This document shows, in pieces, positions 1 to 43,575 of a stretch of DNA of 43,575 bases. The position numbers were made by a program, and so were the translations under genes. The notes beneath the pieces were generated by a model that was not told the DNA's origin, did no database searches, and saw nothing but the letters and a program-made list of their open reading frames with translations. This DNA is from Ilumatobacteraceae bacterium (GTDB lineage Bacteria; Actinomycetota; Acidimicrobiia; Acidimicrobiales; Ilumatobacteraceae), in assembly GCA_009691255.1 (NCBI GenBank), contig SHUT01000014.1, forward strand, positions 1-43,575, read 5' to 3'. Position 1 is the stretch's first letter; every line of letters starts with the position of its first letter.

Positions 1-80
1 GCAGGGGCTTTCTTGGCCACAACTTTCTTGGCCACAACCTTTTTGGCAGGGGCTTTCTTGACTGTTTTTTTCTTGCTCAT
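1..80 (-). CDS. N-terminus of lysine/alanine/proline-rich protein, probably DksA/TraR zinc-finger type (partial)
   Basis: Only the first 26 codons lie in the window. They read MSKKKTVKKAPAKK and continue with two direct copies of a KKVVA unit encoded by near-identical 15-base repeats. The ATG is preceded by AGAGG about 9 bases upstream, so the start is well supported. A basic, AKP-rich N-terminal tail on its own resembles histone H1-like proteins. In Actinobacteria, however, the gene just downstream of ileS at the end of the dcw region is typically a DksA/TraR C4 zinc-finger protein with such a tail, followed by lspA and rluD. The family call therefore rests on gene order, because the diagnostic domain is outside the window. 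The gene begins 73 bases after the ileS stop and is probably cotranscribed with it. Confidence 0.6.
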   Translation of the reverse strand, partial: MSKKKTVKKAPAKKVVAKKVVAKKAP

Positions 81-152
81 CACAACATCCTCTTGTTATC
101 TCAAACACATGCGCATCTGTAGTGGCAAGAGGTTAGAGGGTTTCTGGGCAAA

Positions 153-3100
153 TCAGCGTGCAATCTGCACGAATACCCCAATCATGTGACCCTCGATTGA
201 GACTTCTCTTGCTCCCTGCTGATCCCAGAGCAGTTCTGTAGCCAAAGTCTCGTGTTTCACGAGGTCAATAAATGCCCCAACCCGAGCAACAACATCCTCG
301 TCTGCCGACACAGTCAGACTGATTCGATCTGACACATCAAACTTCTGATCACGCCGCGCCTGTTGCACCGCCCTGATGATGTCGCGGGCAAGTCCTTCGG
401 CTTCTAGCTCAGGAGTCACTTCAATATCGAGCAACACAATCCCAGAACCACTAGACAGCGTTGCACTCGGCGTGTCTCCTGGGGTCACCAGCCTCAGGAC
501 GTACTCGCCATCAGTCAATAGCTCTCCTGCAACTGCAATTGCCCCGTCGACACGCGACCATTCCCCTCGCTTGACGGCGCCGATGACTTGTTGGGTCTTT
601 TTGCCTAGACGTGGCCCAAGCGCAGCTGGCACCACTTGCAGTTCGTGACTTGCAACTTCATCAACGTCAGATCTAAAAAGCACTGATTTAACATTGACTT
701 CATCAGAAATGATTGACGTATACGACGCCAGCGCCTCGGCATTAGCAACAGCGACTGTAAGAGAACTAAGCGGCAATCGCACACGACGCCCATGAGATTT
801 TCGCACCGAAAGCGTCGCTGAACAAACGTCTCGAACAAGGTCCATTGCGTCAACAAGTTCGTCATCGACTGGCAACAAGTCTGAACGCGGCCAGTCTCGC
901 AAGTGCACACTGTCGGCATTAGCAACAAGCCCTGAATGAATATTTTCAGTGGTCAGAGGCAATAATGGTGCTGCCAGTCGAACAAGCACCTCAAGAACAG
1001 TATGCAGAGTATTGATGGCGTCTTGTTCTCCTGACCAAAAACGGTCGCGACTGCGGCGAATATACCAGTTGGTCAATACGTCAAGAAATGTGCGTACCTG
1101 CTGACATGCACCAAACAGGTCGTACTTATCCATCGACAAAGTCACCTCTAGTGTGGTGCGCTGCAACTTAGCCAGAATGTAACGATCTAAGAGATTGCTT
1201 GCCTCAGTCGTCACGGTTCCGGTTTTATTCTCTGCGTTGGCATACAGCGAAAGGAAATACCAAGAGTTCCAGAGTGGCAGAAGAACCTGTCGCACGGTGT
1301 CGCGGATTCCTTGTTCGGTAATCGAGAAATCAGTTCCGCGCAAGATTGCTGAAGAAAGCAAGTACCACCGCATTGCATCAGCGCCGTAAGTATCAAAGAC
1401 CTTCATCGGATCCGGATAGTTCTGCAGGCTCTTGGACATTTTCACGCCATCGTCACCCAGGACGACTCCGTGACTGACGCAGGTGGAAAATGCCGGCCGA
1501 TCAAATAACGCCGTCGCTAAAACGTGCAGAGTGTAGAACCATCCGCGAGTTTGTCCGATGTATTCAACAATGAAGTCACCGGGATAATGATCTTCGAACC
1601 ATTCACGATTTTCAAACGGATAGTGAACTTGGGCATAGGGCATTGAACCACTCTCAAACCAACAGTCGAGCACCTCTGGAACACGTCGCATCATTGATTT
1701 ACCAGTTGGGTCGTCTGGGTTAGGACGCACTAGTTCGTCAACTGCTGGCCTATGCAAGTCAGTGACCTCTACACCAAAGTCCCTCGAGAGGTCTGCCAAA
1801 CTTCCGTATGCGTCAACTCGCGGGTAATTAGGATCATCACTTTTCCAGACCGGAATTGGCGAGCCCCAGAAACGATTTCGACTTATTGCCCAGTCCCGAG
1901 CATTGCCGATCCACTTGCCGAAACTTCCGTCCTTTAAGTGGTCAGGGACCCATGTGATTTCTTGATTTAACTCAACCATTCGATCTTTGATTGCCGTGAC
2001 CTTGACGAACCACGATGACACAGCTCGATATACGAGGGGCTCTGCACAGCGCCAACAATGTGGGTACGGGTGATCGTATGTTTCATGACGCAGAACTATT
2101 CCGCGCTCCTTGAGATTGCGGATGACATCGGGATTCGCATCAAAGACATGCAGGCCTACCCAAGGAGCCACCTCGGCCGTGTAGCAACCGTGTTCATCCA
2201 TCGGACACACCGTGGGTATGTCAGCCGCCAAACAGGCTACTTGGTCGTCTTCGCCAAACCCTGGCGCCATATGCACCACGCCTGTTCCTTCTTGGGTGGT
2301 GACAAAATCTCCACAAAGCACACGAAATGCATTTGGAGTGTCAGCAAAAAAATCAAACAACGGCGTGTACGAACGGCCCACAAGGTCTGCACCCGTAACT
2401 GAGCCGACGATGGTGAACTCTGCTAGCTCTTTTTCGTACGCACCGCGTCTCTCGTCTGCAATGATAAATCGTTCACCGGCAGCGCTCTGCAGAATCGAAT
2501 ACTCAATCTCTGGACCTACAGCCAACGCCAAATTTGCCGGCAATGTCCAGGGAGTCGTGGTCCAAGCCAGCAAGCGCTCCCCTGTTTCGAGCAGAAAACT
2601 GACGGTCAGTGCTGGGTCTTGCCGATTACGGTAGACGTCGTCCATGCGCGTTTCGGTATTTGATAATGGCGTTTCGCAACGCCAACAATACGCCAATACA
2701 CGAAACCCCTCGTAGATAAGACCCTTGTCCCACAGCGTGCGAAAAGCCCACATCACGCTTTCCATATAAGACAAATCAAGCGTCTTGTATCCGTTGTCAA
2801 AGTCCACCCAACGCGCCTGACGAGTGACATATCGTTGCCACTCGTCCGTGTATCGCAATACGCTTGTGCGACACGCATCATTAAATCTCTCAACTCCAAA
2901 CGCGGCAATAGCAGGATGCCCCGCAATACCTAATTCTTTTTCTACTTCTACTTCTGCGGGCAAGCCGTGACAGTCCCAGCCAAATCGTCGCTCTACGCGT
3001 CGTCCTCGCATCGTTTGATAACGAGGTATCGCGTCTTTGACATAGCCAGTCAGCAAGTGTCCGTAATGTGGCAGTCCGTTTGCAAACGGTGGACCATCGT

Positions 3101-3245
3101 AGAAGACAAACTCGTTCGCCCCATTTTCTCCGGCGGCGCGCAGATCAATCGAACGTTCGAACGTGTTATTTGATTTCCAGGATTTCAGTACATCCTCTTC
3201 GAGAGCCGGAAATCTTGGCTGCGGATCGACTGACGGGTATGACAC
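153..3245 (-). CDS. ileS: Isoleucyl-tRNA synthetase
   Basis: Cytoplasmic class I synthetase that charges tRNA-Ile with isoleucine. The HIGH motif appears as HYGH at residues 60-63 within [13 protein letters not shown], and KMSKS is at 602-606. The CP1 editing region lies between them, with [12 protein letters not shown] near 229-240 and [15 protein letters not shown] near 320-334. An anticodon-binding domain follows. At 1030 residues and with HYGH, it matches the long type 2 (eukaryote-like) IleRS found in Actinobacteria, which is typically mupirocin-tolerant; that last point is family knowledge. The start is GTG, since an in-frame stop lies nine codons upstream and no other early start exists. 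No strong Shine-Dalgarno sequence is close to it. It follows yggT by 26 bases in the same direction, occupying the place where divIVA is often found. Confidence 0.98.
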
Positions 3246-3271
3246 ACAGTTAAGCGTAGAGGCGAACTACC

Positions 3272-3517
3272 TCAGCACCCCAAAACAGCGCCCATGAAGA
3301 CCTGTAGTCCGATCAACACGATTAGTGGCGAGAAGTCAAATTGCCCCATTGATGGCAACACTCGTCGTGCCGGACCAAGAACTGGTTCGGTGATACTAAA
3401 AATCACCCGCGCAACTTGCGACAAGGGACTGCTTGGATTGATTGGGAACCAAGACAGGATAGTTCTAGCAATAATGACGAACACATACAGGTTGCCAGCA
3501 GTACACACAAGATTCAT
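3272..3517 (-). CDS. YggT family membrane protein
   Basis: Small integral membrane protein of 81 residues, normal for the family. The first hydrophobic segment is at about residues 8-26 and is followed by the conserved turn with SWFPINP. A central amphipathic stretch carries TEPVLGPARRVLP. It is followed by DFSPLIVLIGLQVFMG, the second membrane segment with the family D-x-SP signature. YggT proteins sit beside sepF in dcw clusters of Gram-positive bacteria and cyanobacteria and have been linked to division and to osmotic or ionic stress; the molecular role is unsettled. It starts 6 bases after the sepF stop, so the two are almost certainly translated from one message. Confidence 0.9.
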   Translation of the reverse strand: MNLVCTAGNLYVFVIIARTILSWFPINPSSPLSQVARVIFSITEPVLGPARRVLPSMGQFDFSPLIVLIGLQVFMGAVLGC

Positions 3518-3523
3518 GGCGAC

Positions 3524-4054
3524 TCAGGATCGATTGTGTGTTGTAGCTGCGGGTGGCTTGAGCAGATAAACACCGCGCGCCACTTTTTCCATTGTGCCGC
3601 TCATCGCGTAACACAGACCACTGGCAAAATCAATGATGCGTCTCGACACAATGTCATCAGCATCTTCTAAATTTATGATGACAGGTGTGCCGGCCTTGAA
3701 ATGATCAGCGATTTCTTGAGCTTGATTGAACTGCAATGGCCGCACGGTCATTGGTTCTCCTGCTCCAAGACTAATTGTTCGCACATTTGATCGCGCTCCA
3801 CCTGTGGGTCTTACTTGTAGTCCAGAGTCATCTTGACGACGAGCACTGCCCGTATCGTCAACGCGACCCCTAGACATAGGTTGCGAAACATCGTCGTCGT
3901 GCTCGGGTGCGTGCATACCACGAGGTCGTTGCGTAGGGATACTTGGTTCGCGTCCACGCCCGGGACGATCGTATTCAGCAGACATGTCATAGTCGTCGAA
4001 AGAGTCTTCGCCGCTAAGCCCTAAATAATCCATCGCACGACGCCACATCGACAT
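3524..4054 (-). CDS. sepF: Cell division protein SepF
   Basis: Z-ring associated membrane anchor for FtsZ. The start MSMWRRAMDYLGL is the typical amphipathic membrane-targeting helix. Residues about 15-88 form a charged, low-complexity linker rich in Asp, Arg and Gly. The SepF (DUF552) domain spans about 91-168, with TVRPLQFNQAQEIADHF, VIINLEDAD, RRIIDFASGLCYAMSGTMEKV and a closing GVYLLKP. It begins 4 bases after yggS, and yggT follows. No ftsA is present between ftsQ and ftsZ, so SepF is expected to be the principal anchor, as in other Actinobacteria. The FtsZ encoded nearby retains the C-terminal peptide that SepF binds. Confidence 0.96.
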   Translation of the reverse strand: MSMWRRAMDYLGLSGEDSFDDYDMSAEYDRPGRGREPSIPTQRPRGMHAPEHDDDVSQPMSRGRVDDTGSARRQDDSGLQVRPTGGARSNVRTISLGAGEPMTVRPLQFNQAQEIADHFKAGTPVIINLEDADDIVSRRIIDFASGLCYAMSGTMEKVARGVYLLKPPAATTHNRS

Positions 4055-4058
4055 GGTG

Positions 4059-4760
4059 TCAGGTTATCTCAACCGTTGAGCCCAATGTGGGACGCGCTCC
4101 AAAGATGCCACTGCCTACCCGCACCATTGTTGATCCACAGCCAACCGCACATTCAAAATCATCCGACATCCCCATCGAGCAGTGTATCAAACCAAGACTG
4201 TCGGCCAGAGTTCGCACACCCTTAAAGGCCGTCTCGCACACCTGAATTGAGCCATTGGTGGGGCCCATCGTCATCAACCCGACAACCACCAAACCTGCTT
4301 CAGTGGCCATCGTGCATAACTTTTCTACTCCGTGCGGCGCGCACCCACCTTTGGACGGCTCACCAGTCGAGTTGACCTGCACAAAGACCTGCTGCACCTG
4401 CCCAGACTTGGACAGTTCTTTGATGACCGATAGTCGATCTATGGTCTGCCAACAATCCACCACACCAAGCAAGCCGCCTATTTTATTGGACTGCAGTTTT
4501 CCCACGAAATGGACAGGTAACCGCTGCCATTTTTCTCCCAAGAAGGTTCCGTCTTTGGCGTACTTCTGCATTATCTCTTGAGCGTAATTCTCGCCAATAC
4601 CATCGCACTTGGCCAACGTTGCCGCTGCTATTGCATCGACACCAAAACCTTTTGTCACGGCAATCAACTGAACTTTGTCACCACCCGCCGACTGAATTAG
4701 GTGACGAATATTGGAAACGTTTTCAGATACTTTTAAGAAGTCGACGGGAGTCGACGGCAT
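4059..4760 (-). CDS. YggS/PROSC family pyridoxal-phosphate homeostasis protein
   Basis: Single-domain alanine-racemase-fold protein of 233 residues that binds PLP without known catalysis and buffers the PLP pool. The PLP lysine is K37 in QLIAVTKGFG. Other family blocks are IGENYAQE, WQRLPVHFVGKLQSNK, VFVQVNSTGEPSKGG, GLMTMGP, LSMGMSDDFECAV-like (here CSMGMSDDFECAVGCGSTMVR) and VRVGSGIFGARP near the end. The ATG lies 13 bases downstream of the ftsZ stop and sepF begins 4 bases after its own stop, so it belongs to the ftsZ operon. In many Actinobacteria a yfiH-type gene separates ftsZ from yggS; here it is missing. Confidence 0.93.
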   Translation of the reverse strand: MPSTPVDFLKVSENVSNIRHLIQSAGGDKVQLIAVTKGFGVDAIAAATLAKCDGIGENYAQEIMQKYAKDGTFLGEKWQRLPVHFVGKLQSNKIGGLLGVVDCWQTIDRLSVIKELSKSGQVQQVFVQVNSTGEPSKGGCAPHGVEKLCTMATEAGLVVVGLMTMGPTNGSIQVCETAFKGVRTLADSLGLIHCSMGMSDDFECAVGCGSTMVRVGSGIFGARPTLGSTVEIT

Positions 4761-4773
4761 AGCCGTGGCCTTG

Positions 4774-5871
4774 CTACTTCAGAAATGACGGAACATCAAA
4801 ATCGTCGTCATCGTCGTCAAGCGGGTCTGATTGATTGTCGCCAAACAAGTCTCTGACCGCTCCGACACGTGGCTCCGAAGATCGTGTCGCCCTCGTTCCG
4901 ATACTGCTAGACGACGCTGGATCCCATCTCTCAAAACCTGCAGCGATGACAGTGATCTTGATCTCGTCGCCCAGTTCATCATCAATGACTGTTCCAAAGA
5001 TGATGTTGGCATCTTGATGTGCGACTCCGTGTACAACTTCTGCAGCCGCATTAACTTCGAACAATCCCATGCTGGATGGACCAGTGATGTTCAGCAAGAT
5101 TCCGCGAGCACCGTCAATTGCTACTTCAAGCATTGGGCTCGAAATAGCTGTCTTGGCTGCCACCACAGCACGATTATCGCCACTTGCAATACCAATTCCC
5201 ATCAACGCCGAGCCAGCATTGGTCAAGATATTCTTGACATCGGCAAAGTCGGTATTGATCAAACCTGGCGTCGTGATGAGGCTCGTGATACCTGCCACGC
5301 CTTGTAACAAGATTTCATCTGCCATCTTGAACGCATTAATAAAACTGGTCTTGTCATTGGCCACCATCAGTAGGCGATCATTTGGAATCACGATCAGTGT
5401 GTCTACTTTTTCTTTAAGTTTTTGAATACCATTCTCGGCTTGTACTGCGCGACGCTTTCCCTCGAACGCGAAAGGACGAGTCACGACACCAATTGTGAGC
5501 GCTCCGATTCCCTTGGCAAGTTCTGCAATCACGGGAGCCGCACCGGTACCGGTGCCACCACCTTCACCTGCAGTAATAAACACCATGTCCGAACCAGTAA
5601 GCAGTTCTTCGATCTCATCGCGATGCGTGTCAGCCGCGGCTCGACCAATTTCGGGATCAGAACCCGCTCCCAGTCCACGCGTCAGTTCTCGTCCGATGTC
5701 AAGTTTGACATCGGCGTCGCTCATCAGCAGCGCCTGTGCATCGGTATTTATTGCGACGAACTCCACTCCTCTCAGGCCGGCATCAATCATTCGATTAATG
5801 GCGTTGACACCGCCACCGCCGACGCCGATGACTTTGATTACTGCTAGATAGTTTTGTGGTGCTCCGGCCAT
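4774..5871 (-). CDS. ftsZ: Cell division GTPase FtsZ
   Basis: Tubulin-like GTPase that forms the Z ring. The N-terminal [16 protein letters not shown] (residues 14-29) and the tubulin signature GGGTGTG (104-110) bind GTP. The T7 loop catalytic region is present as [11 protein letters not shown]. The GTPase core ends at about residue 315, followed by a short variable linker and a run of aspartates leading to the conserved C-terminal peptide DFDVPSFLK, the docking site for SepF. Length (365) is normal but the linker is short. The ATG has a good GGAGG 9 bases upstream. It is separated from ftsQ by 128 bases, the second-longest gap within the cluster, which suggests an additional promoter. A stable hairpin lies directly upstream of its ribosome binding site. 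Confidence 0.99.
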
Positions 5872-5885
5872 TGGCCCATACCTCC

Positions 5886-5916
5886 GAGAACGTCGGTCAC
5901 AAGGACCGTGGTTCTC
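5886..5916 (-). promoter_or_regulatory. Hairpin in the ftsZ leader, abutting the ribosome binding site
   Basis: On the minus strand a 6-bp stem (GAGAAC with GTTCTC), a 2x2 internal mismatch, a 5-bp stem (CGGTC with GACCG) and a 5-base loop form one hairpin. It ends directly against the GGAGG of ftsZ. No T-run follows, so it is not a terminator. It could influence ftsZ translation or message stability; that is inference. Confidence 0.5.
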
Positions 5917-5999
5917 TTATGCTTCCACATTGACGGGGGTAATTGGTGTAATTCAGCATTTCTGGGGATAATTCCTCGACCGGGGCCCTTATAAAAGCA

Positions 6000-7037
6000 C
6001 TATCTCGGCTGAACTGTTGGCTCGCCTGTAGAAACATCAATCACCGCTAAACCGGCGGGATCTTGGCGGCGCAATAGCACAACCACGGCAACCAATTTAT
6101 TTTGAAGGTTTGTCGGTGGCCCAAATCGCACCATGGTTCCGGATTTAAGAGTCATTGAAAGTTCCCCCGAAAAAGAGACACCAAGTTCTTTAGTTTTGGG
6201 CCGAATCTCATCGGGCAGGGCGACATAAAGCTGTGCCGCTGCTCGATACACATCGTCAGCGATTGTGCCTGCTTCTAGTGATGGGCCCGTACCTGTGACT
6301 TGGAGATATTTAGTTGGACGTCCGACTGTCACGGAAATCACGAATCCACTCGAATCAATAATCCGCGCCTTGTTGTCGCCACCTAAAAACCAGACCACCG
6401 GTTTGCGTTCAGAAATTTCCACCACAACCCGCCGCGGAAAATGGGTCGTGATTCGTACATCGTCTACCCACGGATCTTGGCGTAACATCTGCCGTACTTT
6501 GTCAGAATCGAAAGAAAATATCGTTTGACTGCGCATCATCTTTATAACTTGTTCGACTCTATCGCTAGATGTGTACACCCTTCCATCGACATCAACGTCA
6601 TGGATTCTAAATAGTGGAGACGCCAGCAGGATGATCACGATGATCACGATGATCACTCCAGTGCCCAATATCATTTTCCATCGATGTTTTTTCAGTAGCT
6701 CTCGTCGCTCGCGACCTTTTTTACGTTCTTCAAAACTAGAATCAGGTTCATCTCTGTCAATGATCAAAATACGATCTTGCTCTGCAGATTCAGCCACCAA
6801 CACCGTGTCGTGCAATGAATCATCAATCATGATCACCGATGATTCAGTTTCTAGAACCACGCCTGCTGACGGCGCCACAGACGTCTCCGCTATTGCCTCC
6901 GACATTGTGTCACTGGTCTTGGAAGGCTGTTTAACATCTTTTTGCAAAATCTCACTAAGTTCACCCAGTAATGACGCCGGAACGTCCGTTACTGCAGATT
7001 CCTGCGAATTCACAAGTGGTTCGTCCGGAGAAGTCAT
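6000..7037 (-). CDS. ftsQ: Cell division protein FtsQ
   Basis: Bitopic divisome protein that joins FtsL/FtsB-type partners in activating septal wall synthesis. Residues 1-118 form a long, acidic, low-complexity cytoplasmic tail ending in a basic patch (RKKGRERRELLKKHRWK). The membrane helix is about 121-141. The POTRA domain starts at about 142 with PLFRIHDVDVDG, followed by the FtsQ beta domain (DPWVDDVRITTHFPRRVVVEISERKPV). The cytoplasmic tail is longer than in E. coli FtsQ but common in Actinobacteria. The ATG overlaps the murB stop in an ATGA junction. The membrane helix is encoded partly by a tandem 9-base repeat. Confidence 0.93.
   Translation of the reverse strand: MTSPDEPLVNSQESAVTDVPASLLGELSEILQKDVKQPSKTSDTMSEAIAETSVAPSAGVVLETESSVIMIDDSLHDTVLVAESAEQDRILIIDRDEPDSSFEERKKGRERRELLKKHRWKMILGTGVIIVIIVIILLASPLFRIHDVDVDGRVYTSSDRVEQVIKMMRSQTIFSFDSDKVRQMLRQDPWVDDVRITTHFPRRVVVEISERKPVVWFLGGDNKARIIDSSGFVISVTVGRPTKYLQVTGTGPSLEAGTIADDVYRAAAQLYVALPDEIRPKTKELGVSFSGELSMTLKSGTMVRFGPPTNLQNKLVAVVVLLRRQDPAGLAVIDVSTGEPTVQPR
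6631..6657. repeat. Tandem 9-base repeat inside ftsQ
   Basis: Three consecutive copies of ATGATCACG, the last imperfect, lie inside the part of ftsQ that encodes the transmembrane helix. The reverse strand codes for repeating Val/Ile triplets. It is a small in-frame microsatellite that could change helix length by three residues per copy. Confidence 0.8.
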
Positions 7038-8059
7038 AGCAATGATTTCAGCATCTCTTCAGCGCGGACCACCTCAGGTTCCACACGATGTCTGTCCTGA
7101 AAACGTGCAGAAATTTCTGGTGCAAAACCGAGCAGCCGAATCTCGCTATGCATCATGACTCCGGTGCGCGCAAAGACTACGTCTTGGGCCTCGCACATCA
7201 ATGCGACAACATCTGCAGCGCTTGTATTTTCGTCAGCTTGAATAAAGTTCGCATGTTTCTGTGAAATCTCTGCAGTACCATGCCTCGTGCCGCGAAGTCC
7301 CGCTTCATCAATGAGTGCACCCGCACTACTCGTGGTTTTAGCAGGGTTGACAAACACCGAACCTGCATTTTGACCACCAGGTTGATGTTCTCGTCTCCAG
7401 GCAACAATCGCCGCGATTTCTTTTTGACTTTTTTCTACATTGCCCCGAGTAACTTGACAGCGTGCACTCACTATGCACATCTCGTCAGCCATTGCGGAGC
7501 CGCGAAACCTTAGACCCAGATTTTGACTAGCGATGCGCGCTGTGTGGCCATTTCGAAGATTAATCAACTCTGCGTCAAGAAGCGTGCTGGCCATGTCTGA
7601 TCCGTGGCCACCTGCGTTCATTCGCACGGCCCCGCCCAATGAACCAGGAACCCCGACCGCCCATTCCAATCCACTCCACCCCAGAGCCGCGGTGCGACGT
7701 GCTAGCAGCGGCAATCGAATGTTGGCTGCCGCATCGATCAGGGCCGTTGTTCCTGTTGATTCGACCACGCTGGTCATTGTCTCATCGTCTGGAAGATTCA
7801 AGACAACAGCAACTCCCTCGTATCCGTTGTCGCTAATCAAGATATTGCTGCCGTTGCCGATCACGATCACATTCACGTCATCTGAAATACATGATCCCAG
7901 TGCTATGGCCTGCTCTGCTTTAGTGATGCTGACGACAAGTGCTACTGGTCCTCCAAGGCGATATGTCGTGAGTCGCGACGCAGGCACAAAAAGGTCGGCA
8001 CCAGCACCAGTACGGGTGATTTGTTTGGCGATGTCGGTCCACCGATTAGCGCGTTTCAT
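7034..8059 (-). CDS. murB: UDP-N-acetylenolpyruvoylglucosamine reductase MurB
   Basis: FAD enzyme that reduces UDP-GlcNAc-enolpyruvate to UDP-MurNAc with NADPH. The FAD-binding blocks are TYRLGGPVAL (residues 32-41), VIGNGSNILISDNG (66-79) and WAVGVPGSLGGAVRMNAG (133-150). The proton-donor serine is S234 in NAGSVFVNP, and the C-terminal catalytic glutamate is E306 in MHSEIRLLGF. The conserved YRxS block reads FRGS here, a small departure from the common form. Length 341 is normal. It overlaps murC by 4 bases upstream and ftsQ by 4 bases downstream, so it is translationally coupled to both. Confidence 0.96.
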   Translation of the reverse strand: MKRANRWTDIAKQITRTGAGADLFVPASRLTTYRLGGPVALVVSITKAEQAIALGSCISDDVNVIVIGNGSNILISDNGYEGVAVVLNLPDDETMTSVVESTGTTALIDAAANIRLPLLARRTAALGWSGLEWAVGVPGSLGGAVRMNAGGHGSDMASTLLDAELINLRNGHTARIASQNLGLRFRGSAMADEMCIVSARCQVTRGNVEKSQKEIAAIVAWRREHQPGGQNAGSVFVNPAKTTSSAGALIDEAGLRGTRHGTAEISQKHANFIQADENTSAADVVALMCEAQDVVFARTGVMMHSEIRLLGFAPEISARFQDRHRVEPEVVRAEEMLKSLL

Positions 8060-9468
8060 TGCTTATCACCCGTGGCGGCATGTGCCTTGAGAAGTTGGTC
8101 AGGGAATTCTTCGATGTCTCCGCATCCCATGCTTAGACAAACATCACCGGTTTTAAGTTGTTGACTCACATATTGCACTAATTCGTCTCTGGTACGACAC
8201 CACGCAACAACCTTGTCGGAATTTACTCCATGAATAGCCTGTACGACTAGTTCTCCGGTTATACCCGCAATCCGCGGAGTTCCGGACGCATAGACATCCG
8301 TGATAGCCACTATGTCGGCTTCACTAAAACAATCCGCGTAGTCCTGGGCCATTGCTGCTATTCGATGATAACGATTCGGTTGAAACACGGCCACTAGTCG
8401 GCGTTCGGGAAATCTTTGCTTCGTTGCCGCAATTACTGCAGCAATTTCAGCCGGCAAGTGTGCGTAGTCATCGAGCAATACCGCACCATTTAGAGTTCCA
8501 CGATCCTGAAATCTTCTTTCGACGCCACCAAAGCACGCCAATGCTTTAATACCATCCTCAACTGCAACTCCAAGTTGCTGTGCCATCGTTAGTGCTGCCA
8601 CCGCATTTAAGAGATTGTGTCTGCCAAATGTCGACAGTGACAAGTGGTACATATCTCCATCGAGCGTGATGTCGCATTCAGACGACATCGCCGTCAGGGC
8701 CACATTCGACACCCTGACATCTGCTTGGGTTGTCGCGCCGTATGTAACAAAATTTATCTCCAGGCCATTAGTTAACGCCTCTGAGAGCATCTTTAAAACT
8801 TGTCCGTCTTCGTGGCACACCACCACAGGTCCGTCAACATTTTGGGCAAATAAAGTAAACGATCGACGAATCTCTTCGAGTGAACCAAAATAATCAAGAT
8901 GATCCTTGTCAATGTTGGTAATGATTGCGCCTCGAAGGGATAGTGCGGCGTGCGTGCCATCGCTTTCATCGGCCTCAACGACAAATACTTCTTCACCAGT
9001 CCATGATGCACCGGAGCGAGTTTGTAGGACTTCTGCTCCTATTACATAAGATGGTTTCATCTCTGCGTCTAGCAAGATATGAACCAGCATTGCTGACGTT
9101 GTAGTCTTACCGTGAGTACCAGCAACTCCGATACTGCGCGCCAACGAACATATCGCCGCCAACATTTCGGATCGATGCACGACCGTCGTACCGGCACGAG
9201 AAGCGGCAAGAATTTCAATATTGTCAAGTGGAACGCTGGTGGAGTATGTCACCACATCGACATTGTCTACAACGTCAGCGGTATGTCCAATCGACACCGC
9301 CATTCCTTGTGACCTAAGGGATTGCACTGTTGCGTTATCCCGAATATCGGAACCAGTCACAAGGTGCCCCATTTGATGCAAGACGATGGCGATGGCACTC
9401 ATTCCAGGCCCACCTATGCCAATCACATGGACACGCCGAGGATGACTCAGGTCAATCTTGCGTTTCAT
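8056..9468 (-). CDS. murC: UDP-N-acetylmuramate-L-alanine ligase MurC
   Basis: ATP-dependent Mur ligase that adds L-alanine to UDP-MurNAc. The N-terminal Rossmann domain begins VHVIGIGGPGMSAIA. The ATP P-loop GVAGTHGKTTTSAML is at about residues 114-128. The central domain has VVEADESDGT and NIDKDHLDYFG, and the C-terminal domain has DDYAHLPAEIAAVI and FQPNRYHR. I chose the ATG at 9468, preceded by GGGTTGGTG. In-frame TTG (9474) and GTG (9471) codons just upstream are alternatives that add one or two residues. It follows murG after a 42-base gap and overlaps murB by 4 bases. Confidence 0.97.
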   Translation of the reverse strand: MKRKIDLSHPRRVHVIGIGGPGMSAIAIVLHQMGHLVTGSDIRDNATVQSLRSQGMAVSIGHTADVVDNVDVVTYSTSVPLDNIEILAASRAGTTVVHRSEMLAAICSLARSIGVAGTHGKTTTSAMLVHILLDAEMKPSYVIGAEVLQTRSGASWTGEEVFVVEADESDGTHAALSLRGAIITNIDKDHLDYFGSLEEIRRSFTLFAQNVDGPVVVCHEDGQVLKMLSEALTNGLEINFVTYGATTQADVRVSNVALTAMSSECDITLDGDMYHLSLSTFGRHNLLNAVAALTMAQQLGVAVEDGIKALACFGGVERRFQDRGTLNGAVLLDDYAHLPAEIAAVIAATKQRFPERRLVAVFQPNRYHRIAAMAQDYADCFSEADIVAITDVYASGTPRIAGITGELVVQAIHGVNSDKVVAWCRTRDELVQYVSQQLKTGDVCLSMGCGDIEEFPDQLLKAHAATGDKQ

Positions 9469-9510
9469 CACCAACCCATTGTCCCACGCTCTGATTGTAT
9501 TGGGAGCGTT

Positions 9511-10635
9511 TCAGTGATGACTTGCCGCTTCAATCAAATCTCCAAGAGTTCTGCCCCGGTGCAATTCCCCGCAACTACGGGCTGCTGTCGCAAGATTGTT
9601 CCGCTCCGTACCATTCTTTAGCAGCGAGATTATGGCGTCCGTCAGTGCGCCTTTTGCAATATCGGATTCATTGACCACGAGCGCACCTCCGCGTTCTTGC
9701 AACCATGAGGCATTCCGGTGCTGATGATTTTCGGCTGCATCTTTCCATGGCACGACAATCGCCGCTACACCCACCGTTGCAATTTCGGCAATCGTGCTGG
9801 CCCCTGCGCGACAAACCATGACATCGGTTGCCGCTAAAAGATCCGTCATACGAGTCTCATATGCGACTCGCGTGTACAGCACTCCAACTGGTGCTTGCAG
9901 GACTGATACGCCAAGATGACGGTGTCCACAAATGTGATACAGCGCAGTCGAATCTGCTTGCATTTGGCCCATCGCTTCTAAAATTCGTTCGATGTTGTCA
10001 TTGAGTACTGCCGAGCCCAGTGAACCACCGACAACAGAGAGCATGAGTCGATCTTGGGGAATTCCTAGTGCATGTCGGGCGCTTGCTCGTCGAGCTGCAA
10101 CATCTAACTCGCGGAGTTCGTGACGAACTGGTGCGCCCGTAATAGTTGCGCCAGGCAATCGGGATCCCTCAAAGGCTACGGCTACCGAAGTTGCGTGTTT
10201 TGCTTGGCGACGTGTAGCCAGGCCAGGAGTTCTGTCATAACTCACGCACACAAGAGAAACGCCCCTCAATCGCGCCGCAAATGCCATCGGGGAACTCGCA
10301 TAACCTCCGACAGAGATAACCACATCGGGTTTCCATCGACGAATTAGCAGATACGCATGCACGTACGACCGCAGAATCGCTTGAGGCAACAAGGCATTGC
10401 GCAAAAAACTTTTGATGCTCAGTCCCCTCTGCAATCCAGAGATTGGTAGATACTCACATTCGAATTGGAGCTCTTGCATTAATGTTTTCTCGACACCTCG
10501 ACGACTCCCTACATAACGAAGAGACTTAGACGAATGCCCAAGATCTTCGAGAAGCTCGAGTATTGCGATCGCCGGCACGACGTGCCCGCTGGTACCGCCA
10601 CCCGTAACAACAGCAAAAACAGCAGGATGCGACAT
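9511..10635 (-). CDS. murG: Lipid II synthase MurG
   Basis: Peripheral membrane GT28 glycosyltransferase that transfers GlcNAc from UDP-GlcNAc to lipid I, giving lipid II. The first G-loop is TGGGTSGHVVPAIA (residues 11-24), and a second lies in LMLSVVGGSLGSAVLN. The C-terminal donor-binding domain contains DVMVCRAGASTIAEIATVGVAAIVVPW and the DNHQ-like AAENHQHRNASWL. Length (374) is typical. Start ATG lies 3 bases after the ftsW stop. It works directly after MraY and hands lipid II to FtsW and FtsI. Confidence 0.97.
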   Translation of the reverse strand: MSHPAVFAVVTGGGTSGHVVPAIAILELLEDLGHSSKSLRYVGSRRGVEKTLMQELQFECEYLPISGLQRGLSIKSFLRNALLPQAILRSYVHAYLLIRRWKPDVVISVGGYASSPMAFAARLRGVSLVCVSYDRTPGLATRRQAKHATSVAVAFEGSRLPGATITGAPVRHELRELDVAARRASARHALGIPQDRLMLSVVGGSLGSAVLNDNIERILEAMGQMQADSTALYHICGHRHLGVSVLQAPVGVLYTRVAYETRMTDLLAATDVMVCRAGASTIAEIATVGVAAIVVPWKDAAENHQHRNASWLQERGGALVVNESDIAKGALTDAIISLLKNGTERNNLATAARSCGELHRGRTLGDLIEAASHH

Positions 10636-10638
10636 GTA

Positions 10639-11832
10639 CTACTTCATGTTACGCGCAACATTGAGCAACACTCCAGTAGCAGCCATTGAAATCATCAGTG
10701 AAGACCCGCCAGCTGAGAGAAAAGGCAGAGTCAATCCAGTCAGTGGAAGAGTTCCAGTTGCGCCGCCGATGTTGATGATCGACTGAAAAGCAAACCAGCC
10801 ACTTATTCCAGCAGCCAGTAATGAACCAAACATTTCTCGTGCTCCAAGCGCAACGCGCATACCGAGGAATACGAGACCTAAAAATGATCCAATCACTGCG
10901 AGTGAGCCAACCGCTCCAAGTTCTTCAGCAACCACTGCAAAAATAAAGTCGCTATGGGCAAGCGGTAAATAGCCCCACTTGCTAGATCCTTGCCCAATGC
11001 CAGCACCTGTTGGCCCTCCATTGGCAATGCTCAGAAGTGATTGATGCACCTGATAACCGAGTTTCCCTTTTGTCTCTAATGGATGCATAAATGCTGTCAA
11101 GCGTTTGCGCGCCACCCCCACAAACAGGATGACTCCGGCACCACCCAATACAGAAACGCCCGTAAGTGCTCCCACCCACTTCCATGGTATTCCAGCAAAA
11201 AAACAAATCATCAACACGACTCCGACAAACACGAGAGCCGAGCCATAATCCTTTTGAAATCCGCTTAAAACAGCACCCACGGACATTACAATTAAACAAG
11301 GCATCAAAGTCTTTTTAAAAACATTGAGATAACGATGTCGCCTTGCAATCAGGTCGGCGCAAAACAAAACCACCACAAGTTTTGAGAGTTCAGATGGCTG
11401 GAAACTAAGGTCGCCCAGGTTTACCCACGCCCGTGCTCCGTTTACCTCTTTGCCGATTCCAGGTATAAATGGCAAAAGATTCAGAACGAATGCGGTCACC
11501 ATCAATGGTTTTACTAATCGTCGGTAATCGTTATATGGAGTCCGATATGTCAGAACCATCGCCAATAAACCAATGGCACCCCACAACGCCTGACGACGAA
11601 AAAGGGACCACGGAGAATTTCCGTTGTGAAAGGCCATCACCGAGGACGACGATAAAACCATGACAATGCCGAGCAATGTCAAGAAGGTCACAATAACCAC
11701 GATTCCGTAATACGTCGCCGAAGGAGCCTTGAGCGATAACTTGCGTTTTGCTGCCGTGCCTGATTTTTGCAATGTCAGAATTCGTCTCTCAGAAACGCTT
11801 CTAGGTCTTAGCAACGCTTGCGTGGTTGTCAT
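10639..11832 (-). CDS. ftsW: Septal peptidoglycan polymerase FtsW
   Basis: Polytopic SEDS-family protein that polymerises lipid II at the septum together with its partner PBP, FtsI. A cytoplasmic N-terminus of about 40 basic residues precedes about ten membrane helices. Diagnostic blocks include GARAWVNLGDLSFQPSELSKL, AHSDFIFAVVAEELGAVG, NIGGATGTLPLTGLTLPF and the final SAGGSSLMISM. These are characteristic of FtsW/RodA/SpoVE; the dcw location next to murG and murD identifies it as FtsW. It overlaps the murD stop in an ATGA junction, so expression is coupled. Confidence 0.96.
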   Translation of the reverse strand: MTTTQALLRPRSVSERRILTLQKSGTAAKRKLSLKAPSATYYGIVVIVTFLTLLGIVMVLSSSSVMAFHNGNSPWSLFRRQALWGAIGLLAMVLTYRTPYNDYRRLVKPLMVTAFVLNLLPFIPGIGKEVNGARAWVNLGDLSFQPSELSKLVVVLFCADLIARRHRYLNVFKKTLMPCLIVMSVGAVLSGFQKDYGSALVFVGVVLMICFFAGIPWKWVGALTGVSVLGGAGVILFVGVARKRLTAFMHPLETKGKLGYQVHQSLLSIANGGPTGAGIGQGSSKWGYLPLAHSDFIFAVVAEELGAVGSLAVIGSFLGLVFLGMRVALGAREMFGSLLAAGISGWFAFQSIINIGGATGTLPLTGLTLPFLSAGGSSLMISMAATGVLLNVARNMK

Positions 11833-13187
11833 TGTCTGCTCCCTTGATTGATGGATTTGTCACTGCAAAAGTCTCGTACACAACGCTGAAAATCATCACC
11901 GCGCTCGTTATAGTTGGCGTACCAGTCGTAGCTGGTGCATCCTGGAGACAGAAGAATCACGTCTCCACTTTTGGCCATACCTGCTGCTTGCTCAACCGCT
12001 TGTTTCATCGTGATTGCTGAACGTATTTCGCAGATGCCTTTAAATGCATTCTCAATAAGTACTGCGTCGTCTCCGATGGCAACTACGCCGCGCATACGTA
12101 CGGGCTCTGAAGATAAAAGCGTCAGATCAAGATCTTTGTTTCGTCCTCCTGCGATCAAAACAACACTTTCAAAAGATTTGATTGCCGTCAATGCTGCATG
12201 TGGGCTTGTGGCCTTGGAATCGTCATACCAGCAAACACCGTCATGGGCCATCACTAACTCGATTCGATGATGAGCAGGGATAAAGTTGTGCAAACTCGTG
12301 GCAAGTGTCGCGCGATCAACTAAGCCTGATTCCAGGACGAGCGCACACGCCGCTAACGCATTCGTTATATCATGGGGCAAGGCACGCCATAGATTTGATA
12401 CATCGCTAAAATGTCCTTGGGGGCCAACGAGGGCTTCATCTTGAACGCAATAATCAGCGCCAGTTAGACCAAACGTGACTGTAGGCAGTCCTGAAATTTC
12501 TGCCATTTGGCAGATCATTTCATTCCCAGCCGGAACAATTGCAACATCACCTTCGACGCAATGAGCCCAGATTTTTTGTTTCGCGGCCACATAGTTCTCA
12601 AAGTTTTCGTGCCAATCCAAATGATCTGGTGCAAGATTAAGACACACGCTTGCATTTGCCCGAAATAACTGTGTGTACTCGAGCCGAAAACTAGAACATT
12701 CAACAACAAATACGTCAACATCAAGATCTAATGCAGCGATGAACGGTAGATCGGTATTGCCTACTTCGGCGACACGTTTGCCTGTACCGCGAAGCAATGC
12801 TGCAGTCAACATAGTGGTAGTTGTCTTGCCGTCAGTTCCGGTCACCGCCAATATCGGTCGTGCGCCACCCACTCTGCTTTGCTCCCACTCGTAAGCAATA
12901 TCAATTTCAGAACGAACTGCAATTTTGTGCGCATGGGCGGCCTCAATGAGAGGATGCACAGGCGATATCCCAGGAGCTGGTACCAATACTTCTACATCAT
13001 GAAGAAAGGCCTTTAATGACCTTGGATCATCTACACGAGTGAAAGATGCATCAATGCTGTCTGCAAAGTCTGACATCTCTTGCGATTCGATATCATCACC
13101 GACGCGCACATCTATTCCGCGTTCGTACATTGATCTGGCAGTTGCTTGACCAGCAATCCCTAGTCCATAGACCGCCGCTCGTTTCAT
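11829..13187 (-). CDS. murD: UDP-N-acetylmuramoylalanine-D-glutamate ligase MurD
   Basis: Cytoplasmic Mur ligase adding D-glutamate to UDP-MurNAc-L-Ala. It starts MKRAAVYGLGIAGQATA, a clean Rossmann N-terminus. The P-loop GTDGKTTTT is at about residues 117-125, with LNLAPDHLDWH in the central domain and CWYDDSKATSPHAALTAI and LIAGGRNKDLD further on. Length with this start is 452, as expected. The open frame extends 41 codons further upstream into mraY, but those residues match no Mur ligase. The ATG at 13187 forms a TAATG junction with the mraY stop, a typical coupled start. Confidence 0.96.
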   Translation of the reverse strand: MKRAAVYGLGIAGQATARSMYERGIDVRVGDDIESQEMSDFADSIDASFTRVDDPRSLKAFLHDVEVLVPAPGISPVHPLIEAAHAHKIAVRSEIDIAYEWEQSRVGGARPILAVTGTDGKTTTTMLTAALLRGTGKRVAEVGNTDLPFIAALDLDVDVFVVECSSFRLEYTQLFRANASVCLNLAPDHLDWHENFENYVAAKQKIWAHCVEGDVAIVPAGNEMICQMAEISGLPTVTFGLTGADYCVQDEALVGPQGHFSDVSNLWRALPHDITNALAACALVLESGLVDRATLATSLHNFIPAHHRIELVMAHDGVCWYDDSKATSPHAALTAIKSFESVVLIAGGRNKDLDLTLLSSEPVRMRGVVAIGDDAVLIENAFKGICEIRSAITMKQAVEQAAGMAKSGDVILLSPGCTSYDWYANYNERGDDFQRCVRDFCSDKSINQGSRQ

Positions 13188-14248
13188 TATTTGAGACCTC
13201 GCGTCAAATCTGAAAGACGCGTGAAGTCTGCGATAAAGATTGCCAAAGACGCAGCAACGCAGATACCGGAAATAATCCAGAAACGGATAATCACTGTTGT
13301 CTCTGGCCATCCCAAAAGTTCAAAATGATGGTGGATCGGCGACATTTTAAATAATCTCTTTTTGCGACCTGAAGCCTTGAATACCGTCATTTGTATTGCT
13401 ACCGAACCAGCTTCCATCACATTGAGCGCACAAATCAACGGCAAGAGCAGTTGCGTATTTGTCGCCACTGCCATCATTCCAAGTGCTGCCCCTATTCCCA
13501 GCGCTCCGACATCGCCCATAAAAATGCGTGCCGGCGCTGCGTTCCACCACAAAAATCCTCCGCATGCACCTGCTAATGCTGCTGACATAACTGCAAGGTC
13601 AAGTGGATTTACTAAGTGGTAGATACTGGGGTTACGAAAAGCCCAGTAAGCAATAATAGTGAACGCTAAAAACCCAAATAGCGCAGACCCAGCAGCGAGT
13701 CCGTCAAGACCATCAGTGACGTTGACTGCGTTAGTAGTCGCCCATACCATCAAAGATGTCCATAAGACCCAAATGATTGGTTGCAAGTGCCAGCCCGGAA
13801 GATTCCAGCGAGTAAAAGACAATGTTTCGCTGACACCCGTGCTGAGTAGCAGCAGCGTCATGATTGCGACAACGATTCCAAACGTGATGTAGCCCTTCTT
13901 TTTCCAGAATATTCCGCGATTATGCGAATACCGCACTTTGAGATAGTCATCCATAAATCCCATGACGGCCAAAATGACAATGCCCAGCCATATAATTAGT
14001 GCTTGATCAGAGAACGCCAGACCATGACGCAAATGTGCAACAACCCAGCCGACAAACGCAGCTCCAATAATGGCCGTGCCACCCATCGTTGGAGTTCCCT
14101 GCTTAGCCATATGATGCACAGGACCGTGATCTTCTTTACCTAAAATCGGTTGTCCTTTGCCGAGGTCGGCAAAGAAGCGCATCAACAAACGAGTTGCTCC
14201 TAATGACAATGCCATTGCAACTGCACCAGAGAGCAGGACGGCGATCAT
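13187..14248 (-). CDS. mraY: Phospho-MurNAc-pentapeptide transferase MraY
   Basis: Polytopic membrane enzyme that transfers phospho-MurNAc-pentapeptide from UDP to undecaprenyl phosphate, making lipid I. About ten hydrophobic segments are visible. The paired aspartates of motif B are D100-D101 in GFMDDYLKVR. Other signatures are NAVNVTDGLDGLAAG, FMGDVGALGIGAALG and FKMSPIHHHFELLGW near the C-terminus, which carries the HHH motif. Length 353 is normal. Its ATG overlaps the murE stop by 4 bases (ATGA) and its stop overlaps murD by one base, leaving no room for a murF gene. Confidence 0.98.
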   Translation of the reverse strand: MIAVLLSGAVAMALSLGATRLLMRFFADLGKGQPILGKEDHGPVHHMAKQGTPTMGGTAIIGAAFVGWVVAHLRHGLAFSDQALIIWLGIVILAVMGFMDDYLKVRYSHNRGIFWKKKGYITFGIVVAIMTLLLLSTGVSETLSFTRWNLPGWHLQPIIWVLWTSLMVWATTNAVNVTDGLDGLAAGSALFGFLAFTIIAYWAFRNPSIYHLVNPLDLAVMSAALAGACGGFLWWNAAPARIFMGDVGALGIGAALGMMAVATNTQLLLPLICALNVMEAGSVAIQMTVFKASGRKKRLFKMSPIHHHFELLGWPETTVIIRFWIISGICVAASLAIFIADFTRLSDLTRGLK

Positions 14249-15693
14249 GAGTGTTTACCTGTGGTCAGCAAAAGTAACTCGCGTGCGACGACCGCATCGT
14301 CGAATTCTTCGTGGTGGTGTGCAAACTCTTGCGTTTTCTCATGGCCTTTGCCAGCGATGATAACTATGTCCCCTGACGTCGCTGTTCGTAGCACTTGCTC
14401 AATTGCGGCCCGACGATCAGGAATACTGCTCACGGTGCAGTTTGTATCACTTCTCACTCCAGCAAGTATTTGGTTAATAATCTCAATCTGATCTTCGCTA
14501 CGTGGATTATCTGATGTCACCATCACATTGTCGGCGAATTGTGTCGCCACTGCCCCCATGAGAGGACGTTTTCCGGAGTCACGGTTGCCACCACATCCAA
14601 ACACAACGTGGACACGACCTCGACACACTGCTCGACCTGCTTGAAGCACTTCTGCCAAACCATCAGGCGTATGAGCAAAATCAACGACAACTACAAAATC
14701 TTGACCCATATCAACTTTTTCAAATCTTCCTGGCACTGACTCTATTCGAGTAGCTGCGTTGGCAATCTCTTGTGGTGTGACTCCTAATTCACGGGCCACA
14801 GTACATGCAGCAAGCAAATTCATAACATTGAAACGCCCACCGATTGGTGAAGTAATTTTTACGCCCTCCCATTCAAACTCAATAGAAGAAGCCGTCACGG
14901 TTAAGCCAGAGATGTCACTTGCGCCAAAAGCCGTTGTTGGAATTGTTGCCACATCAAGAAGTAGACGACCCCTAGTATCATCGGCATTCACCACCGCGCG
15001 ATTTGAATAATCCTGGCCAAACAGGGCCGCCTTAGCAGCGAAGTACGCTTCTTCCGTTTTGTGATAGTCCAAGTGATCTCGACTGATATTTGTAAATACT
15101 ACAATTTCAAATTGGACGCCATTAATACGACTCTGATCTATTGCATGTGATGTCACTTCCATCACTGCTATTTTCATTCCATCCCTAGCGGCTTGGGCAA
15201 GTTGTTTTTGGATAATAGGTGCTTCGGGGGTTGTTCGTACGTTAGTCAAAGTTCCGAACGTCCGCGTCGCGACACCCGCACTGTTGAGAATTGACGACAA
15301 CAAAGAAGCCGTCGTGGTTTTGCCATTCGTTCCAGTAATTCCGACAACTCGCAGTTTCGTCGAAGGATCGCCATACAGAGTCTTGGCATACTTGCCGATC
15401 ACTTCACGAACATTGGCGACAATAATCTGAGAAATATTTTCAGCTTCCAAGAGATAATGATCAACCAGTAAAGCCGAGGCTCCTTTTTTGATGACTTCAT
15501 CTGCGAAGGCATGGCCATCAAAATGCACGCCCTTAACGCAACAAAAAAGATCCCCTTTGTCTACAGAGTGCGAATCCATCGTGATTCCTGTCACCAGGTT
15601 GTCTGGGTTGCCTAAAATTTTAAATTCCTGAACATCTGTCTGCCGACATAGTTCATCTACCGTCAGAGTTCTGCAATCTGATTGAGTCGCCAT
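14245..15693 (-). CDS. murE: UDP-MurNAc-tripeptide synthetase MurE (meso-diaminopimelate type)
   Basis: Mur ligase adding the third stem-peptide residue. The P-loop GTNGKTTTASLL is at about residues 121-132, with EVTSHAIDQSRI, NISRDHLDYH and VDFAHTPDGLAEVL following. The amino-acid selectivity motif is DNPR at 395-398, which in characterised MurE enzymes indicates meso-diaminopimelate rather than lysine. I chose the ATG at 15693 (482 residues), 20 bases after the ftsI stop, preceded by GGTGATGG. A longer frame from 15750 would overlap ftsI by 37 bases and add a 19-residue segment without family similarity. In most dcw clusters murF follows; here mraY follows directly with a 4-base overlap. 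Confidence 0.96.
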   Translation of the reverse strand: MATQSDCRTLTVDELCRQTDVQEFKILGNPDNLVTGITMDSHSVDKGDLFCCVKGVHFDGHAFADEVIKKGASALLVDHYLLEAENISQIIVANVREVIGKYAKTLYGDPSTKLRVVGITGTNGKTTTASLLSSILNSAGVATRTFGTLTNVRTTPEAPIIQKQLAQAARDGMKIAVMEVTSHAIDQSRINGVQFEIVVFTNISRDHLDYHKTEEAYFAAKAALFGQDYSNRAVVNADDTRGRLLLDVATIPTTAFGASDISGLTVTASSIEFEWEGVKITSPIGGRFNVMNLLAACTVARELGVTPQEIANAATRIESVPGRFEKVDMGQDFVVVVDFAHTPDGLAEVLQAGRAVCRGRVHVVFGCGGNRDSGKRPLMGAVATQFADNVMVTSDNPRSEDQIEIINQILAGVRSDTNCTVSSIPDRRAAIEQVLRTATSGDIVIIAGKGHEKTQEFAHHHEEFDDAVVARELLLLTTGKHS

Positions 15694-15713
15694 TAGCAAA
15701 ATCCCATCACCTG

Positions 15714-17654
15714 TCAGTGTGAACTCGCCACGGCCGAACGCTTTGGACAACCGCTACCAACACCTGTCGGAGATATCTGCAATTCATGAATTGCCACTTC
15801 AGCCAAGCGAGAAAAAACAGTCGCTGCGGCAGTTCCACCGAATCTATCGTGAGTATTTCCGTTTGGCTCATCAATGCTGACGAGCATCGTTATTTGTGGA
15901 TCATCTGCCGGGAAATAACCAACAAACGATGCAAAGTATTTTCGTCCACCAGTATTGGTGGTGTACGTGCCGTTCGTCTGGGCTTTGTATCCCGTCCCTG
16001 TCTTGCCAGCAACTTTCATCCCCTTGACTTGAGCAAGTTTTCCCGTACCAGCACAGACAACTTCTTTTAACAGACTTGTCATCGTAGTTGCCGTTGACTC
16101 TTTGAGAACTTGATGAGTGGCAGAGAGGGCGGCTTCATGAATCACTCCATCTTCGTCGATTGTTGCCTTTAGAAGTTTTGGAGCCACATAGGTTCCACCG
16201 TTGGCCACAACGTTTACACCCGCCAACATCTGTAGAGGTGTAGTCGCATAGCCATAGCCATAGTCCACAGTTATCTTTTGCGTTCCGTACCAATCTTTGG
16301 TTGGTCGTAAAATTCCTCGGCTCTCGCCGGGATACTGCAGTCCAGTTTTTTCGCCAAACCCAAATGCTCTGAGATAATCATGTTTTTCCTCCAGTGTTAC
16401 TGTCTCGCTGATCTTGACGGCACCAAGGTTTGAACTTTCGCGCACGATATCGCGAGTAGTCATTGAGACGAGACCGTGCGGGTACGCATCTCGAATTGTG
16501 AACTTATCCATGCGCAGGGTGCCTGGAACTTTGTACGAAGAAGTCTCAGTTGTACGCCCCAAATCAAGTGCCGCGCTCACGCTAAACACTTTGGCAACTG
16601 AGCCAGGCTCATGCGCTTCTACTGCTGCAAAGTTTCCTGTTGCTAGCCCCACTGTGCCGTCAAGAGACCGCCGCACATTTGACATCGCATATATTTCACC
16701 AGTTCGCGAGTTCATCATGATGACTGTTCCGGCTTTCGCACTGAGTTGCGTCACGCGTTGGATTAAAGCCTGGTCAGTCTGAAACTGTAAGGACTTGTCA
16801 ATAGTAAGCACTAAATCGTCTCCGGGTTTGCCTGAATTTGTGCTACCCGCAGCGTTGCTCATCGAGTTTCCGCTTCCGTCTAATTCCCGAACACTCACCC
16901 CGTCAATACCGGCCAGTAGTTTGTCGTATTGCAACTCAAGACCAGCGGTACCGACACCGTCAGGATCTGTGCGACCAATCACCGCACCAGCCACACCACT
17001 TTCCACAACGCGCAGAGGTTCTTCGTCTGACGAGACCCCTGGAAGGCCAAGAGCCAACACGGCCTGTGCGGTTGATTTATCGACTTGCCGCGCAAGATAC
17101 AAAAAACTGCTCTTCTTGTCGACGAGTACCTGCTGGATTTTTGCTTCTCGTTCTGGAGTAAGTTGCAATAGTCCAGCTAGTGCATGGGCGGTGCCAATGG
17201 GATCTACGACCATTCGGGGATCAACAAACAGCGTCTGGCTTGGAACTGAAAGTGCAATCTCGTGTCCGTTACGGTCGAATATTCCGCCACGATCAGCACG
17301 CAACGTGACAGTTCTGGTTCGTTGGTCAATACTGGCTGCATGAAGAGTGTCGCGGCTAAATGTCTGCAACATTAGGGTTCTTCCCAAAATCAAGACGAAC
17401 ACGATCATGAAAACTCCCAAAGCCAAGGCCAGCCGAAAACGAATTCGCTGATCAACCACAATTGATGCTTCTTTGGTCTCTCTCTTGGGGGAAACTGTGT
17501 GCGCCACAGGCCGCCGTGCTGGTGCGCGACTACTAGACCGCGAAGTCAACTGACGCGAATCTGCACGAGCTCGGGTTGATTGAGTATTAGACGGGGCCAC
17601 GCGATAGCGCAGAGACAGTGCAGTAATTGCACGACTTATCCGAGATGCGCTCAC
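15714..17654 (-). CDS. ftsI: Septal transpeptidase FtsI (class B penicillin-binding protein)
   Basis: Bitopic transpeptidase that crosslinks septal peptidoglycan in complex with FtsW. A long basic Ser/Arg-rich cytoplasmic tail (about residues 1-70) leads into one membrane helix at about 73-92. The dimerisation/pedestal domain begins RGGIFDRNGHEIALS (122-136). The transpeptidase motifs are complete: S352-x-x-K355 (SVAK), S407-S-N409 and KTG at 551-553. Length is 646. The start is GTG in a GTGA junction with the ftsL stop. No PASTA domains are seen, consistent with an FtsI rather than a PonA or PBP2x-with-PASTA type protein. Confidence 0.97.
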   Translation of the reverse strand: MSASRISRAITALSLRYRVAPSNTQSTRARADSRQLTSRSSSRAPARRPVAHTVSPKRETKEASIVVDQRIRFRLALALGVFMIVFVLILGRTLMLQTFSRDTLHAASIDQRTRTVTLRADRGGIFDRNGHEIALSVPSQTLFVDPRMVVDPIGTAHALAGLLQLTPEREAKIQQVLVDKKSSFLYLARQVDKSTAQAVLALGLPGVSSDEEPLRVVESGVAGAVIGRTDPDGVGTAGLELQYDKLLAGIDGVSVRELDGSGNSMSNAAGSTNSGKPGDDLVLTIDKSLQFQTDQALIQRVTQLSAKAGTVIMMNSRTGEIYAMSNVRRSLDGTVGLATGNFAAVEAHEPGSVAKVFSVSAALDLGRTTETSSYKVPGTLRMDKFTIRDAYPHGLVSMTTRDIVRESSNLGAVKISETVTLEEKHDYLRAFGFGEKTGLQYPGESRGILRPTKDWYGTQKITVDYGYGYATTPLQMLAGVNVVANGGTYVAPKLLKATIDEDGVIHEAALSATHQVLKESTATTMTSLLKEVVCAGTGKLAQVKGMKVAGKTGTGYKAQTNGTYTTNTGGRKYFASFVGYFPADDPQITMLVSIDEPNGNTHDRFGGTAAATVFSRLAEVAIHELQISPTGVGSGCPKRSAVASSH

Positions 17655-18115
17655 GGGGTGTTTCCTATTTGAGCCTTCACTTTTCCGAATTCTTTGAGCG
17701 CCGACTCACCTCCGACGGCAACATCAATATCTACTTTCCCAACAGTCGCTGCAACTTCGGCTGCAATATCTGCTGGAATCTCAAGAACCTTTGTTCCCCA
17801 GACGGGAACCATTCCAATAATTCGTGCCTTTTGCAAAAGGACACTTGGTGACTGCAGTTCTGCGCGAGTTGCACGCAACTCATCAAAGTAATTGCGTGAG
17901 CGTTTAATGTCGCGAGTGATTGTGTCAAGACGCATTTGCTGCTGAGCCATGTATGTTCGCAAAGCCACAACACCGCACAAAAATATCGTAACGAGAACAA
18001 TGACCGCCATTGTTCTGTTGACATACATTCGTGTTTTAGGAACAATAGTGAGCGAAGGCTTCACTCTCTTTTCCGGCTGCTCCAACCCAAATGGTTGCCT
18101 GAAAGCGAGTGCCAC
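17651..18115 (-). CDS. ftsL: FtsL-like septum formation protein
   Basis: Small bitopic protein of 154 residues placed between rsmH and ftsI, the standard position of ftsL. A short cytoplasmic N-terminus is followed by one membrane helix at about residues 35-53 and then an alpha-helical, probably coiled-coil stretch (about 54-95: QQQMRLDTITRDIKRSRN and onward). The C-terminal half is longer than in E. coli FtsL and rich in Ala and Val; I cannot assign it a function. FtsL sequences are poorly conserved, so position and topology carry the call. Start codon is GTG two bases after the rsmH stop, and the stop overlaps the ftsI start. Confidence 0.85.
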   Translation of the reverse strand: MALAFRQPFGLEQPEKRVKPSLTIVPKTRMYVNRTMAVIVLVTIFLCGVVALRTYMAQQQMRLDTITRDIKRSRNYFDELRATRAELQSPSVLLQKARIIGMVPVWGTKVLEIPADIAAEVAATVGKVDIDVAVGGESALKEFGKVKAQIGNTP

Positions 18116-18117
18116 GA

Positions 18118-19065
18118 TTAGCTTCCTATTCCGGTCTCAAGACGCTCTATCACCCTTAAACGCGCGGCCGTTGAACGCCGATTTAAAGTCTGTTCTGCAT
18201 CTGATGGAGTTTTTGATGTCCGCACTCGACGCACCAGTGCTTGTCGACCACACACGCAGGATAAGTTGGCCGGACATGTGCAGCCTCCAGTTTCGGCTTG
18301 ACGCATAATGCTCTTTGTGATGCGATCTTCGCCAGAGTGGTATGTCAAAACAGCCAATCGCGCACCTGGGGCAAGGGCTGTAATGACCCCAGAGAGTGCA
18401 ACAGGAAGAACGGCAAGCTCATGATTCACCTCAATACGAATCGCTTGGAATGTGCGCTTCGCCGGGTGGCCACCACGACGTCTGGCGGCAGCGGGAATCG
18501 CCGCGATGACCACTTCAGCTAGCTCAACGGTCGTGTTTAATGGGCGCGCCAGAACAATTGCTTTGGCTATCCGCCCAGCAAATCGTTCATCGGCATTTTC
18601 TCTCAAAATTTGAGCCAGATGTTCCATGCTCGACTCATTAACCACCTGCAATGCGCTCAGGGATTGTGATTGATCCATCCGCATGTCAAGTGGCGCTTCA
18701 AGTCGATACGAAAATCCGCGCTCACCTTGGTCTAACTGCGGGGAGGACACACCCAAATCAAATAGGGCTCCCGCAAGTGAGTGGGTATTTGTTTGCTCCA
18801 GCACTTCAGCAACGCGATCAAAGCGAGCGTGCCGGAGGGTGACACGCTCGCCAAGAGGAGACAATCTCGATTGAGCAAACGCAAGTGCCTGCTGGTCGCG
18901 ATCGATGCCCACAAATTTTATATCAGGATGAGCCTCTAGCACTGCTTGCGCATGTCCAGCTCCACCCAAAGTCGCATCAAGAAATGTTCCGGTAGTAAGG
19001 CCAGAAAAAACTTCCAAAATTTCATTGAGCATGACTGGCGCGTGCTCAAACATGTTGTTGCTCAC
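18118..19065 (-). CDS. rsmH: 16S rRNA (cytosine-1402-N4)-methyltransferase RsmH (MraW)
   Basis: SAM-dependent methyltransferase modifying C1402 in the decoding site of 16S rRNA. The N-terminal HAPVMLNEIL and the SAM-binding ATLGGAGHAQAVLE and GIDRDQQAL are typical. So are LFDLGVSSPQLDQGERGFSY, PLDMRMDQ, RRGGHPAKRTFQAIRIEVN and LTYHSGEDRITK. I chose the GTG at 19065 (315 residues), since AAGGG lies exactly 8 bases upstream. An ATG at 19053 is the alternative. The open frame extends to 19245 but that segment is not RsmH-like and is RNA structure instead. Its binding site lies inside a long stem described separately. Confidence 0.96.
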   Translation of the reverse strand: MSNNMFEHAPVMLNEILEVFSGLTTGTFLDATLGGAGHAQAVLEAHPDIKFVGIDRDQQALAFAQSRLSPLGERVTLRHARFDRVAEVLEQTNTHSLAGALFDLGVSSPQLDQGERGFSYRLEAPLDMRMDQSQSLSALQVVNESSMEHLAQILRENADERFAGRIAKAIVLARPLNTTVELAEVVIAAIPAAARRRGGHPAKRTFQAIRIEVNHELAVLPVALSGVITALAPGARLAVLTYHSGEDRITKSIMRQAETGGCTCPANLSCVCGRQALVRRVRTSKTPSDAEQTLNRRSTAARLRVIERLETGIGS

Positions 19066-19193
19066 AACACCGGCCCTTGGCAGTTTCCCAGACAGCATAT
19101 GCCCCCGGGATTTCTCCCCAGAATGGGCGCGATGACAGCGGGCGGAGTTAAAGCTGCGCACCGTACCATCCGGGAAACTGCCAAAGACCGGTG
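19066..19193 (-). ncRNA. Structured rsmH leader RNA, possible counterpart of the mraW RNA motif
   Basis: Positions 19068-19089 and 19172-19193 form a 22-bp inverted repeat around 82 bases. In the minus-strand transcript all 22 positions pair, because the only two departures from perfection are G-U wobbles. On the plus strand the same sites would be C-A mismatches, which argues for selection on the RNA. Inside are a CCCA-TTC-TGGG hairpin and a possible CAGC/GCTG stem, giving a branched fold. The descending arm contains the AAGGG used by rsmH, and the stem ends 2 bases before its GTG. A conserved mraW RNA motif upstream of mraW has been described for Actinobacteria; identity with it is inferred from position and cannot be proven here. 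Confidence 0.6.
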
Positions 19194-19241
19194 TCTTTGA
19201 CGTGATTGTTGCATGCAAGAATTCATTCCGCACATCGCGTA

Positions 19242-19658
19242 TCACTTGCTGTCTCCAGCAATTTGCTGTGTGCCTGCATCAGTGATGCGTTCGTGTCTTG
19301 TGGGGTCCCAGATCTCGACTCGGTCAAATGAGCCAGCAACAATCACTTTTGAGTTAAGTGATAGTCCGGCGTAATCACGTAATTTTTCTTCGATATTGAT
19401 TCGACCCTGCGCATCAATAGACACTTCAACGGTGTTGGCAGCTAGTGCTCGTTGTTGATTACGATCAATTTCTCCTGAACGAACTTTGTTTAACGTCTCT
19501 TGTACAACTTGCTCAAATGCGTCAGCCGTCAATACATCAATGCACTTGTCTTGGCCAAAGGCCAAGTAACAACGAGGCTCTAGACGAGGTCGAAAAGCAG
19601 CAGGCAGAGCAAGCCGACCCTTGGGGTCTAACTGCCGCTCATGGACTCCTACAAACAC
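19242..19658 (-). CDS. mraZ: Transcriptional regulator MraZ
   Basis: DNA-binding protein with two SpoVT/AbrB-like domains that represses or tunes the dcw operon. With the GTG at 19658 it starts FVGVHERQLDPKGRLALPAAF, the exact family N-terminus, and the second domain repeats the pattern as VEVSIDAQGRINIEEKLR. Length is then 138 residues. GGAG lies 5 bases upstream of this GTG. The frame is open for 34 more codons, but these run through the leader hairpin and promoter and resemble no MraZ. First gene of the dcw cluster; a repeat array fitting its own operator covers the promoter. Confidence 0.94.
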   Translation of the reverse strand: MFVGVHERQLDPKGRLALPAAFRPRLEPRCYLAFGQDKCIDVLTADAFEQVVQETLNKVRSGEIDRNQQRALAANTVEVSIDAQGRINIEEKLRDYAGLSLNSKVIVAGSFDRVEIWDPTRHERITDAGTQQIAGDSK

Positions 19659-19674
19659 GACTACTCCGCTCCCT

Positions 19675-19693
19675 GGAAGCGAGGACCGCTTCC
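19675..19693 (-). promoter_or_regulatory. Hairpin in the mraZ leader
   Basis: A perfect 7-bp stem (GGAAGCG with CGCTTCC) with a 5-base loop lies in the predicted mraZ 5' leader. AGGGAGCGGAG, the ribosome binding region, follows immediately on the minus strand. No T-run is present, so it is unlikely to be a terminator. A role in translation or message stability is inference. Confidence 0.5.
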
Positions 19694-19704
19694 CTCCGCC
19701 CGTT

Positions 19705-19733
19705 ACATTATCCCCACTAACCCCCACTGTCAA
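19705..19733 (-). promoter_or_regulatory. Predicted promoter of mraZ and the dcw cluster
   Basis: A consensus TTGACA (-35) lies at 19728-19733 on the minus strand. Downstream are GATAAT at 19707-19712 (15-base spacer, five of six consensus bases) and, overlapping it, TAATGT at 19705-19710 (17-base spacer). Transcription would start near 19700, giving a leader of about 40 bases. The spacer consists of two copies of the repeat described below. Confidence 0.7.
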
Positions 19734-19770
19734 CCACCAAACCCCTTTTTTAACCACCAACCCCCATCCC
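19708..19770 (-). repeat. Six-unit 10-bp direct repeat array, probable MraZ operator
   Basis: Read on the minus strand in steps of exactly ten bases, units begin at 19767 (ATGGGG), 19757 (GTGGTT), 19747 (AAGGGG), 19737 (GTGGTT), 19727 (GTGGGG) and 19717 (GTGGGG). MraZ operators known from other bacteria are direct repeats of a TGGG-type core spaced one helical turn apart, usually three or four. The -35 lies between units 4 and 5 and the -10 overlaps the edge of unit 6, so occupancy would block the promoter. The first and third-to-last units are imperfect. Binding by MraZ is inferred. Confidence 0.7.
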
Positions 19771-19877
19771 TCTTTTGACGGGAGGATGCCATCCGTTGGT
19801 GCTCAAATAACCCAACCGCTTAGTTTCTGGCAGACCCGAGCAGGGTCGTGCTGGGGTGCTGGATCGACGGGGTGCGG

Positions 19878-20549
19878 TCAGCCCAGATGAGCAGCGAGTG
19901 CCATTAATACATCGCCTGGTTCACAATTAACCTCGGCCACGTCTAACGAGCAAAGAGCATCTTGAACCTCTTGACTCACAAAAAGATGTGCGTATTCTTG
20001 GGGACGCCATTGGCGATACAACACGCACTGAAATCTCGCACCATCACGATTGCGACGCTGGCTGATGCCAATAACTTTGCGACCAGCAGAGAGCACTTCT
20101 CCGCTAGCCATGCCAGCAAAACACACTGATCGCGAAACGACAGGCTTCAATATTGGTGCTGAATACACGTCGAGATCAAGAACCCCAAATTGCTGCAAGA
20201 CTTCGCTCCACACATGGCCAAGCCAGAGTGCGCTTCTTGAAACATCATCTACCCAATGAGCATCTTTGCGCGTGATGACAACGTCAATCCATACAGTTGA
20301 TTCGGAATCGAGATACACTGCGCCGCCGCCACTTCGGCGTCGAACAACATCGATCTTTTCTTGACGTGCACGATCGGTATCAACGTCTGACTCATCTTGA
20401 GCAGACCCCAGCACGAGCGCAGCATCAGTTGGCCGACACAGCCATACACCCCGCCTCCACTCCAAATCATTTGCATGGAATTGGCGTGCAGTGCCGACGT
20501 AGTCGTTGACAGCCCAAGCATCGGGGTTCGAGGCTAAATGACTAGACAC
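19878..20549 (-). CDS. Lipoate-protein ligase A family protein
   Basis: Biotin/lipoate A/B ligase-fold protein of 223 residues. The substrate-binding loop is RRRSGGGAVYLD at residues 70-81 and the catalytic lysine is K158 in AGRKVIGISQRR. Members either attach free lipoate using ATP (LplA) or transfer octanoyl groups (LipM/LipL). The sequence alone does not separate these, and no separate C-terminal accessory domain is present. Start is GTG. HNH ends 17 bases upstream; 219 bases separate it from the mraZ start, holding the dcw promoter region. Targets would be E2 subunits and GcvH, which are not in this window. Confidence 0.8.
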   Translation of the reverse strand: MSSHLASNPDAWAVNDYVGTARQFHANDLEWRRGVWLCRPTDAALVLGSAQDESDVDTDRARQEKIDVVRRRSGGGAVYLDSESTVWIDVVITRKDAHWVDDVSRSALWLGHVWSEVLQQFGVLDLDVYSAPILKPVVSRSVCFAGMASGEVLSAGRKVIGISQRRNRDGARFQCVLYRQWRPQEYAHLFVSQEVQDALCSLDVAEVNCEPGDVLMALAAHLG

Positions 20550-20566
20550 GCTTCAGTCTTGCCCAG

Positions 20567-21064
20567 TTAACTTGCTTGCGCCAAATACGGCTTCCATTCT
20601 TCAGGCACCGAACCCACAGAAAAAGTTATCCATGCTGTCTCAAGAGGCACGAGCGGAATCGTGCGTAGCTTCATCCCTGCTTCATCGGGAGTGCGATCTC
20701 TTTTATGGAGATTGCAAGAGCGGCAAGCAGCCGTCACGTTTTCCCAAATATGTTCCCCACCCCGTGATCGGGGATGAACATGGTCAATACTGTCGGCGGG
20801 ACCACCGCAATACGCACACTTGTGATTGTCACGGGCCAAGATTGCCCGGCGGGACAAGGCAGCATGGCGATGATACGGAACCTTCACCACATATCTGAGC
20901 TTGATCACGAGTGGCGTGGGTACTTGCAGTTTCTCTGCATGCATCACTGACCCATCGTCTTCGACGATGTCGGCTTTATCGCACAGCACTAGACAAATAG
21001 CGCGTTGACACGACACGACGCTCAGCGGTTCGTACGTTGCATTAAGTACGAGCGCGCTTTTCAT
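20567..21064 (-). CDS. HNH endonuclease family protein
   Basis: Protein of 165 residues with an N-terminal block (LVLNATYEPLSVVSCQRA) and a C-terminal HNH nuclease domain. Two zinc-binding CxxC pairs are at C83/C86 and C114/C117. The catalytic DHVHPRSRGG is at 94-103, the Asn at 109 (ENV) and the final His at 120. This exact architecture is widespread as a single-copy housekeeping gene in Actinobacteria and Cyanobacteria and is not associated with a mobile element here. Its physiological substrate is not established. It starts 59 bases downstream of the small protein at 21124-21411. Confidence 0.88.
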   Translation of the reverse strand: MKSALVLNATYEPLSVVSCQRAICLVLCDKADIVEDDGSVMHAEKLQVPTPLVIKLRYVVKVPYHRHAALSRRAILARDNHKCAYCGGPADSIDHVHPRSRGGEHIWENVTAACRSCNLHKRDRTPDEAGMKLRTIPLVPLETAWITFSVGSVPEEWKPYLAQAS

Positions 21065-21123
21065 GCGAACCTACCGTCTCGCCCGTCTGCATTGCGTCGC
21101 ACAAACTACCCGTGATACTCGCA

Positions 21124-21411
21124 TCATCGTGTTCGGTTCCAGTCGCGACACCACTCTAAATAGTGCACTACGTCTTGGGGCTGTGGCCTACGAACTTGAG
21201 TGGCGGGGTCTCCGCCATATTGCGTCACCAAACGAAAATCCAAGTAATCCACCCCAGGAAGTGGCAAGAACGGCGCTCGTCTGTACCAACCCGTGGGCGC
21301 AAGTCTAAATACTTGACTAATTGCGGTAGCCCACAACATGGGGCGACGAACAACCCACAGCACTACAGACGTTGACAGAACGTTACGTTGACTTTGCCGG
21401 CCACCCTCCAT
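21124..21411 (-). CDS. Conserved small protein of unknown function
   Basis: I do not recognise a named family for this 95-residue protein. It has a weakly hydrophobic stretch at residues about 14-34 (TSVVLWVVRRPMLWATAISQ), then an aromatic and proline-rich centre (APTGWYRRAPFLPLPGVDYLDFR) and an acidic-aromatic end (DVVHYLEWCRDWNRTR). The ATG is 2 bases after the acyl-CoA dehydrogenase stop, so the pair is probably cotranscribed. The regular motif pattern, close packing and lack of a competing frame support a real gene. I recall similar proteins in other Actinobacteria, but cannot verify it here. Confidence 0.7.
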   Translation of the reverse strand: MEGGRQSQRNVLSTSVVLWVVRRPMLWATAISQVFRLAPTGWYRRAPFLPLPGVDYLDFRLVTQYGGDPATQVRRPQPQDVVHYLEWCRDWNRTR

Positions 21412-21413
21412 GA

Positions 21414-22631
21414 TTAGACCCGTGGCTCCTTTGGAAGACCAAGAACCATTTCGCCAATAATGTTGCGTTGAATTTGTGACGAACCCGCATAGATCGTTCC
21501 GGCACGTGCGTTAAGAAAAGTTCCGACCCAACTATTGCTCGTATTTGCAGCACCTTCGTCATCTGTCTGAAAAGCACTCGATGGTTTGCGACCAGTTGGC
21601 ACCAAAGCCTCAAGTCCCAAAATGTCGACGGCAAGTTCTGTGACGACTTTGTGATACTCGCTCCAGTACAACTTGAAAATTGCACCGTCCGGACCAGGAT
21701 GATGACCTGCCAAGAACTTGGTCAGTGTTCTCATTCCCAAAAACCGCATCACTTGCACGCGCGAGTAGCAAGAAGCTAAACGCTGACGAATCACTGGATG
21801 AGATGAAAGTCCTCGTTCTTTTGCCAAGAGACACAGACGATCTATTTCTCCCTGAAAGCGAATAGGTAGCGTGGCTGCAGCTTCGCCACGCTCATATCCA
21901 AGCAATGTCATGGCCACTGCCCAACCATTATTAACGCCGCCCACAACATTGTCTTTAGGGCACTTGGCATCTGTATAGAAAACTTCGTTGAATTCGCTGT
22001 CGCCAGAGATCATTCGAATTGGACGTACTTCGATTCCGGGTTGGCGCATGTCAACAAGCAAGAAACTTATTCCTTTGTGTCGTGGTGCATCGGCGTCGGT
22101 GCGCACAAGCGTAAAGATGTGATCGGCAAGATGTCCTGCACTGGTCCAAATCTTTTGACCATTAAGAAGCCACTCATCGCCGTCTAGTACTCCGCGCAAA
22201 CCAATATTGCTCAGATCTGAACCAGCATTTGGCTCGCTATAACCCTGACACCAAATATCGGCTCCAGACAAAATTCGTGGCAAGTAATATTGCTTTTGTT
22301 CTTCTGTTCCCCACTGCAACAAAGTGTTCCCCAGCATTGAGATACTGAAGGTGTCGTTTGGTGCGCCTGTTGGAACTCCGGCTTGTGCAAACTCCTCGGC
22401 AACAATCACCTGCTCTAGCGCCGACAACCCGCCGCCGCCATATGCAACTGGCCAACCAGGCGCCAGATATCCAGAACTCGCCAATGTTGCGCGCCACTCA
22501 CCCACGAACGACACCAAGTCATCACCATCCAACGCGCCAATTCCCTTCCATGAAGTGGGGAGTTTCTCGGCCAAGAAAGCACGAACCTTCTCGCGGTACG
22601 ACTCGGCTTCTGGGCTATAGGCGGGATGCAT
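21414..22631 (-). CDS. Acyl-CoA dehydrogenase family protein
   Basis: FAD flavoprotein catalysing alpha-beta dehydrogenation of an acyl-CoA thioester. The N-terminal helical domain includes PGWPVAYGGGGLSALEQVIV. The middle beta domain has the flavin/substrate block WCQGYSEPNAGSDLSNI and a second one, LNGQKIWTSAGHLADHIFTLVRTD. The C-terminal domain ends with AGTIYAGSSQIQRNIIGEMVLGLP. Length 405 is typical. Chain length or ring substrate cannot be inferred; this branch occurs in fatty acid, steroid and branched-chain degradation. The start overlaps the end of the upstream ROK gene by 17 bases. Confidence 0.93.
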   Translation of the reverse strand: MHPAYSPEAESYREKVRAFLAEKLPTSWKGIGALDGDDLVSFVGEWRATLASSGYLAPGWPVAYGGGGLSALEQVIVAEEFAQAGVPTGAPNDTFSISMLGNTLLQWGTEEQKQYYLPRILSGADIWCQGYSEPNAGSDLSNIGLRGVLDGDEWLLNGQKIWTSAGHLADHIFTLVRTDADAPRHKGISFLLVDMRQPGIEVRPIRMISGDSEFNEVFYTDAKCPKDNVVGGVNNGWAVAMTLLGYERGEAAATLPIRFQGEIDRLCLLAKERGLSSHPVIRQRLASCYSRVQVMRFLGMRTLTKFLAGHHPGPDGAIFKLYWSEYHKVVTELAVDILGLEALVPTGRKPSSAFQTDDEGAANTSNSWVGTFLNARAGTIYAGSSQIQRNIIGEMVLGLPKEPRV

Positions 22632-23520
22632 GCTCTACAGAGTACTTGGCAAGTGCTGCTGCACCTACGAGTGGGGCAAGACTTCTGTCCGCCACAGCAG
22701 AAATTGTGAGGTCTTTCAAAAAAGAGAGCCCTGCATGCTGGCGCGCACTTGCCTGCGCTGCTTCTAAAAATTCTTTGCCAAAACCGAGCGCTACCGAACC
22801 GCCAACAGTGACATCCGTGAGGTCCATCATGGCCGCCACACTGGCAATTGCTTGACCGAGCAGCGTGCCCGCCACAACACGCGTATGCACGTTTGCCGTC
22901 GATGCAGCCGCACCAATTGCACGCTCGATTGCAGGTCCGCTGATGTGAGCTTCAAGACATCCCCTCGCACCACACGCACACATGTTGCCATTTTCTTGCA
23001 CAATCACATGGCCAATATGCCCAGCGTTTCCGGTACGACCCATCATCAATTTTCCGCCTGCCATTACTCCGGCTCCAACTCCGGTTGACACCAAAACTGA
23101 CATCATGACCGCAGGCACCGCGGCAGCATTTTGCTCCCGACTCCAGTGTTCTGCCAGCACAAGTGCCTTAGCATCATTTTCAAGAATGACATCAAGTGCA
23201 GTCAGTTGTTGCATCGCTTGAACTAAAGAAAAATTGCGCCAGTCAGGGATATGTAACGGCGAGACAACACCGTCCTCCACGCGCATTGGTCCGCCACAGC
23301 CCACGCCGCAAGAAAGTAAACTTATGCCGTTTCGTGCACTCCACTTCAGCGCATTAGCCACCTGTTCAGCCAGTGAGCCCCACACATTTATTGGGGGCGT
23401 CAATATCCTAGATTCATACAGCACTGTTCGCATTGTGCTGACTACTCCAACAGAAATTTTTGTGCCCCCAATGTCAACTGCTAGGTATGCATCTACATTT
23501 GATGCAGTGCCGACAGACAC
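22615..23520 (-). CDS. ROK family sugar kinase
   Basis: Cytoplasmic ATP-dependent sugar kinase-fold protein of 301 residues. The phosphate-binding N-terminus is AVDIGGTKISVGVV (residues 14-27), the catalytic aspartate block is ILENDAKALVLAEH, and SVLVSTGVGAGVMAGG follows. The ROK zinc motif is CACGARGCLE near residue 180. It has no helix-turn-helix domain, so it is an enzyme rather than a NagC-type repressor; glucose, N-acetylglucosamine or N-acetylmannosamine are possible substrates. The GTG start has GGAG 8 bases upstream, and that GGAG overlaps the stop of the DUF3040 gene. A second ROK kinase is at 27741-28601. Confidence 0.9.
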   Translation of the reverse strand: MSVGTASNVDAYLAVDIGGTKISVGVVSTMRTVLYESRILTPPINVWGSLAEQVANALKWSARNGISLLSCGVGCGGPMRVEDGVVSPLHIPDWRNFSLVQAMQQLTALDVILENDAKALVLAEHWSREQNAAAVPAVMMSVLVSTGVGAGVMAGGKLMMGRTGNAGHIGHVIVQENGNMCACGARGCLEAHISGPAIERAIGAAASTANVHTRVVAGTLLGQAIASVAAMMDLTDVTVGGSVALGFGKEFLEAAQASARQHAGLSFLKDLTISAVADRSLAPLVGAAALAKYSVEHASRL

Positions 23521-23525
23521 GATTG

Positions 23526-23876
23526 CTACTCCCTAGGGAAACGGTCGCGTATTTTTTGCGCCGCTTGACGCGGGCCACGCAATGACTGAGCAATGTCTTG
23601 TACGCCAGCCTTGCCCATCAGACGAACTTGTCGTTCAATTGACAACGCACTCACCAACATGATCATGAATCCAGCAAATGACACGACGTAGTGAATCTGC
23701 AGCGACAACACCATCACCAACAACCCAGCGACAACACCCAAGATTGCCCATCTCACTGTCTTGGCGGAGTGTCGATAAAGGCCAGATGAAGAGACAGCCT
23801 GAGCAAAGCGCTCATCAGTTTCAAGTTGTTCTTCGATTCCGCGCAGGATGCGTTGTTCTTCGTCTGAAAGTGGCAC
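23526..23876 (-). CDS. DUF3040 membrane protein
   Basis: Small actinobacterial membrane protein. With the GTG at 23876 it begins PLSDEEQRILRGIEEQLETDERFAQ after the initiator, the family hallmark. Two membrane helices follow at about residues 43-58 and 62-80, and a basic cytoplasmic end (RGPRQAAQKIRDRFP). Family function is unknown. The frame continues upstream to another GTG at 23900, which would add eight residues that are not part of the family. Its neighbour upstream is dinB, which is typical in Actinobacteria, but a terminator lies between them. Confidence 0.85.
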   Translation of the reverse strand: MPLSDEEQRILRGIEEQLETDERFAQAVSSSGLYRHSAKTVRWAILGVVAGLLVMVLSLQIHYVVSFAGFMIMLVSALSIERQVRLMGKAGVQDIAQSLRGPRQAAQKIRDRFPRE

Positions 23877-23914
23877 CTGTCTAGTGTTCCACCTCTTCAC
23901 GCATTACGCAACGC

Positions 23915-23938
23915 AAAAACCTAGTTGTTTCAACCAAG
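23915..23938 (-). terminator. Rho-independent terminator of dinB
   Basis: On the minus strand CTTGGTTG-AAA-CAACTAGG forms an 8-bp stem with two G-T wobbles and a 3-base loop, followed at once by TTTTT. The stop codon of dinB lies inside the stem-loop, so termination occurs right at the end of the coding region. Confidence 0.65.
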
Positions 23939-25186
23939 TTCATCTGGACCATAAGGGGAATCCCCTGGCGCTGTGCGATCTGACAGCGCACTTGCTGGTC
24001 TGATGGCCTCGCGACCATATCGGCTCACGATCTCGTCGATGGCCTCGTTCGTGGCAGACCACTGTTGTTCTACTTCTTCGACCGAATCGTCATCATCGTT
24101 AAACAGACGGGCCGGACTTGCTGGTTCTCCCAATTTTTGAGCATGCACACCTAATAACCGCACACCTTGTGTGGTGTCAATTGTGGCGAGCAAGGGCAAA
24201 AGTGCTGCGACAAATGCAGGACCAGTCGTGATCGGACTACGCGGCGTCACAGAACGCGTGATGGTCTGAAAATCGGAAAACTTAACTTTCAAAAGAACAG
24301 TTCCAGCAGCAACTCCCGCGCGGCGCACTCGCCTAGCTACTGCCTCAGATAATCGCACTATCTCGTCTCGCAACTCTTGTGCCGTTACAAGGTCGACAGA
24401 AAAAGTTTCTTCATGACCGATTGATTTGGCAATACGGTCTGGCTCAACTGGTCGGTCGTCATCAGCACGACAAAGGGCAAACAGATGCGAGCCGTGGGAC
24501 ATTCCAAGCGTTGCCTGGAGGTCGCTCTCTTGCAACGCAGCCAAGTCTCCAACAGTCCTAATACCGATGCTTTGTAACTTCTTGAGAGTGACAGGACCAA
24601 CCCCCCACAACGCTCGCACCGGAAGCGGATGTAGAAATTCGAGTTCTGCATCTACCTCAACGCGATACACCTGGTAGCCAGGCTCAATTCCTTTGGCGGT
24701 GACCTGGGGCTTGGCAAAGTCTGAGGCAAGTTTTGCTAAGAACTTATTTCTGGCCAGACCGACACTGCACGCCAGTCCCAATTCATTCTGCACTCGTGCC
24801 CTTATCATCCATGCAAGGTCTACAGCACTCCCCAAAAGTTTTTCTGAACCAGTCACGTCAAGAAATGCTTCATCAACTGAAATAGGTTCTACTAACGGCG
24901 TGAACGACATAAAAATATCATGTAGTTGATGGCTTATCTCTTGGTACAACGAATGATTAGCGGGCAAGAAAACTGCCTGCGGGCATAGTTGGCGTGCTTG
25001 CGAGGATGACATTGCCGAGTGCACCCCAAAACGCCTAGCTTCGTACGACGCTGCCGCCACCACACCGCGTCCTGCTGTGCCACCGACCACCACTGGTTGT
25101 CCCAATAGATCTGGGCGTCGCAACAACTCCACGGATACGAAGAATGCATCCATGTCAACATGCAAGATGGAGCGAGAAGTAGACAC
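23930..25186 (-). CDS. dinB: DNA polymerase IV (Y-family translesion polymerase)
   Basis: Error-prone polymerase that bypasses lesions. The N-terminal catalytic block is LHVDMDAFFVSVELLRRPDL, with catalytic aspartates at about 11 and 13. The second catalytic block is PISVDEAFLDVTGS. The thumb contains the helix-hairpin-helix LPVRALWGVGPVTLKKLQSIGI, and the little-finger domain begins near KSIGHEETFS. I chose the GTG at 25186 (418 residues), which gives the usual short N-terminus. The open frame extends 20 codons further, into the divergent gene at 25210. The C-terminus has an acidic tail (DDDDSVEEVEQQ). No LexA-type box is obvious in the 23 bases separating the two starts. Confidence 0.94.
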   Translation of the reverse strand: MSTSRSILHVDMDAFFVSVELLRRPDLLGQPVVVGGTAGRGVVAAASYEARRFGVHSAMSSSQARQLCPQAVFLPANHSLYQEISHQLHDIFMSFTPLVEPISVDEAFLDVTGSEKLLGSAVDLAWMIRARVQNELGLACSVGLARNKFLAKLASDFAKPQVTAKGIEPGYQVYRVEVDAELEFLHPLPVRALWGVGPVTLKKLQSIGIRTVGDLAALQESDLQATLGMSHGSHLFALCRADDDRPVEPDRIAKSIGHEETFSVDLVTAQELRDEIVRLSEAVARRVRRAGVAAGTVLLKVKFSDFQTITRSVTPRSPITTGPAFVAALLPLLATIDTTQGVRLLGVHAQKLGEPASPARLFNDDDDSVEEVEQQWSATNEAIDEIVSRYGREAIRPASALSDRTAPGDSPYGPDELG

Positions 25187-25209
25187 GTCAACTATTACGC
25201 TAATCCAAC

Positions 25210-25494
25210 ATGGAGCCAGACACCCCCGACACGACTCTCTCGGCAATTCCGTCGCGGCTTTCTCGCGCCCTGGCGTTTGTGGCGATTTGCATTGGCGGTC
25301 TCTCTGGCGGTCTCATTGGCTATGCCGTCGTAGACCTGCAATGTTCTGGAGACTGCTCTTTGCCTCTTGGCCTTGGGATTCTGGCCGGAGCAATCCTTTG
25401 TGCGGGCGGAACAGCCATCGTGTCAGTGCTGGTTCTGCGCGCCCAAGGAGAATGGCGTGAACTTCATGACTCCCCCAAGAAAAGATTTGGTTAG
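25210..25494 (+). CDS. Small membrane protein of unknown function
   Basis: I do not recognise a named family. The 94-residue product has a short polar N-terminus and two membrane helices at about residues 18-42 and 51-76. A DLQCSGDCSLP loop between them has two cysteines that could form a disulfide if the loop faces outside. A charged end (QGEWRELHDSPKKRFG) follows. It begins 23 bases from the divergent dinB start and ends 5 bases before the inositol-monophosphatase gene, which suggests cotranscription with the latter. Codon pattern and packing support a real gene. Confidence 0.75.
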   Translation: MEPDTPDTTLSAIPSRLSRALAFVAICIGGLSGGLIGYAVVDLQCSGDCSLPLGLGILAGAILCAGGTAIVSVLVLRAQGEWRELHDSPKKRFG

Positions 25495-25499
25495 GCCAC

Positions 25500-26285
25500 A
25501 TGTTATTTGAACAAGACTTGCTAGAACTCGCCGTCTCTCTTGCACATGCTGCCGGAGACATGGCGCTCGCCGGACGCAAACAAGGTCTCCAAAACATAGT
25601 TACAAAATCCACGGCCACCGACATGGTGACTGAGTTTGATAAGGCATGTGAGGTGTTGATCACTGACGGAATCCGCCGTGCCAGACCTTCCGACGGAATC
25701 GTTGGAGAAGAAGGTGCGCGCCAAGAGTCTGCATCAGGAATCACTTGGCACATTGACCCCATTGACGGGACAACAAACTTTTTCTTTGACCTACCAACAT
25801 GGGCTGTATCAATTGCTGCAGTAGATCATGACGGAAGTCTCGTCGGCGTCGTTTATATCCCAGCACTAAACGAAACATTTACCGCTATCCGTCACCAGGG
25901 AGCATTCCTGAATGGACAACCCATCTCCGTGCGAAAAAATCCGTTGCTGAGTGATGCACTGGTCTGCACAGGATTTAGTTACTCCGCCCAAAAACGCGTT
26001 GTACAGGCACAGCGCATTCCGATTATTATTGAACAGGTTCGCGATCTTCGCCGCTTTGGTGCCGCGGCAATTGATCTGTGTTTCGTTGCCTGCGGACGCT
26101 TCGATGCCTACTTTGAAGAAAATCTTATGTCGTGGGATCTTGCTGCTGGTCAACTCATTGCCACCGAAGCCGGCGCAATCGTCACCGACTTCTCGGGCAA
26201 CACAGTTCATCCGTCTGAAGTGCTTGCCAGCCAACCTCACATACACCACGAACTAAGTGCCCTTATTTTACGAGCAAGTAAATAG
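25500..26285 (+). CDS. Inositol monophosphatase family protein
   Basis: Mg-dependent sugar-phosphatase fold of 261 residues. Metal-binding residues are visible in VGEEGA (E70-E71) and DPIDGTTNF (residues 86-94), and the C-terminal motif is WDLAAGQLIATEAGA near 211. The family includes inositol-1-phosphatase (SuhB), histidinol-phosphatase (HisN) and fructose-bisphosphatase-like enzymes; the sequence alone does not choose among them. In an organism with a PimB-like enzyme nearby (29573-30694), supply of free inositol for phosphatidylinositol mannosides is a reasonable guess. It is followed after 6 bases by glpK. Confidence 0.9.
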   Translation: MLFEQDLLELAVSLAHAAGDMALAGRKQGLQNIVTKSTATDMVTEFDKACEVLITDGIRRARPSDGIVGEEGARQESASGITWHIDPIDGTTNFFFDLPTWAVSIAAVDHDGSLVGVVYIPALNETFTAIRHQGAFLNGQPISVRKNPLLSDALVCTGFSYSAQKRVVQAQRIPIIIEQVRDLRRFGAAAIDLCFVACGRFDAYFEENLMSWDLAAGQLIATEAGAIVTDFSGNTVHPSEVLASQPHIHHELSALILRASK

Positions 26286-26291
26286 CAACCC

Positions 26292-27740
26292 ATGACGACC
26301 GTTCTTGCTATTGATGCTGGCACCAGCGGAGTACGAACCCGAGCAGTCTTTGCCGATGGTCGTCCATCGATCTCTTCGTACCGTGAGTTCCCGCAATATT
26401 TTCCTCAGCCAGGCTGGGTAGAACACGATGCCCAAGAGATTTGGTCTGCCGTGCTTGACACTTTGCGCGATGTCATCGCTCGCGTCGACGACATCGCCGC
26501 GATCGGAATCACTAATCAGCGCGAAACAATCGTGGCGTGGAACAAATCAACTGGCGTTCCGTATGCCAAGGCCATTGTGTGGCAAGATCGCCGCACAGCA
26601 AATGTATGCGAATCGCTGGCTTCTTCTTTGCCTCTTGTGCGCCAAACCACCGGACTCGTACTTGATCCGTATTTTTCTGGCACCAAAGCAGCATGGTTGC
26701 TTGCGCACGGTGTTCCAGACAACGCAGATCTTGCCATTGGGACTATTGATTCATGGTTGATCTGGAAACTGACTGGTGGTACTTCATTTGTCACTGATAT
26801 GACAAACGCATCGCGAACAATGTTGTTTGATATCAACGCACTGACGTGGAGCGCCCCGATGTGCGATCTCTTGGGCGTACCGATGCGCGCACTTGCACAT
26901 GTTCTGCCGTCGAGCGGACATTTTGGCACTACTTCGATTGATGGTCTGCCGACAGGTCTTGCGATTACCGGAGTCGCTGGCGACCAACAGGCTGCTTTGT
27001 TTGGACAAGCTTGTTTTGATATCGGCATGGCCAAAAATACTTACGGAACTGGCAGTTTTGTTTTATTAAATGTGGGCTCAACATGTCCGCAGCCAACAGA
27101 TGGAATGCTCACCACTGTGGCTTGGGATCTCGGCGATGGTTCGGTCACATACGCACTGGAGGGTTCTATTTTTGTCACAGGTGCAGCTGTGCAATGGTTG
27201 CGTGACGGACTTGGCATCATTGAAACATCCGCCGAGATTGGACCACTTGCTCAATCTGTTTCTGATACCGGAGGCGTCTACGTGGTTCCTGCTTTTACGG
27301 GGCTTGGTAGCCCATGGTGGGATCCTCATGCGCGCGGAACAATAGTCGGAATAACAAGGGGCACGACTCGCGCCCACATCGCGCGTGCAGTTGTTGAGTC
27401 GATGGTGTTTCAAACCCGTGATGCAATTAATGCCATGACAAAGGCATCTGGCGTACCACTTGCCGAACTGCGCGTTGATGGCGGTGCTTGCGTGATGGAT
27501 TTTATGTTGCAACACCAAGCCAACGAACTCTCGGTACCTGTTCTGCGCCCCGTTGATTCTGAGTCCACTGCACTCGGTGCCGCCTTCTTGGCTGGACTTG
27601 CCGTTGGTGTCTGGCCCTCGCTAGATGTCATCAGACAGACATGGAAACTTGATAAACGATTCGAACCCCAACCCGAGTCTGGCAACTACGCGCAATGGAC
27701 ACGCGCCGTACAACGTTCACTGGGTTGGAGCACGACCTAA
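26292..27740 (+). CDS. glpK: Glycerol kinase
   Basis: FGGY kinase that phosphorylates glycerol to sn-glycerol 3-phosphate. The N-terminal ATPase block is AIDAGTSGVRTRAVF. By comparison with E. coli GlpK the glycerol-contacting residues are present: R77-E78 in NQRET, W97 in IVWQDRR, Y127 in LDPYFSGTK, D231 in AGDQQAALFGQ and F256 in TYGTGSF. The C-terminal nucleotide-binding block has RVDGGACVMDFMLQHQA. Length (482) is slightly short for GlpK. The stop is immediately adjacent, with no spacer, to the stop of the convergent ROK gene. The matching dehydrogenase glpD lies 9 kb away at 36656. Confidence 0.94.
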   Translation: MTTVLAIDAGTSGVRTRAVFADGRPSISSYREFPQYFPQPGWVEHDAQEIWSAVLDTLRDVIARVDDIAAIGITNQRETIVAWNKSTGVPYAKAIVWQDRRTANVCESLASSLPLVRQTTGLVLDPYFSGTKAAWLLAHGVPDNADLAIGTIDSWLIWKLTGGTSFVTDMTNASRTMLFDINALTWSAPMCDLLGVPMRALAHVLPSSGHFGTTSIDGLPTGLAITGVAGDQQAALFGQACFDIGMAKNTYGTGSFVLLNVGSTCPQPTDGMLTTVAWDLGDGSVTYALEGSIFVTGAAVQWLRDGLGIIETSAEIGPLAQSVSDTGGVYVVPAFTGLGSPWWDPHARGTIVGITRGTTRAHIARAVVESMVFQTRDAINAMTKASGVPLAELRVDGGACVMDFMLQHQANELSVPVLRPVDSESTALGAAFLAGLAVGVWPSLDVIRQTWKLDKRFEPQPESGNYAQWTRAVQRSLGWSTT

Positions 27741-28601
27741 CTACATCGATGCTCCCAAGAGTGCCGCACCAATAGCACCTGCTCGTTCTCCCAACTGTGC
27801 GCTTTCAAGTCGCGGATGGGTGCGGCTCTGCGCTGAATAAAGCAATCTGCCGAACCACTTTTGTACTACAGGCATAAACACTGCAGATGATTCGATGACC
27901 CCACCGCCAATCACAATCACTTCAGGGTCGATGATGTTGGCCAGGTTTGCAAGACCTATGGCGACCCATTTAGAAAAAACATCCACGACCTCGATCATTT
28001 TTGCATCACCATCGGCGGCACGTTGTGCCACTATCTCACCTGCGACTCCCCCTGCAAAGTTTCCAAGTGCCCATCCCGAGGCGTAGCGCTCCCAACAACC
28101 CCGAAGACCGCACACGCACTCAAGACCATCAACTTGCACCACCATGTGTCCAATTTCACCGGCGTATCCATGAGCTCCGCGTTGCAAGCATCCGCCCGCC
28201 ACAAAACCAGCTCCTATGCCGGTTCCGAGTCCTACAAATGCAGCGTCGGTGGCTCCACGTGCAGCACCAAATTTCCATTCCGCATACGTCGCTGACGTTG
28301 CATCGTTTTCGACATGAACTTTTTGTCCACATCTTTTCTCTAACTCTGTTGCAACTGGCAGTTCTACGACATTTTTTAGATTTGGTGCCGCCTGCATGAC
28401 TCCCCCCGGAGTGATTAGACCTGGAAGTCCGATTCCGATTGTTGGCGCAGCACCAAGTTCTTGAACAATTTCCTGCAGCGTGTCGATTAGACCCTCTGTT
28501 GACGGAGTCGGCTTACGTACCCAAGCGAGAATGTTTGCGTCGCTGTCAACAAGAACACCAAGACACTTCGTGCCACCGACATCAATGCCAATGGCGTTCA
28601 C
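27741..28601 (-). CDS. ROK family glucokinase
   Basis: Second ROK kinase in the window, 286 residues. It starts NAIGIDVGGTKCLGVLVD, with the catalytic block HVENDATSATYAEW and the zinc motif CVCGLRGCWERYASG. Actinobacterial glucokinases of this type (for example GlkA of Streptomyces) occur next to an SRPBCC protein and a PimB-type glycosyltransferase, as here, so glucose is the probable substrate. The GTG start forms a GTGA overlap with the upstream SRPBCC gene. The stop codon directly abuts the stop of glpK on the other strand. Confidence 0.9.
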   Translation of the reverse strand: MNAIGIDVGGTKCLGVLVDSDANILAWVRKPTPSTEGLIDTLQEIVQELGAAPTIGIGLPGLITPGGVMQAAPNLKNVVELPVATELEKRCGQKVHVENDATSATYAEWKFGAARGATDAAFVGLGTGIGAGFVAGGCLQRGAHGYAGEIGHMVVQVDGLECVCGLRGCWERYASGWALGNFAGGVAGEIVAQRAADGDAKMIEVVDVFSKWVAIGLANLANIIDPEVIVIGGGVIESSAVFMPVVQKWFGRLLYSAQSRTHPRLESAQLGERAGAIGAALLGASM

Positions 28602-29029
28602 GACTCAGCGCGGGCTTTGAGTTCTTTCACAGTATCGAGAATGCGGGCTTCGGCACGCCGTTTCACAAAACCTGGCAGCGGGATAACAAGTTCGATTGCA
28701 ACTTCATAAAAAACTTGCGTGCCATCTTCGACTGCAACAAACGAATACGCGCCATCAATCGCGCGCATGATGTCGCCATCTACAAGACTCCAAGACAAAC
28801 GGGCGGGCGCATCGCTGTAGTCATAACGCAATGTGTAGTGCGTACTGCGACCAAGTGCTGACGCCCGAAACTCAACCTGGGACGCACGACCCTGATCGTC
28901 GCGCGCAATAATATTTGCCTCTTTTACATCGGTGGCCCATTCTGGGTATGACTCGAAGTCGAGTGCAACGGCATAGCAACGCGCGAGTGACGCGTTTATC
29001 AAAGAGGTCTGGGCAGCGCGATCAGTCAT
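28598..29029 (-). CDS. SRPBCC (polyketide cyclase/START-like) family protein
   Basis: Single-domain protein of 143 residues with a helix-grip fold that encloses a hydrophobic ligand cavity. Family marks are the N-terminal INASLARCYAVALDFESYPEWATDVKEANI and the final amphipathic helix (RRAEARILDTVKELKARAES). Mycobacterial Rv2185c and relatives beside PimB belong to the same group; their ligand is unknown. I chose the ATG at 29029, which overlaps the stop of the upstream gene in ATGACTGA. The frame is open further, to 29110, but the extra residues do not fit the family. Confidence 0.83.
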   Translation of the reverse strand: MTDRAAQTSLINASLARCYAVALDFESYPEWATDVKEANIIARDDQGRASQVEFRASALGRSTHYTLRYDYSDAPARLSWSLVDGDIMRAIDGAYSFVAVEDGTQVFYEVAIELVIPLPGFVKRRAEARILDTVKELKARAES

Positions 29030-29573
29030 GGTCTTTATCATGCCCTGTCCGAGACCCCTCTGCTGATGACCCTTGTTCTTTTGGGGCCAAAATTGCATCA
29101 CCCTGAGCATCTATTCTTGGTCCAAAAGTGCCATGAAACGCCGCCCACAGACCGTTGAGCCCGAGCCCGAGCATCGGCGCCAAGATGCCAAAGGCCAAAG
29201 TGCTACCGGCTCGTCCATTTGTTGAGCCTCGCGCCAGTGCGGCGGACAGTGCAACGACGGATTGCGCCGCCAGACATCCGTTCATGATTTGACCTACTGC
29301 GCGGGGTGCCACGCCATCAAGTAAAAAATACATTGCCCCCACCCCAATGTTGTCGGCGCGACTGCGCTGTACTGCGTTCCAGTATCCCCACAAAAACACC
29401 ACGACTCCAACCGAGAAACAGGCCAACGACACGACGACGGCAATGCCTTTCCATGGTTGTCTAAATAACGTGGCAGACAGAATCGAAGCCAGTATAAAAA
29501 CTGTCGTCATAAATATATTTATCCGCAGAATCAGGGCACCAGAATTTTGTGCATCGCTAGACATCTTTAACAT
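29022..29573 (-). CDS. Multi-pass membrane protein of unknown function
   Basis: I do not recognise a characterised family. The 183-residue product has four hydrophobic segments at about residues 17-37, 42-64, 93-112 and 122-145, a charged loop (WNAVQRSRADNIG) after the second, and a polar C-terminal tail. The start ATG overlaps the stop of the glycosyltransferase by one base (TAATG), and its own stop overlaps the SRPBCC start, so it is firmly embedded in this operon. A second ATG three codons in is possible. The context suggests a role in envelope lipid or glycan metabolism, which is inference only. Confidence 0.8.
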   Translation of the reverse strand: MLKMSSDAQNSGALILRINIFMTTVFILASILSATLFRQPWKGIAVVVSLACFSVGVVVFLWGYWNAVQRSRADNIGVGAMYFLLDGVAPRAVGQIMNGCLAAQSVVALSAALARGSTNGRAGSTLAFGILAPMLGLGLNGLWAAFHGTFGPRIDAQGDAILAPKEQGSSAEGSRTGHDKDHD

Positions 29574-30694
29574 TATGACATCGCGTGCAGGGCAACTGCT
29601 AGTTGTTGCGATAAGACGTCATAGCTAAATGTCTCTACTGCTCTACGACGCGACGCGATGGCCATCTGTGCGCGCAACGATTCATCTGTTAGCAGCTCCA
29701 CTAGAGATTCGACCAGTGCATCTACATTTTGTGGATCATTAATTACGTATCCGGTTACCCCATGCTCGACTGCTTCGGCGGCACCACCGCTCTTTCCGGC
29801 AATCTGAACAACTCCGCACGCCGCTGCTTCAAGGAAGACAATGCCAAACCCCTCTTGTTCTAACCCTGCCCAGCGGTTGCGACACATCATCGTAAACACA
29901 TCAGCACATCCAAACAGTCTTGGTAAGTCTGCGTCGCTCACGCGTCCCAAAAACTCCACCGGCGCTTGCAGCTCATGTGCCAAGTTCTTGAGTCTCTTGA
30001 GGTCGCGCCCTGTGCTGCCGATAACTGCCACCAAATTTGGCCTCTCGCGCGCCAGCATGGCAGCTGCGCGGATCAACACATCAAAGCCCTTGCGTGGAAC
30101 TATTCTGCTCACCCCCAACACGACTTCGGCATTGTCGTCAAAACCAAAATGGGCGCGAGCAGAAGTTCGTTCTTGTGTTGTTAGTGGAACAAAACGATTG
30201 GCGTCAACACCTGGGGGAATAATTGTGATCGGCAATTTTTTTCCGGCAGCGTGCTCACCTTCGGTTGCCGGGTATCCGCCAGCAGCAATAATGTGTGTTG
30301 CGCCACGCAATACTCGACCTAGAACTTGTTTTGAGCCGGGCAGTCGGCCTGGCACAGTTATTTCTGCACCATGCAAGACAACCCAATACGGCAGTTCAAG
30401 AGCAGGACCGACTAATCCAAGTGGCAACGCCGGATCAAGAACAACAAAATCTGCACCACACTCTCGTGCATACGCATTAATTTGACGCACCATCCACGGA
30501 TGCGGCAACAACACGGGTTCGCGGGTTCGACGAATCTCAAAAGGTTGCGCCACATCAAATTCGGCGGCCCCATCATGGGGACTCGTCAGTACGGCGAAAG
30601 AATCAGGCGGAAGTCGACGCCACCATTCCCACAACAAGGATTGAATGCCACCTATCTTGGGCGGAAAATCATTCGTTACCAATAAATGCTTCAT
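29573..30694 (-). CDS. GT4 glycosyltransferase, PimB-like mannosyltransferase
   Basis: GT-B fold glycosyltransferase of 373 residues. The N-terminal VTNDFPPKIGGIQSLLWEWW matches the glycine-rich acceptor loop of the mycobacterial PimB' group (GDP-mannose-dependent alpha-1,6 phosphatidylinositol monomannoside mannosyltransferase). The donor site has SRIVPRKGFDVLIRA (residues 196-210) with R201 and K202, and the EX7E motif is E281-E289 in EGFGIVFLE. The neighbourhood (SRPBCC protein, ROK glucokinase) also matches the mycobacterial and streptomycete PimB region. Precise acceptor specificity cannot be read from sequence. Its ATG overlaps the queG stop (ATGA). Confidence 0.85.
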   Translation of the reverse strand: MKHLLVTNDFPPKIGGIQSLLWEWWRRLPPDSFAVLTSPHDGAAEFDVAQPFEIRRTREPVLLPHPWMVRQINAYARECGADFVVLDPALPLGLVGPALELPYWVVLHGAEITVPGRLPGSKQVLGRVLRGATHIIAAGGYPATEGEHAAGKKLPITIIPPGVDANRFVPLTTQERTSARAHFGFDDNAEVVLGVSRIVPRKGFDVLIRAAAMLARERPNLVAVIGSTGRDLKRLKNLAHELQAPVEFLGRVSDADLPRLFGCADVFTMMCRNRWAGLEQEGFGIVFLEAAACGVVQIAGKSGGAAEAVEHGVTGYVINDPQNVDALVESLVELLTDESLRAQMAIASRRRAVETFSYDVLSQQLAVALHAMS

Positions 30695-31887
30695 AGGTCG
30701 CCCCGTAAGGTTGGCAGATTTTCAAGTTCATCGCGCACCATCGCATCTTGCTTGGCGTTATCGAGATGAGAAAAGAGGCTCACAAGACCAAGCCTGGCTG
30801 CGGCCCACACAGCATGTGCCCGCAACACTGGTTCTTGGGTGGCAATATTTGCCCGCAATGTCTCCACTACGCGTTCGTCTTTGGGGTGACCGATGTTTGC
30901 AAGAATCACGAGTGCATTACGCCTCAACCACAACGGGTTGCGTTGATGCACATACCACGGGTCGCAACGTTTCATGAGTTCTTCGTCACTCGCGTCAAGT
31001 ATCCAGAGTGCATCTATATAACGCAGTGCGGTACCAGTGATTTTAACGGGAACTGATTTTCGCTGAGTGGGCGGACACGCGGTCTGACAATCATCGCATC
31101 CGTAAATACGATCGTTTAGGGCAACGCGGTATTGGCGGTCAAAGACGCCAGGCTTTTGCAACAGCCACGATAAACATTTATTGGCGTCGATGACTCCGGC
31201 TTTGCCAATGGCACCTGTGGGACAAGCAGGAAGACAGCGGGTACAAGTTCCGCAAGTAGCGGTGGACTCTGCTGAAAATGGCAAATCTGCCGTGGTGACA
31301 ACGCTTCCCAGCACAAAAAAACTTCCAGAGCCTTCAATTAAAATATTGGCGTTCTTGCCATACCACCCAAGTCCAGCGCGCTTAGCCGCTTCTCGATCAA
31401 CAAGCGCGTTGTCGTCGGCAAACACAACTGCCGCATGACCATCGTGTCGCAACTGATTACTTACAACTGTCAGTTTGTCTTTTAGGACCTGTTGGTAATC
31501 GGCCCAGGCGTATCGCGCTACGCGAGCCCGATATTCAACAGCATCTGTCATGTCATCTGCATCATCAACGGCGGCATACGACAAGGCAGCAACAATCATC
31601 GACTGAGCACCCGCAACAATCTTTTCTGGTGTCGTACTGCGATGCGGATCACGAAACGTGAACTGCATTCCATTGACAAGTTTTTGGTCTATTCGATGAT
31701 GCAACTGCTCTCGGGTATGCAGCATCTCATTTACTGGTGCTACTCCTACAGCATGCAGGCCCGTTGAGAGCGCAAGATGTTGTAACTCATGCCAGTAGTC
31801 AGCGCCTCCGCGCAGCGGGCCGTTAAGCCGACGTCGCCTCACCCTGGGTGGCGAGGAAGACTGTGTCGTGATCGTGACCATTGGCAT
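30691..31887 (-). CDS. queG: Epoxyqueuosine reductase QueG
   Basis: Cobalamin- and Fe-S-dependent enzyme performing the last step of queuosine synthesis on tRNA. The N-terminal DUF1730 region includes VGVAPVNEML and IVAALSYA, then AKRAGLGWYGKNANILI and SVVTTADLPF. Two 4Fe-4S clusters are bound by CGTCTRCLPACPTGAI and GCDDCQTACP. The C-terminus holds HEAT-like repeats (RVVETLRANIATQEPVLRAHAVWAAARLG). The ATG at 31887 makes a 65-base overlap with the Cys-rich gene upstream. A later start (GTG at 31842) still overlaps it, and no convincing start follows the neighbour's stop. No other queuosine genes are in the window. Confidence 0.92.
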   Translation of the reverse strand: MPMVTITTQSSSPPRVRRRRLNGPLRGGADYWHELQHLALSTGLHAVGVAPVNEMLHTREQLHHRIDQKLVNGMQFTFRDPHRSTTPEKIVAGAQSMIVAALSYAAVDDADDMTDAVEYRARVARYAWADYQQVLKDKLTVVSNQLRHDGHAAVVFADDNALVDREAAKRAGLGWYGKNANILIEGSGSFFVLGSVVTTADLPFSAESTATCGTCTRCLPACPTGAIGKAGVIDANKCLSWLLQKPGVFDRQYRVALNDRIYGCDDCQTACPPTQRKSVPVKITGTALRYIDALWILDASDEELMKRCDPWYVHQRNPLWLRRNALVILANIGHPKDERVVETLRANIATQEPVLRAHAVWAAARLGLVSLFSHLDNAKQDAMVRDELENLPTLRGDL

Positions 31888-32137
31888 GATGACGAAGCGT
31901 AGGCACTAAACCAGCTTTTGCCAGCAAGCGCACAGCACGAAATTCTGCAATATCAAGAACTACTGCTCCGTGATGCTCTGTATCGCACAGGACGTTCATC
32001 ATGCAGTCCGAACATGCCTCTGTGGCAGCCATCACGCAAGTATCACAACTAATGACAAGAACCCCAGGGTCATGGACTTTTGTGGAGCCAGAGATGCTGA
32101 CTGGGGTCTGATGGGGCATGGGGGAAGCGTTGCTCAT
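31823..32137 (-). CDS. Small Cys-rich protein, probable metal or Fe-S binder
   Basis: I do not recognise a named family. The 104-residue product has five closely spaced cysteines: C31 and C34 (CDTC), C42 and C45 (CSDC) and C51 (VLC). The pattern suggests a zinc knuckle or a small Fe-S site. A predicted alpha/beta stretch follows (AVVLDIAEFRAVRLLAKAGLVPTL), then a His-rich segment (LRHHANGHDHD). Its end overlaps queG by 65 bases in another frame, which implies coupled translation. Similar genes are common in Actinobacteria, by recollection only. An internal ATG at codon 7 is an alternative start. Confidence 0.75.
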   Translation of the reverse strand: MSNASPMPHQTPVSISGSTKVHDPGVLVISCDTCVMAATEACSDCMMNVLCDTEHHGAVVLDIAEFRAVRLLAKAGLVPTLRHHANGHDHDTVFLATQGEATSA

Positions 32138-32195
32138 AGAGCCACAGTGACAAAGGGGTGTTACAGGTTTAGTGAAACCAAAGATTTAGCAAGTC

Positions 32196-33260
32196 TTAAG
32201 AAGCGGCTCGAGCTGCCAACTCTTGACTGTGTTGAATTAGAGACCCAAGGACGCGTGCTGCTGCGCCACTATCAATTGATTCTTGGGCCATGGACTTTGC
32301 ACCTGATAGATCTGCGGCGGCACCCGCAACGACAAGTGCGGCGGCAGAGTTGAGCACCACGATGTCGCGCACTGGTCCCTCTTGAGAACTCAGCACTGCG
32401 TGCACCGCGCGTCCGTTTGTATTTGCATCGCCACCTTCGATGTCTGCTTGATTTGACCGTGATATGCCTAGGTCAACGGCGTCGACTACTAACTCAGTAA
32501 CAACTCCATCGCACAATTGAACCACTGTGTTGGCGCCGCTCAAGGCCAGTTCATCGAGTCCACCGTGTCCGTGCACGACCCAAGCGCTAGTTACGTCACG
32601 AGATGCAAGCACCTGGGCCATCTTGTGCATCATTGAAGATTGGGCAACACCGACCAACATATTGGCGATCGGCGCAGGGTTGGCCATTGGTCCCAATAAA
32701 TTAAACGCAGTGGGAACTCCGATTTCTCGGCGGGACGGACCTGCGTGACGAAAAGATGGATGAAAACGAGTCGCTAAACAAAATCCCATACCTGTAGTTG
32801 TGATGCACGATTCAACATCGTCTGCGCCAAGGTCAATTGCAACGCCAAGTGCTTCAAGTACATCAGCTGATCCGCACTTCGAACTAGATGCGCGATTTCC
32901 GTGCTTACACACCGGCACGCCAGCACCAGCAACAACAAAAGCAGTCATCGTTGACACATTTACTGAATTGCTTTTATCGCCACCAGTTCCGACGATGTCA
33001 ATTGCTCGCTTGGCAATGTTGTCAGGCAAGGCCATGGCCACACCAGCTGATCGCACTGCGCGCAACATGCCTTCAAGTTCTGTAACTGTTTCGCCCTTGG
33101 CTTTCAACGCAATTATGAAGGCCGTAATCTGTGATGGTGTCGCGTCGCCGCGTAAGATTTCAGATACTGCCAAAGCCGCCATGTTGGACGATAAATCTTG
33201 TCCATCTAGAAGTACGGAAATCAGCGCGGGCCATCCGAGGAACTCGGAGTCAGATGTCAT
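32196..33260 (-). CDS. trpD: Anthranilate phosphoribosyltransferase
   Basis: Second step of tryptophan synthesis: joins anthranilate and PRPP to give phosphoribosyl-anthranilate. The PRPP-binding signature DIVGTGGDKSNSVNVST is at residues 88-104, with VCKHGNRASSSKCGSADVLEALG following. FNLLGPMANPAP forms part of the anthranilate tunnel, and VVHGHGGLDEL is near 225. Length 354 is typical. The ATG is 11 bases after the whiB stop. No other trp gene is nearby, so it stands alone, as is common in Actinobacteria. Confidence 0.96.
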   Translation of the reverse strand: MTSDSEFLGWPALISVLLDGQDLSSNMAALAVSEILRGDATPSQITAFIIALKAKGETVTELEGMLRAVRSAGVAMALPDNIAKRAIDIVGTGGDKSNSVNVSTMTAFVVAGAGVPVCKHGNRASSSKCGSADVLEALGVAIDLGADDVESCITTTGMGFCLATRFHPSFRHAGPSRREIGVPTAFNLLGPMANPAPIANMLVGVAQSSMMHKMAQVLASRDVTSAWVVHGHGGLDELALSGANTVVQLCDGVVTELVVDAVDLGISRSNQADIEGGDANTNGRAVHAVLSSQEGPVRDIVVLNSAAALVVAGAAADLSGAKSMAQESIDSGAAARVLGSLIQHSQELAARAAS

Positions 33261-33271
33261 GCATTAAGTAT

Positions 33272-33526
33272 CTACGCCGAGCGTCGTCTTTGACGAATGA
33301 TTCTACGACGCTCGCGCTCCGTGGCCCCACCCCAGACTCCGTCGCGCTCATGGCTTGCCAAAGCATGCTCTAGGCAGGCCACTCTCACATGGCAACCAGC
33401 ACACACGGCTTTGGCTTCATTGGCATTGAGTTCAAGTGGATCATCTTCATCGTTGGGGAAAAAAATCCTTGCATCTAAACCGCTACATGCTCCCCGTATT
33501 CTCCATGACGCTTCAGATAATGACAT
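33272..33526 (-). CDS. WhiB family iron-sulfur transcriptional regulator
   Basis: Small Actinobacteria-specific regulator holding a 4Fe-4S cluster sensitive to oxygen and nitric oxide; it acts by contacting the housekeeping sigma factor. The four cluster cysteines are C14, C42, C45 and C51, with the pattern C-x2-C-x5-C for the last three. The turn motif GVWGG is at residues 63-67, followed by an RERRRIIRQRRR basic DNA-binding tail. At 84 residues it resembles WhiB1-type proteins more than the longer WhiB classes. GGGGGAACG precedes the ATG. trpD follows after 11 bases, so the two are likely cotranscribed. Confidence 0.95.
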   Translation of the reverse strand: MSLSEASWRIRGACSGLDARIFFPNDEDDPLELNANEAKAVCAGCHVRVACLEHALASHERDGVWGGATERERRRIIRQRRRSA

Positions 33527-33615
33527 CGTTCCCCCGATCGATGTTCGGGCACTTCAAACCCGCTAAGGCGACTCTAGGTGGCACTTGTCACACTTAGCAA
33601 GTCCAAATTTAAAGT

Positions 33616-33646
33616 CCCCAAGAGTCCCGATCTGGCTGATTTGGGG
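33616..33646 (-). terminator. Possible weak terminator after the DUF3501 gene
   Basis: A CCCCAA/TTGGGG stem of 6 bp with a 19-base internal segment lies 5-36 bases downstream of the DUF3501 stop on the minus strand. It is followed by ACTTTAAATTT rather than a clean T-run. It could end the fur operon before whiB, but the signal is weak. Confidence 0.35.
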
Positions 33647-33651
33647 CTCTG

Positions 33652-34241
33652 TTAGCGCAGATCTAGCAGTAGTTCTGCCACCACATCAGGGGATAAGTGA
33701 GTTGCTTCTAAATACTTGCTCAAGGCAATCTCAATTGCCACGTCACCCCGAGCAAAAACGCCGACCTGGACAGGGTCAAGGTCAAAAGTTAAATAGTGCA
33801 CGGCGGCAGTGATGTCTGGTCTCGTCAAACCGGCTTCGTGCTGGGCATCGAGTTTGCCCCTAATGATCGTGCCATCGCACAGGCGAATCTGCACACTCTT
33901 TTCAATGCCTGCGAACTTGGGCAACCACTCGCGAACCGCTTCGTCAGACGTCAGTTCTATAAATAGCGTGAGGCACAACGGACAACTTCTGGAATCATCG
34001 GGTTATACGCGTCGAGTTCTTCGAGCACGCCTTCATCGCTCATTACTTTTTCGGCCCGCAACATTTCTTGAATCTGTAGCCGCATCGTGTCACGATTCTC
34101 AAACATCACAGTCACCAATGTGCCGATTGCAACTCGCCGCCGCTCTTTGACAGCAATCATGTGGGCACGAAATGCATCTCTTTCTCCTTCGTATGCGCGC
34201 AGGTCTTGAATGTCTTTTAATAACAATTTACGACTCATCAT
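33652..34241 (-). pseudogene. DUF3501 family protein, split by a one-base frameshift
   Basis: Two overlapping minus-strand frames together give one DUF3501 protein of about 190 residues. The first (33957-34241) carries MIAVKERRRVAIGTLVTVMFENRDTM in pieces, plus LQIQEMLRAEK and LDAYNPMIPEV, then drifts into an out-of-family end. The second (33652-33978) resumes with LTLFIELTSDEAVREWLPKF and AAVHYLTFDLDPVQV. Restoring a single base in the GTCCGTTGTGC stretch near 33978 would join them. No slippery heptamer is seen, so programmed frameshifting is unlikely; a real mutation or a sequencing error is more plausible. DUF3501 genes usually accompany a rubrerythrin and a CCG-type Fe-S protein, as here. 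Function unknown. Confidence 0.75.
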
Positions 34242-35554
34242 TGTCTCCGTGGTTCTTCTGGTATGCCGTACGCACGCGCAATCATCTGTAGCGGATGCAA
34301 CGGCTTCTGTCCGGTTTGTTCGGTTATTGCCGTATTCGCTAGATGACAGTCGCCGGCAACAACTTCACTCGCTGCCGTGTTTATTCTGTCCGCCAATTTC
34401 TTGGCGATTGGCAGAGAAAACTCCGCGTTCTCGGCACGTAGCCCCCACATTCCGTCAATGCCTGAGCACTGATCAATCAATGTGATCTTGGTGCCAGTTA
34501 ATTTCATTAAATCACGACTCCGCAAACCAATATTTTGAGCGCGCAAGTGGCACGGGATGTGATAACTCAACGTGGCTGGGATATCACCTTCAAAATTTGT
34601 GTCAAGTTCGGTGGCATCTGCTTTATGCAGATTGATCAAATACTCAGAAGAATCGAAAGTATGTGCAGCCACTAATTCTGCGTCGGGACCGCCGACATAA
34701 TCAATGTAATCTTTTTTCAGGATGTATCCGCATGTTGGCTGTGGCACGACAATGTCTTTCCCTTGGCGCACTGCAGCGGCAAGAACTTTTACCTGTTTTG
34801 CAGCGACCTTTGTAAAACCGTCCATGTCTCCGCTATGCAAAAATGGCGCACCGCAACAACCGGCTCCGTCGACTAATGAACACTCCACGCCGTTGCGCTC
34901 ATAGACCTTCACCAAGTCTTGACCAACGCCTGGTTGTTGGTATTCCACCAAACAGGTAGGAAAGATCGCAACTGACCCTTGTTTTTTTGACAACACTGGC
35001 GCGACTCTCTTTTTGAACCATGTCGAAAAACGCATCCGCGCAAATGGTGGCAACATGCGCACCGACGAGACACCCGAGGTTTTTTCAATAATTTTTCGAA
35101 CAAGTGATCCAGGCTCTGCCCCCATCACGAGATTGGCGATTGGCCCGAAAGACGTGGCTACTTTGCCCAATGCATCAGTATGACCCATGAACTCAGTCGT
35201 TAATTTTTTACGCAATGTGACTTGACCATTAGCGCGACGCATCGAGTCGGTGCGCAACATCAAACGTGGAAAATCCAACGCCCACTCATGAAGACCCGGA
35301 ATATATGGGCAGTTGACGTAACACAATTTGCACTGGAAACATTCGTCAACCACCTGGTCTTGTTGCTCTGGAGTGAGCCGACCAGAGTCTTGATCTTCGT
35401 GTGCATCGACATAGCTAAAAAGAGTCGGAAAAGAAGAGCAGTATTTAAAACATAAACGACAACCGTGGCAGATGTCGTATGCCCGCGTCAGTTCTTCCCG
35501 AGTATCTGCCTCATCCAAATACTTTGGGTGCTTGGGGTCATAGATAATCGTCAC
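34238..35554 (-). CDS. Heterodisulfide-reductase-related (CCG domain) iron-sulfur protein
   Basis: Soluble electron-transfer protein of 438 residues, related to GlpC and HdrB/D. Two 4Fe-4S motifs are C29/C32/C35/C39 (CHGCRLCFKYC) and C72/C75/C78/C82 (CFQCKLCYVNC). The first CCG domain ends with GAGCCGAPFLHSGDMDGF. The second has YHIPCHLRAQNIG and DQCSGIDGMWGL, in which CSG replaces the usual CCG. The order with rubrerythrin, DUF3501 and a Fur-family gene recurs in other bacteria, so it probably delivers electrons in oxidative defence, although the reaction is unproven. It overlaps DUF3501 by 4 bases. Confidence 0.87.
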   Translation of the reverse strand: MTIIYDPKHPKYLDEADTREELTRAYDICHGCRLCFKYCSSFPTLFSYVDAHEDQDSGRLTPEQQDQVVDECFQCKLCYVNCPYIPGLHEWALDFPRLMLRTDSMRRANGQVTLRKKLTTEFMGHTDALGKVATSFGPIANLVMGAEPGSLVRKIIEKTSGVSSVRMLPPFARMRFSTWFKKRVAPVLSKKQGSVAIFPTCLVEYQQPGVGQDLVKVYERNGVECSLVDGAGCCGAPFLHSGDMDGFTKVAAKQVKVLAAAVRQGKDIVVPQPTCGYILKKDYIDYVGGPDAELVAAHTFDSSEYLINLHKADATELDTNFEGDIPATLSYHIPCHLRAQNIGLRSRDLMKLTGTKITLIDQCSGIDGMWGLRAENAEFSLPIAKKLADRINTAASEVVAGDCHLANTAITEQTGQKPLHPLQMIARAYGIPEEPRRQ

Positions 35555-35641
35555 GGGGCAACTTTCTGGAATTAATCAACGCTTATCAAACGAGAACGGG
35601 TGACTGCTGATTTGCAACATCCACCCGGTTCGTAGTTTTTC

Positions 35642-35659
35642 TGGCGTAACAACACGCCA
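35642..35659 (-). other. Hairpin between rubrerythrin and the Fe-S gene
   Basis: TGGCGT and ACGCCA form a perfect 6-bp stem with a 6-base loop, five bases after the rubrerythrin stop on the minus strand. It is followed by GAAAAAC, not a T-run, so it is more likely a message-processing or stability element than a terminator. The gap is 110 bases in all. Confidence 0.4.
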
Positions 35660-35664
35660 ATTCT

Positions 35665-36081
35665 TTAGAGGGCAGCGAGGCCCTGAGCAAAACGACCAGC
35701 GTGGCTTTTTTCCGCGCGAGCCAATGTCTCGAACCAATCCGCGATTTCGGCAAAACCTTCTTCGCGGGCCGTCTTAGAAAAACCTGGGTACATCTGTGTG
35801 TACTCGTAGGTCTCGCCAGCAACTGATGCCTTAAAGTTGTCTGCTGTTTCGCCAATCGGCTCGCCACTAGCTGGATCTCCAACCTCGGCGAGGTAATCCA
35901 AGTGGCCGTGAGCATGTCCGGTTTCGCCTTCAGCGACAGAGCGGAATAATGCTGCTGCATCGGGGTAACCCTCGATGTCAGCTTTTTGTGCGAACCACAA
36001 GTATCGACGATTTGCCTGGCTCTCCCTAGCAAACGCCTCCTTGAGGTTTTCGTGTGTCTTGGTGCCTTTGACAGCAGTCAT
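35665..36081 (-). CDS. Rubrerythrin (diiron domain only)
   Basis: Non-haem diiron peroxidase that reduces hydrogen peroxide. Diiron ligands are visible as E20 ([10 protein letters not shown]), E53-x-x-H56 (EGETGH), E90/E93 (GETYEY), E118 and E124-x-x-H127 (EKSH). The 138 residues contain only the four-helix domain; the C-terminal rubredoxin domain of classical rubrerythrin is absent, so an external donor is required. The ATG at 36081 has a strong AGAAAGGA upstream. The frame stays open to 36141 but without family similarity. It follows the Fur-family gene by 38 bases, and that gene probably controls it. Confidence 0.92.
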
Positions 36082-36119
36082 GACGTTTCCTTTCTGGGTT
36101 TGTATTAGTAGAGAACTTT

Positions 36120-36527
36120 TTAAGAAGCGCAGTCTGCGCATACTCCGCGATAGACGATATGTGCGTCGTGAATATCAAAGCCTTCGAGGCCTGACATTTT
36201 TGGTGCACGCGAGACATGTACATCATGCACCGTTCCGCATTCATTACACACGGCATGCTGATGGTCTGTGACGTTGGGGTCAAAGCGAGCAGAACCAGTA
36301 CCAAAATCGATCGAATGCAGTTCTCCCATCGAGGCCAAATCATTCAGTGTCTGATAAACCGTGCGCAACGAGATTCCGGGCATCTCCTTTGATGCGAGAG
36401 CAAACAATACGTCTGCACTCGGATGGCTGGTGTTGCCGTGCAACAATCGAAAAAGGAGTTGGCGTTGAGGGGTCACCTTGAGGCCAGTCTGGCGAAATGC
36501 TTGAGTTAATTCTGCTGGCGAACGCAT
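36120..36527 (-). CDS. Fur family regulator, PerR-like
   Basis: Metal-dependent repressor of 135 residues with an N-terminal winged helix (VTPQRQLLFRLL and ISLRTVYQTLNDLASMGEL) and a C-terminal dimerisation domain. The structural zinc site is C94-x2-C97 plus C130-x2-C133. The regulatory metal site includes HQH at 89-91 and D102. An Asp at this place is seen in PerR peroxide sensors, while Fur usually has Glu; this is suggestive only. The link with a rubrerythrin supports a peroxide-response role. The promoter appears to yield a leaderless message. Confidence 0.9.
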   Translation of the reverse strand: MRSPAELTQAFRQTGLKVTPQRQLLFRLLHGNTSHPSADVLFALASKEMPGISLRTVYQTLNDLASMGELHSIDFGTGSARFDPNVTDHQHAVCNECGTVHDVHVSRAPKMSGLEGFDIHDAHIVYRGVCADCAS

Positions 36528-36533
36528 AGAGCA

Positions 36534-36562
36534 AAGATAACCCAGTCTCTGCCAATTTGCAA
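36534..36562 (-). promoter_or_regulatory. Promoter of the fur-rubrerythrin operon, probably leaderless
   Basis: Minus-strand TTGCAA (36557-36562) and TATCTT (36534-36539) are separated by exactly 17 bases. The -10 ends 6 bases before the ATG of the regulator, so transcription should begin at or next to the A of the start codon. No Shine-Dalgarno is present, consistent with a leaderless message. Confidence 0.65.
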
Positions 36563-36565
36563 GCC

Positions 36566-36579
36566 TTGCTAATTAGCAA
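36566..36579. promoter_or_regulatory. Perfect 14-bp palindrome, candidate Fur/PerR operator
   Basis: TTGCTAATTAGCAA is a perfect palindrome, three bases upstream of the -35 of the fur operon and 77 bases before glpD on the other strand. It overlaps a smaller palindrome, CAACTGTTG (36577-36585). Symmetry, AT-rich centre and position fit a Fur-family operator controlling the operon, and perhaps glpD also. The assignment is inferred. Confidence 0.5.
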
Positions 36580-36655
36580 CTGTTGAGAATTAAGTCACTC
36601 CTTGACCTAGGGCGCAATGCCTTCTACTCCAGGTCTACTCTTAGTATCAAAGGGT

Positions 36656-38347
36656 ATGTCTTTTTCTTATTCTTCTGATGCACGCCTAGACCGCCAATCT
36701 GGGCTCTCGCGCCTCAACAGCGACACTTTTGACGTGCTCGTCATCGGTGGCGGAATTACCGGCTCTGGTGTGGCCCTAGACGCAGTAACGCGTGGCCTCT
36801 CGACCGCACTTGTGGAACGTGACGATTTTGCCTCTGGCACCTCATCAAAGTCTTCCAAGTTGATTCACGGAGGGTTGCGCTATCTACAGCAAGGCGATAT
36901 TCGTCTCGTCTATGAAGCGCTCCGTGAGCGCAAACGTTTGCGACGCAACGCATCACATCTTGTGCATGTTTTACCATTCATGATTCCTATCTTGAGCAAG
37001 GACAGTGTTGTTTCGAAAAAAATCGCCCGTGCTCTTGGTTCGGCGATGTGGATGTATGACCTCACCGGTGGCTGGCGTATTGGCAAGTTACATAAACGCC
37101 TCAATGCAGATGAAGCCTTTGCTCACATCCCCACGATGTCGCGCGAACGATTCTCTTCGGCGTACTTGTACTACGACGCCGAGGCCGACGATGCGAGACT
37201 GTGTATCGCGGTGTTGCGCACTGCAGCCCAACATGGTGCAGTTCTTGCTAATGCCTGCTCGGTAGTTGCAATTGATACAGACTCCGATGGCACAAAACTA
37301 GTAACGCTCGTTGATAAATACACTGGAGACAAGATCGCCGCTCGTGCTCGCGTGGTTGTAAATGCTTCGGGTGTCTGGGCCGATGATGTTCGCGCACTTG
37401 ACGAAGGCGTTCATCCTCATACCATTCGTCCAGCCAAAGGCGTACACCTGACTGTGTCGTGGGACAAAGTACGCAACGACATTGCCGTTGTGATTCCGGT
37501 TCCTGGAGACAAGCGCAGTCTGTTTGTTATTCCGTGGGTGTCCAATGGAGACGGCACATTCAAGTACACATACATCGGCACCACAGATACTGATTACAAG
37601 GGACCAGTCAACGATCCGCAATGCACCAAAGATGACATCGAATATGTTCTGCACGCATTAAACGCCGCCGTCAACACCGGAGTAACCCAAGCCGACATCA
37701 CTGCAGTATGGAGTGGATTGCGACCCCTCGTTCAAACATCAACTGGTGAAGCAGTCAAGGGTCGTACAGCCGACTTGAGTCGTCGTCATCGCGTGACCAC
37801 GTCGGCAACCGGTGTCGTCACAGTGACGGGCGGCAAACTCACCACGTATCGAGAGATGTCTCAAGATGCAGTTGACGCTGTGATGCAAGTGCTGGGTTCT
37901 CGTCATCGCTGCTCAACACAACGCCTCTCGTTGCGTGGTTCTGCACGCTTCTCGCCCACCAAAAATGCAAGCGACTTGGTGCGCCACGTTGAAGGCCGTT
38001 ATGGCTCTGATGCTGTACAGATTTATGCTCTGATTGAATCCGAGCCTCACCTCGCAACCGCGCTGATCAAGGGTCTGCCCTATGTCAAAGCAGAGGCAAT
38101 CTTCGCCGTCACCCACGAGATGGCCACCACTCTTGACGATGTGTTGTCGCGGCGCACAAGAAGTCGTCTATTTGATCGCCAAGCCACCATCGCCCAGGCC
38201 GGCGAAGTCGCTGCTCTTATTGCCCCCCTTTTGGGTTGGGATGCAGCACGAGTTAATAATGAAATAAGCACTTTCATAGATGCCTGTGCTCGCGAAGATG
38301 CTGCCGCTCGAGTGACCGAGGAAGAATTCATCAGATCAACGCAATAA
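36656..38347 (+). CDS. glpD: FAD-dependent glycerol-3-phosphate dehydrogenase
   Basis: Membrane-associated flavoprotein that oxidises sn-glycerol 3-phosphate to dihydroxyacetone phosphate and feeds electrons to quinone. The FAD Rossmann block is VLVIGGGITGSGVALDAVTRGL. Then come ASGTSSKSSKLIHGGLRYLQ, IRPAKGVHLTVSW, IGTTDTDYKG and VTVTGGKLTTYREMS. The C-terminal DAO_C domain is present. With the ATG at 36656 the protein has 563 residues and a family-like N-terminus. An ATG at 36617 (AGGG just upstream) adds 13 residues and cannot be excluded. The next gene starts within 11 bases. Confidence 0.95.
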   Translation: MSFSYSSDARLDRQSGLSRLNSDTFDVLVIGGGITGSGVALDAVTRGLSTALVERDDFASGTSSKSSKLIHGGLRYLQQGDIRLVYEALRERKRLRRNASHLVHVLPFMIPILSKDSVVSKKIARALGSAMWMYDLTGGWRIGKLHKRLNADEAFAHIPTMSRERFSSAYLYYDAEADDARLCIAVLRTAAQHGAVLANACSVVAIDTDSDGTKLVTLVDKYTGDKIAARARVVVNASGVWADDVRALDEGVHPHTIRPAKGVHLTVSWDKVRNDIAVVIPVPGDKRSLFVIPWVSNGDGTFKYTYIGTTDTDYKGPVNDPQCTKDDIEYVLHALNAAVNTGVTQADITAVWSGLRPLVQTSTGEAVKGRTADLSRRHRVTTSATGVVTVTGGKLTTYREMSQDAVDAVMQVLGSRHRCSTQRLSLRGSARFSPTKNASDLVRHVEGRYGSDAVQIYALIESEPHLATALIKGLPYVKAEAIFAVTHEMATTLDDVLSRRTRSRLFDRQATIAQAGEVAALIAPLLGWDAARVNNEISTFIDACAREDAAARVTEEEFIRSTQ

Positions 38348-38357
38348 GGTGAGTCAC

Positions 38358-39839
38358 ATGACACGCCACACATTTACATCTGCCGCAACAGAACCAATCG
38401 AATTCTCTGAATCAGCAAATACTGCCACCTCGTACTTTGGAGATTCATTCGTCATCACCCCCGACACAATGAGTGCGTTGCAAAGTATCTGTCCGTGTGA
38501 CACAAATGCTGACAACCTTGCCCAGAGCGGTCGTGACTGGTGGCCTCGCGCCATGAACTGGGCTCTTCGTAATCAAACCCCTCAACGCGCAGGTGTGGTC
38601 TGTCGACCTACTTCTGTGCAACAGGTATCTGCCCTCGCAATCTTTTGCAATCAAAACCGTATTCCAATTACCGCCGCTGGCGGTCGCAGCGCCGTCACTG
38701 GTGCCGCAGTGCCACTGCGCGGCGGCGTTGCCCTTGATATGACTTCTTTGCAGGGGATCGAATCAGTCGACACAGTGTCGGGCCTCATTGAAGTCTGGGC
38801 TGGCACATTTGGACCAGACATGGAAGCAGTCTTACAAGAGCAATACCAGCTCACGGTCGGTCATTTTCCGCAGTCCTTTGATATTTCTACTGTTGGCGGA
38901 TGGGTTGCGTGTCGTGGGGCAGGACAATATTCAACGCGCTACGGAAAAATTGAAGACATGGTGGCGGCACTTGAAGTCGTGCTTGCCGATGGAACAATTA
39001 TTCGCACAGGGGGTGCCCCTGCTGGTGCAGTTGGTCCAGATCTGACACAAATATTTCTTGGAAGTGAAGGAACACTCGGCATCATTACCAAAGTGTGGTT
39101 GCGTGCACACCCTAAGCCGCACTACCAACAACGCGCCGCCTATACGTTTGCCTCTTTTGCAGATGGTATTAATGCCGTCAGAACTCTTATTCGTGATGGC
39201 GCCACACCCGCGGTATTGCGTCTCTACGACGGCTCCGAGAGCAAGCGCTCCCACGGTGGCAACGGCACAACCGCTACATTGCTTGTTTTAGACGAAGCCA
39301 ATCAGGCTCTTGTAGAGACAACGATGTCAATGGTTCATGAGGCAGCATTGGCTAATAACGCGGTGTCTGCAGATGCCGCACTAGTTGAAGCATGGATGCA
39401 TCACCGCAACGACACTTCTGCTCTGCAAGCACTCACGCGCAAGGGATTTGTTGTCGACACCCTTGAAGTAGCTGCGTCCTGGAACATTGTCGACGCAGTT
39501 GTTAATAATGTCGAATCAGCAATTCTGGCAATACCCCATGCGCGCAGCGCAACATGCCACTTATCGCATAGTTACCTTGACGGGGCTTGTTTGTATTTTA
39601 CTTTTGCAGCGACTCCACCAGAGGATGAATTTGATTCGACATACCAAGCGTTGTGGGATGCTGGTCAACATGCCGCACTAAATGCTGGTGCTAATCTTTC
39701 TCATCACCATGGCGTCGGACTAAATCGCGCTCGCTTCATGAAAGATGCCCTTGGATCTGCCTTCGTTGTTCTGCAGGCACTCAAGACAACACTTGATCCG
39801 CACAACATACTGAATCCTGGCAAACTCGGATTCAAATGA
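38358..39839 (+). CDS. FAD-binding oxidoreductase, alkyl-DHAP synthase-like
   Basis: Vanillyl-alcohol-oxidase-fold flavoprotein. The N-terminal PP-type FAD domain holds PITAAGGRSAVTGAAVPLRGGVALDM, split across strands, and FPQSFDISTVGGWVACRGAGQYSTRYGKIED. FLGSEGTLGIITKVWLRAHP follows. The C-terminal cap has SHHHGVGLNRARFM and ends LDPHNILNPGKLGF. This set is closest to alkyldihydroxyacetonephosphate synthases, which exchange an acyl for an alkyl group on acyl-DHAP; related glycolate or lactate oxidases are the alternative. I chose the ATG at 38358, with AAGGTGAG 5 bases upstream. GlpD, just upstream, makes the DHAP backbone. Confidence 0.82.
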   Translation: MTRHTFTSAATEPIEFSESANTATSYFGDSFVITPDTMSALQSICPCDTNADNLAQSGRDWWPRAMNWALRNQTPQRAGVVCRPTSVQQVSALAIFCNQNRIPITAAGGRSAVTGAAVPLRGGVALDMTSLQGIESVDTVSGLIEVWAGTFGPDMEAVLQEQYQLTVGHFPQSFDISTVGGWVACRGAGQYSTRYGKIEDMVAALEVVLADGTIIRTGGAPAGAVGPDLTQIFLGSEGTLGIITKVWLRAHPKPHYQQRAAYTFASFADGINAVRTLIRDGATPAVLRLYDGSESKRSHGGNGTTATLLVLDEANQALVETTMSMVHEAALANNAVSADAALVEAWMHHRNDTSALQALTRKGFVVDTLEVAASWNIVDAVVNNVESAILAIPHARSATCHLSHSYLDGACLYFTFAATPPEDEFDSTYQALWDAGQHAALNAGANLSHHHGVGLNRARFMKDALGSAFVVLQALKTTLDPHNILNPGKLGFK

Positions 39840-40243
39840 CCACACCAACTCGATTGGATCACCAAGCGCTCAAGGCTGGTGCCTCTGTCACGCTGATGCT
39901 TGCTGTTCCGCCAACGTTGATTGCTCGATTTGTTCTTGACACACAAAATAACTCCAGTGGTTGGGCTCCATTCCTGACTCTGATCGCAGTTGCCGGATTC
40001 GTCATTGGCGCTGGAGTTGCCGCTCAACAGCAAACTCGTCTGACTCCCCTATTGCACGGAGTCACCGCATCAACAGGCTCATTTCTAGTGGTGCAGGCAG
40101 CCCTTGTGCTCGCCAAACTTCTACTGCGCAGCGACATTCGCTTCGGTCGTATGCTGACATCGTTAACTGTTTCATTGGTGGCAAGCGTCGTGGGCTCTTT
40201 GCTTGGAATGTTTGTCGCCAACCAAACACCACAGAAGCAGTAA
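39836..40243 (+). CDS. Four-helix membrane protein of unknown function
   Basis: I do not recognise a named family. The 135-residue product has four hydrophobic segments at about residues 16-35, 44-64, 76-96 and 105-127, short loops and a polar end (ANQTPQKQ). It overlaps the end of the FAD protein by 4 bases (ATGA) and precedes the FGGY kinase by 26 bases, so it is an integral part of this operon. A role as a membrane partner, exporter or small transporter is possible, but nothing in the sequence shows which. Confidence 0.75.
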   Translation: MTTPTRLDHQALKAGASVTLMLAVPPTLIARFVLDTQNNSSGWAPFLTLIAVAGFVIGAGVAAQQQTRLTPLLHGVTASTGSFLVVQAALVLAKLLLRSDIRFGRMLTSLTVSLVASVVGSLLGMFVANQTPQKQ

Positions 40244-40269
40244 AACTGCAATAGAAAAAGGGAGACAGC

Positions 40270-41733
40270 GTGTCAGTACTTGTCATTGATGTTGGCACTA
40301 GCGGATTGCGAGCGGCAATCGTCAATCACGACTCCACTCTTGGACAGGTCTGTTACGAAGAATTTGCCCCCTCAACTCCAGCTCCCGGAATGGTTGAGTT
40401 TGATGCCACAGCCATGAAGCAGGCCGTCTTGGGAGTTGCGCGCACCGCACTGGCTTCGGCATCGCAGATACATGCGGTCGGTATTACAAATCAACGAGCC
40501 AGCACTATTGCATGGCGTAAATCAACTGGCGAACCACTGGGTCCTGCAATTGGCTGGCAAGACCTGCGCACAATTTTTGATTGCATAATGGCCAAGACAA
40601 ATCACTCCATCGCATTACAGCCAAACCAAACTGCCACCAAGGCAGCTTGGATGCTCAACAACTACATCACTGACGAAGCAGAACGAGCGAGCGAAGATAT
40701 TTGTATCGGAACTGTTGACTCATGGGTGGTCTCAGTTCTCACTCGTGGGACAGTGCATGCCACTGATGCAAGCAACGCCGCCGTCACCGGCCTTAGCGAC
40801 TCTGGCGGACAAACATGGAACTCTGGTGTGATGAAAATCCTTGGATTACATGAGCACCAGTTCGCAACAATTGTGTCATCGAGCGGATTTATTGGCAATG
40901 CAACAGAACTAGACGGTGCGCCACCAATCATGTCAATGGTTGGCGACCAACAGGCATCGCTTGTGGGTCAAGGTTGCATCTCTTCGGGCAAAACAAAGAT
41001 TACGTTTGGCACCGGCGGCATGTTGGATGTCTTCATCGGATCACAACCACCAGTGCGTGCCCAACGTTCTACTGGCGGAACATTTCCTATCGTCGCGTTT
41101 AGTACAAGCCAAGAAATTTTCTACGGAGCCGAAGCAATTATGTTGTCTGCCGGAACAAATATCGAGTGGTTACGTGACGACATGCAACTTGTCTCTTCGG
41201 CAGCCCAAACCGACGAAGTCGCTGCCACATGCGCCACGACTGAGGGAGTTGTTTATGTTCCGGCATTGCTAGGACTTGGTACGCCCCACTGGGACTACGG
41301 CGCACGCGGAACACTGCTGGGCATCACCCGTGGCACCACCCGCGCCCATGTTGTGCGAGCAGTGCTCGAAGGTGTTGCTCATCGTGGTGTTGATCTTGTC
41401 GACGCGGCCCAAGTTGATACTGGTCTTGATGTGACCGAACTACGTATTGATGGCGGGATGAGTCGCAACGCCACCTTCGTGCAGGCTTTGGCTGACGCCT
41501 CTGGTCGCGAGGTACGCGTCTCTCCGATCACGGAAGCAACCACTCTGGGCGCAGGTTTTCTTGCCGGAGTGGCCGCTGGAGTCTGGAGCTCGCTTGAAGA
41601 GCCCTGCAACGCCATTGAACCGGCATCAATCGTTGCTCCATTGGGTAATCCAGGTGTGTCGCGACAACAATGGGCGGAGGCAATCTCACGGGCTCGCTCG
41701 TGGATACCCGACCTCTCGGCACTGGACTTCTAG
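40270..41733 (+). CDS. FGGY family carbohydrate kinase, GlpK paralogue with altered substrate pocket
   Basis: FGGY kinase of 487 residues, clearly homologous to GlpK (26292-27740). ATPase blocks are IDVGTSGLRAAIV and LRIDGGMSRNATFVQ, and D226 in VGDQQASLVGQ is kept. Aligned to GlpK, R76 and W97 are preserved. The glycerol-contacting Glu is A77 (NQRAST), the Tyr is N119 (LQPNQTATK) and the Phe is M251 (TFGTGGM). It is therefore unlikely to be a normal glycerol kinase; another polyol or sugar substrate is expected. The GTG start has GGGAG 6 bases upstream. It is the last gene of the glpD group. Confidence 0.85.
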   Translation: MSVLVIDVGTSGLRAAIVNHDSTLGQVCYEEFAPSTPAPGMVEFDATAMKQAVLGVARTALASASQIHAVGITNQRASTIAWRKSTGEPLGPAIGWQDLRTIFDCIMAKTNHSIALQPNQTATKAAWMLNNYITDEAERASEDICIGTVDSWVVSVLTRGTVHATDASNAAVTGLSDSGGQTWNSGVMKILGLHEHQFATIVSSSGFIGNATELDGAPPIMSMVGDQQASLVGQGCISSGKTKITFGTGGMLDVFIGSQPPVRAQRSTGGTFPIVAFSTSQEIFYGAEAIMLSAGTNIEWLRDDMQLVSSAAQTDEVAATCATTEGVVYVPALLGLGTPHWDYGARGTLLGITRGTTRAHVVRAVLEGVAHRGVDLVDAAQVDTGLDVTELRIDGGMSRNATFVQALADASGREVRVSPITEATTLGAGFLAGVAAGVWSSLEEPCNAIEPASIVAPLGNPGVSRQQWAEAISRARSWIPDLSALDF

Positions 41734-41783
41734 TGTTGTACGGACGTCGCTAGCGCAACAAAACTAAAGACAAAGGATCTCGA

Positions 41784-42554
41784 GTGAATACCCCAGAACA
41801 AGCAGAACTAACAGAGCCCAAAACATCGTCACGTCGTCGCCTATTCACCACACTTCTTGGTGGTGCAGCAGCAGCCGTTCCGACACTGATTACTTCAGGT
41901 GTGCGGGCTGCTGGTGCCACCACTGACACCACAGTTCCCGAAGTCCAAGAATTAACAACCACTGACTACGCAACCACAGACACTGTGCCTGCCAAAGATG
42001 CGACCACAGACTCCATGCCAATGATGATGGGTGGCGCACCGCCGATGCAGTCAAAGACCGTCTCCGCCGGAGCAATAGCCCCGCCATTGCAACCCACTGC
42101 ACAAGACAAAGAAATCCTCAATACAGCACTTGGTGTTGAACTCGCAATTAGAGACCTCTATGCCGACATCGTTGCAACCGGAGATCTTTCTGATGAAGAA
42201 CTCCCTGTCGTTTTATTAATTCATTCACACCATGTTGCGTATGCTCAGTCATTGGGTGGCCTGCTTGGCCGTGCGGCAATCAACAAGCGCAATGACAACA
42301 CCTACGCCGAGTATGCCGACAAATTAAAGGGATCTTTCAAGGCGCTTGTATTTGAGCTTGTCACCATTGAGAACGGGGCGACAACTCGCCACATCGAATC
42401 GCTGGCAATGCTTGAAGGTCTCAACGGCGCCACGTTAATTGCTTCAATCATTAGCATCGAGTCTCGCCACGCAGCTTCGCTTGCCTCGGTAATAAAAAAA
42501 CCACTCAACGCAATTATTGAAAACAAACAATCGCCGATTGCGATTGGTGCCTAA
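41784..42554 (+). CDS. Tat-exported ferritin-like domain protein
   Basis: Secreted four-helix ferritin-like protein of 256 residues. A twin-arginine signal is visible (SSRRRLFTTLLGG at 15-27, then a hydrophobic stretch to about 42), followed by a Thr/Asp-rich low-complexity spacer to about residue 105. In the helical domain the candidate metal ligands are E119, H147-x-x-H150 (HSHH), E196 and E226-x-x-H229 (ESRH). The second ligand pair is HxxH rather than the classical ExxH. The GTG start has AAAGGA 6 bases upstream. A paralogue follows after 10 bases. Substrate or role unknown. Confidence 0.82.
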   Translation: MNTPEQAELTEPKTSSRRRLFTTLLGGAAAAVPTLITSGVRAAGATTDTTVPEVQELTTTDYATTDTVPAKDATTDSMPMMMGGAPPMQSKTVSAGAIAPPLQPTAQDKEILNTALGVELAIRDLYADIVATGDLSDEELPVVLLIHSHHVAYAQSLGGLLGRAAINKRNDNTYAEYADKLKGSFKALVFELVTIENGATTRHIESLAMLEGLNGATLIASIISIESRHAASLASVIKKPLNAIIENKQSPIAIGA

Positions 42555-42564
42555 GGAACTCACT

Positions 42565-43365
42565 ATGAACGACATCAATAAATCATCCCGGAATAATGCC
42601 TTTAGTCGTCGTACAATGCTGCGCACAAGCGGCATCACCATCACCGCCGGAATGCTTCTTGCAGCGTGCACCAAAAAGGTGTCTACCGGCGCGCTTCCGC
42701 GCATTGGCGAATCACCCACCACCACGGTGCTGCCAGAAGGACTCATTACAGACGAAGTACTACTTCGCACAGCGATGTCGGTTGAGTACAACGCCATCGA
42801 CACCTACGCAACTGTTATCGAAGCTAAAATTTTCAAAGCGGGCACGAACAATCTCTTGAAGCGTTTCTCTCAAGACCATGAGTCCCACGCCGAAGCGCTA
42901 TCTGGGTTAATCAAAGAACTAAATGGCTCTCCGTACAAAAAGGCCAATCCAAACGTGACTTCTTTGTACATCAATCCTGCTCTTGATTTGGTGACATCTA
43001 GTGAAGATCCAACCGCCGATGCGCTGGTCCTAGCGCATGCCCTCGAAACACTTGCTGCCCAGACATATCAGGCATTTGTTGTAATGCTCCTTGATCCTGC
43101 CTTGCGATCTGCTGCTATGTCGATTGCAGATCAAGAAGCGCGTCACACAGTTGTTCTTGCCCAAGCAATTCGGCCAGGGCTTGCTGGTCTTTTGCCCGGA
43201 ACCAACGAAGCAGGAAAGCCTCTGATTGCTGCTATTCCCAGCGCCTTTGGGTCGCTCTCAACGATTCCGATCGCAGTCGGAAAACCTAATGAGTCGGGTA
43301 ATAAAACCACCTTGGTGCTTGAGACACCAAGCCTCAACTCATTTATCTACGACTACATCGACTGA
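42565..43365 (+). CDS. Tat-exported ferritin-like lipoprotein
   Basis: Paralogue of the preceding gene, 266 residues. The signal peptide has a twin-arginine motif (SRRTML, 14-19), a hydrophobic core and a lipobox LAAC with C35, so it should be folded in the cytoplasm, exported by Tat and anchored to the membrane. Candidate diiron ligands are E74, H105-x-x-H108 (HESH), E161 and E191-x-x-H194 (EARH), again with HxxH in the second position. The start ATG has a good AAGGA upstream. The frame stays open 16 codons further back, into the previous gene, without support. Its last codons contain part of the rnpB promoter. Confidence 0.83.
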   Translation: MNDINKSSRNNAFSRRTMLRTSGITITAGMLLAACTKKVSTGALPRIGESPTTTVLPEGLITDEVLLRTAMSVEYNAIDTYATVIEAKIFKAGTNNLLKRFSQDHESHAEALSGLIKELNGSPYKKANPNVTSLYINPALDLVTSSEDPTADALVLAHALETLAAQTYQAFVVMLLDPALRSAAMSIADQEARHTVVLAQAIRPGLAGLLPGTNEAGKPLIAAIPSAFGSLSTIPIAVGKPNESGNKTTLVLETPSLNSFIYDYID

Positions 43366-43373
43366 CCGCGCCC

Positions 43374-43379
43374 TACACT
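43374..43379 (+). promoter_or_regulatory. -10 element of rnpB
   Basis: TACACT lies 9 bases after the ferritin-like stop and about 7 bases before the estimated 5' end of RNase P RNA. The matching -35 would fall inside the end of the ferritin-like gene, around 43350-43356, and is poor. The short gap leaves no space for a separate terminator. Confidence 0.5.
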
Positions 43380-43385
43380 GCAAGG

Positions 43386-43575
43386 CGACGGTGAGTCAGT
43401 TGGGTGACCGCGGCACAAGCAATTGTGTCGAGGAAAGTCGGGACTCCATAGGGCAAAGTGCTAGTGAAAACTAGGTTGGGGCGACCTGACGGACAGTGCA
43501 ACAGAGAGTAAACCGCCGATGGACTAGCAATAGTCACAGGTAAGGCTGAAACGGTGCGGTAAGAGCGCACCAGCG
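43386..43575 (+). ncRNA. rnpB: RNase P RNA, 5' part (runs off the window)
   Basis: Catalytic RNA of RNase P, which trims the 5' leader from tRNA precursors. Universally conserved blocks are present in order: GAGGAAAGTCGGGACTCC near 43430-43447 (5' side of P4), ACAGAGAGTAAACCGCC near 43500-43517, and GGTAAGGCTGAAACGGTG then GCGGTAAGAGCGCACC near 43540-43571. This is the bacterial type A arrangement. The 5' end is estimated from the TACACT element and the P1 strand and may be a few bases off. About half of the molecule lies in the window. Confidence 0.95.

Follow-up and report, generated by a model that had tools for sequence, protein, structure and literature searches.

The leader between mraZ and rsmH is a structured RNA common to many Acidimicrobiia, with a conserved structure in a fixed rsmH context. 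It had no match in the Rfam library; whatever its ligand may be, a strong case can be made for a new Rfam family, and our literature search gave no description of an Acidimicrobiia rsmH leader. The likeness of one of its loops to the target of the encoded enzyme suggests, as far as sequence goes, that RsmH may control its own synthesis.

In the window, by which we mean the whole 43,575-nt stretch of DNA that was analysed, folding of the leader (19067-19194, minus strand) led to -79.7 kcal/mol and a z of -7.96, with a fold as good in none of 200 dinucleotide shuffles; the wider stretch around the leader gave a z of -6.46, again equalled in 0/200 shuffles. A first-pass annotation of this DNA had described an uninterrupted 22-bp helix, which corresponds to the outer portion of P1; the stem is real but its length was understated: P1 consists of 31 contiguous pairs (19194-19164 with 19097-19067), six of them G-U, and encloses two further hairpins, P2 (19163-19130) and P3 (19128-19101), resulting in a three-way junction. 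As had been stated, the two imperfect positions within the 22 bp are both G-U on the minus strand, and the AAGGG at 19078-19074 lies within the 3' arm of P1. The helix does adjoin the GTG at 19065-19063, P1 ending at 19067, one base before this codon. An inverted-repeat search of the window (arms of at least 18 nt, spacing up to 300 nt) led to four pairs, the longest with 26-nt arms at 19067-19092 and 19169-19194 (88% complementary), in which all three non-Watson-Crick positions are G-U on the sense (minus) strand. When the genome was searched, the leader was detected as a single full copy, with the other seven matches being 14-26 nt long and two of these representing its own arms; a mobile palindrome or repeat is ruled out by this single full copy. 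The leader core (19080-19181) is matched by our covariance model R1, introduced below, with 85.2 bits. The parts of the leader and its flanking genes are:

19067 to 19194, minus strand: whole leader element, P1, P2 and P3 in a three-way junction (fold; match of model R1)
19164 to 19194, minus strand: 5' arm of P1, 31 nt (fold; covariation in alignment A3; outer pairs conserved in the genus)
19067 to 19097, minus strand: 3' arm of P1, 31 nt, containing a G-rich run (fold; covariation)
19130 to 19163, minus strand: P2 hairpin (fold; covariation of helix 2)
19137 to 19148, minus strand: conserved P2 loop motif ACUCCGCCCGCU, position 19142 being the equivalent of 16S C1402
19101 to 19128, minus strand: P3 hairpin with GGGGAGAAAUCC (fold; missing from the short variant of the class)
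19074 to 19078, minus strand: AAGGG within P1, candidate Shine-Dalgarno sequence for the internal GTG (sequence; pairing)
18118 to 19065, minus strand: rsmH from the internal GTG (PF01795, E 6.5e-101)
18118 to 19245, minus strand: extended rsmH frame from the GTG overlapping the mraZ stop (ORF of 375 aa; candidate main start in the genus)
19253 to 19256, minus strand: GGAG, candidate Shine-Dalgarno sequence for the GTGA start (kept in 27/27 genus loci)
19242 to 19658, minus strand: mraZ, with an inferred GTG start at 19658 (PF02381, E 4.6e-20; stop TGA overlapping the GTG at 19245)

Just 5' of mraZ (19800-19680, minus strand) there are repeated GTGG/TGGGG runs, which look like what we take to be MraZ-binding repeats. 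Further 5' on the same strand, Pfam searches detected a lipoyl ligase-like protein (19878-20549) and an HNH endonuclease (20567-21064). At the other end of the window (43392-43575, plus strand) lies the beginning of a bacterial class A RNase P RNA (124.7 bits), a gene cut by the contig end.

Among 61 genomes of relatives an rsmH match was obtained in 58, and 30 loci were kept, one of them (L033) on a contig without mraZ; the same kind of fold, judged by eye, was observed in all 29 mraZ-rsmH leaders of relatives that were folded. Within the order, the exact loop-plus-P3 pattern matched in 30/118 genomes, the genome of the window included, whereas the reversed pattern gave no match in the same 118 genomes; all 30 matches begin 67-412 nt 5' of the first rsmH codon. 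Subsequently used for wider searches was model R1, built from 39 copies (alignment A1) that derive partly from loci chosen by the exact loop pattern, so that the counts may miss some copies whose loop is very different. With strict filters R1 matched 161/296 Acidimicrobiia genomes, a lower bound, and gave no match in the remaining 135. In a draw across the phylum 18/396 genomes were matched, every one belonging to the Acidimicrobiia by kinship labels; L054 (35 bits) and L099 (62.7 bits) also match, and as their source records are titled 'Actinomycetes bacterium', the restriction to one class rests on these labels. Of 20 misses listed in the phylum draw, 15 were taken into a targeted search, and in six of them a sense-strand match 5' of rsmH could be detected (E of 0.0013 or lower in four; weak in L222 with 0.049 and L225 with 0.076). 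No match was obtained in this search for the other nine, in some of which the mraZ stop seems by eye to overlap the rsmH start, and some relatives seem to lack the leader altogether.

The position of the leader is fixed with respect to rsmH. In a set of 97 copies from 98 sources (L041 without a match; L023 left out), all 97 share the strand of rsmH and precede its first codon by -7 to 342 nt, and in another set of loci rsmH was present at 44/44, on the same strand in all 11 for which the strand is known. A short form of 71-77 nt (L177-L179 and L229-L248) has the same loop and, by eye, is without P3.

Compensatory changes support the fold. RNAalifold analysis of alignment A1 showed two-sided changes in 17/24 pairs. 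For the 97 copies (alignment A3), aligned by fitting to R1 and hence biased toward its structure, 91.1% of cells were paired compared to 81.4% in shuffles, and two-sided changes occurred in 27/33 pairs and 341 cells compared to 14.7 and 90.6 in shuffles (0/500 each); controls with a slid structure did not exceed 18 pairs and 91 cells. The covariation check in relatives that the first-pass annotation had proposed thus came out positive, with two-sided changes at 17/17 core P1 pairs. No trend was seen towards homologous leaders losing their pairing without compensation, the contrary evidence named there: pairing is kept in 96.5% of P1 cells. Nine of the 15 phylum-draw misses, however, seem leaderless. 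Helix 2 (P2) showed two-sided changes at 5/8 pairs with 83.2% of cells paired. The inner pairs of P2 as well as P3 shift register; two of these P2 pairs, for example, have 34 and 38 unpaired cells.

We were interested whether the leader belongs to the mraW RNA motif RF01746, described by Weinberg et al., 2010 (PMC2864571), since a divergent or extended member of it had been considered besides a new class. Both RNAs are found 5' of mraW/rsmH in Actinomycetota, both between mraZ and rsmH (flanks PF02381 and PF01795 for our leader), and both have a long stem and a C-rich terminal loop. At gathering score (50 bits) the window contained no RF01746 match, and at E up to 10 neither 19000-19300 nor the best-scoring copy, L146, was matched. 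With strict filters it was found in 0/119 Acidimicrobiia genomes, the control Corynebacterium glutamicum being detected, and model R1 in turn gave no match at 10 RF01746 loci. Across the phylum RF01746 was detected in 10/159 genomes, eight above the cut-off. At four of four other Actinomycetota loci it lies in the interval 5' of rsmH, and as three of these four matches are below gathering score the family seems to be under-detected. RF01746 matches with UUCCCC loops were seen 5' of rsmH in L063, L084, L107 and L109, and L084 has a second match at 1450-1573. RF01746 is one long hairpin with a ACUUCCCC loop and internal unpaired positions, whereas our leader is a three-way junction with ACUCCGCCCG; the single hairpin, the ACUUCCCC loop and the GGCCUCU/GGGACC segments were all absent, by eye, from the leader folds. 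A further difference is the rsmH start codon that lies 2 nt past the P1 core in 33/97 copies of our leader. Among the leaders examined, no intermediate between the two types was encountered. With neither covariance model matching the other family and with architecture and loop being different, a divergent RF01746 member is extremely improbable despite the shared location, and we favour a separate Acidimicrobiia-type rsmH leader, i.e. the new class.

The 16S rRNA of the order reads ACACCGCCCGUC at a site similar to the P2 loop (L206-L213), which we take to be positions 1396-1407 in E. coli numbering. The window loop, ACUCCGCCCG, matches 16S around C1402 at 9/10 bases. In the single 16S stretch used from the order (L209, 1530 nt) every other site matches the loop 10-mer at seven bases or fewer, and CCGCCCG occurs only once. 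According to PMC5053481 and PMC13317604, C1402 is the base that is methylated by RsmH. The loop is ACUCCGCCCGCU in 126/163 copies, a count including 60 stretches that contribute to this loop tally but not to the counts of rsmH context, and in 101/133 when loci picked by the loop pattern are excluded. In the latter set CCGCCCG is present in 115/133 loops, and the equivalent of C1402 is a C in 132/133 loops (162/163 in the larger set). When loops were shuffled in 20,000 trials, 9/10 matches over C1402 arose in 1.25% and the exact 7-mer in 2.6%; among the 87,126 13-mers of the window 92 reach 9/10 over C1402 and 254 the exact 7-mer. Unlike 16S, 160/163 loops have a U at the position of A1398, and the two bases past the match (1406, 1407) also differ from 16S. 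Twelve loops depart from CUCCGCCC, of which only L225 and L226 gain A1398 and thereby the 16S octamer ACCGCCCG, losing C1397; the other ten show no move towards 16S, one of them (L281) even losing C1402. A loop-loop pairing of CUCC (P2) with GGAG (P3) was considered by eye and dropped: several copies show GAU or GAA in P3, and the short variants keep the loop although P3 is missing.

These data also bear on an alternative that we regard as possible but doubtful, namely that the same regulatory leader responds to another ligand (a metabolite, an sRNA or a different protein, e.g. RsmI or MraZ) and resembles 16S by chance. A three-way junction closed by a start-region helix is the usual layout of a riboswitch, which our leader shares, and another ligand would agree with the U that the loop retains and 16S is missing, with a likeness arising in about 1-3% by shuffling, with the ten of 12 departing loops that do not approach 16S, and with the ACUUCCCC loop at the equivalent place in RF01746, by eye a poorer match to 16S than the P2 loop. 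However, the single good 16S match of the loop is the target site of the very enzyme encoded downstream, and the short variants lose P3 but keep the loop, unlike a multi-helix ligand pocket.

The first-pass annotation had proposed a translational switch for rsmH. A conserved start-region helix with compensatory changes is indeed present; as a switch acting directly at the rsmH start, the proposal does not extend to all copies. An in-frame rsmH start lies up to 4 nt from the P1 core in 34/97 copies, and in 33/97 it lies exactly 2 nt past the core without an intervening stop. In these 33 copies pairing with the 5' side involves the first base of the start codon in 29 cases, the second in 32 and the third in all 33, the 3' arm before the start reads GAGGGGCUGC, CGGGGGGCUGC or a close variant in most, and mismatches are frequent at the outer P1 offsets 2 and 7. 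In 14 further copies a start codon 2 nt past the P1 core opens an out-of-frame ORF. The stop of this short ORF overlaps the rsmH start (ATGA or GTGA) in L132, L145, L152, L157 and L170, and in L171 the rsmH TTG begins 4 nt ahead of it; for the remaining eight no stop/start link to rsmH was detected. The other 50 copies are without a start codon at this position. That the start is occluded in every copy was rejected, as 63/97 lack an in-frame start up to 4 nt from the P1 core, and from the split into 33, 14 and 50 copies the rsmH start is occluded frequently but not always.

Two further explanations address the stem itself. Uninterrupted helices of 31 bp are typical double-stranded substrates, and the length of P1 would fit an RNase III processing site, with a plain insulator separating mraZ from the dcw genes as a variant; neither accounts for the conserved loop or for the 33/97 copies in which the helix contains or adjoins the start codon, and we consider them very improbable. 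Alternatively, the stem could serve as a protein-free methylation sensor, in which ribosomes carrying m4C1402 start better on stem-occluded mRNAs, so that translation of rsmH depends on the product of RsmH. In Bacillus subtilis, mRNAs with early start-codon stems need MraW-modified (m4C1402) ribosomes, as reported in PMC13317604; there, however, a strengthened stem fully blocked translation, and P1 is far longer. As such a sensor would also mean positive feedback and leave the conserved loop and the three-way junction without a reason, it appears quite unlikely.

A different situation was observed in the genus of the window, where the locus was obtained from 28/32 genomes and 27 loci hold mraZ. 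At 27/27 of these the rsmH frame runs without a stop codon from the end of mraZ across the hairpin, and GGAG is followed by a GTGA overlapping the mraZ stop (19245-19242 in the window). The distances from mraZ to the motif are 51, 60 and 105, with at least two changes on the rsmH tree, and those from the motif to rsmH are 14, 17, 20, 23, 29, 35, 38, 59, 71 and 89, with at least nine changes. With L023 left out of this analysis, 11/11 inferred length changes are multiples of three, for which the chance is (1/3)^11 = 5.6e-6 if changes are free. None of the 27 copies has a start codon 2 nt past the P1 core, L015 and L032 having an out-of-frame ATG 1 nt past P1. From these frames and distances the hairpin of the genus probably lies inside an extended rsmH frame starting at GTGA. 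The AAGGG and GTG, taken in the first-pass annotation as the operating rsmH start, are doubtful as the main start, given that an open frame is maintained from GTGA onwards; they may serve as a secondary or internal start in the genus.

One could argue that the genus hairpin is mainly coding, representing an N-terminal extension of RsmH from GTGA that slows or stalls elongation, or that it is a leftover, an explanation we consider unlikely. The kept reading frame with its GGAG and GTGA, the length changes and the missing start codon past P1 all agree with it. Changes by codon position, given as sums over non-independent pairs, were 0.067/0.071/0.125 for the core, 0.141/0.262/0.397 for the 5' flank and 0.146/0.078/0.364 for rsmH in the clade of the window, and this some third-position excess in core and 5' flank is counted as evidence for translation. 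In the largest cluster, however, the figures were 0.057/0.040/0.047 for the core and 0.110/0.054/0.388 for rsmH. The core of this cluster shows no third-position excess, which is strong in rsmH and mraZ, and a conserved peptide as the cause of core conservation is therefore not favoured. The stop-free frame is weak as proof of translation because frame 2 is also nearly stop-free (two stops in 27 loci), and the genus retains the outer P1 pairing, with 23-27 of 27 copies paired at each offset 1-10. Across the order the frame from core to rsmH is not kept, frames 0, 1 and 2 all occurring. Codon positions without strong selection on a peptide, together with a frame that is kept, we read as an extended frame in which it is mainly the RNA that dictates the sequence.

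For the leader as a whole we consider it plausible, if somewhat short of probable, that it is a cis-acting rsmH leader in which P1 represses translation and RsmH, reading a mimic of C1402, stabilises P1. Our analysis establishes that structure and position are conserved, that the pairs covary, that the start region is located in or beside P1 in some copies and that the loop resembles the 16S site; RsmH as the ligand, the direction of control and any effect on translation are inferred. P1 would pair the rsmH start region, or a coupled short upstream ORF, with its 5' arm, so that translation would be low as long as P1 is closed, and it would present P2 with a loop copying 16S 1396-1405 around C1402. 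RsmH idle from 30S subunits would bind this loop, keep P1 closed and repress its own synthesis, and might methylate the loop when bound. When unmethylated 30S subunits are plentiful, RsmH would depart from the leader and rsmH would be translated. In the genus of the window, the RNA within the extended frame would act on passing ribosomes or on the internal GTG. This autogenous reading is supported by covariation, position, spread, start occlusion, ORF coupling, the match of loop and 16S and the sgm/kgmB precedent discussed below. It is weakened by the short match, the U at A1398, the departing loops, the 63/97 copies without a near start, the seemingly upstream start in the genus and METTL15, a mitochondrial relative that bound RNA in vitro without sequence specificity according to PMC10828496. 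In addition, RF01746 leaders having ACUUCCCC in the same place, with its poorer 16S match, count against a mimic. More tentative still, though possible, is a substrate-mimic switch in which RsmH reads and perhaps methylates the C1402 copy in its own mRNA, matching its supply to new 30S subunits, and which in the genus lies inside the coding sequence and is translated as an N-terminal extension.

Among known systems, the MraW-dependent stem-loops of cmpA and isp are similar to the leader in having a start-region stem and a link to m4C1402, and differ in belonging to genes other than mraW and in their far shorter stems; the accessible part of PMC13317604 mentions no leader of the type described here. 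The genes sgm and kgmB resemble rsmH in encoding 16S decoding-site methylases and being said to be autogenously regulated. Their products are reportedly 16S G1405 methylases, for Sgm also by title, and autoregulation is said to proceed via a copy of CCGCCC in the leader. The titles of the respective papers speak of translational autoregulation for sgm and autogenous regulation for kgmB (Kojic 1996; Vajic 2004). In contrast to rsmH, these are resistance genes of antibiotic producers with another target base. We know of no conserved three-way junction in sgm or kgmB leaders. In ribosomal-protein leaders the mRNA carries a copy of the rRNA site recognised by the encoded protein, which serves to repress translation; the product there is a ribosomal protein, whereas here it is a modification enzyme. 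If the autogenous reading is true, the rsmH leader would be a housekeeping case of a leader copying an rRNA target, a strategy that, to our knowledge, is known only from antibiotic-resistance methylases and ribosomal proteins.
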